Shown: positions 1 through 64,000 of the stretch, piece by piece
Position numbering within the stretch: position 1 is the stretch's first letter
How the letters are laid out: each line of letters opens with the position of its first letter
Source: Armatimonadota bacterium
GTDB lineage: Bacteria; Armatimonadota; UBA5829; DTJY01
Direction of reading: 5' to 3'
Assembly: GCA_025358205.1 (NCBI GenBank)
Contig: JANYKG010000017.1
Span: 1-64,000 of the forward strand
DNA length: 64,000 bases
The notes under the pieces: model-generated
Database searches by the model: none
Told to the model about the DNA's origin: nothing
Seen by the model: the letters and a program-made list of their open reading frames with translations, nothing else
Program-made: the position numbers and the translations under genes

Positions 1-28
1 GTTGCTTGATATTGGTAGTTGAGTTAGA

Positions 29-694
29 ATGGATCTGCATGCGCGTAGTCTCCTTTTTGATTTGGCGATCATCAAAGAGACTACCGCATGCTTCTCTATC
101 TTTTCAACTCCGAGTGTTCATAATGTCATGAGACTGGACACTTTGCGTTTTCGAAGGAGTATGAGCAAGAGCATGAATGGGACTGGAAGAAACCGTCTGA
201 TGTACGGATATGTCATGTGCGCGGTGACGTTGGCGCTGGCTAAAGGCGACGTGCGTGTGGCTGGGCTGGTGGTGGCGCTTGCGGGCATAGCTCTGCGCAT
301 CTGGTCCGCCGGGTTCATCGAGAAGAACGACATACTAGCCACAGGTGGACCATACGGATTGTGCCGCAATCCGCTCTATCTGGGGAGCTTCACTTTTGGT
401 GTCGGCTCGATCATCGCCATCGGTGTCTGGTGGCTGCTACCGGTCTATGCCGTCGGGTTTGCGCTGTTCTACGTCCCCACCGTGCTCAATGAGCAGAAGT
501 TTTTGGCCGATAAGTTCGGTGATAAGTACGCGGAGTATTGTCGCAAAGTGCCGCCGTTCATACCATACAAGTACGTCAGAGGCACAGGGGACTTCTCATT
601 TGCTATGTCCGTCGAAAACCGCGAACACCTGCATGCGATGGTCTCCGTGTTGTACCTGTTTATCCTCGCCGCTATTGGTCACCTGCGCGCGTAG
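29..694 (+). CDS. Isoprenylcysteine carboxyl methyltransferase/PEMT-like membrane methyltransferase (true start probably about 173)
   Basis: GGPYGLCRNPLYLGSFTFGVG and LNEQKFLADKFGDKYAEYCRKVPPFIP motifs typical of the ICMT/PEMT family. Confidence 0.75.
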   Translation: MDLHARSLLFDLAIIKETTACFSIFSTPSVHNVMRLDTLRFRRSMSKSMNGTGRNRLMYGYVMCAVTLALAKGDVRVAGLVVALAGIALRIWSAGFIEKNDILATGGPYGLCRNPLYLGSFTFGVGSIIAIGVWWLLPVYAVGFALFYVPTVLNEQKFLADKFGDKYAEYCRKVPPFIPYKYVRGTGDFSFAMSVENREHLHAMVSVLYLFILAAIGHLRA

Positions 695-699
695 CCCTG

Positions 700-3102
700 T
701 CAGCGGGCAGGCAGCTTGTACACATGCACCTCAAGCGGCTTGAAGTTATCTGCCCACACGCCTGCGGTCGTCTGAACCTGTCGCCCTTCAAACAGAACCT
801 CTGCGGGTTTCCCGTGCTTGATACCCGCCAATGTGAAGCTTGCCTTGTATTCGCCAGGCTCGCGGTTCACGGCGAACAGGTAGACCTGGCCTCCGATTTC
901 CTTGACCATGGTGTCTATAACCGGCTGCTCCGTGGCGACCTTAACCGTCCTCTCTGCGTTCGGGGTGAGCAGAACGGGAGTCAGATCCCGCATTTCACCG
1001 GCGAGTTTCTTCATATATGACCAATGCTCAGGATAGTCTTCGATATAGTATTTGGATGCCGTATGCGCCCAGTAGATGATCCCCTTGGCGCCGTGAACCA
1101 ACGCCAGGTAGGTCATGCATCGCTCTTCCGCGTCGGTGGGGCGGTGCTCACCGTTGATCTTGCCCTTGTTCCATACGCTCCAGTCGAACGCCTGGGGGAC
1201 GACCCAGACGGGCTTTCCATCGGTCATGGCGTCCACACATCCCTGCACAACATCCGCCACGCGTTTCGCCGGTGAGCCTGGTATGGGGTAGGGGTCGGTC
1301 CAAATGACATCCTGGCACAGGCAATAGTCCGCGCCTGCCTTTGGACTCATGATAACGACCGAACACGGATGCTCAGTGTCCGTCTGCTTAACCAGTTGAT
1401 ACAAGTCTCTGGCCATTGCCACACTCGATTTGCCTATGCCTTCCGGTTCGTCCACCAGATACCATCCCAGCACCGCCGGGTGGTGTACACGCGCCTTCAC
1501 GTCGGCAACTGCCTGAGCATCGGTCAGAGGCACACTCCGAACTGAGAATGGGATCGTGGGATAGACGAACGCCTTGATGTCGTTTCGGGCCGCCGCATCG
1601 AGCAGGGGAGTCACAGTGTCAACAGTGTAGGCATAGAGAACGGTGGTGTTGAACCCTGCCTTATGAGCTTCAGCCATCACTCGGTCATGATCAGTCCCTT
1701 TGCCGTCCTGAAGTGTGTACATACCGATCGGGAAGAACGGCTTGCCCTTGACAGTCAGGTACCCGTCCTTGTCGAATCCAACCTTTGGACGGGGGTTGTA
1801 CGGCATCGAGCGGCTCTGCGCTGAGGCGATCATGGTCCGGCCTTTCACTACCTGCGCCTTGATAGAGTAAACACCCTTTGGCTGCTTGGATAGGTCGAAG
1901 ATAACCGGCGTTTTGAGCGCATACGGTGGCCGTAACTTTTGTACCGCCACGGGCGCCTGAGTTCCTTCTCTCATCAGCTTGAGTTCAAGAACCGTGTCAC
2001 TGACCCGCGCCGGCTCAATGGCGACAGTGATAGCAACAGACGCTTTCTTCTGGTAGAGCTGGTAGAGTGACTCCTGCATTTCGATCGCCGTCCGTACCTC
2101 GAATTGCCTTACACAGCTCCACAGGGTTCGGCTCGTCACTGCGTCATAAAGCGCCAGCGCAAGCTTGTGTGTGCCGGGGATTCCGAGGTTGATCGAAAAT
2201 CGCACCGCGCGGGTGGCTCCCGGCTCAATCGTGAACGCCCCGGACTCGCTGGTGATGTCACTACCGCCCGTGAGTCGGTATGTATATCGTGTACTCATAG
2301 GTTTCTGAGAGCTGTTGGATACCTTGAATCCAAGGTCTTGAGTCCACGGATCCATATCCTCGGTTCTTGGAAACAACACGGAATACATATCCTTGTCGTT
2401 CATGGGCAAGATCAACTCGCCGAGCAATGCCGGCTCGGTGAAGAGATCATCGGCGGCCGACCAACTGCTGAGCTGTTCACCAGCGCCGACCCGCCCCCTG
2501 GCGAGGTTCAGACCCAGACATGGGGCCTTATCCGGCGTGATTCCCATCGTCGCGAACGGGATGCGCCATTCGGCATACCATTCGCCTTTGCCCAGAGATG
2601 TCACCAACTCCCAGTTGCCATCCCACTTAGGGTTCTCACTTACACGACTGGGGCCTTCTACTATGCACTCTGCGTCGTACACACTGCCTGCCGCATTGGC
2701 GATGAGGTGGTAGATCTTCTCGCGCCCGTTCGTCGGGTCAATTATGACCTCAATGGAGTCGTCGTTCCAGACCTCGGCATCCCGGCTTAACTTGCGGGCC
2801 GTGAGCTTGTCCATCCGTGGTTCCACGCATCGAAAGCCGAAGTACAGCGCTTTGCCATCCGTCATCGCCTTAACGTAAGTCTCCGCATCGGGTTTCTTGT
2901 CGGATGCGTTTAGCGTCGCGAACCCGCCGATCTCCTTCGCTCCAGCCCATGCCGGGTCGTCGAGTTTGCCATCAATGACCGGCGCTTTGTCTGTCCACGC
3001 GGCGTTGATCTGTTTCATCGGATGTTCGTTGGCGAACGCGCACTGCGCCGAAAGTAACACCGCGAAAACTAATAGTAGTCTCATCTGACCATCCTTATCC
3101 AC
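700..3102 (-). CDS. Secreted protein with N-terminal CBM9-like (carbohydrate-binding family 9) domain and C-terminal TIM-barrel glycoside-hydrolase-like domain
   Basis: Signal peptide; APVIDGKLDDPAWAGAKEIGGF and DDSIEVIIDPTNGR resemble CBM9; long uninterrupted ORF. Confidence 0.7.
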   Translation of the reverse strand: MDKDGQMRLLLVFAVLLSAQCAFANEHPMKQINAAWTDKAPVIDGKLDDPAWAGAKEIGGFATLNASDKKPDAETYVKAMTDGKALYFGFRCVEPRMDKLTARKLSRDAEVWNDDSIEVIIDPTNGREKIYHLIANAAGSVYDAECIVEGPSRVSENPKWDGNWELVTSLGKGEWYAEWRIPFATMGITPDKAPCLGLNLARGRVGAGEQLSSWSAADDLFTEPALLGELILPMNDKDMYSVLFPRTEDMDPWTQDLGFKVSNSSQKPMSTRYTYRLTGGSDITSESGAFTIEPGATRAVRFSINLGIPGTHKLALALYDAVTSRTLWSCVRQFEVRTAIEMQESLYQLYQKKASVAITVAIEPARVSDTVLELKLMREGTQAPVAVQKLRPPYALKTPVIFDLSKQPKGVYSIKAQVVKGRTMIASAQSRSMPYNPRPKVGFDKDGYLTVKGKPFFPIGMYTLQDGKGTDHDRVMAEAHKAGFNTTVLYAYTVDTVTPLLDAAARNDIKAFVYPTIPFSVRSVPLTDAQAVADVKARVHHPAVLGWYLVDEPEGIGKSSVAMARDLYQLVKQTDTEHPCSVVIMSPKAGADYCLCQDVIWTDPYPIPGSPAKRVADVVQGCVDAMTDGKPVWVVPQAFDWSVWNKGKINGEHRPTDAEERCMTYLALVHGAKGIIYWAHTASKYYIEDYPEHWSYMKKLAGEMRDLTPVLLTPNAERTVKVATEQPVIDTMVKEIGGQVYLFAVNREPGEYKASFTLAGIKHGKPAEVLFEGRQVQTTAGVWADNFKPLEVHVYKLPAR

Positions 3103-3133
3103 ATGCCTGTTGTGAAGAAAACTTGTACTCTCT

Positions 3134-6100
3134 TTACTCGATTTTCACCGGAAGCTTCACTGTGGTGGAGTTTCCAGCCTGGTCTATGGCTTTAACTTCC
3201 AGTGTGTGTTCGCCCGGGGTGAGAACATCGGTTTTCACGGTGAACGACTCGAATTTGGAGTCAAAGATGCCGTCGTCCGCCGCTGCCGCCGCCCATTCGT
3301 CGGTGTCCACGCGGTACTGCACACCGGCGATTGACACCAGGTCCTGCTGTGCGAATCCCTCGACCCGAACGCTCTTGTCCGCCTGCACAGTCAGCGTCTT
3401 CTTGAACGCCGCGATCCTCGGCTTGTGGTTGCAGACTATGATGAGTTCGGAGATGCTTTCGCCGGTCAGCGCATCAGTCGCGTTGCTCACACTGTCCGAG
3501 CCTACGATCTTCAGCAGGTATGCGCCGTCCTTGACTTTAGTCGTATCCCATGACAAACTCGTCTGCGTTGTGCCGTTCGGTGACGGCTTGTCCGCAGGGG
3601 CGGATGGCTCAGCCGGAACTGAGGCGGCGAGGTCGCCGGGCGCCTCAGCCAGTATCTTGTCTCTTACTGCCTGTGGTATCTCCGGATGCTTGTCCAACTC
3701 CGCTGCCATCTCGGCCAGCATCTGGTCCGGGTTGCCTGCCTCTGCATCCAACGCTGCATCGGGCGGTGCAGCCGCTTCTTCGGTAGTGTCGGCTGGCGCG
3801 GTTGCATCCAGTTTCTTCTTGTCCTTTGCAGCTTTCGGTTTCTCGATCTTGTCGGCCACCTGGTCCCAGGTTGCGCCGTTATCGCCGGAGTAGTAGATCT
3901 TGTATTTCAGCGTATCTTTGTCCGGGTCGGAGCCGGTCCACTTGATGGTCTGCTTGCCCGCCCATTTCTCGCCGCCCTTTGGCGCGGTTACCGTGATCTT
4001 CGGCGCCTGGTTGGCAGGCAGGTACATCACGCTGACGTCCTTCAGCTTCGGATCAGCCCCCGCGCCGCCCGATGTGAGTGTAGCCGAATACTGCACGTAG
4101 CGTCCGGGCGGACTGGATATCTTCGTGCCGGACTCCCGATATGGTTCTGACCATGAACTCCATGACGCGTCAGGATCAGCCACTGATCCGGTTCTTGTCT
4201 TCAACACCACCGCTGCGCCGGTCGGCACGTCTGCGGTCCACTCAATGATGCCCCACTTGGAGGTCAGGCCGCAATCGTGGACCGAAGATTCGTAGGTTCC
4301 TTCGGCGCTCGCAAGGTCGGCAGTGTATACCGATCCCACATTGCCGGTGCCTGCGTACAGTGTGCCGCCACCCACAGACATCGAGATGAACTGCAGGTCC
4401 TTGTAGTTTTCGAGTGTGGATACCTTGTCGTCCGCGTCAATCTTGAAAATGTTCGCGGCGGTCATCGCGTACACATTGCCCGCGTCGTCCGTCGTCATGC
4501 CCAGAACGCCTTTGTCCGCCTTGTCAAAGATTGCTTTGGGCGTGGCGTCTGCCGCCAGCTTGTAGATCATACCCTTGGGCGATGTGCCCGCGTAGAGGAC
4601 GCCCTTTGCGCCGAATGCCAGCGATGTGACAGACTCCTCGTCCGCATCATACAGCACAGTCGTCTTGCCGTTCGCATCCACCTTGTAGATGATGCCGTTG
4701 ACACCGGTGCCAACAAACAGGTTGCCGTCCTTGTCCGTCAGCAGAGCCAACGCGTGGTATTCCTGGGAGTCCAGCACGACAGATGCCTTGCCGCCCGAGT
4801 CTATCCGGTAGACCTTGCCTTTGTCGCCGGTCGCCGCGTACACTCCGCCCTTGCCGTCCGCAGCCAGTGCGGTGATGTACTTCTCGTCCGCGTCAAAGAA
4901 CTTTTCCGCCTTTCCGTCGGCAGCTATTCGGTAGATGATGCCGTTCGGTGCGGTTCCTGCAAACAGAGTTCCGCTTGAGTCCAGCGCCAGACTCTGGATT
5001 TCGAGTTCCGGCGAATCATAGACCACGGTCGTGCTTCCGTCTGCAGCGGCTTTGAGGATGATACCCTTGTTGCCGGTGCCAAGGTAGACGTTCCCCTTGC
5101 CGTCCGGTACTGCGCACCACACATACACCTGGCCGGTGTCGCAGAGTAGCTTGAGTTCAGGGCTGGTCGTCAGCAGATCAGCGGTCGTTGCGGCCGTGTT
5201 CTTGAATATGCCGGTAAGGAACTCGGTGCGGCTCGTCTGCTTCCACACGGTCGGAGTTCGTCCGACGGGTTTTTCGTTTGTGCCCGATCCGCTGTCCGGT
5301 TTCGGCGCGGTAACGGTGGTTTCATCCGGGGTCGTTGCAGCATCGTCTGCAGGCGTTGTTTTATCCGCTGTCGCAGTTGCATCCGGTGCGACAGGAATCG
5401 TTATCTCTATCGGAGCATCTGTTCCGGTATCCGCAGACACCATCTCCGCAGAGAAGCCCGATGAGTCACCGCTATCATCTATCGGTGGTTCATCCGGTGC
5501 AGCGGTATCGGGTGAAGCCGACAATGAGCTGTCCGACGACTTCTTGGAGCCGGTCTTCTTCTCGCTCTTGTCCGTCTTCTGCACGGTTATCGAAAGCCTT
5601 TGCGAACCGGAGATCACCCAGTCGGTGGGTGACACAGTCTTGATCTCGTCGCGCTCCACCGTCAGCGAGGTTACCTTGCTTGATTTCATTGACTCGGTTA
5701 GGGACGGCGGCAGGTTGCTGAACTTCTCGCCCGCAATGCTGGGCACGCTTTTCGGCAGCACGATTCTCGCCACCAGATCGTTGTTCTTGTCTCGCTCCAG
5801 GAACTTCTTAATGACTTGCTGCAGGTTCTCCATGCTAGTCGAAGAGGATGTGGAGAGCGTCGGTGGGCCGCCCATTTCCTGCAACTGCTCGGAAAGCGAC
5901 ATCGGTGGGCGGGACAGGCTTCCGCCCATCACTTCCAGGCTCACGCGCCCGTTCGGCATGTTCATCGGAAGTGTGATGCTCATCGTTTTGGTTACCGGCT
6001 CTCCCTTGAACGGTTTCAACACCGCGCTGATCTCGATGGTCTCGCCAGGCTTGTATTTTCCTTCCTTCACGAACACCTTGTCGAGTTTTGCCGTGCTGTG

Positions 6101-7480
6101 CTTTGGCGTCAGATTGACCACCACGTTTACGCGCTTCACGGCAACAGGGTAGAACTGGTTAAACTGCAGCGTGGTCAGTATCTGGCCTAACTCACCGACC
6201 ACCTTGGAGTCAATGGATAAGGCGTCGAAGAATGTGTTCTCTCGCTTAATCACGCCGACCTCACCCGCTGTGATCTCGAACTTCACGAGTGCGGTGCAGT
6301 CACCGGGATTGCCGCGCATCTCGAAGATCGCCTCGGAGATTGCGGCTGGGATGAAGCTCATGGCCAGCAGCGGATGGTTCACCACCTTGACTTTGAAGTC
6401 CCTTGCCGTGCCGCGCATGGTATCATTCACGCGCACTGTCACGGGTATCATGTCCGCCGGCCCCGCGCCCAGCCTTCCTGCAATCGCCCACGGTCTATCC
6501 TGGAACACCGTGCCGATTGGCTTGATGGGTGCGGCCAGCTTGGTGGATACCTCCAGGCTGGGGTAGATGTCGTACACCCAGGCCGTGCTCAGCGGCGCGT
6601 TGATGGCGCCTATTCCGTTCATCATCGGGTTGGAGAACATTGGGTGGCCGAACGCCAGTATCCGGTCTCCGCGCCTGTACGTTACCGTGCCAACGCCGGT
6701 CATGTCCACGTCACCGGTCACAAACGAACAGCCGACCGACGAGCCTGCCTGCACATCTACGCTCAGTTTCAACTTGTCTGAGGCAACACCGGGTCCTGCC
6801 ACCGGACGGATGTTCAGCGGCTTCAGGGATTCGCGGAGGCTTGTCATCACCCGCTCCGACATACCGCTTACCATCAGCGGTGTGGAAAGCGGACGGAAGA
6901 TCATGGTGTCCTTGTCAGCGCTGACAGGCATCGAACCGTCGTCAATCGCGACTTTGGAGTAGGAATGCCCGTTTGCCGCGATAGGTTCATCCAGGTTCAT
7001 CGTGCTGAGCGGATAGAATGAAGACGGCTTGGATGGTAGGGTAGGGTCCCACGCGTCCAGCATGAACTCAATGGGCGTCACCATGCCGATCGGTTCCTTG
7101 CCGAACGGGTAACCGAACGCGAACGCGCCTGCCACCTTGCCGTTCAGGTAGATGGGGCTGCCGCTCATGCCTTCAATCAAGTTCGCGCCCCGCTTTGTCA
7201 TGGGGCCGCCGTTCAGTTTCACCAGTATCAGGTCGTTCCCGAAGTACGCTTTCTTCAGGACGCCCAGTACCGTGACCCCGAACTTCTCCGGTTTCGTGCC
7301 GAGGAACACACTCAGGCCGTAGCCCTTCATCCCCGCTTTCACGTCCTTAATAAGCGTGATGTTCTTCAGGTCGGCAGGGTCTAGCCTTGACTTTGTGGTG
7401 GATTCGGACCACGCAGGTCGGACTGCCGAGATTAGAACTGCGAGCATGATAGCGATCCGGAGTCGCTGGTAATACATCAA
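3134..7480 (-). CDS. Large secreted protein: SpoIVB/S55-type peptidase domain + linker + beta-propeller repeats + C-terminal Ig-like region
   Basis: LIEGMSGSPIYLNGKVAGA and ILAFGHPMF; repeated YAGT..KGxIYK..ADG units; 1448 aa ORF with signal peptide. Confidence 0.7.
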   Translation of the reverse strand: MMYYQRLRIAIMLAVLISAVRPAWSESTTKSRLDPADLKNITLIKDVKAGMKGYGLSVFLGTKPEKFGVTVLGVLKKAYFGNDLILVKLNGGPMTKRGANLIEGMSGSPIYLNGKVAGAFAFGYPFGKEPIGMVTPIEFMLDAWDPTLPSKPSSFYPLSTMNLDEPIAANGHSYSKVAIDDGSMPVSADKDTMIFRPLSTPLMVSGMSERVMTSLRESLKPLNIRPVAGPGVASDKLKLSVDVQAGSSVGCSFVTGDVDMTGVGTVTYRRGDRILAFGHPMFSNPMMNGIGAINAPLSTAWVYDIYPSLEVSTKLAAPIKPIGTVFQDRPWAIAGRLGAGPADMIPVTVRVNDTMRGTARDFKVKVVNHPLLAMSFIPAAISEAIFEMRGNPGDCTALVKFEITAGEVGVIKRENTFFDALSIDSKVVGELGQILTTLQFNQFYPVAVKRVNVVVNLTPKHSTAKLDKVFVKEGKYKPGETIEISAVLKPFKGEPVTKTMSITLPMNMPNGRVSLEVMGGSLSRPPMSLSEQLQEMGGPPTLSTSSSTSMENLQQVIKKFLERDKNNDLVARIVLPKSVPSIAGEKFSNLPPSLTESMKSSKVTSLTVERDEIKTVSPTDWVISGSQRLSITVQKTDKSEKKTGSKKSSDSSLSASPDTAAPDEPPIDDSGDSSGFSAEMVSADTGTDAPIEITIPVAPDATATADKTTPADDAATTPDETTVTAPKPDSGSGTNEKPVGRTPTVWKQTSRTEFLTGIFKNTAATTADLLTTSPELKLLCDTGQVYVWCAVPDGKGNVYLGTGNKGIILKAAADGSTTVVYDSPELEIQSLALDSSGTLFAGTAPNGIIYRIAADGKAEKFFDADEKYITALAADGKGGVYAATGDKGKVYRIDSGGKASVVLDSQEYHALALLTDKDGNLFVGTGVNGIIYKVDANGKTTVLYDADEESVTSLAFGAKGVLYAGTSPKGMIYKLAADATPKAIFDKADKGVLGMTTDDAGNVYAMTAANIFKIDADDKVSTLENYKDLQFISMSVGGGTLYAGTGNVGSVYTADLASAEGTYESSVHDCGLTSKWGIIEWTADVPTGAAVVLKTRTGSVADPDASWSSWSEPYRESGTKISSPPGRYVQYSATLTSGGAGADPKLKDVSVMYLPANQAPKITVTAPKGGEKWAGKQTIKWTGSDPDKDTLKYKIYYSGDNGATWDQVADKIEKPKAAKDKKKLDATAPADTTEEAAAPPDAALDAEAGNPDQMLAEMAAELDKHPEIPQAVRDKILAEAPGDLAASVPAEPSAPADKPSPNGTTQTSLSWDTTKVKDGAYLLKIVGSDSVSNATDALTGESISELIIVCNHKPRIAAFKKTLTVQADKSVRVEGFAQQDLVSIAGVQYRVDTDEWAAAAADDGIFDSKFESFTVKTDVLTPGEHTLEVKAIDQAGNSTTVKLPVKIE

Positions 7481-7623
7481 TGAAGCCCCTTTCAGATCGT
7501 GGCACGATGGTCAGCAGAATCCTTCCACATTATTCCATCACAAACTTATATCACCAGACTGTGATAGGTGTCAAGGCATTTTGGGTATTTGGGCAGAAAG
7601 GTTTGCAGAATCTGAGGTTCTAA

Positions 7624-7761
7624 CTTGGAGTGCGGTCGCGCAGTCAAAGACGAAGCTGCCGCTTTTCCCTCCGCAGATGCTTGTCTCTGCGGAATCTCTG
7701 AAAGCTTCGTATTCAGGATCCAAAGCGAAAGCTCCATTGCATTCCGCGTTCGCACTCCAAG
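7624..7761. repeat. Family-3 MITE-like palindrome (CTTGGAGTGCG ... CGCACTCCAAG)
   Basis: 11-nt perfect terminal inverted repeat with internal partial stems (CCGCAGATGCTTGTCTCTGCGG), intergenic. Confidence 0.6.
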
Positions 7762-7905
7762 GCAAAGGGGTGTCCGGTTTCCCGAACTCCATTAACATCA
7801 TACTTATGGCCCAACCTACTGACCTACTTCCCCCAGCTCTTGAAGAATAATCGTCATTGCCTTATCATTGTTCCCGCGCGGGAATGCCGTGCGGTTGGAG
7901 GGGCA

Positions 7906-10900
7906 ATGAAAACCACCAGAATACTCATCCTGTCGTTATTCGCCATCATCGCGGCTGCCGGCGCTGAGGTCTGCGCGGCTAGTCTTGCGGCTCAGTTCAA
8001 GAACCCGGATGCGGAGTTCCGCCCAGTTCCGTTCTTTTCGCTGAACGACGACCTGAAGGCGGATGAGCTTGCCTCTCAGATCAAGGATATGCACTCACAC
8101 GGCTACGGTGGGGCGTTCTTCCATGCGCGAGCTGGTCTGATCACCCCATACATGGGCGAGGACTGGCTGAACTGCATCGCGCGCGGCGTCAAGGAGTCGA
8201 AGGGGGTCGGCAACTACGCCTGGCTCTACGATGAGGACCGCTGGCCGAGCGGGTATGCGAGCGGCATGGTTCCCGCGAAGGGCCTGGATTATCGCGCCAA
8301 GTCGCTGGGCATAGTTGAGTTCGACGTAAACAATGATACCAAGATCGAACAGAAAGACGGCCAACTGGTCATCAACGGGCTGGACAACGTGCTCGCCTTA
8401 TTCTCTTGCAGGAAGGAAGGCATGGGGTTCAAGGACATCAAGCGCATCACGCTGACTCCCACGATGGGTCTGCCCACGGGCGCGCACATTATGATGTTTC
8501 GGAAGATCGTCGCGGCTGACAGCGCCGGGTTCAACGGATTCAGCTACGTGGATGTGCTTGAGCCAAAAGTCATCAAGGCGTTCATTGACACTACCTACGA
8601 GCCGTACTACAAGAAGCTCGGGGCCGATTTCGGCAAGGCGATACCAGGGATATTCACGGATGAGCCGAACATCTCGCCGACCGCATGGACCGAAAGCCTG
8701 CCGGACAAGTTTCGCGCCAGATACGGATATGATATCCTCGACTTCCTGCCGGCGCTCTACTACGAAATAGGTGACTGGCAGCGGATACGATACGACTACC
8801 GAAGCCTAACGTGCGACATGTACGTGGAGGCCTACTCCAAGCAGCTCTACGACTGGTGCGAGCAGCATAAGATTCAGTTCACCGGCCACTACCTGGCAGA
8901 GGACAGCCTGCACAGCCAACTCCAGAGGGACGGCGCGGTTATGCCGCACTACGAGTACGAGCAGATGCCGGGCATAGACCATCTCTTCCTTAAGCTTGGC
9001 GAGGTTGTGCTGATCAAGCAGGTCAGCAGCGCGGCGAACCAGTTGGGGCGCAAGCGGGTACTTTCAGAGACGTACGGCGGCTCCGGCTGGAATATGAGCT
9101 TCGCGGACATGCGGTGGATAGCGAACTGGCAACTGGCGCTAGGCGTGAACTTCATGAACCCGCATCTGTGCCATTACTCGCTTCGGGGAAATCGCAAGCG
9201 CGACTGGCCGCCTTCCATCTACTTCCAGCAGCCCTACTGGAAATACTATGACAACGTGAACGACTACACCGCGCGCGTTTCCATGATGCTGACCCAGGGC
9301 GACTTCATCGCCGATGTGCTGGTCATCCATCCCATAGCCGGCGCTTGGAGTACGTTCAGTACACTGGACTCATCAAGGGAAGCTACCATCAATCGGCAGT
9401 TTGCCACCATCAGCAGCATCCTTCCGACAATCCATCGGGAGTTCGAGTACGGCGACGAGAAGCTGATGGCGAAATATGCCAAGGTCAGCGGTAAAGACTT
9501 CATCGTCGGCAAGATGACGTACAAGACGGTTCTCGTTCCTTCGACGGTCACGCTTTCCGGCACCACGCTGAAGCTGCTAAAGGAGTTCACGGCGGCGGGC
9601 GGCGCTGTCATCGCCGTGCGTCCGACTCCTACGCGACTGGACGGCATGGAGTCGCCCGATATCCAGTCGTTCTTCGCAAGCAATACGCCGAATGTGGTCG
9701 TCATTGATGATACCAGGAGTGAGATCGAGACGGCGTTGGACAAGGCATCACCAAAGGGCATCACAGTCAAGGATGCTATCGGCATGGAACAGCCGAATAT
9801 CGTATGCCATCGCCGCCAGGACGGGAATCGGCAGATCATCTTCCTTGCGAATACAAATCGCACCGAGTCTTATCTTGTCACCGTTGGGATCAACACGACG
9901 GGCAAGGTCGAGAGCTGGAACCTTGAGACCGGCGCAGTGGGCAATGCCGCCGCTCGTGCTGAAGGCTCGGGGACCGCCGTTGACCTGCGAATACCCGGCG
10001 GGGGATCGAAGCTTCTCGTCGTTGATAGCTCCCAGAAGCTCGTTCCCGCCAAGATGCCGGACCCAACCATGGCATACTCGGTGGAGTTGTCGAATGCGTG
10101 GCAGGTGAAGCGTCACAGCCCGAACGCGCTCACTCTCGACTACTGCCGGTATCGCATTGGCGAGGGTGAGTGGAAAGGCCCCGTGCCGGTCTATCAGGTG
10201 CAGCAGGAGATGGGCGGTCAGCCGGACGGCACGTCGGTTACTCTGAGTTTCACTTTCAACATGGGCTTCGCTCCGACCAAGGCGCCGCTCTATCTGGTGA
10301 CGGAGAAGCCTGATATCTACACGGTATTGGTGAACGGCCAGCCCGTTTCGTCCAAAGACGTCGGTTGGTGGGTGGATAAGTCGTTCCGCAAATTGGACAT
10401 CGGCAAGGCGGTCCGCACCGGTGACAACACTATCGAGATGACCTGCAAGTTCGTCAATCCTACAAAGCCCAGCACAGCTATCTTCATCAAGAATGGTGTC
10501 GAGATCGAGAACGTCTACATCGTCGGCGACTTCGCGGTTGAGGCTGCCTCATCCAAGCCTGACGGTCCGGCGGAAACCACCGTTCTGACTGGGCCGTTCA
10601 AGCTCACGCCGGAGAATCCCGTTCCGATCATTGGCGACCTGACCACCGCCGGGTATCCGTTCTTCGCGGGCGATATGGAGCTGTATCAGGATGTGAATGT
10701 ACCCTTCATGCCGGAAGGGCGGATATACCTGGAGTTCGAGGGCCTGAATGCCATCGTAGCGCGCGTGTATGTGAACGGAAAAGACGCAGGCACTGTGTTC
10801 TGGCCGCCGTATCGGACCGAGGTCACGTCGGTTCTGGAGAAGGGGAGCAATACCATACAGGTGGTACTCTCCAACAGTCTGCGGAACCTGCTCGGGCCTC

Positions 10901-11031
10901 TGCATCACAAGCAGGGCGAGCTGACCGCCGCCAGTCCGCGCTCATTTGTTGACGGCGCCAACTGGACGGAGACTTATCAGGTCGTGAAGCAGGGGATACC
11001 GGGTACAGCCAAGCTGGTTTGGGAGGAGTAG
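7906..11031 (+). CDS. Secreted glycoside hydrolase, GH106/alpha-L-rhamnosidase-like with C-terminal jelly-roll
   Basis: Signal peptide MKTTRILILSLFAIIAAAGAEVCAA; PYMGEDWLNCIARGVKESK, FTDEPN; large ORF (upstream start 7840 is also possible). Confidence 0.65.
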   Translation: MKTTRILILSLFAIIAAAGAEVCAASLAAQFKNPDAEFRPVPFFSLNDDLKADELASQIKDMHSHGYGGAFFHARAGLITPYMGEDWLNCIARGVKESKGVGNYAWLYDEDRWPSGYASGMVPAKGLDYRAKSLGIVEFDVNNDTKIEQKDGQLVINGLDNVLALFSCRKEGMGFKDIKRITLTPTMGLPTGAHIMMFRKIVAADSAGFNGFSYVDVLEPKVIKAFIDTTYEPYYKKLGADFGKAIPGIFTDEPNISPTAWTESLPDKFRARYGYDILDFLPALYYEIGDWQRIRYDYRSLTCDMYVEAYSKQLYDWCEQHKIQFTGHYLAEDSLHSQLQRDGAVMPHYEYEQMPGIDHLFLKLGEVVLIKQVSSAANQLGRKRVLSETYGGSGWNMSFADMRWIANWQLALGVNFMNPHLCHYSLRGNRKRDWPPSIYFQQPYWKYYDNVNDYTARVSMMLTQGDFIADVLVIHPIAGAWSTFSTLDSSREATINRQFATISSILPTIHREFEYGDEKLMAKYAKVSGKDFIVGKMTYKTVLVPSTVTLSGTTLKLLKEFTAAGGAVIAVRPTPTRLDGMESPDIQSFFASNTPNVVVIDDTRSEIETALDKASPKGITVKDAIGMEQPNIVCHRRQDGNRQIIFLANTNRTESYLVTVGINTTGKVESWNLETGAVGNAAARAEGSGTAVDLRIPGGGSKLLVVDSSQKLVPAKMPDPTMAYSVELSNAWQVKRHSPNALTLDYCRYRIGEGEWKGPVPVYQVQQEMGGQPDGTSVTLSFTFNMGFAPTKAPLYLVTEKPDIYTVLVNGQPVSSKDVGWWVDKSFRKLDIGKAVRTGDNTIEMTCKFVNPTKPSTAIFIKNGVEIENVYIVGDFAVEAASSKPDGPAETTVLTGPFKLTPENPVPIIGDLTTAGYPFFAGDMELYQDVNVPFMPEGRIYLEFEGLNAIVARVYVNGKDAGTVFWPPYRTEVTSVLEKGSNTIQVVLSNSLRNLLGPLHHKQGELTAASPRSFVDGANWTETYQVVKQGIPGTAKLVWEE

Positions 11032-11033
11032 GC

Positions 11034-11130
11034 TAGCAGCCACTCGGAATTGTAGCCGCAGGCTTCATGCCTGCGAGTTCAGAGCGCACCCGTAAAGGGT
11101 GCGACTACAGACTTTATCCGAAGGCTGCTA
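11034..11130. repeat. Family-2 palindromic element (97 bp) between convergent genes
   Basis: Terminal IR TAGCAGCCACTCGGA / TCCGAAGGCTGCTA; core GTAGCCGCAGGCTTCATGCCTGCG...CGCACCCGTAAAGGGTGCGACTAC; right end forms the stop codon of the minus-strand gene. Confidence 0.75.
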
Positions 11131-11940
11131 AGGTGTCGTAGTCGGAGTTGTGTTAGATACGGGGGTGAGCGTCGGCGACTTGGCAGACTGTCCACTCGCC
11201 TTCGCTGTTCTGTCGGTGCGTCTTGTGCGGTAGTGCAGGCGTCTGGGCCGTTCCCAAGTGGTGATCTGGCTGATGACCTCCTGCTTGGTCGGCGTTCCGT
11301 TCTCGCAGGTCTGCAGAACCTTCATAGTGCGCTTGCCGGTTTGCCTGCTTCCAAGCCTGGCCATGTCGGACGGCGGCATAATGTCTACGGTTTGTGTGAC
11401 GAGCGATCTGTTCAGCACGGTAATCAAGCGTTTCGCGGGGCGGATGAGGATCTGATCGCCTTCGTTAAGCAGGGCAACATCAATCAAAGGATTCAAGCCC
11501 TGAATCTTGTCCAGCGTGACATTGTACTGTTTTGCCAGATCCACAGCCCGGTCGCCGACCACTATTGTGTGTATGATCGCAGGTTCTACCGGCTCGGTCA
11601 GCGCCTGGCAAGCCTCTTTCGGTGTATTGTACACCACGCCGGCAGCAGTCAGTCTGTGGATGATGCTTACTTTTTCTTTGAAGGTTGATTCACCAACAGC
11701 TTTTGTCCCCGGCTTGTCATAGGCGTGTCTCAGCAGGTCCAGCGTGTCTTGTGCATCGCGCCGACTGCTCAATGCAGCGGCTGTCACACCGTCCACGGTT
11801 ATCGCATAGTGCCCAGCGGGTAACTCCACGACTTTGCCGCGGTGCAGGAACGGCAACAAGTAGTAAGCGGCAGCCCCCAGTCCAACCACAACTGTTAGCG
11901 CTATCAGCCACTTTGTTTTGGTGGAACGTACACTTGTCAT
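11128..11940 (-). CDS. LysM / G5-domain-like cell-wall protein
   Basis: HTIVVGDRAVDLAKQYNVTLDKIQGLNP (LysM-like); TGKRTMKVLQTCENGTPTKQEVISQITTWERPR (G5-like); N-terminal TM segment. Confidence 0.7.
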   Translation of the reverse strand: MTSVRSTKTKWLIALTVVVGLGAAAYYLLPFLHRGKVVELPAGHYAITVDGVTAAALSSRRDAQDTLDLLRHAYDKPGTKAVGESTFKEKVSIIHRLTAAGVVYNTPKEACQALTEPVEPAIIHTIVVGDRAVDLAKQYNVTLDKIQGLNPLIDVALLNEGDQILIRPAKRLITVLNRSLVTQTVDIMPPSDMARLGSRQTGKRTMKVLQTCENGTPTKQEVISQITTWERPRRLHYRTRRTDRTAKASGQSAKSPTLTPVSNTTPTTTP

Positions 11941-12881
11941 CAGATTCCCTGAAGGTCGCTCACCTTCACCGGATGGTATCCGGCGGATTCAAGCTTGTTG
12001 ATCAGTGATTCCAGAGTGTCGGCTGTGGCCTGGCTGCCGCAGTGCATCAGCACTATGGAGCCGTTCCTTATCCGTTCGGTAACGCGAGCTTCGATCTGAG
12101 CCGGCGTGATGCCCTTTTTCACGGCGTCCCAGCAGTCAATATCCCAGTAGATGGACCGATAGCCGAGATCGCTGAGGACTGAGAGCACGTGTTCGTTGCG
12201 GTTCCCATATGGGGCGCGGAAGAACGGCTTGGTGCTCTTGCCGGTCAGGTCTACCGCGATTCGCTCAGTTCGGTCCACCTCGTCGGCTATTTCAGCGTCA
12301 CTCAGGTGAGTGAACGGCTTGTGAGAATAGGAGTGGTTGCCGATCTCGTGCCCCTCAGCGGAGATGCGTTTCGTGAGTTCCGGGTTTTTCTCCATCCACT
12401 TGCCGGTGAGAAAGAACGTCGCATGCAGACCGTGTTTTGCCAGCGTTTCCAGTATCTTCGGCACGGGCTTGGAATCCGCCCCTGCGTCGAATGTCAGCGC
12501 GATGGACGAACTGCCGGTGTCTCCACGGGCAACCTCACCATGAGGTCCACGAAGAGTGGGGCGGTTGATCGCATCCTTGCGAACGGGTTTCTCATCGGGC
12601 TTCACAGCATCGGCCGTGTCACGCGGCTGCGCAATTGCCTGGGTATGTGCCGGATGCTCCACAGGTTGCTTGATCGTGTGATTTTGCGCATCGGCGTGTT
12701 TCCGCGCTTCAGTGTGCGGGACGTAGCCTGATGACCTGGCGCCGGGATTTCTCTGGCATGTCGCGAGGAAAGCCATCCCGGCAAATGCCGCGATAATCAC
12801 GAGAAAGCCGAAGACCTTGGAAAACGGTCTCCTTGCCCTGCGTTTGCCGCCTGTGTTCCGTGACTTAGCTCTTTTCGCCAT
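11940..12881 (-). CDS. Polysaccharide deacetylase (NodB homology domain)
   Basis: IALTFDAGADSKPVPKILETLAKHGLHATFFLTGKW, GNHSYSHKPFTHLS, FFRAPYGNRN motifs. Confidence 0.9.
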   Translation of the reverse strand: MAKRAKSRNTGGKRRARRPFSKVFGFLVIIAAFAGMAFLATCQRNPGARSSGYVPHTEARKHADAQNHTIKQPVEHPAHTQAIAQPRDTADAVKPDEKPVRKDAINRPTLRGPHGEVARGDTGSSSIALTFDAGADSKPVPKILETLAKHGLHATFFLTGKWMEKNPELTKRISAEGHEIGNHSYSHKPFTHLSDAEIADEVDRTERIAVDLTGKSTKPFFRAPYGNRNEHVLSVLSDLGYRSIYWDIDCWDAVKKGITPAQIEARVTERIRNGSIVLMHCGSQATADTLESLINKLESAGYHPVKVSDLQGI

Positions 12882-14160
12882 TTGTCTTTGCCTGAGTAAC
12901 TCCCAGCCGTTCCTGCAGATACTGAACGGCGCGCTTAAGCTGTACGTCGTTCTCGTTTTTGATATCATCGTCCGACGGGTCAACCGTGATGTCAGGTTTG
13001 ATCTTCTGCGTAGGGGTGACCTCGTGCCCGTTCGGCGTTAGGTACTTTGCGGTTGTAATCGCCACAGCCGAGCCGTCATCCAGGTTGATGATGGTCTGCA
13101 CCAAACCTTTGCCGAAGCTCTCGGTTCCTATCAGCGTGCCAGCCTTGTGATCCTGAATGGCTCCAGATACGATTTCCGCTGCGCTTGCGGTGTTGCGGTC
13201 TATGAGTACTACCACAGGACGCCGGATCGGATCACGCTTGTCTGGCTCAATGGGGATGGCGCTTCGCTGTCCGCCGCGATTCTGTATGATTACTATGTCG
13301 CCGTCCTGCACGAATCTGCTGCCCACGGATACCGCCGCGTCCAGCAGTCCGCCGGGATTGCCGCGCAGATCGAATATCAAGGCCTTCGCGCCCTGTGCGT
13401 CCAGTTCCTTGATGGCCATGAACACATCAGCATCGCTCTTCTCCGTGAATTGCCGCAGTGTTACATAGCCGATTTTGTTGACGGTATCTTCCATACGCGA
13501 TTCGACCATCACGAAGGGAATGACGTCACGTGTCAGTTCCACATCAAACGGCTGAGGCGTGTCCTCACGCTTGATGGTGAGACGCACCTTTGTGTTCCTC
13601 GGGCCGCGAATCAGCTTTACCACGTCGGTGATGTCCATTCCCTGTATCATCTTGTCGTCCACTTTGAGGATCACGTCCTTGGACTTCAGATTGGCGCGAA
13701 GCGCAGGGCTATCGGCCATCGTCTTTTTGATGAAGATGCGTCCGTCCTTTGTGTCCAGTTCCGCGCCTATGCCCTCAAAGTCGCCACGGTTTTCCTCACT
13801 CATTTCCTTATGCTCGACAGGATCGAGGAAGCGGGTATACCTGTCGCCGAGAGTCGCCAGCATGCCTCTGATCGCCGCGTATGTTAGCTGCTTAGGCTTT
13901 GGCTTTGTGCCGTAGTAGTTGGAATCCACATATGCTATGACGCTGCTGTACGTTTCCACCGGCTGCAGTTCGACGCTATTCTGCGCCACTTTCTCCTTGG
14001 CGGCCGTTGCGATATCCGCTGGCATGGTTTTCAGTTCCGACAGCACTTGCCGCCCCGCGCCTGCCTGCAAGTCGCGATAGACGAATCCCACAAGGAAAGA
14101 GCCTATCAGCATGGACGCGGCGACTGCTATTCTTATTCTGCCTCTCATGTTTACCATCAA
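12865..14160 (-). CDS. S41 C-terminal processing peptidase (CtpA-type), catalytic residues present
   Basis: PDZ region; FDLRGNPGGLLDAAV; NTASAAEIVSGAIQDHKAGTLIGTESFGKGLVQT (Ser, Lys at +25, Gln at +29). Confidence 0.9.
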   Translation of the reverse strand: MMVNMRGRIRIAVAASMLIGSFLVGFVYRDLQAGAGRQVLSELKTMPADIATAAKEKVAQNSVELQPVETYSSVIAYVDSNYYGTKPKPKQLTYAAIRGMLATLGDRYTRFLDPVEHKEMSEENRGDFEGIGAELDTKDGRIFIKKTMADSPALRANLKSKDVILKVDDKMIQGMDITDVVKLIRGPRNTKVRLTIKREDTPQPFDVELTRDVIPFVMVESRMEDTVNKIGYVTLRQFTEKSDADVFMAIKELDAQGAKALIFDLRGNPGGLLDAAVSVGSRFVQDGDIVIIQNRGGQRSAIPIEPDKRDPIRRPVVVLIDRNTASAAEIVSGAIQDHKAGTLIGTESFGKGLVQTIINLDDGSAVAITTAKYLTPNGHEVTPTQKIKPDITVDPSDDDIKNENDVQLKRAVQYLQERLGVTQAKTNGEKS

Positions 14161-14164
14161 GTCC

Positions 14165-15565
14165 TTAAGCCTTTCCCAGTTTCGCCAGCAGGTATTTCAC
14201 TGCTTCATCCCGCTGAATATCATTTTCAATTCCGCCGCTTTTCACTTCGCGGTCAGGTGAGATACCTTTGCCGTTGAAGTCCACGCCTTTGGCCGTTCGC
14301 ATCTTGCCCGATGTGAGGACAGCCGCCGATCCATCTTTGAGGATCAGAGGTGTCTGCAACAATCCATCGCCGAACGTCTTGGAACCGAAGAGTACCGCCG
14401 CTTTCGACTCCTTGAGCGTTCCCGCCACAAGCTCGGCCACGCTCGCAGTGCCTTCGTTTATGAGTACCACCACTGGTATGGTCAATCTCTTGCTGACAGG
14501 TTCCTTCAACAACTTCCGCGCGTTCTTTGTTTGGATGCTTGCGATCACTCCTCCGCCGGTGATACTGCTCGCGATGGCCGCAGCGGAGTCCAGCAGTCCG
14601 CCGGGGTTGTTTCGGAGGTCCAGAATCAGAGCCTTGGCCTGTGCGGACTGTGCGCGCTTCATGGCAGCGGCAAAACTTGCGGGTGCAGAGCGGCTGAATT
14701 GGGTCACTCGAAGGTACGCCACCCCTCGATCGGTCTGTTTGGTGATGATCGGGTCCACGAACGTGTCGCGGCATTTGAGCTTGATCTCGATCGGCTTGTC
14801 TTCGCCCGCTCGCTCAACCTTTATGGTCAAGTCCCCTGTTGCTTTTGAGGTGACGGATTCTAGCGCGTCCATGATGCTCATGCCGTCCTTCAGCTTCTTG
14901 AATGCGGCTTCGTAGGCTTTCTGATAGGCCAGCGCGTCTACATCACGGTTGCGCATTGCTTTCAACATGCTTTCGAACTGAGGCTCCTTGAACGGGTCAT
15001 GGGTGATGATCCATTTGTTGTCAACGAACGCCACTGAGTCGCCAGGCAAAATGCCCGCCTTTTCCGCAGGGCTACCCGGCATGGGGGTGACAACCACAAG
15101 CTTCGTCTCATCGAGCTTGTCAACCTTCTCGCGGCGCAGGGCGAATATGGCGCCTATGCCGTGAAATCGCCCGTTGCCTGCATCAACTATCAACTTGCGC
15201 TCGGCCGGTTCCAGGAACCTGGTATCAGGATCATCAAGCGACTCCAGCATGCCGCGCACCGCACCGCGCGCCATCTCGGTCTCCTTCTCCTTGGACACGG
15301 TGTCTACATAATAGCTGCGGAGCAGACGCACCACCGAGCCTACCAGATCACGCTCAGCGCCGTCTTTTTCCTTGGCAGGTTGCAGTATCACCGGTGCGGA
15401 CTCAGGCGTGAGCTTTAGCATGGCGCTCGCTTGCATGTTCGCCGTCGCTACCTTTGTAGGCGGGCGTGTCTGCATATCGCGAAAGCCTCGACCAGCCTGA
15501 AACGCGCATACACTCAGTGCGCCGATTGCCGTCCAAGTCCAGAATACATTATGTCTTGAAGTCAA
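14165..15565 (-). CDS. S41 peptidase paralog, catalytic Lys replaced by Asp (putative pseudoprotease)
   Basis: LDLRNNPGGLLDSAAA; EGTASVAELVAGTLKESKAAVLFGSKTFGDGLLQT; adjacent to the CtpA above. Confidence 0.85.
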   Translation of the reverse strand: MTSRHNVFWTWTAIGALSVCAFQAGRGFRDMQTRPPTKVATANMQASAMLKLTPESAPVILQPAKEKDGAERDLVGSVVRLLRSYYVDTVSKEKETEMARGAVRGMLESLDDPDTRFLEPAERKLIVDAGNGRFHGIGAIFALRREKVDKLDETKLVVVTPMPGSPAEKAGILPGDSVAFVDNKWIITHDPFKEPQFESMLKAMRNRDVDALAYQKAYEAAFKKLKDGMSIMDALESVTSKATGDLTIKVERAGEDKPIEIKLKCRDTFVDPIITKQTDRGVAYLRVTQFSRSAPASFAAAMKRAQSAQAKALILDLRNNPGGLLDSAAAIASSITGGGVIASIQTKNARKLLKEPVSKRLTIPVVVLINEGTASVAELVAGTLKESKAAVLFGSKTFGDGLLQTPLILKDGSAAVLTSGKMRTAKGVDFNGKGISPDREVKSGGIENDIQRDEAVKYLLAKLGKA

Positions 15566-15598
15566 TATTACTCATCCTCTTTTCGGTTTAGAGCCAAG

Positions 15599-16744
15599 TT
15601 AGAAATTCGTATATGGGCTAACGGGATGCCCGTTCTGCTGCACTTCGAAATGCACATGTGGGCCGGTGCTCAACCCGGTACTGCCCACGTAGGCGATCAC
15701 CTGTCCTCGGCTCACATGTGAGCCGGACCCTACTGCCAGCCTGCTGCAGTGTCCGTAGAAGGTAATAACTCCGCCACCGTGGTCCAAAACCACAGTGTTG
15801 CCGTATGCACCGTACCAGCCCGTGCCTACAACTATCCCAGACGCTCCCGCGTGTATGGGAGTTCCCGAAGGAGCGGCTATATCTGTTCCGGTATGCATTT
15901 TGGTCCGGTGCAGTATAGGGTGATATCGCATGCCGAAAGGTGAACTAATGCGTCCATTAACCGGCATCGAGAAGCTTCCGTGCCACGGCGTCATCATACG
16001 CTTCCGGCCAGCCGGTGTTGCCATCATACGTCTCATCATGGCGCTGATCTGTCTTGATGCCGCCAGTTCCGCCGCTAGTTGCTGCTCCAACTCGGCTCTC
16101 TGCTGAGATATGGTCTTCAATATCTCATGGCACTCAGCCGTTTGTTGATGCACCTGCGCCGTTACGGTTCGTTGTTGCCGTTCGAGTTGCGCGCGCTTGG
16201 CCTTCTGTTCCTCCAGCGTGGCCTTGTGGTGTTCAACCACCTGCTTGTCCTGTTTGATCTGGCTCAGCAGTTCCGAGTCTTTGCGCACCATCCCGCGGAC
16301 CACGTGCGTGCCGTTAAGAAGCTCCCAGAAGTCGTTGGCGCCCAGAAAAACATCCAGATAGCTTATCGTGCCGTACTTGTAGGTATCCACAAGTCTACCG
16401 GCTAGCAGATTGTTTCGCTCCATCAGGCGCTTTTCCACTTTTTGCAGCACAGTGAGAGTTGTGGAGAGTTTGCTGCGAGTGGACTGAAGCTGTGACTGTA
16501 TGTCTCGAAGGTTGCGCTGGGTTACCTGCAACCTGTGGCTTGATTCCTGATAGTCTCTTTCCGCGACTTTCTGCTTTTGTTTCAGCGGTCTGAGTTGCGC
16601 CTGCAAGTGGCTTATACTGCGCGATGCTCTGCTGAACTGCTGTTCAAGCCTTCGGAGGCTGCTGGAACCTAAGCATTGGCTGGGCAATAGAGCTGTCAGC
16701 GCGAACGCCGGAATCAGAATGACTGCCAGTTTTCTTCGCTGCAC
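15599..16744 (-). CDS. Murein hydrolase activator, coiled-coil + M23 peptidase (EnvC/CwlO-partner type)
   Basis: Long coiled coil; GRISSPFGMRYHPILHRTKMHTGTDIAAPSGTPIHA; STGPHVHFEVQQNGHPVSP. Confidence 0.9.
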   Translation of the reverse strand: MQRRKLAVILIPAFALTALLPSQCLGSSSLRRLEQQFSRASRSISHLQAQLRPLKQKQKVAERDYQESSHRLQVTQRNLRDIQSQLQSTRSKLSTTLTVLQKVEKRLMERNNLLAGRLVDTYKYGTISYLDVFLGANDFWELLNGTHVVRGMVRKDSELLSQIKQDKQVVEHHKATLEEQKAKRAQLERQQRTVTAQVHQQTAECHEILKTISQQRAELEQQLAAELAASRQISAMMRRMMATPAGRKRMMTPWHGSFSMPVNGRISSPFGMRYHPILHRTKMHTGTDIAAPSGTPIHAGASGIVVGTGWYGAYGNTVVLDHGGGVITFYGHCSRLAVGSGSHVSRGQVIAYVGSTGLSTGPHVHFEVQQNGHPVSPYTNF

Positions 16745-16763
16745 GGGTGTACCCCCTTGTGAC

Positions 16764-17639
16764 CTATGCCTTCAGGAATTTCCTGATGGACATGAGGCTC
16801 CCGGACATCCCGATCAAGCATCCGACCGCAACCAGTCCACCGTTGAACTGTATTGGGTCCAGGCCGCTTGATATCTGAGTCAGCAGAGGCATGATCTTCG
16901 TCACTGCCTCATTCACGTAATGAGCGCTGCCGAATATCAGGCCGCACGCAATTCCGCCGCCGATCGCGCCCAGGATGACACCCTCAAAGATGTATGGCAG
17001 ACGGATGAACCAGTTCGTGGCTCCTACCAACTGCATGATTCGTATCTCACGCCGCCTGGCATACAGAGTCAGGCGGATTGTGTTGCTTACTATGAAGGCC
17101 GAGATAAGGAAAAGTATCCCGCCGACGCCCCAACTGGCGAGTTTAATGATATCGGCGAAGTTCACTACCTGCTCCACTACCTGCTGTGCCTCTATCACCT
17201 CGTCCACTCTCGGGAATTTCCTGATGGCTTTTGCCGTTTCAGTGGTGTATCTGGGGTCGTCCAGTTTCACGCGGAAATGGGTGGTCAGCGATCCGGGCCT
17301 CACGCCCTCTATGTTGACCCGGCCCTTCCACTCGTGCTTTATCTTTTCCCAGGTCGCTTCTGCGGATACTATCTCAACCGATTTTACGTGTGGCAGAGAT
17401 CGGATCATGGCATCCAGATCGGCCACCTGTCTGTCCGTAGCCCCGTCCGTCATCCATGCGGCCATCTCAAACTTCGCTAGCTGTGACTCCACCGCATTGT
17501 TCAGTCCGAATGCTAGCAGAACGAAGCTGCCCAAGACGACCAACGCCAACGCCACTGTGCCGATGGATGCCACGGACATAAGCCCGTTCCGGATTATGCC
17601 TATTATGGATTCCTTGATGGCAAATTCAAGGGTTCGCAA
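16764..17639 (-). CDS. ftsX: Cell-division ABC transporter permease FtsX
   Basis: FtsX-like topology and IRLTLYARRREIRIMQLVGATNWFIRLPYIFEG; downstream of ftsE. Confidence 0.92.
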   Translation of the reverse strand: MRTLEFAIKESIIGIIRNGLMSVASIGTVALALVVLGSFVLLAFGLNNAVESQLAKFEMAAWMTDGATDRQVADLDAMIRSLPHVKSVEIVSAEATWEKIKHEWKGRVNIEGVRPGSLTTHFRVKLDDPRYTTETAKAIRKFPRVDEVIEAQQVVEQVVNFADIIKLASWGVGGILFLISAFIVSNTIRLTLYARRREIRIMQLVGATNWFIRLPYIFEGVILGAIGGGIACGLIFGSAHYVNEAVTKIMPLLTQISSGLDPIQFNGGLVAVGCLIGMSGSLMSIRKFLKA

Positions 17640-18318
17640 CTTCGTAATACCTTCCCTTTTCCTCGTCCCGCACTATAGTTCCTTTGTCCAGCTCCACCAC
17701 ACGCTTGTTCATCTTGTCAACGATGTGCGTGTCATGGCTGACAACCACGATGGTGGTGCCCCTGGCGTTGATGCGGGAAAGAAGTTGGATGATGTCCCAG
17801 GATGTGTCCTGGTCCAGATTGCCGGTCGGTTCGTCCACCAGCAGCATGGGTGGATTGTGGACAAGGGCGCGGGCGATGGATATGCGCTGCTGCTCGCCCC
17901 CGGAGAGTTCGTGCGGATAGGCGTTCGGCCTGTCTTGCAGCCCCACCAGTTCCAGCATCTCAGGGACTCTAACTCGCATTTCCTTGTGCGACGCGCCGGT
18001 CACATAGAGCGCGAACTGCACGTTCTCAGCGGCTGTCTTCTGTGGGAGCAGGCGGAAGTCCTGGAATACCACACCGATGCCGCGTCTGAGCCGAGCGACC
18101 GCCCCGCCGCGCAAACGAGTGATGTCACGCTCCGCTACGATGATCTTGCCCTGAGTAGGCCGCTCTTCTTTGTAAACGAGCTTCAGGAGCGTGGATTTTC
18201 CTGTTCCGGTAGCGCCTACCACAAACACAAACTGGCCTTTTAGTATCTTCAGGTTGATGTCCCGAAGCGCCTGAATGTCGTTTGGATAGGTGACCGAAAC
18301 GTTGACGAACTCTATCAT
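17626..18318 (-). CDS. ftsE: Cell-division ABC transporter ATP-binding protein FtsE
   Basis: MIEFVNVSVTYPND; GATGTGKSTLLKL; LSGGEQQRISIARALVHNPPMLLVDEPTGNLD. Confidence 0.93.
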   Translation of the reverse strand: MIEFVNVSVTYPNDIQALRDINLKILKGQFVFVVGATGTGKSTLLKLVYKEERPTQGKIIVAERDITRLRGGAVARLRRGIGVVFQDFRLLPQKTAAENVQFALYVTGASHKEMRVRVPEMLELVGLQDRPNAYPHELSGGEQQRISIARALVHNPPMLLVDEPTGNLDQDTSWDIIQLLSRINARGTTIVVVSHDTHIVDKMNKRVVELDKGTIVRDEEKGRYYEVANP

Positions 18319-18365
18319 TATTGTTGATCCCATCCACCCCAGCAGCCGCAGGCTGCTAGCCTGCA

Positions 18366-18507
18366 CCATTCACGAGAAACGCGAATAATGCTCTGGAGGC
18401 CCTGGATTATTAGGTTGGCCCGCATTATTCACGAGAAACGTGAATGGCGCTCTGAAGGCCCTGGATTGTTCACTTCGTGAATTATCCAGGCTAGCGAATA
18501 ATCCAGG
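18366..18507 (+). repeat. Family-1 double-hairpin intergenic element, tandem pair (copy A)
   Basis: ACCATTCACGAGAAACGCGAATAATGCTCTGGAGGCCCTGGATTATT then CCGCATTATTCACGAGAAACGTGAATGGCGCTCTGAAGGCCCTGGAT..ATCCAGGCTAG. Confidence 0.7.
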
Positions 18508-18679
18508 TTCGCGGAGTTGCGTCAGTATATCAGACGACCTTGACTATTGCAAGCTGAACCAAGGCCGCCGCACGCTCAAAGCGCCTGCCGCACGCATCTC
18601 GGGGTTCCCCTTATGCATACGTGCAGAGAGACCCAAATGGTTTCATGGTTTGGCAGGTTTAGTTGCCCGAGGAGTTAGA

Positions 18680-18856
18680 ACCACAGAGGCACGGAGGACA
18701 CGGAAAAAGAAAACGCCGATAAGGAAGCCAGGAGACCAAGGAGTAATCAGTGAACGAATCTGAGATTTCAAAAATTTAGATTGAACTGATCTTTTCGCTT
18801 CCTGCATTCATGGTTTCCTCATGGGATTCTCTCTGTGTCCTCTGTGTCTCCGTGGT
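18680..18856. repeat. Intergenic palindromic repeat with ACCACAGAGGCACGGAGGACACGGA / TCTGTGTCCTCTGTGTCTCCGTGGT ends
   Basis: About 25-nt imperfect terminal inverted repeats in the ftsE-femAB divergent intergenic region. Confidence 0.7.
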
Positions 18857-18943
18857 TAATGAGTTCCGGCGCGGTTTCTTTTGACTCTCATTCCGCTGGT
18901 GTGCTACAGTTAAGGCGATCCCGCACGAACGGAAAGGAATCCC

Positions 18944-20038
18944 ATGAACGTCAGAGAAATCCCCGTCGCTGAGAAGGACCGCTGGAACGCATTTATCGCC
19001 GCGTCCCCGATTGGCGATCTGCTGCAGTCCTTCGAGTGGGGTGATCTCAAACAGCGCAGCGGCTGGGAGCCGATTCGTGTGGCGGTCGAGGACGACGGTA
19101 AGATAGTCGCCGCCGCGTCAGTGCTGAAACGCAAGCTGCCGAGGCTGAACAAGTGCATTTTCTACGCGCCGCGAGGCCCAGTCTGGGATATGGATAGACC
19201 GGACGCGCTCCAGGCTCTTGTAGCTGCGATCAAGGAGATCGGCCTCAAGCACGGCGCTATCCTATTCAAAGCCGATCCGCCTGTCACGCCGGACAGCGGG
19301 TTAGCAGGCGCGCTGGAATCCGCCGGTCTCAAGAACCTACCCGATCTCAGCGGCTTCGGCGGAGTTCAGCCACGGTGCGTGATGAAGCTCGATATCAGCT
19401 CTTCACTCGATGACGTCCTCGCCGGGTGCAAGCCCAAGTGGCGATACAACATCCGCCTGGCCGAGAAGAAGGGCGTGGTCGTTCGCTCCGATCTCACCAA
19501 AGCCGACCTGCCCACCTTCTACGAACTGCTGAAGGAGACCGCCGTGCGGGACCGGTTCCTGGTGCGCGGCTACAGCTACTATGAAGACATGTGGGATACC
19601 CTCGTGGAGCCGGGGTACGCGCGGCTCTTCCTCGCGGAGTTCGATGGCGAGGCCGTCTCAGGCGCGCTTTCCTACGTCTTCGGCGACAAGTGCTGGTACA
19701 CCTACGGTGCCTCCAGCAACCGCCACCGAAACCTAATGCCGAACCACCTGATGCAGTGGCGCATGATTGAATGGGCAAAGGAGTGTGGGTGTTCAGTCTA
19801 CGATTTTCGCGGAGTTTCGCTGAACAAAGACGGCGGCGAGGACGACCATCTGCACGGGCTGAACCGCTTCAAGGAGGGGTTTGGCGCGCAGTTTGTAGAA
19901 TACATCGGTGAGTACGACATGCCGCTGTCAGGTTTCTGGTACTGGGCGTGGACGGTGGGCAAACCCCGTGCGAGCGCCATTCTCAAGGCCGTTGGTAGGC
20001 GGAAGACGGGTGCGGCGCCCGCGTCCGCAGATGTGTGA
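18944..20038 (+). CDS. FemAB-family peptidyltransferase (lipid II:glycine glycyltransferase-like)
   Basis: LLQSFEWGDLKQRSGWEP; CKPKWRYNIRLAEKKGV; YDFRGVSLNKDGGEDDHLHGLNRFKEGFGA. Confidence 0.88.
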   Translation: MNVREIPVAEKDRWNAFIAASPIGDLLQSFEWGDLKQRSGWEPIRVAVEDDGKIVAAASVLKRKLPRLNKCIFYAPRGPVWDMDRPDALQALVAAIKEIGLKHGAILFKADPPVTPDSGLAGALESAGLKNLPDLSGFGGVQPRCVMKLDISSSLDDVLAGCKPKWRYNIRLAEKKGVVVRSDLTKADLPTFYELLKETAVRDRFLVRGYSYYEDMWDTLVEPGYARLFLAEFDGEAVSGALSYVFGDKCWYTYGASSNRHRNLMPNHLMQWRMIEWAKECGCSVYDFRGVSLNKDGGEDDHLHGLNRFKEGFGAQFVEYIGEYDMPLSGFWYWAWTVGKPRASAILKAVGRRKTGAAPASADV

Positions 20039-20061
20039 TGTTCGTGTGCAAGGAGGCAGCA

Positions 20062-21198
20062 ATGGCCGAGGATAGGTCTTCCAAATCAGCAGGATGCACA
20101 TCATGGGTCGAAGTAGACGCCGGGGCGCTTCGGCATAACTTTGCCGAGATCAAGTCGTTCGTCGGGCCGTCCGTGAAGGTGATGACGGTGGTGAAGGCGG
20201 ATGCGTACGGACACGGCGCTGTCGGCGCGTCTGAGATCTTCGCCGAAGCCGGCGCTGACTACCTCGGCGTGACCACGATTGAAGAAGCGTTGGAGCTTCG
20301 TGCCGCTGGAATCACGACGCCAGTCCTCATATTTTCTCCCCTGATGCCCGATCAGATGGAAGCCGCACTCAGGTTCGACCTGGAGCACACGATCTGCGAT
20401 CTCGGTCTGGCAAAGGCGGCATCGGAGACGGCGGTGAAGCTGGGAAAGACCGCTCGCATTCACGTCAAGGTTGACACCGGCATGGGTCGGCTGGGCGTGT
20501 TGGCGGACGACTGCCCGGACTTCATGTACCGCGTGGCGACGCTTGACGGCATCCAGGTTGCGGGCCTCTACACTCATTTCGCCAACGCTCTTCAGAAGGA
20601 CATCGCCGATTCCGCTGCGCAGAACGAGAGATTCTCCCAGCTCATCCCCGTGCTGAAGTCGAAGGAGATGCCCACCGGCCTGTGCCACGCCGCGAACAGC
20701 GCGGGTTTGCTGCGCCTGAGAGCTTCTCACTATGATATGGTGCGGCCCGGTACGCTGCTGTACGGCCAGTATCCCACGCGGCACATCCATGACAAGCTGA
20801 ACCTGAGCGACACCTGGAGCCTGAAAGCCCGAATCATCGCGGTGCGAAAGCTTCCCAAGGGCGCGAGGGTAGGGTACGGAAGCGAGTTCACGACAGCTAG
20901 GCCCACGATTGCGGCGGTCATCCCGGTCGGTTACTCGGACGGCTTCACGCTGATCCCCGAGAGTGTCGCGAAGCGGAACCTGAACCCCCTGAGGATGGCG
21001 GGATATCGTCTGATGGGCGGCGGCACTGGGGCTTCGGTGACGATTGGCGGTCAGAGGGCGCCAGTGATCGGCAGGATTTCGATGCAGATGTGTTCGGTGG
21101 ACGTGACGGACATCCCCGGTGTTCAGGTCGGCGACGAGGTAGTTGTACCAGCGCGCCGCACCACGGTCTCAGCCCGGATACCGAGGGTGTATGTGTAG
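20062..21198 (+). CDS. alr: Alanine racemase
   Basis: VMTVVKADAYGHGAV (PLP lysine), VDTGMGRLG, VGYGSEF, ISMQMCSVDVTD. Confidence 0.95.
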   Translation: MAEDRSSKSAGCTSWVEVDAGALRHNFAEIKSFVGPSVKVMTVVKADAYGHGAVGASEIFAEAGADYLGVTTIEEALELRAAGITTPVLIFSPLMPDQMEAALRFDLEHTICDLGLAKAASETAVKLGKTARIHVKVDTGMGRLGVLADDCPDFMYRVATLDGIQVAGLYTHFANALQKDIADSAAQNERFSQLIPVLKSKEMPTGLCHAANSAGLLRLRASHYDMVRPGTLLYGQYPTRHIHDKLNLSDTWSLKARIIAVRKLPKGARVGYGSEFTTARPTIAAVIPVGYSDGFTLIPESVAKRNLNPLRMAGYRLMGGGTGASVTIGGQRAPVIGRISMQMCSVDVTDIPGVQVGDEVVVPARRTTVSARIPRVYV

Positions 21199-21201
21199 CA
21201 G

Positions 21202-21419
21202 TTAGCAGACATCGGAGCGTACTGATGCTCGGGATTCGGAAATCCCGAGCTAACTTCTGTCGGCTGATAGGTCAGGAGTAGCGTGCCGCGATGTTCGCAC
21301 TGGATTTCCGAATCCAGTGCAGGCCGCCTAGGCGGACATACCATACAGGCGCTACTACCAGCGATGCCGGAACGCACCCATAAAGGGTGCGGCTACAGGC
21401 TCTTTCCGATACCTGCTAA
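21202..21419. repeat. Family-2 palindromic element (218 bp) between convergent genes
   Basis: Terminal IR TTAGCAGACATCGGA / TCCGATACCTGCTAA; internal hairpins CTCGGGATTCGGAAATCCCGAG, GCACTGGATTTCCGAATCCAGTGC, GCACCCATAAAGGGTGC. Confidence 0.75.
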
Positions 21420-22543
21420 TCGCTCTTCTTAGCCTTCTTCTTCGGTTCGGCCGCGGGCTTTACTTTCTTCTTCGGGCGCTCGGGGCGGAGTTCCGGCTTG
21501 AACTCGAAGAGGATCTCCTGAATGCTCGCCGCGATTGGCACCGAGAGTACCATACCTGCCAGGCCGAACAACTGCCCACCCGCCAGCAACGCGAACATGC
21601 TCAGCACCGGATGCAGCCCCACGGACTTGCCGAGGATTCTTGGGGTCACTCCGTTGTCAAACACCAGGTTCAGCGCGATCGCACCAACCGGCGCTACCCA
21701 GATCGGGTGGCTGACTCCCGCCTCGTAGGTGGCCAAGCTGACCAGGAAAATGATAAGCACAGTCGCCCCTGCCCCAATGTACGGAACCGCGTAGAGTATG
21801 CCCGCCAGCAGCCCAAGTATCACTGCATAGCTGATCTTCAGTCCGGTGAGCAGCAGCATCTCCAGAATGCCGTAGAGGATACACACGATCAGCAACCCGC
21901 GCACGTAGTTACTGAAAACGGTTCCGACCTTGGACATGATCTCGGTGGTGCGCTCACGCCACGGCTCGGGTATGAAAAGCGCCGACCGTTTGCGAATTTT
22001 GTCCACATCATTCAGCAGGTAGAACGAGATGAGGGGAATCAGTATCAGCCAGAGCGCTTTCGATACATTCGCCGCGATCCACGATGATGTCGCGGAGACG
22101 GCGGCGGTGGCGCTGCCGGACACCTGGCTGCCGTATCTGGCGAAGACTTCCTGCAATGTGGTGGGAAGCTTGAACTTCACAAGCAGGGCATGGTGCGACT
22201 GCATGGAGTGTTCTGCGAAATCCTGGGCGCGCTCAGCGTAACCGGGGAAATCGCCGGCAAACTGCGAGGCTTGGTCAATGATCGCCGGAACTAGGAAGAC
22301 AAGTCCCAGAATGAACGACCCGAGAAAGACCACGTAGACTGACGCGATGGCGAAGGTTCGGGAGAATCCCATGCGCTGCATGCGGTCGAGAAGGGGATCA
22401 AGCAGCCAGGCGATGGCAAATGCTATAACAAACGGTGGGAGTATGCCCCGGACTCCCCAAAAGAACAATACCAACCCAACAATCAGCAAAGCGCTTGCCA
22501 TGAATGCAAGCAAGGCCTTGTACCACGGTGTCCCGTTCTGCAA
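21416..22543 (-). CDS. AI-2E family transporter (UPF0118)
   Basis: Multi-TM; PYIGAGATVLIIF, GKSVGLHPVLSMFALLAGGQLFGLAGMVLSVPIAA. Confidence 0.9.
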   Translation of the reverse strand: MQNGTPWYKALLAFMASALLIVGLVLFFWGVRGILPPFVIAFAIAWLLDPLLDRMQRMGFSRTFAIASVYVVFLGSFILGLVFLVPAIIDQASQFAGDFPGYAERAQDFAEHSMQSHHALLVKFKLPTTLQEVFARYGSQVSGSATAAVSATSSWIAANVSKALWLILIPLISFYLLNDVDKIRKRSALFIPEPWRERTTEIMSKVGTVFSNYVRGLLIVCILYGILEMLLLTGLKISYAVILGLLAGILYAVPYIGAGATVLIIFLVSLATYEAGVSHPIWVAPVGAIALNLVFDNGVTPRILGKSVGLHPVLSMFALLAGGQLFGLAGMVLSVPIAASIQEILFEFKPELRPERPKKKVKPAAEPKKKAKKSD

Positions 22544-22565
22544 TGTTTTGCCCCCTGAGATCGGA

Positions 22566-23336
22566 CTACGCTAGCAGAAGATCTTTCAACTTCTTAAGCG
22601 CCTTCTGCTGCAGCCTGGATACGTGCATTTGTGATATGTTGAGCTTTTGTGCGACTTCCGTCTGAGACATGTCCTTGAAGAATCTGAGGTCAATAATGGA
22701 GCGCTCTCTTTGTTCCAGAGTCCCCATTGCCTGTGTGAGGTCTCCATACTGGTTAATGTTGTCCAGTGAGGCATCTGTGCTGCCCAGGAACTCGGCCAGA
22801 CTGAGCGCCGTGGATTCATCCTCATGGCTCATTTTGCTGTCCATGGAGACGGTATCATAGGCATTTCCCATCTCTATGGCTTCCAACGTCTCTTCTTCGG
22901 ATGCGCCCACAAAATCGGCGATCTCCTGGATGGTAGGCACTCTGCCGAGCCTCTGCGAAAGAGCATCCGCCGCCTTGCTGGTAGCGAGGTTGAGTTCCTG
23001 AAGCCGACGTGGAACCTTCAAGCTCCACGATTTGTCACGGAAATACCGTCGAATTTCGCCGACGATGGTGGGCGTAGCGTAGGTGGAGAACTTGGTGCCG
23101 CGCTCCGGGTCATACCTGTCAATGGCGTTAATCAGCCCGATAGTACCTACCTGCACCAGGTCTTCTATCGGTTCGCCGCGGTTCATAAACTTGCCCGCCA
23201 GGAAGCGCACCAGGTTGTGATGCATGGCGACAAGCTGATTTCTTGTTTCGGGATCACGGTCGCGCGCGAATCTGCTGAATACCGCTTCGGCGTCTTCTAC
23301 GGCCCGATCTCCTGCTGGTTTCTTAGAAGTAGTCAT
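22566..23336 (-). CDS. RNA polymerase sigma factor, SigB/SigF/SigG family
   Basis: GEPIEDLVQVGTIGLINAIDRYDPERGTKFSTYATPTIVGEIRRYFRDKSW; SQTEVAQKLNISQMHVSRLQQKALKKLK. Confidence 0.93.
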   Translation of the reverse strand: MTTSKKPAGDRAVEDAEAVFSRFARDRDPETRNQLVAMHHNLVRFLAGKFMNRGEPIEDLVQVGTIGLINAIDRYDPERGTKFSTYATPTIVGEIRRYFRDKSWSLKVPRRLQELNLATSKAADALSQRLGRVPTIQEIADFVGASEEETLEAIEMGNAYDTVSMDSKMSHEDESTALSLAEFLGSTDASLDNINQYGDLTQAMGTLEQRERSIIDLRFFKDMSQTEVAQKLNISQMHVSRLQQKALKKLKDLLLA

Positions 23337-23340
23337 GCAG

Positions 23341-23757
23341 TTACCCCGGGTACTTGACCATACTGACCAAGGTGCCTTCCGGAGTAGACTCTACCTTGAA
23401 CTCATCAACCAGCAACTCCATCAACAGCGCGCCGAGTCCCTGCTCATCAAGATCAGATGCAGATTCCTCGGAATCCGCATCCGTACACTGTACGTTGTCC
23501 TGTACTTTGACGATCAGCTTATCTGCGGCAATTTCGCTTGTGATGGTTATTTCGCCGTCAGAGACATTCGCCCTCTTTGCACGCTCTACGGCGGTGGTAC
23601 AGGCTTCCCCAACGGCAAGTCGGATGTCTTCCACTTCGTCGTAGGTAAATTGCATACGGCTGGCGACGCCGAGAATGGTGAGTCTCGCCACGCCGACGTA
23701 TTCCGGCTTCGAGGGTATTGTCAGTTCAACAACGGGAGCTTCCATCGTGTCCGTCAC
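23341..23757 (-). CDS. RsbW-like anti-sigma serine kinase (HATPase)
   Basis: YDEVEDIRLAVGEACTTAVERA; EQGLGALLMELLVDEFKVES; adjacent to the sigma factor. Confidence 0.85.
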   Translation of the reverse strand: MTDTMEAPVVELTIPSKPEYVGVARLTILGVASRMQFTYDEVEDIRLAVGEACTTAVERAKRANVSDGEITITSEIAADKLIVKVQDNVQCTDADSEESASDLDEQGLGALLMELLVDEFKVESTPEGTLVSMVKYPG

Positions 23758-23821
23758 CTGATAGTCCTCCTTGCCAGGTGGTATTCAAACGCATCACGCC
23801 ATTCCAACACGGCCTGATGCA

Positions 23822-24166
23822 CTACTGTACCTTGGCTATCGCATCCAGGTCTGTCGCGAAGATGTCGAAAATCTTGTCCAAACCGGTGATCTCGAAAATA
23901 CGCTTGATTCTTGGGTTTGGGCAGACAAGATCCAAGGTGCCGCTTCGCTCACGAAGTCTCTTCAGTCCACCTATCAGCACTCCCAAAGCCGTACTGTCAA
24001 GGTACTCCACGGAGGAGAGGTCCACGATCACATGCTTAACCCCGCCGTCCAGCAGTGCGATGATCTGCTGTTTGAGCTGAGGAGCGGTGTAAACATCAAC
24101 TTCACCCTCCAGACCTATGAGCGAGGCCTGATCGTTGATGCTTTTTGTAGCCAGTTTCAAGTTCAT
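23822..24166 (-). CDS. STAS-domain anti-sigma factor antagonist (RsbV-like)
   Basis: GEVDVYTAPQLKQQIIALLDGGVKHVIVDLSSVEYLDSTALGVLIGGLKR. Confidence 0.92.
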   Translation of the reverse strand: MNLKLATKSINDQASLIGLEGEVDVYTAPQLKQQIIALLDGGVKHVIVDLSSVEYLDSTALGVLIGGLKRLRERSGTLDLVCPNPRIKRIFEITGLDKIFDIFATDLDAIAKVQ

Positions 24167-24237
24167 AACATGTCACCTTTCTCCAATATCAGAGGCCGGG
24201 CGCGTGTTGATCTCGCCCGACCTCACGGATTACAACA

Positions 24238-24576
24238 CTAGGCCTCCACTGTATCGTCGCCAACTGCCTCAATAATCTCTTCTCGCTTCTCGGCCATGGC
24301 CTGCTTGCCCTGCTCGATGGCGTCATGCACCTTGGCCTTAGTGGTGTCTACCAGAGTTTTGGATTTCTGCACCAGGTCGTCCACGGACGTGCTCAGATCG
24401 CCGACCACATCTTCGGCTCTGGATTTCAGATCTTCCGCAGCCTTCTTCAGGTCATCGCGGGTCTCAGTCCCGGTCTTCGGCGCAAACAGCAATCCTGCTG
24501 CCGCCCCGATGATTGCGCCCAGGCCAATGCCTGCCAGTACGCTCAGTAAAACGCTTCTCTCCTCATCGTTGTTCAC
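24238..24576 (-). CDS. YtxH-domain protein
   Basis: LSVLAGIGLGAIIGAAAGLLFAPKTGTETRDDLKK. Confidence 0.9.
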   Translation of the reverse strand: MNNDEERSVLLSVLAGIGLGAIIGAAAGLLFAPKTGTETRDDLKKAAEDLKSRAEDVVGDLSTSVDDLVQKSKTLVDTTKAKVHDAIEQGKQAMAEKREEIIEAVGDDTVEA

Positions 24577-24992
24577 TTAGTGGTACCCTCCTTGTCAGTT
24601 TGACGAGGCCCTCTAAGGGCCTTTATTCCCTGCTTGATTCCTTCATAAACACTTGCCAGGCCATCGGTTGACGACTTTACAATATTGAGAGCGGCTGACG
24701 CGGTCTCCACGGTGTCCACCACGCGCTCTATACCGGCGGCGGCGTTGTCTACGTGTCGGACGGTTTCCGTGAGTTCCACTACCAGGCGATCCACGTCCAA
24801 CAGTGCGTTGCGCGCGTGTTGCGTTGTCTGCGTCAGTTCGTCTTCCGTCGTGTTCATCAGACTGGACAGATCTTCAGCAGTTCGTCCCAGTTTTCTGGCT
24901 TCGCGCAATACCCCTGAAATCAGCATTGCGATCGCACCGGCAATAACCAGCGCTGCGATGGATAGCGCTGCATACAGTACGTTTAGCACCAT
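24573..24992 (-). CDS. DUF948-like membrane protein
   Basis: N-terminal TM plus coiled-coil; overlaps the YtxH gene. Confidence 0.7.
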   Translation of the reverse strand: MVLNVLYAALSIAALVIAGAIAMLISGVLREARKLGRTAEDLSSLMNTTEDELTQTTQHARNALLDVDRLVVELTETVRHVDNAAAGIERVVDTVETASAALNIVKSSTDGLASVYEGIKQGIKALRGPRQTDKEGTTK

Positions 24993-25038
24993 CGTCCTCC
25001 TGGTTCCGACGAGTGTAAAAAAGACTCCTCACTCATCA

Positions 25039-26100
25039 TTAGTCGGCGTTGAGTATCGTTCCTCCACCGACAATAATATCATCATTGTAGCACACAACTG
25101 CCTGCCCCGGTGTGATGGCTCTCTGCGGCTCGTCGAAGGTCACCCGAACCATTCCGTCGGGTAATGGTGTGAGCACGGCAGGACAGTCTTTCATATTATA
25201 GCGCACCTTTGCGGTCACCGCAATCGGTTTTTCAAGCTTTTTTATGGAAATCAAGTTGAAATCCGTTGCGAGAAGATTAGCGCAATACAGATCTGCGTTT
25301 TGCCCTACGACTACTGCGTTCCTCTCCGGGTCCAGGCGTATTGTGTAGAGCGGTTCACGGGCGGCGATTCCTATGCGTTTCCGCTGCCCGACCGTATAGA
25401 ACGCAATCCCATTGTGCCGCCCGATCTCATTTCCAGTCGTGTCCAGAATGGGTCCCGGCGCCATTGCGTCCGGCGCATACTTCTGCAGGAATGCCGGGTA
25501 GTCCTTGTTATCTACAAAACATATTTCCTGGCTGTCCGGCTTGTCGAAAACCTCCAGGCCAATTCGCTCTGCCAGCGCGCGGGTCTCGTCTTTCTTCATA
25601 TCGCCGAGTGGGGCGATTATCCGCGACAACTGATCTTGGTTTAAGCCGCACAACGCGTAGGACTGATCCTTGCTTGCGTCCAGCCCGCGCATCAGGAGCC
25701 GACGCCCGGTTTCCTCATTATATGACACTCGAACATAGTGACCGGTTGCCATTCGTTCAGCTTCCAGTGTGCGCGCATGTTCCATCAACACTCCGAACTT
25801 GATTCGCGGGTTGCACCGCACGCACGGGTTGGGTGTTCGTCCATGTGCATACTCTGAAACGAAGTCGCGGATGACCTCGCGTTCGAACACGTCCCTCAGG
25901 TCAACCACATGGTGCTGTATGCCCAGCTTATCTGCCATCCGGCGGGCGTCTTCTACAGCCTGCGTGCATCTATCATCCTCGGGCTTTACGCGCATGGTCA
26001 GCCCCACTACGTCGAAGCCTTGTTCCACTAGCATCGCCGCAGCTACCGAGCTGTCTACGCCGCCACTCATGGCCACCGCTACCCTGGTCTTTGCCGTCAC
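25039..26100 (-). CDS. mnmA: tRNA-specific 2-thiouridylase
   Basis: VAMSGGVDSSVAAAMLVEQGFDVVGLTM; TPNPCVRCNPRIKFG; FYTVGQRKRIGI. Confidence 0.95.
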   Translation of the reverse strand: MTAKTRVAVAMSGGVDSSVAAAMLVEQGFDVVGLTMRVKPEDDRCTQAVEDARRMADKLGIQHHVVDLRDVFEREVIRDFVSEYAHGRTPNPCVRCNPRIKFGVLMEHARTLEAERMATGHYVRVSYNEETGRRLLMRGLDASKDQSYALCGLNQDQLSRIIAPLGDMKKDETRALAERIGLEVFDKPDSQEICFVDNKDYPAFLQKYAPDAMAPGPILDTTGNEIGRHNGIAFYTVGQRKRIGIAAREPLYTIRLDPERNAVVVGQNADLYCANLLATDFNLISIKKLEKPIAVTAKVRYNMKDCPAVLTPLPDGMVRVTFDEPQRAITPGQAVVCYNDDIIVGGGTILNAD

Positions 26101-27464
26101 CTGTCTTTCCCCTTACTGTTCGCGCGAATTATCTCAAGCCGTTCCTTGATGATCCTTTCGCGGCCGTTGTCTGTCGGCTCGTAATACGGGGCAGACTTGA
26201 TTCCGTCCGGCATATACTGTTGTTCTACCCAATGTCCGGGGTAATCATGCGCATACTTGTAACCTTTTCCGTGTCCAAGCGCTTTCGCGCCCTTATAGCT
26301 GCTGTCTCTGAGGTGAATCGGCACCGGTTTCGACTGTTTCTCGGTAACATCCTTCAGAGCACGTGTTATGCCCACATACGCCGCGTTGCTCTTCGGGGCA
26401 CATGCAAGATAGACCGCCGCCTGTGCAATCGGTATGCGTGCTTCCGGCATGCCCACGTACTCCACCGCATGTGCCGCTGCGTTCGCCAAAACCAACGCCA
26501 TGGGGTCTGCATTTCCTATGTCTTCTGCTGCGCAGACAATTATCCGCCGGACGATAAACCTCGCATCCTCTCCCGCGTAGATCATACGCGCAAGCCAGTA
26601 GAGCGCCGCATCCGGGTCAGACCCGCGCATGGATTTGATAAACGCGGATATCACATCGTAGTGGCTGTCACCGGTCTTGTCGTAGTTGAGCGATCTGTGC
26701 TGCAGGGCCTCTTCCGCTATACCAAGGGTGACCTTGCGCTTGCCTCTCTTGTCGGGCGGCACGGTCAGCGCGGCGATTTCCAGGGCGTTCAGCGCCACTC
26801 GGGCGTCACCGTTCGCTATGTTCAGCAGGTGGGCCATGGCATCGTCCGTGACCGCGATTTTCCAGTTGCCCAGTCCGCGTTCCTTGTCTTCCACTGCCCG
26901 CAGCATTATGGTCTTCAGATCTTCTTCGCCAAGCTGTTCGAAGCGGAATATGCGCGACCTGGAGATGAGCGGGGAGTTCACTTCAAAGTACGGGTTTTCG
27001 GTCGTCGCGCCTATCAGCGTGATCGTTCCGTCTTCAACATGGGGAAGAAAGGCGTCCTGCTGTGATTTGTTAAACCGATGAATCTCGTCCACAAAGAGGA
27101 TTGTCTTGTGTCCGTAGAATTTCTTCTGCTCTTTGGCCTTCTCTATGATCTTGCGGATATCGGCCACGCCGGATACGACCGCGCTGAAGTTCTCGAAGTT
27201 GGACTTGGTAGAGCGGGCTATGGTGGCGGCGAGGCTGCTTTTGCCGGAACCGGGCGGCCCCCAGAAGATGGCGGACTGTAGTTCGTCCTGTTCAATAGCG
27301 CGGCGGAGCAGGGTGCCGGGACCGATGATCTGTTCCTGGCCTACAAACTCATCTATGGTGCGGGGGCGCATGCGGGCGGCGAGCGGCATTCCTGTTTCGC
27401 CGGATGCCTCCGCGGCTTTGTCGAACAGATCTGCGGGCTGCGAATCCTTCCCAGCCGGTCTCAT
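26097..27464 (-). CDS. rarA: Replication-associated recombination protein A (AAA ATPase)
   Basis: LAARMRPRTIDEFVGQEQIIGPGTLLRRAIE; FWGPPGSGKSSLA; LFVDEIHRFNKSQQDAFLP. Confidence 0.94.
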   Translation of the reverse strand: MRPAGKDSQPADLFDKAAEASGETGMPLAARMRPRTIDEFVGQEQIIGPGTLLRRAIEQDELQSAIFWGPPGSGKSSLAATIARSTKSNFENFSAVVSGVADIRKIIEKAKEQKKFYGHKTILFVDEIHRFNKSQQDAFLPHVEDGTITLIGATTENPYFEVNSPLISRSRIFRFEQLGEEDLKTIMLRAVEDKERGLGNWKIAVTDDAMAHLLNIANGDARVALNALEIAALTVPPDKRGKRKVTLGIAEEALQHRSLNYDKTGDSHYDVISAFIKSMRGSDPDAALYWLARMIYAGEDARFIVRRIIVCAAEDIGNADPMALVLANAAAHAVEYVGMPEARIPIAQAAVYLACAPKSNAAYVGITRALKDVTEKQSKPVPIHLRDSSYKGAKALGHGKGYKYAHDYPGHWVEQQYMPDGIKSAPYYEPTDNGRERIIKERLEIIRANSKGKDR

Positions 27465-27569
27465 AATGAATGCCCCCGATAGCGAAATGGCTGATGGCTC
27501 ATGGTCAACGAATAGCGGGCAATTGCCCAAACAACATCAACCATCAACCACCAGCCATAAAAATGAGAA

Positions 27570-27757
27570 ACCCCGCGGATGCCGTGTGCCTAGCAAGCTT
27601 TTGAACCCGTTCAAAACCACGGGCGGATGTCCTCTCGTATGCTTTGCGATTCCCCGTGTTGCTGGGGCTGCCACGTCGGCGTACGAATTAGACTCCTTTA
27701 ATCTTTGAGTGTAGGCTCAAAACTTCTTCAGCGAAGCACGTACACAGCAGGGCTTCT
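27570..27757 (-). ncRNA. ssrS: 6S RNA (RNA polymerase-binding regulatory RNA)
   Basis: On the minus strand: closing stem UGCUGUGU/ACACGGCA; 5' bubble GAAGUUUUGAGCC; apical CCCC..GGGG hairpin; 3' UUUUGAACGGGUUCAAAAGCUUGCUAGGC as in E. coli CCUUGAACCAAGGGUUCAAGG; about 188 nt; directly upstream of rarA. Confidence 0.85.
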
Positions 27758-27769
27758 CCTGAAACCACT

Positions 27770-27833
27770 GGCTTGGACTATTCAGTCCAAGGCCTTCTGA
27801 GCAGCATTCACGCTGTTCGTGAATGCTATGGAC
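27770..27833 (-). repeat. Family-1 double-hairpin intergenic element (copy E)
   Basis: Reverse complement GTCCATAGCATTCACGAACAGCGTGAATGCTGCTCAGAAGGCCTTGGACTGAATAGTCCAAGCC. Confidence 0.75.
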
Positions 27834-27906
27834 TTATTCCCTTGCATGAGTTCATTCTATCACACCTTACCCTTTTTCGCAATCCAGTAATGTTACCTGT
27901 TTCGGT

Positions 27907-28527
27907 TCATTTTCTGTTGAACTCGGTCGCCCGCTGCATGGCCTTCTTGAAGCGTAGGAATGCCACAAAATGCGACAGCGCGTTGACCGTCGAAACGATC
28001 GCAGTTGTCATCAGTGCGAGTACACCCATCATGGCGAACCACTGCTTGCCCAGTCCCAACACTAACGTCGAAAGTCCAATAACCGCCAGCATGACTCCGC
28101 CGCACTGAGGCCCGCACGCGCGGATCATCTGCCTGGATTCCATGCGGACGAGGGAGTAGTGCGCTTCTTGGAGTGTATCCAGATGCTCTCGCAGGTCGTC
28201 AGGGATTTCGGCGCAGTCGAACGCCTGCAGGTAGTACATGGCCATTTGGGTGTTTCGATGGCTCAGTGCGCGCGCGGCGACGGCGAGGACCTTTCGGTAT
28301 GCGATACGCGCATCATCATCCCACAGACCCGCCTGCAACCAGTAAACCGCGGCATTCCGGTGGTCGCCGTGGTCGTAGTAGATTTGTCCCAGCAGCGTCA
28401 GCGCCGCCTCGTGGTCGGGCTGCAACTGGATGACCGACCTGAGGCGATCTTTGGCCTTGCGAACATCTCCTCGCGCCAGATCGTCAGCCGCCTTCGTGAC
28501 AACGCGTTCCAGCTTGTCTTGATCCAT
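27907..28527 (-). CDS. TPR-type protein with C-terminal transmembrane helices
   Basis: LARGDVRKAKDRLRSVIQLQPDHEAALTLLGQIYYDHGDHRNAAVYWLQAG; two hydrophobic segments at C-terminus. Confidence 0.75.
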   Translation of the reverse strand: MDQDKLERVVTKAADDLARGDVRKAKDRLRSVIQLQPDHEAALTLLGQIYYDHGDHRNAAVYWLQAGLWDDDARIAYRKVLAVAARALSHRNTQMAMYYLQAFDCAEIPDDLREHLDTLQEAHYSLVRMESRQMIRACGPQCGGVMLAVIGLSTLVLGLGKQWFAMMGVLALMTTAIVSTVNALSHFVAFLRFKKAMQRATEFNRK

Positions 28528-28550
28528 AAGGCAAACCCGCGCACAGCATT

Positions 28551-28660
28551 CGAGACATTAGATTCTCAGATATCAGATATCAGATTTGGGATCTCAGATT
28601 TGAAATCTCAAATTCCGATCCGCGGCCCCCAATCCGAGATCCGCAATCCGAACTCCGCAC
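28551..28660. repeat. Degenerate short-period intergenic repeat (ATATCAGATATCAGATTTGGGATCTCAGATTTGAAATCTC...)
   Basis: Successive GATATCA / ATCTCAGATTT-like units between aspS and the TPR gene. Confidence 0.55.
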
Positions 28661-28663
28661 TTG

Positions 28664-30451
28664 TCACACCATCCGCACGTCGGAGGCCTTGCCTTCGCGC
28701 AGCTTGATGTGCAGTTCGGTGAGCTGCTCTTCAGTTACCTGTGACGGCGCCTCGGTCATCGGGTCAACCGCGGTCGCGGTCTTCGGGAACGCGATTACCT
28801 CGCGGATGTTGTCGTCATCGGTCAGCAGCATCACAAGACGGTCTATTCCGGGAGCGATTCCACCGTGCGGCGGCGCGCCGAACTCAAACGCCTCAAGCAG
28901 GTGGCCGAACCGCGCCTGCTGCTCTTCCGGGGAGTGGGCCAGCAGGTCGAATATCTTCGACTGGATGTCGCGTCTGTGAATCCTGACGCTTCCGCTCGCG
29001 CACTCGCTTCCGTTGCAGGCCAGGTCGTAGGCATTCGAGCGGCATGCGCCCGGGTCGGTCTCCAGCAGCGCGATGTCCTCTTCAAGAGGCATGGTGAACG
29101 GGTGATGCTCGGAGTCCCACCGCTTGCCTTCTTCGTCCCACTTGAACATCGGGAAGTCCACAATCCACGCAAAGTAGAGCATGTTCGGGTCGCGCAGACC
29201 GAGCTTGTCGCCGATCTCAAGCCGCAGTCGCGAGAGTGTGTTCGCCACTGTCTTGGCGTCGTCGGCCACGATCATGACCATGTCGCCAACCTTCGCGCCA
29301 GCCTTCTCTACAATCGCGCCAACCACGTCTTCTATGTACTTCAGGCTCGGGGACTTGATGCCTTCCTCGGTGATTTGAATGGTCACCAGACCCTTGCCGC
29401 CGAAGGTCTTGGACAGCTCGATCAGGTCATCTACCTGCTTCCGGCTGTAGGACGCCATGCCGGGGCCGAGCAGCGCCTTGATCTCGCCGCCCTTCGCAAG
29501 CGTGTTCTTGAATACCTGGAACTCGCTGCCTTCCACCACGTCGGCCAGGTTCACCAGTTCGAGGCCGAAGCGCATGTCCGGCTTGTCGGAGCCGAATCGT
29601 TCCATTGAGTCTGCATATGTCAGTTTCGGGAACGGCTTCACGCACTTTTTGGCGCTGAGCTTCTCGACGATCTCGATGAACAACTCCTCAACCAAGTCGA
29701 GGATGTCGTCTCGCTTGACGAACGACATCTCAACGTCGAGCTGTGTGAACTCCGGCTGGCGGTCGGCTCGCGGGTCCTCGTCGCGGAAGCACTTGGCGAT
29801 CTGGAAATACCGCTCGATGCCTGCCACCATCAGAAGCTGCTTGAGCTGCTGGGGCGACTGAGGCAGCGCGTAGAAATGGCCGGGGTAAAGTCGGCTCGGC
29901 ACCAAGTAGTCGCGTGCGCCTTCCGGGGTGCTCTTGATCAGGATGGGCGTCTCGACCTCAATGAACTCGCGTGCGTCAAAGAAGTCGCGCATCAGCTTGA
30001 TCAGCTTGTGCCGAAGTACCAGCTTCTCTTGCATCACGGGGCGGCGCAGGTCGAGATACCGATACTTCAAGCGGATAAGCTCGTCCACATCAACCTGGTC
30101 GGAGATGGGGAAGGGCGGTGTCTTGGCGGTGTTCAGCACGACGATGCTCTCGGTCGCGATCTCGATCTCGCCGGTCTTCAGCTTCGGGTTCTCAGTGCCT
30201 TCCGGCCGCTTGCGAACCGTGCCGCGAATACTGAGCACGAACTCACTGCGCACGTCTTCGGCAGCCTTGTGGGCTTCCGCTGCCACGGCGGGGTCAACCA
30301 CGACCTGCACGGTGCCCCAGCGGTCGCGGAGGTCAATGAAGATCAAGTTGCCGTGGTCGCGTCTGCGCTGCACCCATCCGTTCAGCGTGATCTCAGTTCC
30401 TATTTCCTTAGCGGTTACTTCACCGCACTTATGAGTTCGTCTCCAGTCCAT
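28664..30451 (-). CDS. aspS: Aspartyl-tRNA synthetase
   Basis: [56 protein letters not shown]. Confidence 0.96.
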
Positions 30452-30595
30452 GTCTAGCCCCTCTTCCTCGTCCTTGTGCTGTTCCTCTTACTCTTACTCG
30501 TACTCGAAAATCTTTATAAGTGATGAGTGATACGTGAACTCCTTCGACGGTTCTACCTGACTCCCAGGCCCAGTTCACTCATCACTTATCACTCA

Positions 30596-31858
30596 TCATG
30601 AAAGCGCTTCTGCTATCTTCTCAACTGCCTCACAAATCGGAACATCATTCTCTTCCTTCGTACCCATGTTCCGAACCTTTACCAGGCCCTGGTTCAATTC
30701 ATCCTCGCCGATGATGACAACGAACTTGGCCTGTTCACGGTCGGCAGCCTTCATCTGCGATTTCATGCTCTTGCCCGAATAGTCCGTCTCAGCGGCGATT
30801 CCGGCCTTGCGCAGATCGGCCAGCAGCTTAATTCCGAGTTCCCTGGTCGCTTCACCCAGCGTTATTACGAACACCGATGGATGAACATTTATCGGCGGCT
30901 CGATGCCCTGTGCTTCCATGATCAGGAGCATCCTCTCTATGCCGCAGCCGAATCCCACTGCAGGAGTCGGAGGTCCGCCCATCTGGGTAACCAGTCCATC
31001 ATACCGACCTCCCCCGATGACCGTGCTCTGCGCTCCAAGGTCGGCGCTCTGGAACTCGAACGCGGTCTTGGTGTAGTAATCCAGTCCGCGCACCAACCGT
31101 GGGTCAAGGATATAGGAGATACCCAGGTCGTCCAGATAGCGCAGAACCGCCTTCAGGTGATCGCCGCAGTCCTGGCACAGGTGATCCACAATGCTCGGTA
31201 TGTTGACCGTGAACTCCTTGCAGCCTGGGGCCTTGCAGTCCAGCATCCTGAGCGGGTTCGTATCGTATCGCACCTGGCAGGTTTCGCATAGCTCGTTCAG
31301 GTAGGGCTTTACATCCTGCCTCAGCGCGTCCTTATACTGGGGGGCGCACTCCGGGCAGCCGACCGAGTTGATCTTGAGTTCGCAGCCGCCGACCCCAAGC
31401 GTGGCGAGAAACTGGCTGCCAAGCGCGATGACCTCGGCGTCCATTGCCGGGTCCTGGGAGCCGAACGCTTCGATGCCTACCTGGTGATGCTCCCGATATC
31501 GCCCGGCCTGCGGTCGCTCGTAGCGGAACACTCCGGTGATGTAGTAGAATTTGTTGACGGGCTGTTCACCGTGCAGCTTATGCTGGACGTAGGCGCGCAC
31601 TATTGGCGCGGTTCCTTCGGCGCGCAGAGTCATGCTCCGCTCGCCCCTATCCTGGAACGTGTACATCTCTTTGCTGACGATGTCCGTATGCTCTCCCACG
31701 CTGCGGGTGAAAAGGTCCGTTTCCTCAAAAGTAGGCGTGCGGAGTTCGTTGTACCCGAAGAGTCGGCAGATATCGCGGAATTTCCCCTCGACGTACTGCC
31801 ACCGAGGGCTTTCACGGGGCAGGATGTCCTGGGTTCCCCGCGGTGCGGAATATCGCAT
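30596..31858 (-). CDS. hisS: Histidyl-tRNA synthetase
   Basis: APRGTQDILPRE; RPQAGRYREHHQVGIEAFG; RGLDYYTKTAFEF; VGFGCGIERMLL. Confidence 0.96.
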   Translation of the reverse strand: MRYSAPRGTQDILPRESPRWQYVEGKFRDICRLFGYNELRTPTFEETDLFTRSVGEHTDIVSKEMYTFQDRGERSMTLRAEGTAPIVRAYVQHKLHGEQPVNKFYYITGVFRYERPQAGRYREHHQVGIEAFGSQDPAMDAEVIALGSQFLATLGVGGCELKINSVGCPECAPQYKDALRQDVKPYLNELCETCQVRYDTNPLRMLDCKAPGCKEFTVNIPSIVDHLCQDCGDHLKAVLRYLDDLGISYILDPRLVRGLDYYTKTAFEFQSADLGAQSTVIGGGRYDGLVTQMGGPPTPAVGFGCGIERMLLIMEAQGIEPPINVHPSVFVITLGEATRELGIKLLADLRKAGIAAETDYSGKSMKSQMKAADREQAKFVVIIGEDELNQGLVKVRNMGTKEENDVPICEAVEKIAEALS

Positions 31859-31984
31859 GAATCGGTTTCCTCCAAGCGATATAGTAGGTCATTCAAGCGT
31901 GGATTGTCAAACTTGGCATGGTTTTCTCAGACAGGCGAAGGGAAATCTAACAGGATAAGCAGGATGTGGAGGATCAGAGTGGGA

Positions 31985-32082
31985 AGCGAACATCCAACAT
32001 CCATCCGCCGCGGCGGACGAACTCCCAACATCGAACACAGCACCCGAAACCCGGAACCTGGCACCGGGAACCTCGCACCCGC
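31985..32082. repeat. Low-complexity intergenic repeat (CCAACATCCATC.., CCCGGAACCTGGCACCGGGAACC)
   Basis: Short-period degenerate repetition between mscS and hisS. Confidence 0.5.
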
Positions 32083-32083
32083 C

Positions 32084-32905
32084 CTACGACAACTTGATGC
32101 CCGTCCGCTCGAACTCGGTGCGGATGGCTTCTCGGAGTGCGGAGACAACCGCGTCCTGTCTGCCTGGTCTGACCTCCCCGATCACGCGGATGGTGACGCT
32201 GGCCGCGTTCATCGCTGAGATTCCGTCCGCTCTGGGTGGGCTGACCATGCCTTCGACATCCTTGGAAATGCTGTCCGCCGCGCTGTTGATGGCCGCGCGC
32301 ACCTTCTCCAGGTCTGAGTCTGCCGCCACGCTTACGTCCAGCACGGACTGAACTGCCCCTCGGCTGTGGTTGGTTACCATCGTGATGTCGCCGTTTGCGA
32401 TGATAACCAGCTTGCCAACGTCGTCGCGGAGTTGGGTCACTCGCATGCCCAGTTCCTCAACCGTTCCCGTAACCGCGCCGATGGTCACATACTCGCCAAC
32501 CGAATACTGGTGTTCCAGCACGATGAAGAAGCCGGAGATGATGTCGCGAACGAGTTTCTGCGCGCCGAACCCAACCGCCAGGCCGACCACGCCGGCGGCC
32601 GTCAGCACCGGGGCGGCGTCTATATCAAAGACCCGCAGGACCATGATGCCTGAGATGAAGATCAGTACGTAGAACACCGTGCTCTTTATCAGACTGCCCA
32701 ACGTCTTGATCCGCCCTGTAACGGATGCCCCGTCGTCCTGCCGCTTGATGACCGTGGCCATGATCCTGTTCGTCAGCCGGTTTGCGATGAACCTCACGAG
32801 CAGGAAGAAGATGATGATCTTCACAATCGCCCATATCTTGAAGACGGCGATAGTCAGTCCGCCGATGTGTACACTTCCAAGGTCGTTTAGCCAGTTGATG
32901 TTCAT
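32084..32905 (-). CDS. Small-conductance mechanosensitive channel (MscS family)
   Basis: TAAGVVGLAVGFGAQKLVRDIISGFFIVLEHQYSVGEYVTIG; VTQLRDDVGKLVIIANGDI. Confidence 0.93.
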   Translation of the reverse strand: MNINWLNDLGSVHIGGLTIAVFKIWAIVKIIIFFLLVRFIANRLTNRIMATVIKRQDDGASVTGRIKTLGSLIKSTVFYVLIFISGIMVLRVFDIDAAPVLTAAGVVGLAVGFGAQKLVRDIISGFFIVLEHQYSVGEYVTIGAVTGTVEELGMRVTQLRDDVGKLVIIANGDITMVTNHSRGAVQSVLDVSVAADSDLEKVRAAINSAADSISKDVEGMVSPPRADGISAMNAASVTIRVIGEVRPGRQDAVVSALREAIRTEFERTGIKLS

Positions 32906-32980
32906 GATCCAGCCCCTTCGCGCGAGTTGTTTCTCACAGGGAAAGTTCGCCATGCAGTCTAGTCCTTCCTGCGAAACCCT

Positions 32981-33097
32981 TTTGGAGTGCCGGCGGTCTT
33001 GACGCCGCTTTGTCTTTCGCCTACAGCCTTGGTCTTAGCCCCGCTGATTGATCTCTCGTCGGAAGTAAAAAGCGCAGTCGAGCCTGCGCACTCCAAA
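32981..33097. repeat. Family-3 MITE-like palindrome (TTTGGAGTGC ... GCACTCCAAA)
   Basis: Terminal inverted repeat TTTGGAGTGC/GCACTCCAAA plus subterminal GGCGGTCTTGACGCCGCTTT; between divergent mscS and ECF sigma genes. Confidence 0.7.
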
Positions 33098-33213
33098 GTG
33101 CCTCGCGGTGTGCTAGAATAAACAAGTCATATCTCTTACTCTCAGAAATTCCGAAGGTTCTGCGCGTTGCGAGTATCTACCCTTGTGAAGCACGATCAAC
33201 ATGGAGGCGATCC

Positions 33214-33765
33214 TTGCAGGACACATGCTGCGAGCGACAACTGAATGACAGCGAACTGGTGGCGCTGACCCGCAAGGGCTCGATGAACGCATTCGACACT
33301 TTGGTCGAGCGCTATCGCAAGAGCATCTATCGCATGGCGCGAGGGATGACTCAGAGCCACGATGCCGCCGACGACCTCTCGCAGGAGACCTTTGTCCAGG
33401 CGTACAAGCAGATTCGGCAACTCCAGAACCCGGAAAGCTTCGGGCCGTGGCTTCGGAAGATACTTGTCAACCTCTGCATCAAGCAGTCCAAGAAGGTCGC
33501 GCTTGCGTGGCTTGAGGAGCACGAGGTCGAGTCGCCTGAATCTCCGTCCGCCGACGCCGAACGAAGCATGGTGCGGGACACCGTGAGGAACGCGATCATG
33601 GACCTTGATCCCGCTGAGCGCGCGGTGGTGCAGTTGTTCTACATCGAAGGCCTGAAGCAGACCGAGATCGCCGATGCCCTGGGCTGCCCGGTTGGCACCG
33701 TCTGGTCGCGCCTGAACTCCGCACGAGGCAAGCTGCGCGGGCGATTGGCGGATTTGATCTCTTGA
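33214..33765 (+). CDS. ECF-type RNA polymerase sigma factor (TTG start)
   Basis: DAADDLSQETFVQAYKQIRQL; LKQTEIADALGCPVGTVWSRLNSARGKLRGRL. Confidence 0.93.
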   Translation: MQDTCCERQLNDSELVALTRKGSMNAFDTLVERYRKSIYRMARGMTQSHDAADDLSQETFVQAYKQIRQLQNPESFGPWLRKILVNLCIKQSKKVALAWLEEHEVESPESPSADAERSMVRDTVRNAIMDLDPAERAVVQLFYIEGLKQTEIADALGCPVGTVWSRLNSARGKLRGRLADLIS

Positions 33766-33780
33766 TGCGGCTGTTGCCGT

Positions 33781-34641
33781 ATGGAGGATATGATGGATTG
33801 TTCGAGAGTAAGAGACCTGATTCCACAATACTGCAGCGACGAGCTGGATGCTGAGACCCGCCGACAGATGGACGAGCACATCTCCGGCTGCTCCAAGTGC
33901 CACGATGAACTCAAACAGGAGCAGGAACTGAGCCGGGTGATCAGCAAATCAATGGCCGACGACCCGCCCGAGGAGTACTGGGATGACTACAACGCCAAGG
34001 TTCGTTCCAGAGCGCGAGGCGTAACCGGCATGCTGTGGCGGACGGGTTCGATTCCGGGATGCCTCGCAGGTGCTTTCAACGGACTCGTGCTGGGCGGCCT
34101 ATTCATTTTGCTGTACATGGGCCACGGACTGCGGTCTATCCATCCCGTCTGGCTGAAGAACAGCGTGGTTGGTCTGATCCTTGTCGCGACATTGACCGCT
34201 CTTTACTTTGTAGGCGCTCGCGCTCTGAAGAAGGCGAATCTCCGAGTTCTGCCGCGCTACGAGAAGGACGAGACGGGGCTGAAACAGGCAATCGTCGCCA
34301 AACCCATCAATCGCACTGTCTTCATTGCACTGCGAATGACGGGCTATGTCGGAATGTCGTTATTCGCCACGCTTCTCCTCACGGGGACATGGGGGTTGGT
34401 TCGTTGGCTCACGCCTTCGTGGACGGTCAGCGTATTTCGAGCAGTCATGCTGATTCTGTTCGCCGCCGGTATACCCGCGCAGTACGTGTCGATCTGCGAC
34501 TATATGGATGGTTCGCATCGCCTCGTCGAATGGGGCAAGAGGCACCGCATTTACCTCCGCAGTTTAACTGTGGGCTTCACGTTACTGGGGGCTGCCATGC
34601 TTGGCGTCAGCATCTGGCAGCTTACCATCATGATCCGCTGA
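33781..34641 (+). CDS. Anti-sigma factor with N-terminal zinc-finger (ZAS) domain and TM helices
   Basis: HISGCSKCHDEL (HxxxCxxC); multiple TM; follows ECF sigma gene. Confidence 0.85.
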   Translation: MEDMMDCSRVRDLIPQYCSDELDAETRRQMDEHISGCSKCHDELKQEQELSRVISKSMADDPPEEYWDDYNAKVRSRARGVTGMLWRTGSIPGCLAGAFNGLVLGGLFILLYMGHGLRSIHPVWLKNSVVGLILVATLTALYFVGARALKKANLRVLPRYEKDETGLKQAIVAKPINRTVFIALRMTGYVGMSLFATLLLTGTWGLVRWLTPSWTVSVFRAVMLILFAAGIPAQYVSICDYMDGSHRLVEWGKRHRIYLRSLTVGFTLLGAAMLGVSIWQLTIMIR

Positions 34642-34748
34642 TCTCTGAACCACCTTGGATAATTGCCGCAACCTTTCGCGCGATAGGAGAGTCTGTATAC
34701 AAGGGCGACGCAGAACGCAGCGTGCGGACCCGGATTAGGAGAGTATCA

Positions 34749-35378
34749 ATGAACCAGAAGGTTGGGTTGTACACTCTGGTCGCGGTACTGGTGGCAGGGT
34801 TCGGATGGACAAGCTACCAGGTCAAGCGGTCGGAAATGGTAGGGGCGAGCGCCAGCGGGAAGATAACATTCTTATCTTCTAAGAGCGGCGCGGAGAAGAG
34901 GCAAGCTCCGGATTTCACACTGCCGGCGCTTGACGGGTCGAAGGTGTCTCTTGCCGATTTCGCGTGCAAGGACGTCGTGCTTCTCGAATTCTCATCGGTC
35001 TCGTATCCAATGTGCCGTGCCCTAATGCCCGGTCTCGCGGAGTTGGAGCAGAAATACGGGAGCAAGGGTCTGAAGGTCATCACTGTCAACTGGGGAGATG
35101 ACACCGCTGCGGTGTCACGCTTCGTGAAGGAAACCAGCTACAAGCCGCTGATTCTCCTCGACGACGGCTCCGTGCGCGAGCGGTACCACGTCATCGCGAT
35201 GCCGACTATCGTGATCGTGGATAAGTCCGGTGAGATATCTTCCGTTCGTTTGGGCCAGGTTGGGCCGCAACAGAGTTGGATTGAAGAGGAGATATGCAAG
35301 TTGTTGGGGTTGAAGTACACTCCCCCAATTGCCGCCAAGTCAACAAAGGGGGTGGTCCGTTTTGACCAGCATAATTGA
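34749..35378 (+). CDS. TlpA/ResA-like redoxin (peroxiredoxin fold)
   Basis: APDFTLPALDGSKVSLADFACKDVVLLEFSSVSYPMCRALMPGLAEL; YHVIAMPTIVIVDKSGEI. Confidence 0.85.
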   Translation: MNQKVGLYTLVAVLVAGFGWTSYQVKRSEMVGASASGKITFLSSKSGAEKRQAPDFTLPALDGSKVSLADFACKDVVLLEFSSVSYPMCRALMPGLAELEQKYGSKGLKVITVNWGDDTAAVSRFVKETSYKPLILLDDGSVRERYHVIAMPTIVIVDKSGEISSVRLGQVGPQQSWIEEEICKLLGLKYTPPIAAKSTKGVVRFDQHN

Positions 35379-36294
35379 ACTAGATCATCTGACGAAAAGC
35401 TTCAAGGGGCGCGGGCGCAAGGTGGAAACCACGGCTGTCAACGACCTGTCTTTCTCGGTTGAACAAGGCGAGATATTCGGATTCCTCGGGCCAAACGGTG
35501 CGGGCAAGACGACCACGCTCTATACGTTACTAGGTTTTCTTCATCCCAGTTCGGGCGGCGGCAGCGTGTTCGGGCTTCCTTTCGGCGATCCCGAGGGGTT
35601 GCGCAGGATAGGCTATCTGCCGGAGTACGTCAACCTCCACGAGTATTATACGCCGGACGGCATGCTGAACTACTATGCACGGCTATCGGGACTGGACCCG
35701 GTTGAGGCAAGGGCACGCGCGTCATATGTGCTTGAACGGCTTGGCATAGCAGACGTGTGCAACAAGCGGATATCCAAGTTCTCAAAGGGCATGATACAGC
35801 GGCTGGGCCTTGCACAAGCAGTACTCGGAAACCCGGACCTGCTGTTCCTTGATGAGCCGACATCGAGTCTTGATCCGGTCGGCAGGAAAGACGTCAAAGA
35901 CCTGCTGCTCGAACTGAAGGCGCAGGGCAAGACTGTCGTCATCAGTTCGCACATTCTCAGCGACATCGAGTCACTGTGCGACAGGGTGGCGATTATCAGA
36001 AAGGGCCGTCTGGTAAAGACAGGCAAACTCGACGAACTGCTGTCCACCGGGAGCGGTGTCAGGATAACCACCGACAAGCTGCCAACGGATGCCGTCAACG
36101 AAATTCAGCAGTTGGGTGGCGTTGTCATTGGGTCTGATACCGTTTTCGCGATAGAACTGCCTGACCGTGAGAAGGAGTACGATGTGATAGGTATTCTGCG
36201 AAAACACGGCTGTCCGCTAATCTCGGTGGCCGAACAGAAGTCCAGCCTTGAGGACTACTTCTTCGATATCATGAAGGGGGAAGAGACCAAATGA
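35362..36294 (+). CDS. ABC transporter ATP-binding protein (TTG start)
   Basis: GFLGPNGAGKTTTLYTLLGF; FSKGMIQRLGLAQAVLGNPDLLFLDEPTSSLDP. Confidence 0.93.
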   Translation: MTSIIELDHLTKSFKGRGRKVETTAVNDLSFSVEQGEIFGFLGPNGAGKTTTLYTLLGFLHPSSGGGSVFGLPFGDPEGLRRIGYLPEYVNLHEYYTPDGMLNYYARLSGLDPVEARARASYVLERLGIADVCNKRISKFSKGMIQRLGLAQAVLGNPDLLFLDEPTSSLDPVGRKDVKDLLLELKAQGKTVVISSHILSDIESLCDRVAIIRKGRLVKTGKLDELLSTGSGVRITTDKLPTDAVNEIQQLGGVVIGSDTVFAIELPDREKEYDVIGILRKHGCPLISVAEQKSSLEDYFFDIMKGEETK

Positions 36295-37094
36295 GTATCC
36301 TAGCAGTTGCCAAGGATCAGTTCAGCGACCTTCTGCGCCGCCGATATTTGCTGGTCATATTCATCGGCGCGCTGGCGATAATCGGCATGTGGGTCGGATA
36401 TCTGGCGCTAATGAAGAGTCTGTTCCCCGCGATGCAGCAGGGCGCACAGGATGCCGCCACCAAGGGAATGACGGAGATGATGATAGGTGGACTGCAGGTT
36501 GCATTACACGCGATCATCGGGTCCATCGGCGTTCTCCTGGCACTCGGTCTGATGTGTTTCTCCGTCACCAGCGAGGTATCCAAGGGTACGGTCAGGATGA
36601 TTCTTTCGCGTCCGGTGCGGCGATATGAGTTTTTCATCGGTAAGTGGCTCGGCTGTGTCTGCATAGTCGGGGTATACACGCTGCTGGTGGGAACCATGGT
36701 GTGTACCTACACCTACTACTCGTTCGGCAGACTGCTGCCGGTTATACCGCTCTCGATTGCGATGCTGTTTCTCAAGGCGATCACGGTCGGCAGTATTGGC
36801 ATGGCGCTTGCGATGTGGCTGCGTCCGATAGTGGCTCTGCTGGTTGCCTATCTCGCAGCCGCCGAGACCTTTCTGTTCATTGCCGGATTCATGCATGGAA
36901 TCGCCAAGTCCGTTATGCACACGCTCTTCTATGCGTTGCCGAGCTACAAGGCATTCGACCTGTACACCGGGATAATGAATGGGACAATCATGAGCGGCGC
37001 TGAGATAGCCTACCGAGTCGCCTATGCCGTGCTCATCTGGGCGCTGATGCTCATCGCGGGTGCGTCCCTGTTCCAGCGACGAGATCTGGCGTGA
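36291..37094 (+). CDS. ABC transporter permease (ABC-2 type)
   Basis: Multi-TM; KGTVRMILSRPVRRYEFFIGKWLG; overlaps the ATPase gene. Confidence 0.88.
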   Translation: MSILAVAKDQFSDLLRRRYLLVIFIGALAIIGMWVGYLALMKSLFPAMQQGAQDAATKGMTEMMIGGLQVALHAIIGSIGVLLALGLMCFSVTSEVSKGTVRMILSRPVRRYEFFIGKWLGCVCIVGVYTLLVGTMVCTYTYYSFGRLLPVIPLSIAMLFLKAITVGSIGMALAMWLRPIVALLVAYLAAAETFLFIAGFMHGIAKSVMHTLFYALPSYKAFDLYTGIMNGTIMSGAEIAYRVAYAVLIWALMLIAGASLFQRRDLA

Positions 37095-37175
37095 TTTGGA
37101 GACGAGTAAGTTTCCGCCTGATTTCACGGCATAATCTACCAATATTCAACACAATAACAACAGGAGGTTCCGAGT

Positions 37176-37886
37176 TTGATTAAGTATGTAAAGGCAATGG
37201 GCATCCTACTATGCGTCTCACTGATGGTCTCGGCGATTGTCGGCTGTGGGAAGAAGCAATCGGCACAGACTGATGCAGGCTCAAGCGGCGAAGTGGCAAA
37301 GTCACCGGTAGCGCAGGTGACGCCGCAGGTCGCTCCCGATGCTCCGAAACCAGTTGTACGGAGTTCCAATCCGCTGGCCGACCTGATGAAGAAGCAGTCT
37401 GGACTCACCAGCTATGTTATGACCATGAAGATGGGCGCTCAGGATATGAAGAGCGCGATGAAGATGGAGAACGGCAAACCGGTTCGCATTAGGACGGATA
37501 TGGGCGCCATGGGCTGGACGCTGGTACAGTATGATAAGGGCGTGCAGTATATGGGCAACTCCAAGACAAACGTGGCGATGGAGATACCGCTGAAGGGTTC
37601 ACAGCATAATGCGCCTTCCACTATGATTATGCCCAGCGCGGAGGCTCTCAAGTCATACAAAATAGAGTCAGAGACGCTGGACGGGGTGGACTGCCTGAAA
37701 GTGAGCAAGGCTGATAGCAGCACGACTGTTTGGATGGAGAAGGAACATGGGCTTCCGGTGCAGATGATAATGGGTGGCAAGCCCATGAAGCTTAAGTATG
37801 AGCAAGTGAACGCAGTGCCGGACAGCGCGTTTGAGCTTCCCGCAGGTGTGCAGGTGCAGAAGGCGCCGACAGCGCCCGGACGGTGA
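37176..37886 (+). CDS. Lipoprotein, LolA/outer-membrane lipoprotein-sorting-like
   Basis: Lipobox-like SAIVGCGKK; MTMKMGAQDMKSAMKMENGKPVRIRTDMG; TTG start. Confidence 0.75.
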   Translation: MIKYVKAMGILLCVSLMVSAIVGCGKKQSAQTDAGSSGEVAKSPVAQVTPQVAPDAPKPVVRSSNPLADLMKKQSGLTSYVMTMKMGAQDMKSAMKMENGKPVRIRTDMGAMGWTLVQYDKGVQYMGNSKTNVAMEIPLKGSQHNAPSTMIMPSAEALKSYKIESETLDGVDCLKVSKADSSTTVWMEKEHGLPVQMIMGGKPMKLKYEQVNAVPDSAFELPAGVQVQKAPTAPGR

Positions 37887-37916
37887 GTAGTCACTGAGAA
37901 TACAGAACGAACAGTG

Positions 37917-37947
37917 GGGCGGGTCCGATTGCGGATGCCGCCCTTTT
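37917..37947 (+). terminator. Intrinsic terminator immediately 5' of the group II intron
   Basis: GGGCGGGTCCGATTGCGGATGCCGCCC followed by TTTT, 31 bp after the lipoprotein stop. Confidence 0.75.
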
Positions 37948-39816
37948 GTGTATGCCGGGCATGTGCTCGATATCGGAGGTGAAAGTCCTCTACGGTAAAG
38001 GGAGTGAGAACCGTTAAGCGGAGGCAAGGGCGTCACCGTGAGGTGGGGTCTGAAAGAAGCCCGAGCCACAGTCACGACCTGACGAACAGAAACCGGATAG
38101 TAGGCCACAGGCGGTGGGTGAGCTGGCATGAGACGGTGAAACCCTCAACTCCCAAGACCGGCCTGTGGTAAATTCGGCAGGAGCGGGGCGAAAGATCGAG
38201 CGCTTATCCCGGGAGATCTGTCACTCTGTCCGCGTGAGGCGGACTATGCCAGCAGCAATGCAGACAAAAGGAGTGACAGAAGTCAGCAGAGGCCATAGTA
38301 TCCGCGTGATGCGGAGAAGGGCCGAACACGAAGACACAAGGAATCGCCGGAGGAATCGAGGCCGTGGCGGAGCAGAATATCGGACAACCGGCTTTCGACT
38401 ACGATGAGGCGGGTGAAGCCCGGCCTGGGCGTAGTGAAGGGCATCAAGCGGCATCGGCGTCCCCCGAGACGAGAACCTTGGCGCAGAGCCTCATGGAGGC
38501 AGTAGTAGATGCGCGGAACATGCGCGCAGCCCTGAAACGAGTCAGAGAGAACAAGGGAAGCCCAGGAGTAGACGGGGTGACCGTGGATAAGCTCCCGGAG
38601 TACCTTATGGAACACTGGCAGAGAATAAGGGCAGAACTGCTTGATGGTAAGTACAAACCCCAGCCTGTAAGGCGGGTGGAGATACCGAAGCCGGACGGCG
38701 GAGTGCGACAATTGGGCATTCCGACCGTAATGGATAGGTTGATCCAGCAGGCAGTGCTACAGGTACTTGGGCCACTCTACGCCCCCACCTTCTCGGAATC
38801 GAGCTATGGATTCAGACCCGGCAGAAGTGCCCACCAGGCGGTGAGAGCCGCGAGAGAGCACGTAGCGAGCGGAAAGGAATGGGTAGTAGACCTAGACATC
38901 GAGAAGTTCTTCGACCGCGTGAACCACGATATCCTGATGGGCCGTTTAGCACGGCGCATAGGGGATAAGCGTGTGCTAAGGCTGATTCGCGCATATCTGA
39001 ATGCAGGGATCATGGCAGACGGAGTGGTGATAGAGCGGCACGAAGGCACACCACAGGGAGGGCCACTCTCACCGTTACTTGCCAACATACTCCTTGACGA
39101 GTTCGACAAGGAGTTGGAGAAGCGAGGGCACAGGTTCGTAAGATATGCAGATGATTGCAACATCTACGTAGCCACAGAGCGTGCAGGTGAGAGAGTAATG
39201 AAATCGCTCACGCAGTTCCTGGAGAAGAAACTCAGGCTGAAGGTGAACAAGGAGAAATCCGGGGTAGCCAAGCCGAGGGAGCGGAAGTTTCTGGGATTGC
39301 GGATAGTGAAAGGGAAAGAAGCGTTCATAAGCATCGCGCCCAAATCGCTTGAGCGATTCAAGAAGGCAGTGCGGCGTATCACAAAGCGAAACCGAGGAAG
39401 GAGCCTGACCCATGTGATAACGGAACTAAATCGTTACACGACGGGATGGGTGAACTACTTCGGGATTGCAGATGCCAAATCCATCATGCAAAAGCTGGAT
39501 GGATGGATACGCCGTAGACTGAGGTGCTTGATCTGGAAGCAGTGGAAAGGATGGCAAACTCGGGCACATAATCTCCTGAAGGCAGGAGTAGGCCCGTGGC
39601 TGGCCTATGGCATCGTCTCCGGGAAGCATGGGCCGTGGAACGTTGCCGGAAGCCCTGCCATGACGAAAGCCATCACGAATGCGTACCTGAAGCAGCAAGG
39701 CTACAAGAGTCTCTATGAGCGTTACATGACGCTCGCGTCTTCGTGAACCGCCGGATGCGGACCCGCATGTCCGGTGGTGTGGGGGGAGGAGCCGGTGACG
39801 ACTCCTCCTACCCGAT
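37948..39816 (+). mobile_element. Group IIC (bacterial class C) intron with maturase ORF
   Basis: 5' GTGTATGCCGGGCATGTGCTCG resembles the start of class C introns; domain V GAACCGCCGGATGCGGACCCGCATGTCCGGTGGTGT at 39745-39780 with CGC triad; DVI hairpin GGGGGGAGGAGCC..GACTCCTCC and CCTACCCGAT end; inserted after a terminator. Confidence 0.85.
38364..39746 (+). CDS. ltrA: Group II intron reverse transcriptase/maturase
   Basis: FRPGRSAHQAVRAA, GTPQGGPLSPLLANILLDEFD, RYADDCNIYV; maturase X domain; no HNH endonuclease. Confidence 0.95.
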   Translation: MAEQNIGQPAFDYDEAGEARPGRSEGHQAASASPETRTLAQSLMEAVVDARNMRAALKRVRENKGSPGVDGVTVDKLPEYLMEHWQRIRAELLDGKYKPQPVRRVEIPKPDGGVRQLGIPTVMDRLIQQAVLQVLGPLYAPTFSESSYGFRPGRSAHQAVRAAREHVASGKEWVVDLDIEKFFDRVNHDILMGRLARRIGDKRVLRLIRAYLNAGIMADGVVIERHEGTPQGGPLSPLLANILLDEFDKELEKRGHRFVRYADDCNIYVATERAGERVMKSLTQFLEKKLRLKVNKEKSGVAKPRERKFLGLRIVKGKEAFISIAPKSLERFKKAVRRITKRNRGRSLTHVITELNRYTTGWVNYFGIADAKSIMQKLDGWIRRRLRCLIWKQWKGWQTRAHNLLKAGVGPWLAYGIVSGKHGPWNVAGSPAMTKAITNAYLKQQGYKSLYERYMTLASS

Positions 39817-39999
39817 TGAGCCAACCATCCAATCCTCATCCGCCTACTTCCGTCCGCCGCCATCCCTAATCCTACGTAGTCTGCCTGTAGATTCTACGGG
39901 GTTTTACCGATAATTCGGTTGTCACCCCGCTCGAACCATGCCTGCGGGGGCGCGTTATCATGCATCGGATACAGGTGCTCCTGGGGAGGAACAGACTCA

Positions 40000-40650
40000 A
40001 TGAACTGGGTTTCAAACGCGTTTAGCCTTTTGGTCAAGGGTGGGCCGGTCATGGTTCCACTCATGCTCTGCTCAGTGGTCTCGGTCACTGTAATGATCGA
40101 GCGCTGGGTCTTCCTGAACCGCTCCAAGTGCGATTCAGAAAGTCTGATGAAGAAGGTCGAGAATTACCTCGCTCTCGGCAAGTATCAGGATGCCGTTCGG
40201 GTCTGTCGCACTGATGAGACACCGCTCGGCGAGATGCTGGTGTGCGGCATGGAAAGCGGTTCCAAATCGGCTGAGAAGTGCATGGAAGAGCAGGCGCTCA
40301 GATCAACGCCCAGCCTCTTCCAGAAGCTCAGCATGCTGGACACCATCATCACCATCGCGCCTCTGCTTGGTCTGCTTGGCACGGTCACCGGCATGATCCG
40401 CTCGTTCCACGTCATCTCAACCAAGACCGGGCTGAGCACTCCCACCGCCATCACGGGCGGCGTGGCCGAAGCGCTTATCGCCACTGCCACTGGTCTTGCC
40501 ATCGCTATCACCACGCTCATTGGCTACAACTTCCTGACAGAGATGGCCAAGCACGTGGTCAGCGACATGGAAGTGAATGGCACTCGCCTGCTCAATATTC
40601 TCTCATCGGATGAGGAGGAACAGCATGCGGCTAAAGCAATGGGAGCCTAA
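40000..40650 (+). CDS. MotA/TolQ/ExbB proton channel family protein
   Basis: MLDTIITIAPLLGLLGTVTGMIRSFHVIS; GGVAEALIATATGLAIAITTLIGYNFL. Confidence 0.93.
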   Translation: MNWVSNAFSLLVKGGPVMVPLMLCSVVSVTVMIERWVFLNRSKCDSESLMKKVENYLALGKYQDAVRVCRTDETPLGEMLVCGMESGSKSAEKCMEEQALRSTPSLFQKLSMLDTIITIAPLLGLLGTVTGMIRSFHVISTKTGLSTPTAITGGVAEALIATATGLAIAITTLIGYNFLTEMAKHVVSDMEVNGTRLLNILSSDEEEQHAAKAMGA

Positions 40651-41038
40651 GAAAGCCCGCATCGAAATCATCCCGATGATTGACACGATCTTCTTCCTGC
40701 TCGTGTTCTTCATGATCGCGTCTATGGCGATGACGACCATGAAGGGCATTCCCGTTAACCTTCCCAAATCCGCCACGGCCACCGACCGCTCACCGGTTCG
40801 GACCGTGGTGACCGTGAGCACGAAGGGTAACTATTACATTGACAAGGAGCAGGTCGCGTTTGAAGAGATCGCGCCTGTTTTGAGCGCACGATTGAAGGAT
40901 AACCCCAAGATGGTTGTGGTCATAAACTGCGACAAGGGACAGAATTGGGGCAGGGGAATCGAAGTGATGGACGAGGCAAAGCGCGCGGGCGCAGAGGTGC
41001 TCACCATTGCCACGGAACCCAAGGCGGCGAAAGGGTAG
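40625..41038 (+). CDS. ExbD/TolR biopolymer transport protein
   Basis: IEIIPMIDTIFFLLVFFMIASMAM; overlaps the TolQ-like gene. Confidence 0.93.
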   Translation: MRLKQWEPKKARIEIIPMIDTIFFLLVFFMIASMAMTTMKGIPVNLPKSATATDRSPVRTVVTVSTKGNYYIDKEQVAFEEIAPVLSARLKDNPKMVVVINCDKGQNWGRGIEVMDEAKRAGAEVLTIATEPKAAKG

Positions 41039-41041
41039 TCC

Positions 41042-42073
41042 ATGCGGGACAGAGTCCTCAGGTACGCGTTGGCCGCATCGGTTGGCGCGCACATCATTAT
41101 TTTATGCGCGGTCGGCAAGACCTACTCGGCCTCCGGAAACGTTCCGGCGCCTGAGCAGCTTTCCGCCATCCGCGTGAATGTGGAAACACCGGCGGGTGAG
41201 AAGCCCAGGCCCCGTCCGATCATGCCGCCACGCCCGGAGTTGATCCCGGAACAGCCGAAACCCATTGACACACCTCCTGTGACCAAGACTCTGCGGGAGC
41301 GCATCTTTGGCGTCAAAACACCTCTGCCACCCACGCCGATATCTCAGCCGCAGGTGCGCCAGGCGCCTCAGCCGATGCCGCGCCCGCTGCCGACATCAAC
41401 CAAGCCAGCGTCAAACAAACTGCCAGGCAATCCCGGCGGCGCTCTGAACATGGGAACAGGAAGCTCACACGGCGAGAATCTGGGCAACAGCGGTCGGACT
41501 CCCGTAGGTTGGGTTCCTGGTTCGTCCGGTGGCGATGGCAAGGGATCGGGCAGCGGACCCGGTGTGGGCAAACCTGAGCCGGTTCACGGCGCGGTTGACG
41601 GACCTGGAAAAGAGGCTTCTCCACCGCCTCCTCCGCCACCACCGCCTGCCCCTGATATCGAGGCGAAGGTCTGCGCGGAATCCGGCATGCTTCCCGGCCC
41701 GAATTGTGAGCGCGTGGGCGTCAGATCGTTTCGACCGGGCAATCAGCCCACGGGTGTCTGCACGGTGTGTAAGCCGAAGCACGTGTCAACCCTCGCCGAC
41801 AGATCTGTTCCTGAAATGATAAGCGGCAGACGAGCGCCGAAGTACCCGGAATCTGCCAGGGACAAGGGCGTAGAAGGCTCGGTCACAGTTGAGTACACTA
41901 TCAATATCGAGGGCGGCGTCTCCGGCGTACAGGTCAGTTCATCGTCCGGCGATTCGTCTCTGGATTCCGCGGCTGTGGCTGCGGTTGAGAGTCGAAAGTA
42001 CAAACCGGCGATTCAGGCTGGCATCCCCCGCAACTACCGCAAGCGCGAAACCTTCCACTTCGCGCTGGACTAG
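41042..42073 (+). CDS. TonB-like energy transducer with Pro-rich linker and Cys-containing insert
   Basis: N-terminal TM; RRAPKYPESARDKGVEGSVTVEYTINIEGGVSGVQV...AAVAAVESRKYKPA. Confidence 0.88.
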   Translation: MRDRVLRYALAASVGAHIIILCAVGKTYSASGNVPAPEQLSAIRVNVETPAGEKPRPRPIMPPRPELIPEQPKPIDTPPVTKTLRERIFGVKTPLPPTPISQPQVRQAPQPMPRPLPTSTKPASNKLPGNPGGALNMGTGSSHGENLGNSGRTPVGWVPGSSGGDGKGSGSGPGVGKPEPVHGAVDGPGKEASPPPPPPPPPAPDIEAKVCAESGMLPGPNCERVGVRSFRPGNQPTGVCTVCKPKHVSTLADRSVPEMISGRRAPKYPESARDKGVEGSVTVEYTINIEGGVSGVQVSSSSGDSSLDSAAVAAVESRKYKPAIQAGIPRNYRKRETFHFALD

Positions 42074-42175
42074 CGCGCCGCCGGACAAAGCCTGACCTGT
42101 AGCCGCAGGCTTTATGCCTGCGAGGTCAGACCGCACCCGTAAAGGGTGCGGCTACAGGCTCTATCCGATCCCTAA
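42072..42175. repeat. Family-2 palindromic element (degenerate ends)
   Basis: TGTAGCCGCAGGCTTTATGCCTGCGAGGTCAGACCGCACCCGTAAAGGGTGCGGCTACAGGCTCTATCCGAT, near-identical to the core at 11051-11121. Confidence 0.7.
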
Positions 42176-42183
42176 CTCATCGT

Positions 42184-42254
42184 GATCATTCACGAATAAC
42201 GTGAATAACCCCCAGAATGAACTTAACCACGCAGGAAATTCGTCATACAGGCTA
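42184..42254 (+). repeat. Degenerate family-1 element
   Basis: ATTCACGAATAACGTGAATAA...CCCAGAA...ACAGGCTAG between tonB and ruvC. Confidence 0.45.
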
Positions 42255-42291
42255 GAATGTCCCATGTATAACCACGGGATCGGAGCGCGGA

Positions 42292-42801
42292 TTGGCGGAC
42301 CAGCACACTACTCTCAGGATACTCGGCGTTGATCCGGGACTGAACATCAGCGGGTATGGGCTGATAGATGTCCTGAGGGGCCAGCCGTCGCTGATCGAGG
42401 CAGGGGTCATCCGCATCCCGGCCAGGCGTCCGCTGGAGCAGAGGCTGTCCACGCTCTTTCACGGAATCCAGGAGTTGATGCAGGAGTTCAAGCCCGGCGC
42501 GCTCGCATTGGAAGAGGTCTACACACACTATGAGCGCCCCAGGGTGGCGGTGATGATGGGCCATGCGCGCGGCGTTATCTGCCTGGCTGCGGCGGTCAAC
42601 CAGGTTCCGGTGTTCAGCTATGCTCCCACGCATATCAAGAGTTCGCTAACCGGCAACGGGCGTGCGAGCAAGGAGCAGGTCAGGCGAATGGTGGAGGTCA
42701 CCCTGCGCCTGAAGAAGTGCCCGGAACCGTTGGACGTATCGGATGCGCTGGCAGCGGCTTTGTGCCACATCTCCAGAACCGGCAGGGAGGGTTTGATTTG
42801 A
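42292..42801 (+). CDS. ruvC: Holliday junction resolvase RuvC (TTG start)
   Basis: ILGVDPGLNISGYGLID; LALEEVYTHYERPRVAVMMGHARGVI; LDVSDALAAALCH. Confidence 0.95.
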   Translation: MADQHTTLRILGVDPGLNISGYGLIDVLRGQPSLIEAGVIRIPARRPLEQRLSTLFHGIQELMQEFKPGALALEEVYTHYERPRVAVMMGHARGVICLAAAVNQVPVFSYAPTHIKSSLTGNGRASKEQVRRMVEVTLRLKKCPEPLDVSDALAAALCHISRTGREGLI

Positions 42802-43430
42802 TTTCATTTCTGCAGGGCAGTCTAACCATAGCCAGCGACTCCGAGGTCATCATCTGGGCGAACGGCATCGGCTATCAGATCATGGTGCCTGCCACAGTCA
42901 TGCATACCCTCCAGAAAAAGTCCGAGGACGAGTGTCGCGACGTTCGTCTCATCACGTTTCACTACCTGGAGAACAACCAGTCGCGAATCGTGCCGAGGCT
43001 GATTGGGTTCAACAACGAGATCGAGCGCGAGTTCTTCGAGCTGTTCATTACAGTGGCCGACCTGGGACCGAAGACCGCTGTTCGCGCGCTGTCGAAGGCG
43101 TTCCACTCCATCGCCGAGTCAATAGAGCAGGGAAACCACAAGGAACTGACCGCGCTGCCCGGCATCGGCGATAAGAAGGCGCGGCAGATAGTGGCCACGC
43201 TCCAGGGCAAGGCCGGGAAGTTCGCCATGCTGCAGGACGAGGAGATATCATCTTCGCCGCAGCCGAAGGAGGACATCCAGACCGACGCTATCGAAGTATT
43301 GCTTCAACTGGGTTACAGGCGCAGCGAGGCGCAGGCGATGGTTACCAGCGCCGTGGAGTCCACGTCCCCTAGGCCGAAGACGTCCGAAGAACTGATACAG
43401 AAGATATACGAACTGAAGCTTATGAAGTAG
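42798..43430 (+). CDS. ruvA: Holliday junction DNA helicase subunit RuvA (TTG start)
   Basis: LISFLQGSLTIASDSEVIIWANGIGYQIMVP; LPGIGDKKARQIVATLQGK; C-terminal domain LLQLGYRRSEAQAMV. Confidence 0.94.
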   Translation: MISFLQGSLTIASDSEVIIWANGIGYQIMVPATVMHTLQKKSEDECRDVRLITFHYLENNQSRIVPRLIGFNNEIEREFFELFITVADLGPKTAVRALSKAFHSIAESIEQGNHKELTALPGIGDKKARQIVATLQGKAGKFAMLQDEEISSSPQPKEDIQTDAIEVLLQLGYRRSEAQAMVTSAVESTSPRPKTSEELIQKIYELKLMK

Positions 43431-43439
43431 AGCGCAAAG

Positions 43440-44100
43440 AATGGCTAATGGCTGGCCCGCCGAGAGCGGGAATGGACGATGGCTCACGGACAATGGCTGA
43501 TTGCTGTTGGAGGATGGACGATGGAGAGAATTCGGGACGTGGAGCAGATGCCGATTCATCGGTTGTTCGAGGATCTGGCATTCCGAGTAGAGGAATCGAC
43601 TCGGCGTTTTGGACCGGAGTTCCGGTGGCTCCGTGTTCAGGTTCTTCGTTCATCCGAATCGGTGTGTGCCAATCTTGCCGAGGGGTTTTACGCCCAGTAC
43701 AGCACGGAGTATGCTCAATCTTTGCATCGTTGTCGCCGTGAAGCCCGCGAGTCCATAGCTCATATTCGCTATGCGAAGGGAGTCGGGCAGCTTGACGAGA
43801 CCTTGAGTGATTCTATCATCTCCTCGTATGTGAGCGCTCTTGTGCAACTAGCCAGATTGATCTCCGCCATAGAGAAAAAGATAATCGAGAGAGGGAAGGG
43901 CAAAGACCTGTCCTGCATAGTCAGAGAAGAACCTTGCGAATATGAGGTGGATTCGTGTGAGTATGCTTAGCCGACTGTGCCGGAGCGTTCCGGTCATCCA
44001 TTGCCCATCAGCCATGGATTCCCAGCCATTCCGGCTAGCCATAAGCCATTTTCCCTAAGCCATTCCGGCTAGCCATTGTCCATTAGCCATTCTCGGAGGT
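43440..44100. mobile_element. Putative four-helix-bundle (IVP/S23-like) cassette flanked by inverted AATGGCTAATGGC / GCCATTAGCCATT repeats
   Basis: Left AATGGCTAATGGCTGG..., right AGCCATTCCGGCTAGCCATTGTCCATTAGCCATT; interrupts the ruvA-ruvB pair. Confidence 0.5.
43521..43970 (+). CDS. Four helix bundle protein (23S rRNA-IVP/S23 family)
   Basis: LFEDLAFRVEESTRR; QVLRSSESVCANLAEGFYAQYSTEYAQSLHRCRREARESIAHIRYAKGVG. Confidence 0.88.
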   Translation: MERIRDVEQMPIHRLFEDLAFRVEESTRRFGPEFRWLRVQVLRSSESVCANLAEGFYAQYSTEYAQSLHRCRREARESIAHIRYAKGVGQLDETLSDSIISSYVSALVQLARLISAIEKKIIERGKGKDLSCIVREEPCEYEVDSCEYA

Positions 44101-44104
44101 AGCC

Positions 44105-45175
44105 ATGTCCCGAGACAAGATAATATCAGGCGACGATGCAGATGAAACCCCGGTTCGTGAGGCCGTCGTGAGTTCGGCGCTGGACCCGGAAGAGGATCGT
44201 CAGCAATGGAATCTGCGGCCGAAGACCCTGTCTGAGTACATCGGCCAGACCACTGTCGTCGAGAGCCTGAACATCGCCATCACCGCCGCGACCAACAGGC
44301 GCGAGCCGTTGGAACACGTCCTCCTGCACGGCTCGCCCGGCCTCGGCAAAACCACCCTCGCGCATATCATCGCAACCGCCATGGGCGCAAACATCATCGC
44401 CACGTCCGGCCCGGCAATCGAGAAACCCAAGGACGTCATGGGGATCCTCTCAAGCCTGGAGGTCGGCGATGTGCTCTTCATAGACGAGATTCACCGCCTC
44501 TCGCGCGTGGTGGAGGAGTTCCTCTACTCCGCCATGGAGGATTTCCAGGTGGACTTCGTGCTGGACCGGGGTGCGTATGCAAAGACCATAAAGGTGCCAC
44601 TCAAGCGGTTCACACTGGTCGGCGCCACCACCCGCGCGGGGATGCTCTCGGCGCCTCTGCGCGACCGGTTCGGCATATTCACGCACATGGACTACTATGA
44701 AACTGAGGAACTCAAGCGCATCGTCCAGCGGTCCGCGGGCATCCTGAGCGTGAAGATTGACCCCAAGGGAGCTGAGGAGATCGCCCGCCGATCACGAGGC
44801 ACACCCCGGATAGCCAACCGCCTGCTCCGCCGAGTTAGGGACTACGCGGAAGTGGAATCGGACGGCACAATCACCCGTGAGCTTGCGGACATCGCGCTGA
44901 AGCGTGAGATGGTTGATGAAATGGGGTTGGACAAGCTCGACCGAGCGTTCCTCCGCACGATCATAGAGTTCTACGACGGCGGACCGGTCGGCATTGAGGC
45001 GCTCTCCGCGACCCTGAACGAGGAGACGGATACGCTTGTGGACATGGTGGAGCCGTACCTGCTGAAGATTGGGTTCCTCAACCGCACGCCCAGCGGCCGC
45101 AAAGCCACCCGCACCGCTTGCGAGCACCTGGGCATGAACACCGCCAAGCGCAAGCAGGGGCAGCTTCCACTCTAA
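44105..45175 (+). CDS. ruvB: Holliday junction branch migration ATPase RuvB
   Basis: [54 protein letters not shown]. Confidence 0.97.
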
Positions 45176-45399
45176 CACCCACCACCAAGCACCTGTTGAA
45201 CTCGTCCCACGCGGCCATCCTCCAGCATCACCTTGATGCCGTGCGGGTGGGATGAGCTCTTCGTAAGCAGTCGCGCCACCACACCCTCGGTCTGCTGACC
45301 GCTCGGCTGGTTCTGCTTCTCCACTATGCGCACCCGCTGCCCTGGTTGGATCTCGCTTCTGTTCGGCGTTGGCATGATAGACATACTCCTACTCGTCAT
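45172..45399 (-). CDS. YwbE family protein (DUF2196)
   Basis: [58 protein letters not shown]. Confidence 0.9.
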
Positions 45400-45706
45400 G
45401 CAACTTATCCAAGACGACCTTACCGCTTTGGAACGCTCGTTCCTCTTCGCAGATCACCGACTTGTAAAAATCACATTTCATGCAATTATTGAACTTATGC
45501 GCGTAGATGCCTTGCACCTCGCCTCCGCACAGGGTTCCCGCAACCATCCAACAGGTTCGTCCGCCATTCTTTCCGCAGTTGACGCCATCTACCCGGATCT
45601 CCGTTGCCGATGGACAAACGCCAAATTCGGCGACGATTGCGCCGCCTGGTTCTCTGCCGCACTTCTTATATTCCCAGCAGTTCAGTTTGCTCATTGATCG
45701 CCCCAA
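45389..45706 (-). CDS. Two-CW-domain Cys-rich protein
   Basis: NCWEYKKCGREPGG...GVCPSA...GKNGGRTCWMVAGTLCGGEVQG. Confidence 0.8.
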   Translation of the reverse strand: MGRSMSKLNCWEYKKCGREPGGAIVAEFGVCPSATEIRVDGVNCGKNGGRTCWMVAGTLCGGEVQGIYAHKFNNCMKCDFYKSVICEEERAFQSGKVVLDKLHDE

Positions 45707-45887
45707 TCTCCCGCGTCATACCCGTCACTATGGATTCATCGCGCTATCACATATTATCGGCGGATTCGATGGACGTGACAGGCGCTACTCAAAGTCGGTT
45801 GCAGCAGCCAACGTCCGTTGCGCATGTCTCTGTATTCCCTGTGTACAACCTGGTTTCCTGTTATAATTGCACTGGTGAGGCTGCGAG

Positions 45888-48506
45888 ATGGAGGATTGCG
45901 AGTTGAAGAAGATGCCGCCGAAGTACCTGGGGATTGTCAGAGGCATGCCGCGTTTCATCCTAGTGATTCTTGCTAGCGTTCTGTGCTCCCACTGCGTTTG
46001 TGCGGACCCCCTGAAGGTCGCCGTTTTGAACGACGGCCCGGCAGTCAGCGACATTCAGAAGCTCTATCAGCAGGCAGGATATGCTGTCGCATTGGATAGC
46101 GAAGCAGACCTTGCGAACCTGAAGGCCCCGGAGACGGCGCTTCTGGTCATCCCGCCAAAATCGGTCTTCCCGCCGAACGCCCGCAGGGGTCTGAACCGCT
46201 ATCTCGCGGAAGGCGGGAATGTGGCCGACCTGTCACCCCAAGCCTTCAACTACGACCCCAAGCCGGTTGACCCAAAGCCGATAGTGGACTTCGGCAAGGA
46301 AGGCGGATACACGGTCACCAAGCCGGAGAGCGGCGCCTACACGGTCATCAATCTGCCTGGCGGTAAGTCGAAGGGTATCCACCTTGCATCGAAGTACGTC
46401 TATGACGGCGAACTCTTCGTGAGCATTCCATTGGAGGCGCACCGTTCCGCCGACCGGAGCGTGGTCTGCTTCGATGCCAAGGGAGACTACGACATTGACG
46501 CACTTCGCCTGACGTTGGAGGACGATTCCGCCGCGAAGTATGTTGCGTTTGTGGAGTTGGGACGAGACTGGCGGCGCTACACACTCTCGTTCGCCGACTT
46601 CGTGCGGGTCGGCGAGGAGAAGAACCCCGCGCCTGTTGAACCCGCGAAAGTGCGCTTGCTCACCCTGGGAGTACACTACAAGGTGGTGTGGAAGGACGTC
46701 CGGGGATCGTTCTCCCTAGGGCAGGTATCGCTGGCTAAGGCGAGTCGGTTCGCTGGGGTTCCGACCTCATACATTATGAAGTGGCGGAATCGGTATGCCA
46801 GGTCGGGCGCGCCGTTCCCAGACTGGATTATTGATCCGTTCCAGCTTCCACAGCATTTCCGAGGAACCGAGGACATGGAGATAGGCGATGCGCTGAAGGT
46901 GACCGATATGCGCCGCGCGCCGATCCCATTGGCGAAGAGTTCTGGCAGGCAGGTCACCGCGTCAGAGATCCGCACGTTCACCGGCGGGCCGTATGCCAAA
47001 TCGTCGCTGATCTTGTTCAGCATCGAGGGGGGTGATTATGCGCCCGGGAAGCCGCTTGCCAAAGCGCTCATCTCCGCAAGCGATCTCGTTACCAGGACAT
47101 GCCGGATAGCGAAAGTCACGCCGATCACCACACCGGCGGACGAGAAACCGACTCAACTTCGCTGTAAGGTCTCGGTGCTTAACCCACTTTCGACCAGCGT
47201 CAGTGGACGGGTGACCGTTACCGTCGCGGACGGACTGATGCACGGCTCCGAGACAGCCCGCCTCAAGCCAGGCGGCTTCACCGATGTGACGGTCAACCTT
47301 GGAGAAGCGCCGCAGGCGTTCCCGATGACAAGATTCAAGTGGCGCGCTGAGGTCGAGGCTGGCGGCAGGCACGACGCCCTCGCGGATACCGTGGACGTGG
47401 AGCGGTCGTTGATTCAAGCCGCGATATACATGATGAACGTGCAGAAAGGTCATCCAGATGGCCGATTCAGCATCTACTTCTTCACAGACATCTATACCGC
47501 CCGCACGCTCTTCGCACTGAGCAACTACCTGCGCGCCCCGGCGGTCTGGGAGCGCAACGCCGACCTGCTGGCCGGGCTGAAGCCGCACGACTTCGCCGAG
47601 TCCGCGTTCCGGTTCTGCGACATGGTAGTCTCGCGGCAGACGGCGGAAGGCGGCATCTCCATCGGCTATGCAGAGCGCGACAACCTGCTCTTCACCGCCG
47701 ATGACGGCACCATAGTCCTGGGTCTCCTGCAAATCGCCTCTCAGATGGGTGACGATGCTCGCGCAAAAAGATACACGGAAGCCGGGCGCAAGTATTTCAA
47801 GTTCCGTGAGTCGCTGTACATCTCGGCGGAGAAGTCAAAGCGGCTTCAGGAGCAGTTCGGTAAGGATGCACCGGGCACGCGGGAAGGCCTTTACGGCCTC
47901 GGATTGCTCAACAGTGACATGCTGAAGAAGAACGGTGAGCACTGGCCGGAACCTAAGATCGAGGAGCGCGGCATTCAGTGGGTAATGCCGATATCAATGG
48001 GCGCAGTTGCCGCTTTGGACCTGATGAACCCGTCAAGCCCGGAGTACCACCCTGTCGTTTTGCGCGATGCCGCCGAGATCATCAACCAGGATTATGGAAT
48101 CGGCCGATCGAGCTACTTCCACGTCGAGTGTCTCTTCTGGATGCGCCAGGCAATCACCGACCCCGACATCCGAGCGAAGCTCCTGACGAAGATCGAGCAA
48201 TTCATCCCGCAGGTGCTGGGCGCCGATGACACTCCATACTACTTCCAGGGACGCGGCGCCCTTCACTGGCTCAACCTGGCGTACTACCGGCAGATAGAGG
48301 ACAGCGCTCGTACCAGGGCGCCGATGGCTCAGGGCGTCTGGCAGCTCTGTTCGGAGAGTTCCGGAGGTTCACTCAAGGGCATCGCGGATAGGTTCCCGTC
48401 AACGGCATATGGGCCGTCATGCGGTGGATACCGGACAGTCGCGTACGGCAGCATAGCTCTCATGGAACTGCTGAAGCCTGGCAGCACACGTCTTCAGAAA
48501 AGGTAG
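45888..48506 (+). CDS. Secreted protein of unknown function, possible carbohydrate-active/alpha-alpha barrel
   Basis: Signal peptide; CBM-like segment SVVCFDAKGDYDIDALRLTLEDD; helical C-terminal half. Confidence 0.6.
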   Translation: MEDCELKKMPPKYLGIVRGMPRFILVILASVLCSHCVCADPLKVAVLNDGPAVSDIQKLYQQAGYAVALDSEADLANLKAPETALLVIPPKSVFPPNARRGLNRYLAEGGNVADLSPQAFNYDPKPVDPKPIVDFGKEGGYTVTKPESGAYTVINLPGGKSKGIHLASKYVYDGELFVSIPLEAHRSADRSVVCFDAKGDYDIDALRLTLEDDSAAKYVAFVELGRDWRRYTLSFADFVRVGEEKNPAPVEPAKVRLLTLGVHYKVVWKDVRGSFSLGQVSLAKASRFAGVPTSYIMKWRNRYARSGAPFPDWIIDPFQLPQHFRGTEDMEIGDALKVTDMRRAPIPLAKSSGRQVTASEIRTFTGGPYAKSSLILFSIEGGDYAPGKPLAKALISASDLVTRTCRIAKVTPITTPADEKPTQLRCKVSVLNPLSTSVSGRVTVTVADGLMHGSETARLKPGGFTDVTVNLGEAPQAFPMTRFKWRAEVEAGGRHDALADTVDVERSLIQAAIYMMNVQKGHPDGRFSIYFFTDIYTARTLFALSNYLRAPAVWERNADLLAGLKPHDFAESAFRFCDMVVSRQTAEGGISIGYAERDNLLFTADDGTIVLGLLQIASQMGDDARAKRYTEAGRKYFKFRESLYISAEKSKRLQEQFGKDAPGTREGLYGLGLLNSDMLKKNGEHWPEPKIEERGIQWVMPISMGAVAALDLMNPSSPEYHPVVLRDAAEIINQDYGIGRSSYFHVECLFWMRQAITDPDIRAKLLTKIEQFIPQVLGADDTPYYFQGRGALHWLNLAYYRQIEDSARTRAPMAQGVWQLCSESSGGSLKGIADRFPSTAYGPSCGGYRTVAYGSIALMELLKPGSTRLQKR

Positions 48507-48512
48507 GAGATC

Positions 48513-49649
48513 ATGGCAACCAGAGATATCAGCCACGCATCACTCGCGATCAAACAGAACTGCACCGTTCGGCGTGAGGAGTATCTGGACTACATGACCT
48601 TCCAGGCGAACGCGAGGCCGCTGTTCACCGAGATATTCGGTCCGCTGATCGGCCTCAAGGAGGAGTGGGCGGAGCAGGGCGCTTTGCCTGAAGAACTGGA
48701 TTTATCAGCGTTCGAGTACCGCTGTCCCATGCGCGCGGGCGTGCCGGTCCACACCGGCTGGGTGGGCGGCGATCCGGAGCAGGTGCTTGAGGAGACGGAT
48801 GACTACCGCATCACCCGCGACGCCAGGGGTCGCACGATGAAACTCTGCAAGGGGTTCGCGACACTCCCGCTTCCGCTCGATCATCCTGTGAAGAACATGG
48901 ATGACTGGCTGAAGCTCAAGCCGCGATACGAGTTCTCGGAAGACCGTTTCAGCAAGGACTGGGAGCAGACCGCCCGGGCGCATCAGCAGGCGGGGCGTTC
49001 ACTTACCGTCGGCATCCCCGGCGGGTTCGACGAACCGAGGCAACTCATGGGCGAGGAGGAGCTATGCGTGTCGTTCTACACTCAGCCGGAGCTGATCCAC
49101 GATATCCTGCAAACCATCGGCGACACGGCGATGAAGGCGCTTGATAGAGTGTCTTCGGTCGTGCAGGTGGACGAGTTGAGCGTGCATGAGGACCTGGCCG
49201 GTAAGAGCGGTCCGTTGGTCGGCCCCAGCCAGATCGAGGAATTCATCAAGCCCTACTATCGGCGAGTGTGGGACATGCTGCAGAACAGGGGTGCGCGGCT
49301 CTTCAGCCAGGATTCCGACGGCAACATGAACCCGGTGATAGACGCGTTTGTGGATGCCGGGATCAACGTGATGTACCCCATGGAACCTGCGTCCGGCATG
49401 GACATTGTGAAGGTCCGCGAGGCTTACGGCGCCAGGCTCGCGTTCTGGGGCGGGATTGACAAGCACGTGATCAGGCGCACCAAAGAAGAGATTGAGGCCG
49501 AACTGGAGTACAAGATTCCGCTAATGGTGCGCACAGGCGGATGCATCCTCGGCCTCGACCACCGCATCCCGAACGGCACGCCGCTGGAGAACTACCGCTT
49601 CTACATCCGCAAGGCCTGGGAGATTCTGAATCGCGAGGTAGGGTCGTAG
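48513..49649 (+). CDS. Uroporphyrinogen decarboxylase (URO-D)-like protein
   Basis: VVQVDELSVHEDLAGKSGPLVGPSQIEEFIKPYYRRVWDML; ALRLAFWGGIDKHVIRRTKEEIEAELEYKIPLM-like region; GTPLENYRFYIRKAWE. Confidence 0.85.
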   Translation: MATRDISHASLAIKQNCTVRREEYLDYMTFQANARPLFTEIFGPLIGLKEEWAEQGALPEELDLSAFEYRCPMRAGVPVHTGWVGGDPEQVLEETDDYRITRDARGRTMKLCKGFATLPLPLDHPVKNMDDWLKLKPRYEFSEDRFSKDWEQTARAHQQAGRSLTVGIPGGFDEPRQLMGEEELCVSFYTQPELIHDILQTIGDTAMKALDRVSSVVQVDELSVHEDLAGKSGPLVGPSQIEEFIKPYYRRVWDMLQNRGARLFSQDSDGNMNPVIDAFVDAGINVMYPMEPASGMDIVKVREAYGARLAFWGGIDKHVIRRTKEEIEAELEYKIPLMVRTGGCILGLDHRIPNGTPLENYRFYIRKAWEILNREVGS

Positions 49650-49709
49650 CGGAATGAACTGATCGGACTTGCACTTTTTCACAAAAAACGTGCATAATAT
49701 CGGAAGAGC

Positions 49710-49784
49710 AAGCCTGCGCTATCCCCAAGTGCATAGCGCAGGGCCTTCTGAGCATTGTTCACGAACTTCGTGAACAATGCGGAC
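49710..49784 (-). repeat. Family-1 double-hairpin intergenic element (copy B)
   Basis: Reverse complement GTCCGCATTGTTCACGAAGTTCGTGAACAATGCTCAGAAGGCCCTGCGCTATGCACTTGGGGATAGCGCAGGCT. Confidence 0.8.
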
Positions 49785-49809
49785 CAGTTCGGTCGGAGGA
49801 AGAACGGTT

Positions 49810-50247
49810 TTGTGCAAAATACTTGTTGTGGATGACGAAGAGCAGGTGAGGGCGGCGATTCAGCGACGACTGCAGCGTGAGGGCTACAAGGTTGATGCGG
49901 TAGCGGGCGAGGCGGAGGCGGTCGAGCGCATTCAGAACGCTGACCCCCACTACGATATCGTGCTGACCGATATGGTTATGGAAGACCCGGACAGCGGTGT
50001 TAAGATACTTCAGACCGCGTTTGCCGAGGACATCTTTACCGAGGTTCTGGTGCTCACTGCATACGGCAACGTGGCCAACGCTGTGGAGTGCATGAAGCGC
50101 GGCGCGTTCGACTACGTGGAGAAGAACATCCCCGGCGTGGACGTGTACGAGCTGATGAGCCTGAAGGTCGCGCAGGCAATGGACCGGCGGCGCTCGTCCG
50201 TCAGCACTGCCCGCCGACTGGATGGAATAGGCCGATCCCTACGCTGA
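49810..50247 (+). CDS. Receiver-domain response regulator (TTG start with GGAGGA upstream)
   Basis: KILVVDDEEQVRAAIQRRLQREGYKV; IVLTDMVME; VLVLTAYGNVANAVECMKRGAFDYVEK. Confidence 0.92.
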   Translation: MCKILVVDDEEQVRAAIQRRLQREGYKVDAVAGEAEAVERIQNADPHYDIVLTDMVMEDPDSGVKILQTAFAEDIFTEVLVLTAYGNVANAVECMKRGAFDYVEKNIPGVDVYELMSLKVAQAMDRRRSSVSTARRLDGIGRSLR

Positions 50248-50287
50248 TGCCTCTCGGTATTTTCTGAACGACGGAACCACAATCCCT

Positions 50288-50365
50288 GGTCCGCATTATT
50301 CACAAATTTCGTGAATAATGCTCAGAAGGCCCTGCATGATGCGGGGATCGCATAATGCAGGCTAG
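50288..50365 (+). repeat. Family-1 double-hairpin intergenic element (copy C)
   Basis: GGTCCGCATTATTCACAAATTTCGTGAATAATGCTCAGAAGGCCCTGCATGATGCGGGGATCGCATAATGCAGGCTAG. Confidence 0.8.
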
Positions 50366-50374
50366 GAGTGACAC

Positions 50375-52222
50375 ATGCCGTTGCGCCTGCTCGCCGGACC
50401 CGTCGGAAGCGGCAAGACCACATGCCTGCTGGATACCTTCAAGCGGTTTTCGCCCGCGGAGAGTCTGTCGTCCGTGCGACTTGTGACGCCCAACCTCAGC
50501 CACGCTCGGCGAGTGCGCAAGACTCTGCTTTCAGACCCCGCTTTTCCGGGTTTCTTCGGCGATACCGTGCTGAGCATGCACGGGTTTGCGTCGGAGATCA
50601 TCAGGCTGTCCGGCCTCAATGCGCCTGGTATAGCCGGGGAGTCTGCGCGCACGCTCTTGCTGCAGCGAGTGATTAGCGAACGATGCCCGCCGTGCTTTGA
50701 GTCCGTGCGCTCTACCCCAGGATTCTCCGATGTGATGGTCCGAGCGATCAGCCTGCTGAAGCAGTCGGGCGTGCTCACGGATTATCTGCGCGTTGCGGTT
50801 GAATCTGCTCCCCATCTGCCAGCGCATTCTCGCGAGAAGCTGACGGGGGTCGCTGAAGTTTATGCGTCCTTCCAGACCGCGCTTGAGGCGTCCGGCCTTG
50901 GCGAATCGGACGATATTCTTCGCCTTGCTTTTTCTGCTGGGTCACCTTTCAAGCTCGTGCTGTTCGACGGGTGTACGCGCTTCAGTCCGCTTGAACGGGA
51001 GTTGATGGCCAAACTCGCTCAGGATTCTGATGTCATCGTCGCGCTGGACAGCGATGATACCGGGCGGTATGCAGAGGCGGAATCGGCGATCCGATTCTTC
51101 GCTCAGTTGCCGGACACAACTATCGAGCGGATGGCTTCTCGACGCACGGAGTCAGGCCTGACTCATCTCGCGCGGTCTGGCTTCGTTCCTTCCGCAGAGG
51201 CCATACCACCCGACGATACGGTAACGGTATTCAATGCGGCGGATCGGCGGTTGGAGACGGAGATGGTCGCGCGAGAGATCAGGCGGCTGAACCGTGACGG
51301 TTTCGCGTGGCAAGAGATCGCGGTGGTTTGCCGTGGCTCGCGGGAGAGGCAGCGCGTGTCCGGCATCATGCGCGAGTACGGCATCCCGATAGCGGAGGAG
51401 TACCTGCCGCTCAGTTCGTCGCCGCTGGTGTCGCGAATGCTGAGGTTGATGGACGGCATGGAACCTCAGTCTGCTCTCGACACCGCGCTGAGTGACACAC
51501 CTCCGCCAACCGACGAACGCGCCTTGCGGGAGTACAATGCAGCGCACAGGGCGATCAGGCGCATCATTGATGACATGCCGAACGCTCCCGCCGAGGATAT
51601 CGCCCGGTTGGTAAGGTCCACGGTCGAGAGTCGCGACTACCGGATGCCCGGCTCAGCCGAAGACGGCATCTGCATAACCAACCCGATCGGGATCGCGGGC
51701 CGGACGTTCCGCGCGGTGTTCGTGACCGGCCTCAGGGACGGCGTATTTCCGCGCGTGCCTGCCGAAGACCCCATTGTCAGCTACCGCGAGCGTGCGGCGT
51801 TGAATGCGGTTCTGCCTCATCCACTGACTGTACGAGCAGACGAAGAGCAGGCCGAGTGCGCGGCCTTTGTCTCCTGCGCAACCTCTGCATTGGACAAACT
51901 GTACCTGTGCGTGGATACCCAATCGTCTTTTCTTGATCAGGCTGAACGGCTATTTACCATGCCTTTGCCGATGCGCGAGGCGCTTGCTGCAGACATTCTC
52001 CCGACGCTTGGTGAGGCTGAAACCCTCCACGAGACCATCGCGCGGACCGTCCACGATTCGGTTGCCGGCGAAGACATCAATGCCGCCGCGACCGCCTACA
52101 ACGCGCTGATTCAGGCAGGCGCTTTTCAGCCCGATGTGTTCAGATGGATGGGCAGAGACTACTCACAGCCCGTGCCTGCCTACCTTCGAGTCCTCACGGG
52201 GTGGCCGGAGGTGTCCGAATGA
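50375..52222 (+). CDS. AddB/RexB-like P-loop protein (ends before any nuclease domain)
   Basis: LLAGPVGSGKTTCLLDTFKRF (Walker A); LVLFDGCTRFSPLERELMAKLA; FRAVFVTGLRDGVFPRVPAEDP. Confidence 0.75.
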   Translation: MPLRLLAGPVGSGKTTCLLDTFKRFSPAESLSSVRLVTPNLSHARRVRKTLLSDPAFPGFFGDTVLSMHGFASEIIRLSGLNAPGIAGESARTLLLQRVISERCPPCFESVRSTPGFSDVMVRAISLLKQSGVLTDYLRVAVESAPHLPAHSREKLTGVAEVYASFQTALEASGLGESDDILRLAFSAGSPFKLVLFDGCTRFSPLERELMAKLAQDSDVIVALDSDDTGRYAEAESAIRFFAQLPDTTIERMASRRTESGLTHLARSGFVPSAEAIPPDDTVTVFNAADRRLETEMVAREIRRLNRDGFAWQEIAVVCRGSRERQRVSGIMREYGIPIAEEYLPLSSSPLVSRMLRLMDGMEPQSALDTALSDTPPPTDERALREYNAAHRAIRRIIDDMPNAPAEDIARLVRSTVESRDYRMPGSAEDGICITNPIGIAGRTFRAVFVTGLRDGVFPRVPAEDPIVSYRERAALNAVLPHPLTVRADEEQAECAAFVSCATSALDKLYLCVDTQSSFLDQAERLFTMPLPMREALAADILPTLGEAETLHETIARTVHDSVAGEDINAAATAYNALIQAGAFQPDVFRWMGRDYSQPVPAYLRVLTGWPEVSE

Positions 52223-55200
52223 GGGTGCTCTTTCGGCGCAAGGCGGACAGATCGGCTGATGAGCGCATGCTCACCATCGAGCGTTCTGATTGGAGCCTGA
52301 ATGCCTTCCTGACCTCGCTCCTGCGAGAGTACGCTGTGATCGCGGGTGTTGACCCTGGGTTCAGAATGCTGAGTGAGAGCCGCAGGCGGGCGCTGGCCGG
52401 TCGTGTGGCGGAACGGCTGATGGAGGATCGGGCGTCACTCATCATGGAGCTTGGGGTTGTGGACGGCGACACCACGCTGATTCGCGAGGCGTTCCTTAGG
52501 CTTCATCAGGCAGGCGGAATCGTCCCTGCGCGCACAGCCGACCCTCGACCGTTCGCTGAGGCGCTTGGCCGCTGCTGCATGGACATCCTCGCGCCGCTTG
52601 CGAACGATGAGGATGCGCCTGAGGAGATCGTCAACCGCATTCGATCAGCCGCGCCGGGGCTGATGCTTGCGGCGAACCGGCTGGTGGAATCCTTCGACTG
52701 GAAGGCTCTGAGAAAGCTGCGGACGTTTCGTGGGATGTTCCGGCCCAGGGGTGGATTCCACAAATTCGAGCAGTCGCTGATCTGCGCTCGACAGGCCCTG
52801 GATCAGCTCATCGGCGCTTGTCTTGACGGGCAGTCGGCCCGGTGCGCGGACACGATGGTTGAACTGGTCGCAGAGTTCGAGACCCGATACTCCGCTGAGA
52901 AGGCGGGCCTCGGTGTGATGGACGTCGCCGACTTGCACGCAAAGGACCGGGCGATATGCACCGACATTCCCGAAATCGCCGAACGCCTTCGCGCCGAGTA
53001 CCCCGTTGTTCGCGTGCCGGACTGGAGCGACTGGACAGACGATGAGCGCGAGACCATCTCCTCCATCTGGCCATCGGGCGCCCTGATTATCGAGTCGCAA
53101 CAGTGGCCCTCCGCGCGACCGGGTATCACCGCGTTCGTGGACTATCTGTTCTCCGAGATCAATAGCGAGGATGGCGAGAAACGCCGTGTCGCTCACCCGA
53201 AGTCGCGAGAAACCGACGTCGAACTCATCATTCTGCCCACACCCTATGTTCGCACACCTGACGCTACTTACCGGCGGCACAGGCGCGAGGCGGCTGCCAT
53301 CGCCGAACGGATGCTTCAACTCAACTCCGAGGGCACGGCCTGGCGCGACATGGTCGTGATTCTGCCGTCGGGGTGGGATGCCGCCACCTACGAACGCGAA
53401 CTGCTCAGGCGCTGCATACCGGTCTGCGCCCTCGCCGGTTACGGGTTTTACGACGCGCCCGAAGTACGGGATGCGCTGAACGTTTTGCGCCTCACAGCCG
53501 ATCCTGAGAACCCCGATGCGCTCTTCCATGTGCTTGGCTCGCCGTTTGTGGGACTCACCGAACGCACACTGGCAGGTATCCGTGACGCCGCGTTTGAGTC
53601 GCCTGATCTACCGCTGTGGCGCGCGCTGCTGGAGTCTGCGCCTGCCGATGATGCCGACTCCCGAAGACTGAAGGAGTTCTTTCAGTGGATGCCGGAGTTG
53701 GTCGCCAGGAGCGACTCTGCGACAGCGGGCGAGTTGCTGGATACCGCTCTTTCCGCCACGTCATTCGACCTCAAGTTGCTGGCCATGCCGCTGGGCCTGA
53801 AGCGATACGCGAACATCCGCAAGCTACGGCAGAACCTCGCTGAGCCGGTGGGCTTGGAAGAATTCCTTGCCGGAATGGACGAGTCAGACCGCCTCGGCAT
53901 CGGCGAGCAGGAGGCCAGGCTGAGCGCGCCGGATGAGAACGCCGTGCGAATCATGACCATCAATCAGACGAGCGGTCAGCACTACCCAGTAGTTTTTCTG
54001 CCTGATCTTTCCCGCAGGCTCGGCGGCGCGAGGAGCATCTACGCCTTCGACTCGGACAGGGGCCTCGCGGTTGCACCGGTCGCCGATAACGGGCAACGGT
54101 GGATGTCGCTCAACTTCCGCGAGACCGAGGCCGCCGCTATGGGCAAGCGGGTGGAGGACGAGATGACGCGCCTTCACACAGCCATGGCCCGCGCAGCGGA
54201 GAAGCTGATCCTCATCGGTTGTACCGATCTGAACCCCAATCCGAGACGCGCATATAGCGAGACTCTGTCGGCCATGGGGTGGATCGAGCGAGCGCTCAAT
54301 CTGGGGCCGCAGTCTCGTGCGGGTGCGCTGAACGTGGGGCCATGCACGGTGGATCTGCGCTTTGTGGACCCGTCCGCGCCAATGCAGCCGACCGAAGAAC
54401 GGGCGACTCTGGCATTGAGTTACTCGGATGATCTGCGCGAGTGCCTGCCGGTTGACCTGCCGCCTGATACCGCGATCTCCGAAGCCGTCAGCAGATGTCT
54501 ACAAACCCCGTCCACCCCGGCTGTCCGCCTGAGCAGGCTGTCCGTCAGCCAAGCGCTGGACTACATGGAGTGCCCTGCACGGTTCCGGTATCGTCACATC
54601 CTCGGCATGCCCGATGAGCCATCTGAACCGCCGGACGACCTGGGCGAAGACGAGTACTCCGCCGCCGATCTGGGGCAGGCGGTTCACGATGCGCTCTCCC
54701 GCGTGGATTTCTCCATAGGCATTGGCTTTCAGTTGGACGAACTTACCGCCGTTCCGCACATGGGTATACGCGCCGAGATGAGGGAACTTCTTACCCGCTT
54801 TGGAGAGTCTAAGTGGTGGGCCGAGCTTGCCGCCGCCGATGAGCTGCTCAGGGAAATACCGTTCGAGATCATGGTCGAGGGCAAGGTGTTCGCCGGGCGC
54901 ATAGATGCGATCTACCGGCAGGGCGCTGCGTGGACGGTGCTCGACTACAAGACCGGGCGCGGCGAGGACAAGGCGCGGTACGAGATGCAGGTCGGCATGT
55001 ACGCACATGCTCTCCACCGGCTCCTCGGCGTGATGCCAGCCAGGTCCGCGCTCGCACTGCTCACGACAGGCGGCGAATGGGTGCGCGACACCTCGGACGG
55101 TGAGTCCGCCCGCACGGCACTGGACTCAGTGAAGCAAGCCGTCCGCAGCCTGGATGAAGCCATATTCACAAGTCAGTCCGGTGAATACTGCCGATGGTGT

Positions 55201-55245
55201 GCCTGCTCACGTACTTGCCCGCAGGAATCCGTGAAGTGCGAGTAG
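52219..55245 (+). CDS. AddA/UvrD-like protein lacking Walker A, with C-terminal PD-(D/E)XK nuclease and Fe-S-type cysteines
   Basis: NAFLTSLLREYAVIAGVDPGFRML aligns with the AddA post-Ia region; AVRIMTINQTSGQHYPVVFLPDL; YMECPARFRYRHIL; GKVFAGRIDAIYRQGAAWTVLDYKTG; GEYCRWCACSRTCPQ; ATGA overlap with previous gene. Confidence 0.75.
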   Translation: MRVLFRRKADRSADERMLTIERSDWSLNAFLTSLLREYAVIAGVDPGFRMLSESRRRALAGRVAERLMEDRASLIMELGVVDGDTTLIREAFLRLHQAGGIVPARTADPRPFAEALGRCCMDILAPLANDEDAPEEIVNRIRSAAPGLMLAANRLVESFDWKALRKLRTFRGMFRPRGGFHKFEQSLICARQALDQLIGACLDGQSARCADTMVELVAEFETRYSAEKAGLGVMDVADLHAKDRAICTDIPEIAERLRAEYPVVRVPDWSDWTDDERETISSIWPSGALIIESQQWPSARPGITAFVDYLFSEINSEDGEKRRVAHPKSRETDVELIILPTPYVRTPDATYRRHRREAAAIAERMLQLNSEGTAWRDMVVILPSGWDAATYERELLRRCIPVCALAGYGFYDAPEVRDALNVLRLTADPENPDALFHVLGSPFVGLTERTLAGIRDAAFESPDLPLWRALLESAPADDADSRRLKEFFQWMPELVARSDSATAGELLDTALSATSFDLKLLAMPLGLKRYANIRKLRQNLAEPVGLEEFLAGMDESDRLGIGEQEARLSAPDENAVRIMTINQTSGQHYPVVFLPDLSRRLGGARSIYAFDSDRGLAVAPVADNGQRWMSLNFRETEAAAMGKRVEDEMTRLHTAMARAAEKLILIGCTDLNPNPRRAYSETLSAMGWIERALNLGPQSRAGALNVGPCTVDLRFVDPSAPMQPTEERATLALSYSDDLRECLPVDLPPDTAISEAVSRCLQTPSTPAVRLSRLSVSQALDYMECPARFRYRHILGMPDEPSEPPDDLGEDEYSAADLGQAVHDALSRVDFSIGIGFQLDELTAVPHMGIRAEMRELLTRFGESKWWAELAAADELLREIPFEIMVEGKVFAGRIDAIYRQGAAWTVLDYKTGRGEDKARYEMQVGMYAHALHRLLGVMPARSALALLTTGGEWVRDTSDGESARTALDSVKQAVRSLDEAIFTSQSGEYCRWCACSRTCPQESVKCE

Positions 55246-55271
55246 AACTGCTTCCACTGGAGGACAGCTAG

Positions 55272-56225
55272 TTGACGCTTGAAGAACAATTCTTCCGACT
55301 GATCAAGACCCTGCAGCTTATCGAACGCGAACCCGGAGAGTGGGACGCCGCCGCGCTGGAGGTCGAGTTCAACGTCGGCCACGCCACGGTCGAGCGGGAC
55401 ATCCGCATACTGAGGCAGTGGGGCACCATCGAGCGCAAGAAGGGCTGCTTTGTCGTCAAGGACATGAAGTTCATGCCGCGCAACTTCACCTCCAGTGAGA
55501 CCCTCGCGCTGGTGCTGGCCGGGAGCATGATCGCCAGCCGCATCGAGATGCCGCCGTCCGACTCCCTCCGCAGCGCGATGAAGAAGATTGACTCCGTGCT
55601 GCCGGAGCAGGTTGATACCATGATCCGCCGAATGCAGAAGCGCTTCTCTATCGGCGTGGACCTAGTCCGTGAGTGCAACTCCGAAATCCTGAACTCCATC
55701 AGCAAGGCGGTTTCGAGTCACCGAACCGTTGAAATATCCTACTACGTGCCGGGTCGCAACGAGATCACCAGGCGCAAGGTTGACCCTTACGGTCTGACCT
55801 TCCGATTCGGCACTTGGTATGTAATAGGCTACTGCCACCTGCGCGACGGGGTGCGCACGTTTGCCGTGGACAGGGTGAAGAGCCTGAAGACCACGCAAAA
55901 GCGCTTTGTGTATCCGGGCGATTTCCACCTGGAGGAGTATCTGGAGCGCGGTTGGCGGCTGCAGGCGAACGCGGAACCGGAACACATAGTCCTGCGTTTT
56001 TCACCCGCGATAGCCCCGCTGATAATGGAGTGCAAGTTCCATCCGCATCAGAAGCTGACACTGCAGGATGATGGGGCGGCGCTGTTCGAGGTCACCGTCG
56101 CTGGGGTTGACGAGATCAAGCACTGGGTGCTGGGATACGGTGACAAGGTGGAAGTCATCGGCCCGCAGAGCCTTCGCGATTCCGTGGCAGCCACCGCACG
56201 AAACATGGCCGCAGTATACTCCTAG
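55272..56225 (+). CDS. HTH + WYL-domain transcriptional regulator (TTG start)
   Basis: ALEVEFNVGHATVERDIRILRQWG; VEISYYVPGRNEITRRKVDPYGLTFRFGTWYVIGYCHLRDGVRTFAVDRVKSLK. Confidence 0.92.
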   Translation: MTLEEQFFRLIKTLQLIEREPGEWDAAALEVEFNVGHATVERDIRILRQWGTIERKKGCFVVKDMKFMPRNFTSSETLALVLAGSMIASRIEMPPSDSLRSAMKKIDSVLPEQVDTMIRRMQKRFSIGVDLVRECNSEILNSISKAVSSHRTVEISYYVPGRNEITRRKVDPYGLTFRFGTWYVIGYCHLRDGVRTFAVDRVKSLKTTQKRFVYPGDFHLEEYLERGWRLQANAEPEHIVLRFSPAIAPLIMECKFHPHQKLTLQDDGAALFEVTVAGVDEIKHWVLGYGDKVEVIGPQSLRDSVAATARNMAAVYS

Positions 56226-56301
56226 TCCACATTATTCACAAAGAGCATGAATGATGCTCAGAAGGCCGCGGATTATGCGGGACGTGCATAATCCGCGCTA
56301 G
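56223..56301 (+). repeat. Family-1 double-hairpin intergenic element (copy D)
   Basis: TAGTCCACATTATTCACAAAGAGCATGAATGATGCTCAGAAGGCCGCGGATTATGCGGGACGTGCATAATCCGCGCTAG; begins at the WYL stop codon. Confidence 0.75.
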
Positions 56302-56309
56302 AGGTAAAT

Positions 56310-57488
56310 ATGAAACACACACTCGCTATGCTGGTTCCTATACTGCTGAGCTTCGCGCTCACTTCCGCCGCCAACGCCGGGGTCACTACCGGACGCAGGC
56401 TCTTCAGGTTCCAGAACAAGTCGGACTTCCGCGGCTTCGAGATCTCAGGCGCGCGCTGGGATGCCGACGCTGGCGGTATGGTCTTCCAGCCCCAGGGCGC
56501 GCAGACCGATGAGTCCAGCAGCATCCCTTACGGTATGGTGGAGTCGCCGGTTGTCAAGATCGGCTTCCCGACCGACGAATTTGTGCTTTCCTGGAACGCG
56601 ATCACCCCGCCGGAGAGCTTCTGCACCGTCTACATCCAGGTTCGATCCAAAGGGTTCTGGAGCCGCAAGTTCGCCTACGCGATCTGGAACCGCGACAAAA
56701 AGCCGGTCCAGCGCATGACGATGACGAAGGTTGAGGACGACCTGGCGAGTCTGGAGCAGGACATCCTGACCATGAAGACCCAGGCGGATGCTTTCCGCGT
56801 CTCCGTGAAGCTCTCATCGCGCGACGGCAAGACCTATCCCACACTTCGCATGCTTACGGTTCACTGCCTCAGCCGCACCGTCGCAGGCCCCAGGACTCGC
56901 ATAAACAAGGCTGTGTGGGGGACCGACCTCGATGTGCCGCAGCGTTCGCAGCTCACCGTGCCTGAGGGGAACCGCTTCTGCAGTGCGACCTGCTCGTCCA
57001 TGGATTTGGAGTATTGGGCGCACAAGTTGAACAGGCCGGAGCTGAACATACCGCTTCAGCAGGCGGTGGATGGCATATATGATTATGAAGCAGGTGGCAC
57101 CGGCACGTGGCCGTTCAACACCGCGTTTGCCGGGGAGTTCGGCGGACTGCGCGCATTAGTCACCCGGCTGGCGAGCATGGCCGACGCCGAGCGGTGGATA
57201 GCCAAAGGTGTGCCAGTCATCCTCAGCATTGACCACAACGTGCTGCGCGGAACCCCGCAGGCGGGGCGCGGCGGGCATCTCATCCTGCTGCGGGGCTTTG
57301 ACAAGAACGGCGACTGCATCATCAACGATCCCTACACGTTCCTGGACAAGGGCGAGGTAGTGCGTAGGGTCTTCAATCGCAAGCTCGTGACGGACGCCTG
57401 GATCGGCGATTTCCAATCGAGCGGCACGGCGTACATCATGTACCCGGACGGCTGGGACGTTCCACGGAACAGCATCGGTAACTGGTAG
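56310..57488 (+). CDS. Secreted C39-family (papain-like) peptidase
   Basis: Signal peptide; NRFCSATCSSMDLEYW, GGHLILLRGFDKNGDCIINDPY. Confidence 0.8.
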   Translation: MKHTLAMLVPILLSFALTSAANAGVTTGRRLFRFQNKSDFRGFEISGARWDADAGGMVFQPQGAQTDESSSIPYGMVESPVVKIGFPTDEFVLSWNAITPPESFCTVYIQVRSKGFWSRKFAYAIWNRDKKPVQRMTMTKVEDDLASLEQDILTMKTQADAFRVSVKLSSRDGKTYPTLRMLTVHCLSRTVAGPRTRINKAVWGTDLDVPQRSQLTVPEGNRFCSATCSSMDLEYWAHKLNRPELNIPLQQAVDGIYDYEAGGTGTWPFNTAFAGEFGGLRALVTRLASMADAERWIAKGVPVILSIDHNVLRGTPQAGRGGHLILLRGFDKNGDCIINDPYTFLDKGEVVRRVFNRKLVTDAWIGDFQSSGTAYIMYPDGWDVPRNSIGNW

Positions 57489-57672
57489 CATGCATTATGC
57501 TTTTCCGCATAATGCGTGGCATTCAGATCGTCGTTCGCGAAGAGGGCGAACAATGTGGGGGTGAGCGCTATACAATGCCGAGTCGCCCGGCTGTAAGGAA
57601 ATGATTTAATTTTCCCCTCCATCGTGGAAATATAGTATAGAGACCGATTCTAGCAAAACAGGATTTCGACGG

Positions 57673-58413
57673 ATGTTCTTCAGAAGTAAGAGTCTTTTCT
57701 ATATCTCCATCTGCATGCTCATGGTTTTGCCGGCTATAGGCGTCCGGGCCGATCTGCGTGCCAGAATCAAAGAGGCCACGTCGGGCTTCAAGGATGCCAC
57801 CGTAACGTGCAAGGTTCTATCCACCAATCGCAATGAACTTCAGAAGATCGGCAAGGATTTCTCCAAGTCATACGAGTTCAAAAACACCACCGTCTGGTAT
57901 AAAGCCCCAGACAAGATGAAGGTCGAGGGCAATCTCGGCATGGTCAAGGTCTGCATGATCATGAGCGACAAGTACAAGTGCATCAGCGTTCCCTCCCTGC
58001 ATCTCTCCAAGAGAGAAGACATCAGCGATGATCCGCACAAGCGGCAGACGGACTTCGACATGGGCATCATCACAGAATCGCTGTGGCTGGACTATATCGT
58101 GACCGACACGGAGATCGAGAAGAGCGGTGATAAGGAGATTGCCAAGATCACGTTCATTCGCGACAACTCCCGGGAGAAGAAGCTTGTTGCCTGGGTGGAT
58201 GTTGATTCGCTGAAGCTTCTGAAGGTTGATAAGTATGAGAGCAACGGCGCGCTTAAGTCGAGGCTTATATTCTCCGGCCACGTAAAATACGGCAGCATCT
58301 GGGTGCCCGGCAGGGTGGATGTCTACAGCCCTTCCGGTAAGTTGGCGGCCTCATCCGGCTACGAGGGCATCAAGGTCAACACCGGCCTTTCGGACTCAAT
58401 GTTCAAGATGTGA
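57673..58413 (+). CDS. LolA/outer-membrane lipoprotein-sorting-like secreted protein
   Basis: Signal peptide; KNTTVWYKAPDKMKVEGNLG; VDSLKLLKVDKYESNGALKSRLIFSGHVKYGSIWVPGRVDVYSPSGKL. Confidence 0.75.
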   Translation: MFFRSKSLFYISICMLMVLPAIGVRADLRARIKEATSGFKDATVTCKVLSTNRNELQKIGKDFSKSYEFKNTTVWYKAPDKMKVEGNLGMVKVCMIMSDKYKCISVPSLHLSKREDISDDPHKRQTDFDMGIITESLWLDYIVTDTEIEKSGDKEIAKITFIRDNSREKKLVAWVDVDSLKLLKVDKYESNGALKSRLIFSGHVKYGSIWVPGRVDVYSPSGKLAASSGYEGIKVNTGLSDSMFKM

Positions 58414-58447
58414 AGTTTCCGTCTTCTGTTATCTGTATGTTGAACTC

Positions 58448-58470
58448 CCTCTCCTATTATTGGGAGAGGG
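58448..58470. repeat. Short hairpin repeat CCCTCTCCTATTATTGGGAGAGGG
   Basis: Perfect stem CCCTCTCC/GGAGAGGG just after the LolA-like gene; possible terminator. Confidence 0.5.
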
Positions 58471-58572
58471 CAGGGTGAGGGTCCCAAAATTCCCGCCTCT
58501 TCACGCAGGACTAATGCTTGCACACACGCAATATAACTGCGAGTAAAGCCAGCCCTAGCCGAGAGGTGTTCC

Positions 58573-61500
58573 ATGCCCGATGCGCCGCCAATCATTCATG
58601 ACCTGGTAGACCGGTTCCACGAAAACAGATCTCTCTACATGAACGCCGCGAGCTACAACGAGGAGCAAACCCGCGCCGAGTTCATCAATCCGCTTTTCGA
58701 GGCGCTGGGCTGGGACGTATCGAACAGGAACGGCTACTCACCCGCCTATATGGATGTCGTATTCGAGGGCACCATCCGCACCGAGGGCAACGCAAACGCG
58801 CCGGACTACACCTTCCGCGTCGGCCAGAAGCGCATGTTCTTTGTGGAAGCCAAGAAGCCCGCCGTAAGCATCAACTTCGACCCGGAGCCTGCGCGCCAGA
58901 TTCGCCGGTATTCGTGGACAGCCAAGCTTCCTCTGGGTATCGCCACCAACTTCCACGAACTGGCCGTCTATGACGGGCGCACCCCACCAAAGTCCGTGGA
59001 CAAGGCGAGCTATGCGCGGCTCATATACATGAGGTACACCGAATTCCCCGATCGCTGGCAAGAACTGGCGGGCATATTCGGCCGTGAAGCAGTGTGGAAA
59101 GGCTCATTCGATAAGTACGCACAGAAGGACAAGGGGAAGACCGGCACCGCCGAGGTGGACGATCAGTTCCTTAAGCAGATAGAGGAATGGCGTTCTCTGC
59201 TAGCTCATAACCTCGCGCTTAGAAACAAGGCCCTTAGTGTCCAGGAATTGAACTACGCCGTCCAGAGCACCATTGACCGCATCGTATTCCTCCGCATCTG
59301 CGAGGATAGAGGCATCGAGGCGGCTGGTCAGCTCTTCGGCATGACCAGCGGTCCGAACACTTACCGCAGGCTGGTTGACCTCTACTACAAAGCGGACGAC
59401 CGGTACAACTCCGGCCTCTTCCATTTTCGCCAGGACAAGACCCGACAGGAGTCGGCGGACGACTTCACGCCCGGCCTGAACATAGACGACAAGGTTCTGA
59501 AGGACATCATCGGCGGGCTTTACTATCCGAAAAGCCCTTATGCATTCTCAGTCATCGGTGCGGAGATACTCGGCAACGTGTATGAGCAGTTCCTGGGCAA
59601 GGTCATTAGTCTCACCGCAGGGCATAAGGCGCTGGTGGAAGAGAAGCCTGAGGTCAAGAAGGCGGGCGGCGTCTACTACACCCCGGCGTACATCGTTGAC
59701 TACATAGTGAAGAACACCGTGGGCAAGCTCTGCGAGGGCAAGACCCCCAAGCAGGTGGAAAAGCTGCGGATACTGGACCCGGCCTGCGGATCAGGCTCAT
59801 TCCTCATCAACGCCTACGCATGGCTGCTGAGCTGGCACCTGGATTACTACGTAACGCACGGCCCGGAGAAGCATAAGAAGGAAATATACTGCGTACCCGG
59901 CGGTGGTTGGCGCTTGGCGACCAAAGAGAAGAAGCGGATACTTCTCAATAACATCTACGGCGTGGATATAGACAGCCAGGCGGTGGAGGTTACCAAGCTG
60001 AGCCTGCTGCTAAAGGTGTTGGAGGGCGAGAGCGCGGAGACTCTGGACAACCAGCTAAGGCTGCTGCACGAGCGCGCCCTGCCTGATCTGTCTGAGAACA
60101 TCAAGTGCGGTAACTCCCTGATCGGAACGGACTTCGATACCACCGGCCTGAGCGATGAGGAGATTCGGAAGATCAATCTGTTCGACTGGCAGACCGGCTT
60201 CCCCGATATCATGGAAAACGGCGGCTTCGATGCAGTGATTGGGAACCCGCCGTACATCAGAATCCAGACGATGAAGGAATGGATGCCGCGCGCAGTTGAG
60301 CATTACAAAACGGCTTACAAGTCTGCTGCGAAGGGGAACTACGATATCTATGTCTTGTTTGTTGAGCGCGGGCTGTCCCTACTGAATAAACACGGCAAGC
60401 TTGGGTACATCCTGCCCCACAAGTTCTTCAACGCGCAGTACGGCGAACCGCTGAGGCAACTAATAGCGAGTGGGAAGCAACTATCCGAGGTTGTACACTT
60501 CGGGGATCAACAGGTCTTCGAGAATGCCACGACCTATACCTGTTTGCTGTTCCTTGGCAAAGCCGGGTGTAATGAGTTGACCTTCACGCAGGTTACCGAT
60601 CTGTCACAGTGGAGAAGTGCCGGTACTGGCACGACCGGCAGCATTCCAGCCAACAACATCGGCAGTGCCGAGTGGAACTTCGTAGTCGGTGCAGGAAGCT
60701 TCCTTTTCGAGAAGTTACGTGCTATGCCTACGACACTGGGATCCGTGGCCAAGTCTATGTTCGTTGGACAACAGACAAGCGCCGATACCGTGTATTTATT
60801 CAAAGATCATCAGCCTGCGAAGAACTCTGATACCCTTGATGTGCGTTCCCATGAGCTAGAGGAATGGATCACCATAGAGCAGAGCATCCTTAGGCGCGTC
60901 GTACGAAGTGGGGACATCCGCAGATACGAGGCACGTGCCTCTGCATACGTGCTCTTCCCGTATGAGGTGAGGAATTGCGCCGCACGGTTACTAACCGTCG
61001 ACGAGCTTAGTCCGCTTGCCGGGCATTATCTAAACAGGAATAAGGCACTGCTTGAGGAACGCGAGAAAGGGAAGTTCAAAGATCCAGAATGGTACCGATT
61101 TGGCCGCCACCAGAACGTTGGCATGTGGGAACAGCCGAAACTCATGGTGCCATATATGATAACCGAACTTGCGGCCTACTTGGACCGCTCAGACGATTAC
61201 TACTTCATCAATGTCACGACCGGTGGGTATGGGATCACGATAGATGAATCCCAGGTCACCCTTGAATACTGCTGTGGATTACTGAACTCACGTCTACTCG
61301 ATTTCTATCTCAAGAAGGTATCCACGAATTTTCATGGCGGCTACTTCGCAGCCAACAAGCAGTTCATCGAGCTTCTCCCCATCCGCACGATCAACTTCGA
61401 CGATCCTGCGGACAAGGCCCAGCACGATAAGATGGTGAAACTCGTGGAGAAGATGCTGGACCTGCACAAGAAGCTGGACACGGCCAACATCCCCGGCGAC

Positions 61501-61614
61501 AAAACCGCCATCCAGCGGCAGATAGATACCACAGATCGAGAGATAGACAGGCTCGTCTACCACCTCTACGGCCTCACCCCCGACGAGATCAAAATCGTGG
61601 AGGAATCGCAATGA
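58573..61614 (+). CDS. Type IIG (Eco57I-like) restriction enzyme/N6-adenine methyltransferase fusion
   Basis: N-terminal PD-(D/E)XK: APDYTFRVGQKRMFFVEAKKP; LDPACGSGSFLINAYAWLL; GNPPYIRIQ; C-terminal specificity region. Confidence 0.92.
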   Translation: MPDAPPIIHDLVDRFHENRSLYMNAASYNEEQTRAEFINPLFEALGWDVSNRNGYSPAYMDVVFEGTIRTEGNANAPDYTFRVGQKRMFFVEAKKPAVSINFDPEPARQIRRYSWTAKLPLGIATNFHELAVYDGRTPPKSVDKASYARLIYMRYTEFPDRWQELAGIFGREAVWKGSFDKYAQKDKGKTGTAEVDDQFLKQIEEWRSLLAHNLALRNKALSVQELNYAVQSTIDRIVFLRICEDRGIEAAGQLFGMTSGPNTYRRLVDLYYKADDRYNSGLFHFRQDKTRQESADDFTPGLNIDDKVLKDIIGGLYYPKSPYAFSVIGAEILGNVYEQFLGKVISLTAGHKALVEEKPEVKKAGGVYYTPAYIVDYIVKNTVGKLCEGKTPKQVEKLRILDPACGSGSFLINAYAWLLSWHLDYYVTHGPEKHKKEIYCVPGGGWRLATKEKKRILLNNIYGVDIDSQAVEVTKLSLLLKVLEGESAETLDNQLRLLHERALPDLSENIKCGNSLIGTDFDTTGLSDEEIRKINLFDWQTGFPDIMENGGFDAVIGNPPYIRIQTMKEWMPRAVEHYKTAYKSAAKGNYDIYVLFVERGLSLLNKHGKLGYILPHKFFNAQYGEPLRQLIASGKQLSEVVHFGDQQVFENATTYTCLLFLGKAGCNELTFTQVTDLSQWRSAGTGTTGSIPANNIGSAEWNFVVGAGSFLFEKLRAMPTTLGSVAKSMFVGQQTSADTVYLFKDHQPAKNSDTLDVRSHELEEWITIEQSILRRVVRSGDIRRYEARASAYVLFPYEVRNCAARLLTVDELSPLAGHYLNRNKALLEEREKGKFKDPEWYRFGRHQNVGMWEQPKLMVPYMITELAAYLDRSDDYYFINVTTGGYGITIDESQVTLEYCCGLLNSRLLDFYLKKVSTNFHGGYFAANKQFIELLPIRTINFDDPADKAQHDKMVKLVEKMLDLHKKLDTANIPGDKTAIQRQIDTTDREIDRLVYHLYGLTPDEIKIVEESQ

Positions 61615-62420
61615 CCATGCTTGCAGAGATGGAAAAGGCAATCAAGGAACTTGAAGAACGGAAGAATCTACTATGCGCCATCCTTCAGAAGTCAGGCTGG
61701 GTGGACGAAAGATCGCACACATCCATACCAGAGAGCATAGCTAGTGGCCCCGATCTTGAAGACCTTTTCGGTGCGAAATTGCCGGAACGGCGACCTTTGC
61801 CGTCTGGCGCTGAACGCGATTACCAGCAGTGGTACAGCGCGGCATGGACGATCATCGCCCGAAACCAGCCGAGTCGTCTGGCCGAGTTCGAAGCGGCTTA
61901 TTGTACGCCGCCCAAGCAGTTTGCGCCTGGCATAAAGCAGTTGCTAGCAAAGAAACAAGTTGCACAGGACGAGCTGTTCACATTGCTTGATCTTGTCAAC
62001 ACTCAATTCGAGATTCTCGCAGCGGTGCCATGCCACCTCACGTACAGCATCTACGACATCGAACTGACGGCTTACTCGCTCCTCATGGATGATGAGATTG
62101 GGGCCGCACGGCATCTGTTGTCAAGAGGCTTTCGACGTCCGTCCGGTGCGCTTGCCGGGGTAATCCTAGAGCGTCACCTGAAGAACCTTCTTCGCAAACA
62201 TACTCCGCCAATCAAGTATAAGCAAGGCGATACCCTCGCACCACTAAACGATTTGGCGAAGGCCGTGATATACGATGTTGTGACATGGCGGAAGATTCAG
62301 CATATGACCGACCTCCGAAATCTATGCGACCACGATAAGGAACGCGAGCCAACAAAGGAGGAGGTTGCTGAACTGGTCGAGGGTGTGTCAAGTCTACTGA
62401 AGAATCACATCTCCCTCTGA
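61611..62420 (+). CDS. Candidate HEPN-like protein coupled to the RM gene
   Basis: ATGA overlap with RM stop; C-terminal LRNLCDHDKEREPTKEEV matches the HEPN Rx4H signature; all-helical look. Confidence 0.6.
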   Translation: MTMLAEMEKAIKELEERKNLLCAILQKSGWVDERSHTSIPESIASGPDLEDLFGAKLPERRPLPSGAERDYQQWYSAAWTIIARNQPSRLAEFEAAYCTPPKQFAPGIKQLLAKKQVAQDELFTLLDLVNTQFEILAAVPCHLTYSIYDIELTAYSLLMDDEIGAARHLLSRGFRRPSGALAGVILERHLKNLLRKHTPPIKYKQGDTLAPLNDLAKAVIYDVVTWRKIQHMTDLRNLCDHDKEREPTKEEVAELVEGVSSLLKNHISL

Positions 62421-62422
62421 TA

Positions 62423-62509
62423 TCCACTGACCGCGAGATAGACATCCTGGTCCATCAGCTCTACGGCCTGACGGAAGACGAGATCAAGATCGTAGAGGAG
62501 GGCGCTTAG
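62423..62509 (+). pseudogene. Duplicated C-terminal fragment of an Eco57I-like RM gene
   Basis: Encodes STDREIDILVHQLYGLTEDEIKIVEEGA*, versus the end of the upstream RM: TTDREIDRLVYHLYGLTPDEIKIVEESQ*. Confidence 0.85.
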
Positions 62510-62582
62510 CCCTATGGACTGCGAAGGGCTTGACTTCGCTTTTCGTGGGTTGGCTTGATAACCCGGATATTCTGTGCAGTCC

Positions 62583-62638
62583 GACCGGCGTCAAGCCGCC
62601 TGGCACAAAGCGGTGTCGAGACCACACGCACTCCAAAG
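62583..62638. repeat. Partial family-3 element
   Basis: GACCGGCGTCAAGCCGCC...AAAGCGGTGTCGAGACCACACGCACTCCAAA. Confidence 0.5.
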
Positions 62639-62696
62639 CGGCATTCTGCCTCCCATGCACCCATACCCCCACACTCCCATACATCCCCAAATAACA

Positions 62697-62726
62697 TTGA
62701 CAAGACGTCGGGTAGCTGACTATAAT
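62697..62726 (+). promoter_or_regulatory. Perfect-consensus sigma70-type promoter for recG
   Basis: TTGACA-N18-TATAAT ending 14 bp before the GTG start at 62741. Confidence 0.75.
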
Positions 62727-62740
62727 ATCGGGGTTGTTCC

Positions 62741-64000
62741 GTGATAAGCGAAAGTCAGCACTCTAATGAATCTGCGCCGGAAGGCGGGCGATCATTCACT
62801 CACACCCCCATGTTGGATACCGAGGTAAGGTACGTCAAAGGGGTTGGCGAGCGTCTGTCGAAGCTGATGGGGAAGTTGGGCGTGTTTACCGTCCGTGACC
62901 TCCTCACGCACTTTCCGCACAGGTATGAGGACCGGTCTCGCTTCTTGAAGATCGGACAGCTCAGACCGGGCGATGCGGCAACTTTCATCGGCACGGTCGC
63001 GCACACGGAGAACGTGCGAACACCGCGATCTCACAAGCTACTGACAAAGGTTGCGGTTCAGGACGGCACCGGGGTTGTGACCCTTGTTTGGTTCAACCAG
63101 CACTATATCAAGCCGAAGTTCGATAAGCTGCGCGGGCGTGAGATCGTTGTCTACGGCACGGCCCTGTACAGCAACCGCGGGCTTGAGATAGTCAACCCGG
63201 AGTGGGAAGAAGAGGACAGCGGCGGCGACTCGACTGCAACCGGGCGAATCGTGCCGGTCTATCCGCTCACCGAGGGGCTGTTTCAGAGTACCGTTCGCAA
63301 GGCGATTCACAGGGCGCTGGATACGTATCTGTCCAAGTTGGGCGATGTGCTGCCGGATGAGATCATGAATCGGCGCGACCTGGTGGACGTTCAGTGCGCA
63401 TACAAGAATATTCACTTTCCTGAGAGCCAGGAGGCTTTGGACGCGGCGCGGTATCGGTTGGTCTATGAGGAGTTGTTCCTCCTGCAACTTGCGCTGGCGA
63501 TGCGAAAGCAGAATGTGACTACCGCCCAACCGGGTATAGTCTTTGAGATAGCGCCGGAGTACACCAGGGCGTTTTACGATTCGCTGCCGTTTGATTTCAC
63601 GACCGCGCAGAAGCGTGTGGTCGCGGAGATTCACCGGGACATGAGCCGTCCCACCGCCATGAATCGTCTGGTGCAGGGCGATGTGGGATCGGGCAAGACG
63701 GTGGTGGCGGTGGCGGCGATGATGGTGGCGGTTCACAACGGATACCAGACCGCCATGATGGCGCCGACCGAGATTCTGGCCGAGCAGCACTACAGAGTGC
63801 TGTCTCGAATCCTTGAAAACCTGGGAGTGGAAACGGCGCTGCTGATAGGCAGCATGACCGCCAAGCAGAAGCGTTTGGTTCGCGAGCGTGTGGCGTCCGG
63901 CGAGGTCAAGGTGGTGGTCGGCACGCACGCGCTGATTCAGGAGGACGTGGAGTTCAAGAACCTTGGGTTCGCCGTGATAGACGAGCAGCACCGGTTCGGC
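62741..64000 (+). CDS. recG: ATP-dependent DNA helicase RecG (truncated by window end; not in the ORF track)
   Basis: RYVKGVGERLSKLMGKLGVFTVRDLLTHFPHRYEDRS; FDFTTAQKRVVAEIHRDMSRPTAMNRLVQGDVGSGKTVVA; MAPTEILAEQHY; AVIDEQHRFG. Confidence 0.96.
   Translation, partial: MISESQHSNESAPEGGRSFTHTPMLDTEVRYVKGVGERLSKLMGKLGVFTVRDLLTHFPHRYEDRSRFLKIGQLRPGDAATFIGTVAHTENVRTPRSHKLLTKVAVQDGTGVVTLVWFNQHYIKPKFDKLRGREIVVYGTALYSNRGLEIVNPEWEEEDSGGDSTATGRIVPVYPLTEGLFQSTVRKAIHRALDTYLSKLGDVLPDEIMNRRDLVDVQCAYKNIHFPESQEALDAARYRLVYEELFLLQLALAMRKQNVTTAQPGIVFEIAPEYTRAFYDSLPFDFTTAQKRVVAEIHRDMSRPTAMNRLVQGDVGSGKTVVAVAAMMVAVHNGYQTAMMAPTEILAEQHYRVLSRILENLGVETALLIGSMTAKQKRLVRERVASGEVKVVVGTHALIQEDVEFKNLGFAVIDEQHRFG

Follow-up and report, generated by a model that had tools for sequence, protein, structure and literature searches.

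A dispersed double-hairpin repeat of Armatimonadota genomes is very probably an IS1380-dependent MITE

The stretch of DNA analysed here (the window; 64,000 nucleotides from an Armatimonadota draft genome of 200 contigs, referred to as G000) carries, just upstream of an AddB-like gene, a short gene-free element with one palindrome at each end. The CTAG on the right side of this focal copy directly adjoins the GAG of a ribosome-binding-site-like GGAG, and the ATG of the AddB-like gene (50375) lies 9 nt past the end of the CTAG. No intrinsic terminator, in the form of a hairpin followed by a T run, is found within positions 49600-50450 of the window. The original prediction placed five full copies of the element in the window together with some degenerate traces. 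A covariance model based on 25 copies recovers all five full copies, with E-values from 2e-20 to 3e-14, and the traces prove to be real but weak (Table 1). The stretch 18366-18507, described at first as a tandem, is in fact a nested insertion (18356-18507) in which one copy sits inside hairpin 2 of another. In addition, the minus-strand copy with a shortened hairpin 2 stops ~15 bp upstream of the 5' end of a predicted 6S RNA (27566-27756, minus strand; Rfam RF00013, 64.6 bits), at the place where the 6S promoter would be expected. The window also contains a group II intron (38032-39816, plus strand) whose RNA domains enclose a 460-aa ORF.

Table 1. Copies of the element and parts of the focal copy in the window
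Feature	Position	Strand	Evidence
Focal copy	50290..50361	+	covariance-model match 50283-50365, 92.7 bits
Focal copy, left end YCCGCATTATTCAC within hairpin 1	about 50293-50321	+	
Focal copy, linker TCAGAAGGC between hairpins 1 and 2		+	
Focal copy, hairpin 2, holding the right end	about 50331-50361	+	
Focal copy, left target duplication CTGG (degenerate YTAR)	50286..50289	+	sequence
Focal copy, right target duplication CTAG	50362..50365	+	sequence
Copy with flanks, right flank eroded	49709..49790	-	covariance model, 85.9 bits
Copy of the CGCGG subtype, CTAG on both sides	56219..56301	+	covariance model, 87.0 bits
Older interrupted copy, 5' part (CTAG, hairpin 1, linker, first arm of hairpin 2)	18356..18411	+	covariance-model match 18353-18409, E 1.2e-6
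Second copy, inserted in hairpin 2 of the older copy, plus CTAG	18419..18494	+	covariance-model match 18412-18494, 83.5 bits
Interrupted copy, leftover 3' arm CGAATAATCCAGG of hairpin 2	18495..18507	+	
Copy with shortened hairpin 2	27772..27832	-	covariance-model match 27768-27839
Decayed copy	57485..57566	-	covariance-model match, E 2e-8
Strongly decayed trace	42173..42255	+	covariance-model match, E 6e-4

The copies in the window belong to a much larger population. A covariance-model scan of the whole genome finds at least 150 copies in G000, in agreement with the dispersed family originally proposed, and the 14-mer of the linker between the two hairpins occurs 22 times genome-wide, against 0 for a reversed-pattern control. 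Within the window, an 11-mer of the linker with one mismatch allowed is mildly enriched (5 found, 1.7 expected). Among 28 genomes of the class, only three carry the element: G000 itself, G008, which belongs to a different family and has at least 143 copies by the same kind of scan, and G006, a congener of G008 with 4 copies only. No copy is found in the other 25 genomes, which include four of G000's own family. Outside the class, the hairpin-1 pattern matches only in a Cyclobacteriaceae and an Anaerolineales MAG, and the latter (L138) is a true relative, with the same architecture and a different linker. The exact linker pattern has no match among 84,980 species genomes beyond the window's own genome record, the hairpin-1 pattern is absent from IMG/VR, and the plasmids searched gave no match. 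This patchy distribution, with three of 28 class genomes and an Anaerolineales MAG as carriers, suggests horizontal arrival of the element followed by bursts.

The element is ~72 bp long, and its consensus reads, in order, YTAR, YCCGCATTATTCACGA-loop-CGTGAATAATG, CTCAGAAGGC, CCTGSATTATKC-loop-GMATAATSCAGG and YTAR. When the boundary is placed after YTAR, the outer ends are imperfect inverted repeats, YCCGCATTATTCACGA on the left and CCTGSATTATKCAYGA on the right, and the terminal inverted repeats expected of a miniature inverted-repeat transposable element (MITE) are thereby present as YCCGCATTATTCAC and CCTGSATTATKC. Inward of each terminal repeat lies its reverse complement, so that either end forms a perfect or near-perfect palindrome (hairpins 1 and 2). 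In both stems 95-97% of the cells are paired, and paired changes are far above those in shuffles and slid controls. The stem of hairpin 2 had been said to change completely between copies while its pairing is kept. The pairing is indeed kept, but there is no complete change, only a few subtypes (CCTGGATTATTC, CCTGCATTATGC and CGCGGATTATGC) that differ at 3-4 positions and in the loop. Similarly, the linker, reported as near-invariant, is well repeated in G000 but proves to be lineage-specific, reading CTCTCRGAGACC in one further genome and TCCCCGGAAG in yet another. The loops of hairpin 2 occur in both orientations within similar stems, and the loop of hairpin 1 is inverted too in two G008 copies; examples of such inverted loops are GCGGGACATGC and GCATGTCCCGC or GAGGAAC and GTTCCTC. 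In both G008 and G000 the loops look as if hairpins had been flipped. Near a contig end of G000 (C134:20-146, L116), two overlapping copies stand head to head and have hairpin 2 in common, forming a composite palindrome.

The CTAG ends, originally counted as part of the element, are better described as a 4-bp target repeated on both sides, since copies are flanked by a direct repeat of YTAR type (CTAG, TTAG, CTAA or TTAA). The same 4-mer is present on both sides in 26 of 41 copies in G008 (against 8.8 on average and 16 at most in 1000 shuffles) and in three of four copies in G006. In G000, identical flanks are seen in 18 of 85 copies against 12.4 by shuffling (shuffle maximum 20), a weak excess that is attributable to its older and more diverged copies, whose mean pairwise identity is 0.79 compared with 0.87 in G008. 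Because flanks are identical even when they depart from the consensus (TACA/TACA and TATA/TATA, and in G006 TTTA/TTTA and TTCA/TTCA), the 4-mer is not a fixed part of the element. Moreover, an orthologous intergenic spacer of G006 lacks the element: where G008 reads CATTACCT-CTAA-element-CTAG-CTCATGCTTG, G006 reads CATTACCT-12 nt-AAGCTCATGCTTG. Both flanks align, and since the 12 nt at the junction are unrelated sequence, the G006 site is not a clean empty site. At a second tested site the match is one-sided, being exact up to the base before CTAG and absent past the element. Some neighbouring copies have one CTAG in common. Taken together, the target duplications, the nested copies and the empty site show that the element has been mobile. 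Both orientations occur, as was claimed, and almost all copies, rather than all of them, are intergenic (60 of 65 copies for G000, 34 of 37 for G008, with ~86% of the DNA coding according to crude gene calls).

The source of this mobility is indicated by a comparison of 29 IS1380 loci in relatives from the class and the phylum with 26 loci of other transposases. The combination of YTAR and the terminal-repeat motif occurs 15 times in the IS1380 loci, where 0.1 is expected, and once in the other loci, where the single match lies in a remnant of the repeat under study. In one complete IS1380 element (L140), CTAG-CCCGGATTATTCATAA on the left and TTCATGAATAATCCAGG-CTAG on the right enclose a DDE transposase of 445 aa (NF033539 at 6.7e-103, PF13701 at 4.5e-127); its right end is CCAGG followed by CTAG and reads, inward from the right, CTAG and then CCTGGATTATTCATGA. 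The match between the ends of the repeat and those of IS1380 spans 12-16 bp plus the target. IS1380-family insertion sequences (DDE_Tnp_1_4, NF033539) thus share with the element the terminal repeats CCYGSATTATKCATGA and a flanking YTAR (CTAG, TTAG or CTAA), whereas the element is gene-free, 72 bp long and palindromic at each end, and its internal palindrome arms are absent from the ends of full IS1380 elements. Since both its ends and its target match full IS1380 transposons, the element is very probably a non-autonomous, IS1380-dependent MITE of ~72 bp, mobilised in trans by an IS1380-family DDE transposase. The suggestion of a MITE-like element moved in trans is therefore borne out by the terminal repeats, the YTAR duplication and the IS1380-matching ends.

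Mechanistically, an IS1380 transposase would recognise both terminal inverted repeats, that is, the outer arms of two palindromic ends joined by a short lineage-specific linker, and would direct insertion to a YTAR tetranucleotide, whose 4 bp would end up duplicated on each side. PF13701, the profile of the IS1380 transposase, has no match in the draft assemblies of the carriers G000, G008 and G006, from which multicopy insertion sequences may be missing. Enzyme and element were never found together in one genome, and we therefore infer from the shared ends that an IS1380 transposase moved these copies. The lack of an IS1380 gene in the carrier assemblies could mean either that the copies are orphaned or that the insertion sequence was lost in assembly, as a multicopy insertion sequence could be in a draft of 200 contigs such as G000. 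An orphan MITE does not need an IS1380 gene in its own genome, whose presence would have been further support. The copies in G000 now appear to be mostly old and are perhaps orphaned.

The same lack of an IS1380 gene might favour another DDE family with YTAR-like targets as the mover of the MITE, as families such as IS701 or IS5 also give short YTAR/YTAN duplications. This reading is very improbable in view of a match to IS1380 that extends over 12-16 bp in addition to the target. Candidate movers of this kind were sought and rejected: no IS701 (DDE_5) gene is present in the four genomes searched, and genes with DDE_Tnp_1 (IS4/IS5/ISAs1) are absent from G000, while those of G008 and G006 are without the element's ends; the single DDE_Tnp_1 gene of G008 is presumably ISAs1-like. 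The original prediction drew a link to REP/RAYT systems of the IS200/IS605 type, in which the copies would be REP/BIME-type elements moved single-stranded by a Y1 tyrosine transposase (RAYT). Like the REP/BIME elements of such systems, which are paired inverted palindromes, intergenic and high in copy number, the element has a pair of inversely arranged hairpins with conserved tetranucleotides at the feet, and many intergenic copies, and G000 contains three Y1_Tnp genes. However, the 4-mers on its two sides duplicate each other directly and differ in concert from copy to copy, and to our knowledge Y1 tyrosine transposases make no direct target duplications. The earlier statement that no RAYT gene lies in the window agrees with the present analysis, and none of the three Y1 genes has a full copy beside it, only a 34-bp remnant near one of them; in addition, Y1 genes are also present in relatives without the element. 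With its target duplication, its ends matching those of IS1380 transposons and no RAYT association, the element differs from REP/BIME in ways that make a Y1-driven origin very improbable.

A structured RNA family, either cis-regulatory or consisting of small RNAs, with stems co-varying under selection, had been offered as another explanation, and the high pairing and covariation far in excess of shuffles would fit it, although a DNA palindrome would give the same pattern. It also gains from the orientation of the copies in G000, where copies co-directional with both neighbours number 26 against 11 (p 0.02), and where 23 right ends, compared with 8 left ends, face a ribosome-binding site with its start codon no more than 30 bp away, the latter comparison relying on crude gene calls and being one of several tests in one genome. 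In contrast, G008 shows neither the co-directional bias nor the bias of the right end towards ribosome-binding sites, and both orientations of the element occur. There is no Rfam match at the element, the linkers of G000 and G008 differ, the loops are found in both orientations, and the target duplications, nested copies and empty site all show mobility. An RNA family is thus highly improbable, and it is not needed either, as the paired changes, though real, are also expected where the ends of a transposon are palindromic DNA. For an IS1380-dependent MITE, these changes would stem from palindrome-level correction together with selection on the binding of the transposase rather than from a function as RNA, and the inverted loops seem more readily explained by DNA palindrome events than by RNA selection. 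The orientation bias towards ribosome-binding sites in G000 is a weak lead. One conceivable but rather unlikely account is that, after the element had spread, copies were retained in a fixed orientation just upstream of ribosome-binding sites, where they would now serve as 5' leader hairpins whose effect depends on their orientation and which modulate the expression of many genes, an AddAB-like nuclease operon among them.

MITEs are well known, and we regard the present repeats as a new family within this known class. No IS1380-derived MITE was identified in the literature searched, and as this literature was largely without subscription papers, we do not claim the first MITE derived from IS1380. 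A 2024 review of prokaryotic MITEs never mentions IS1380 (PMC10969869). The prokaryotic MITEs QMITE, Chunjie, ERIC, RUP and RPE are likewise short and gene-free, with many copies, terminal repeats and target duplication (PMC10969869), whereas the parent of the present element would be IS1380. One member of the IS1380 family, ISEcp1, spreads beta-lactamase genes (PMC9330008). The family is also distantly related to piggyBac (PMC10140906), whose superfamily makes 4-bp target duplications of TTAA type, with the variants TTAG and CTAA, and has ends that mostly start with CCC (PMC10813416). The eukaryotic piggyBac shares such TTAA-type 4-bp duplications with the element, a likeness of target and ends. 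Dispersed double-hairpin repeats, which could readily be taken for REP elements or for RNAs, can thereby be tied to a named transposase family. Moreover, the element has burst separately in two genomes, each time to at least 140 copies, and a congener of one of these has just 4, which makes target choice, burst size and orientation bias countable.

A search for single-hairpin minimal elements, as a possible ancestral form, yielded isolated candidates only, together with the 34-bp remnant mentioned above. The latter (L024, positions 1998-2031) is a single-hairpin remnant or minimal form, consisting of TCCGCATTATTCACAAGCGAATAATCCAGG followed by CTAG, and lies beside a Y1 transposase gene. This locus and L023, on a different contig, carry two near-identical Y1 transposase genes with similar flanks (around 1207-2004), which represent a separate repeat system.
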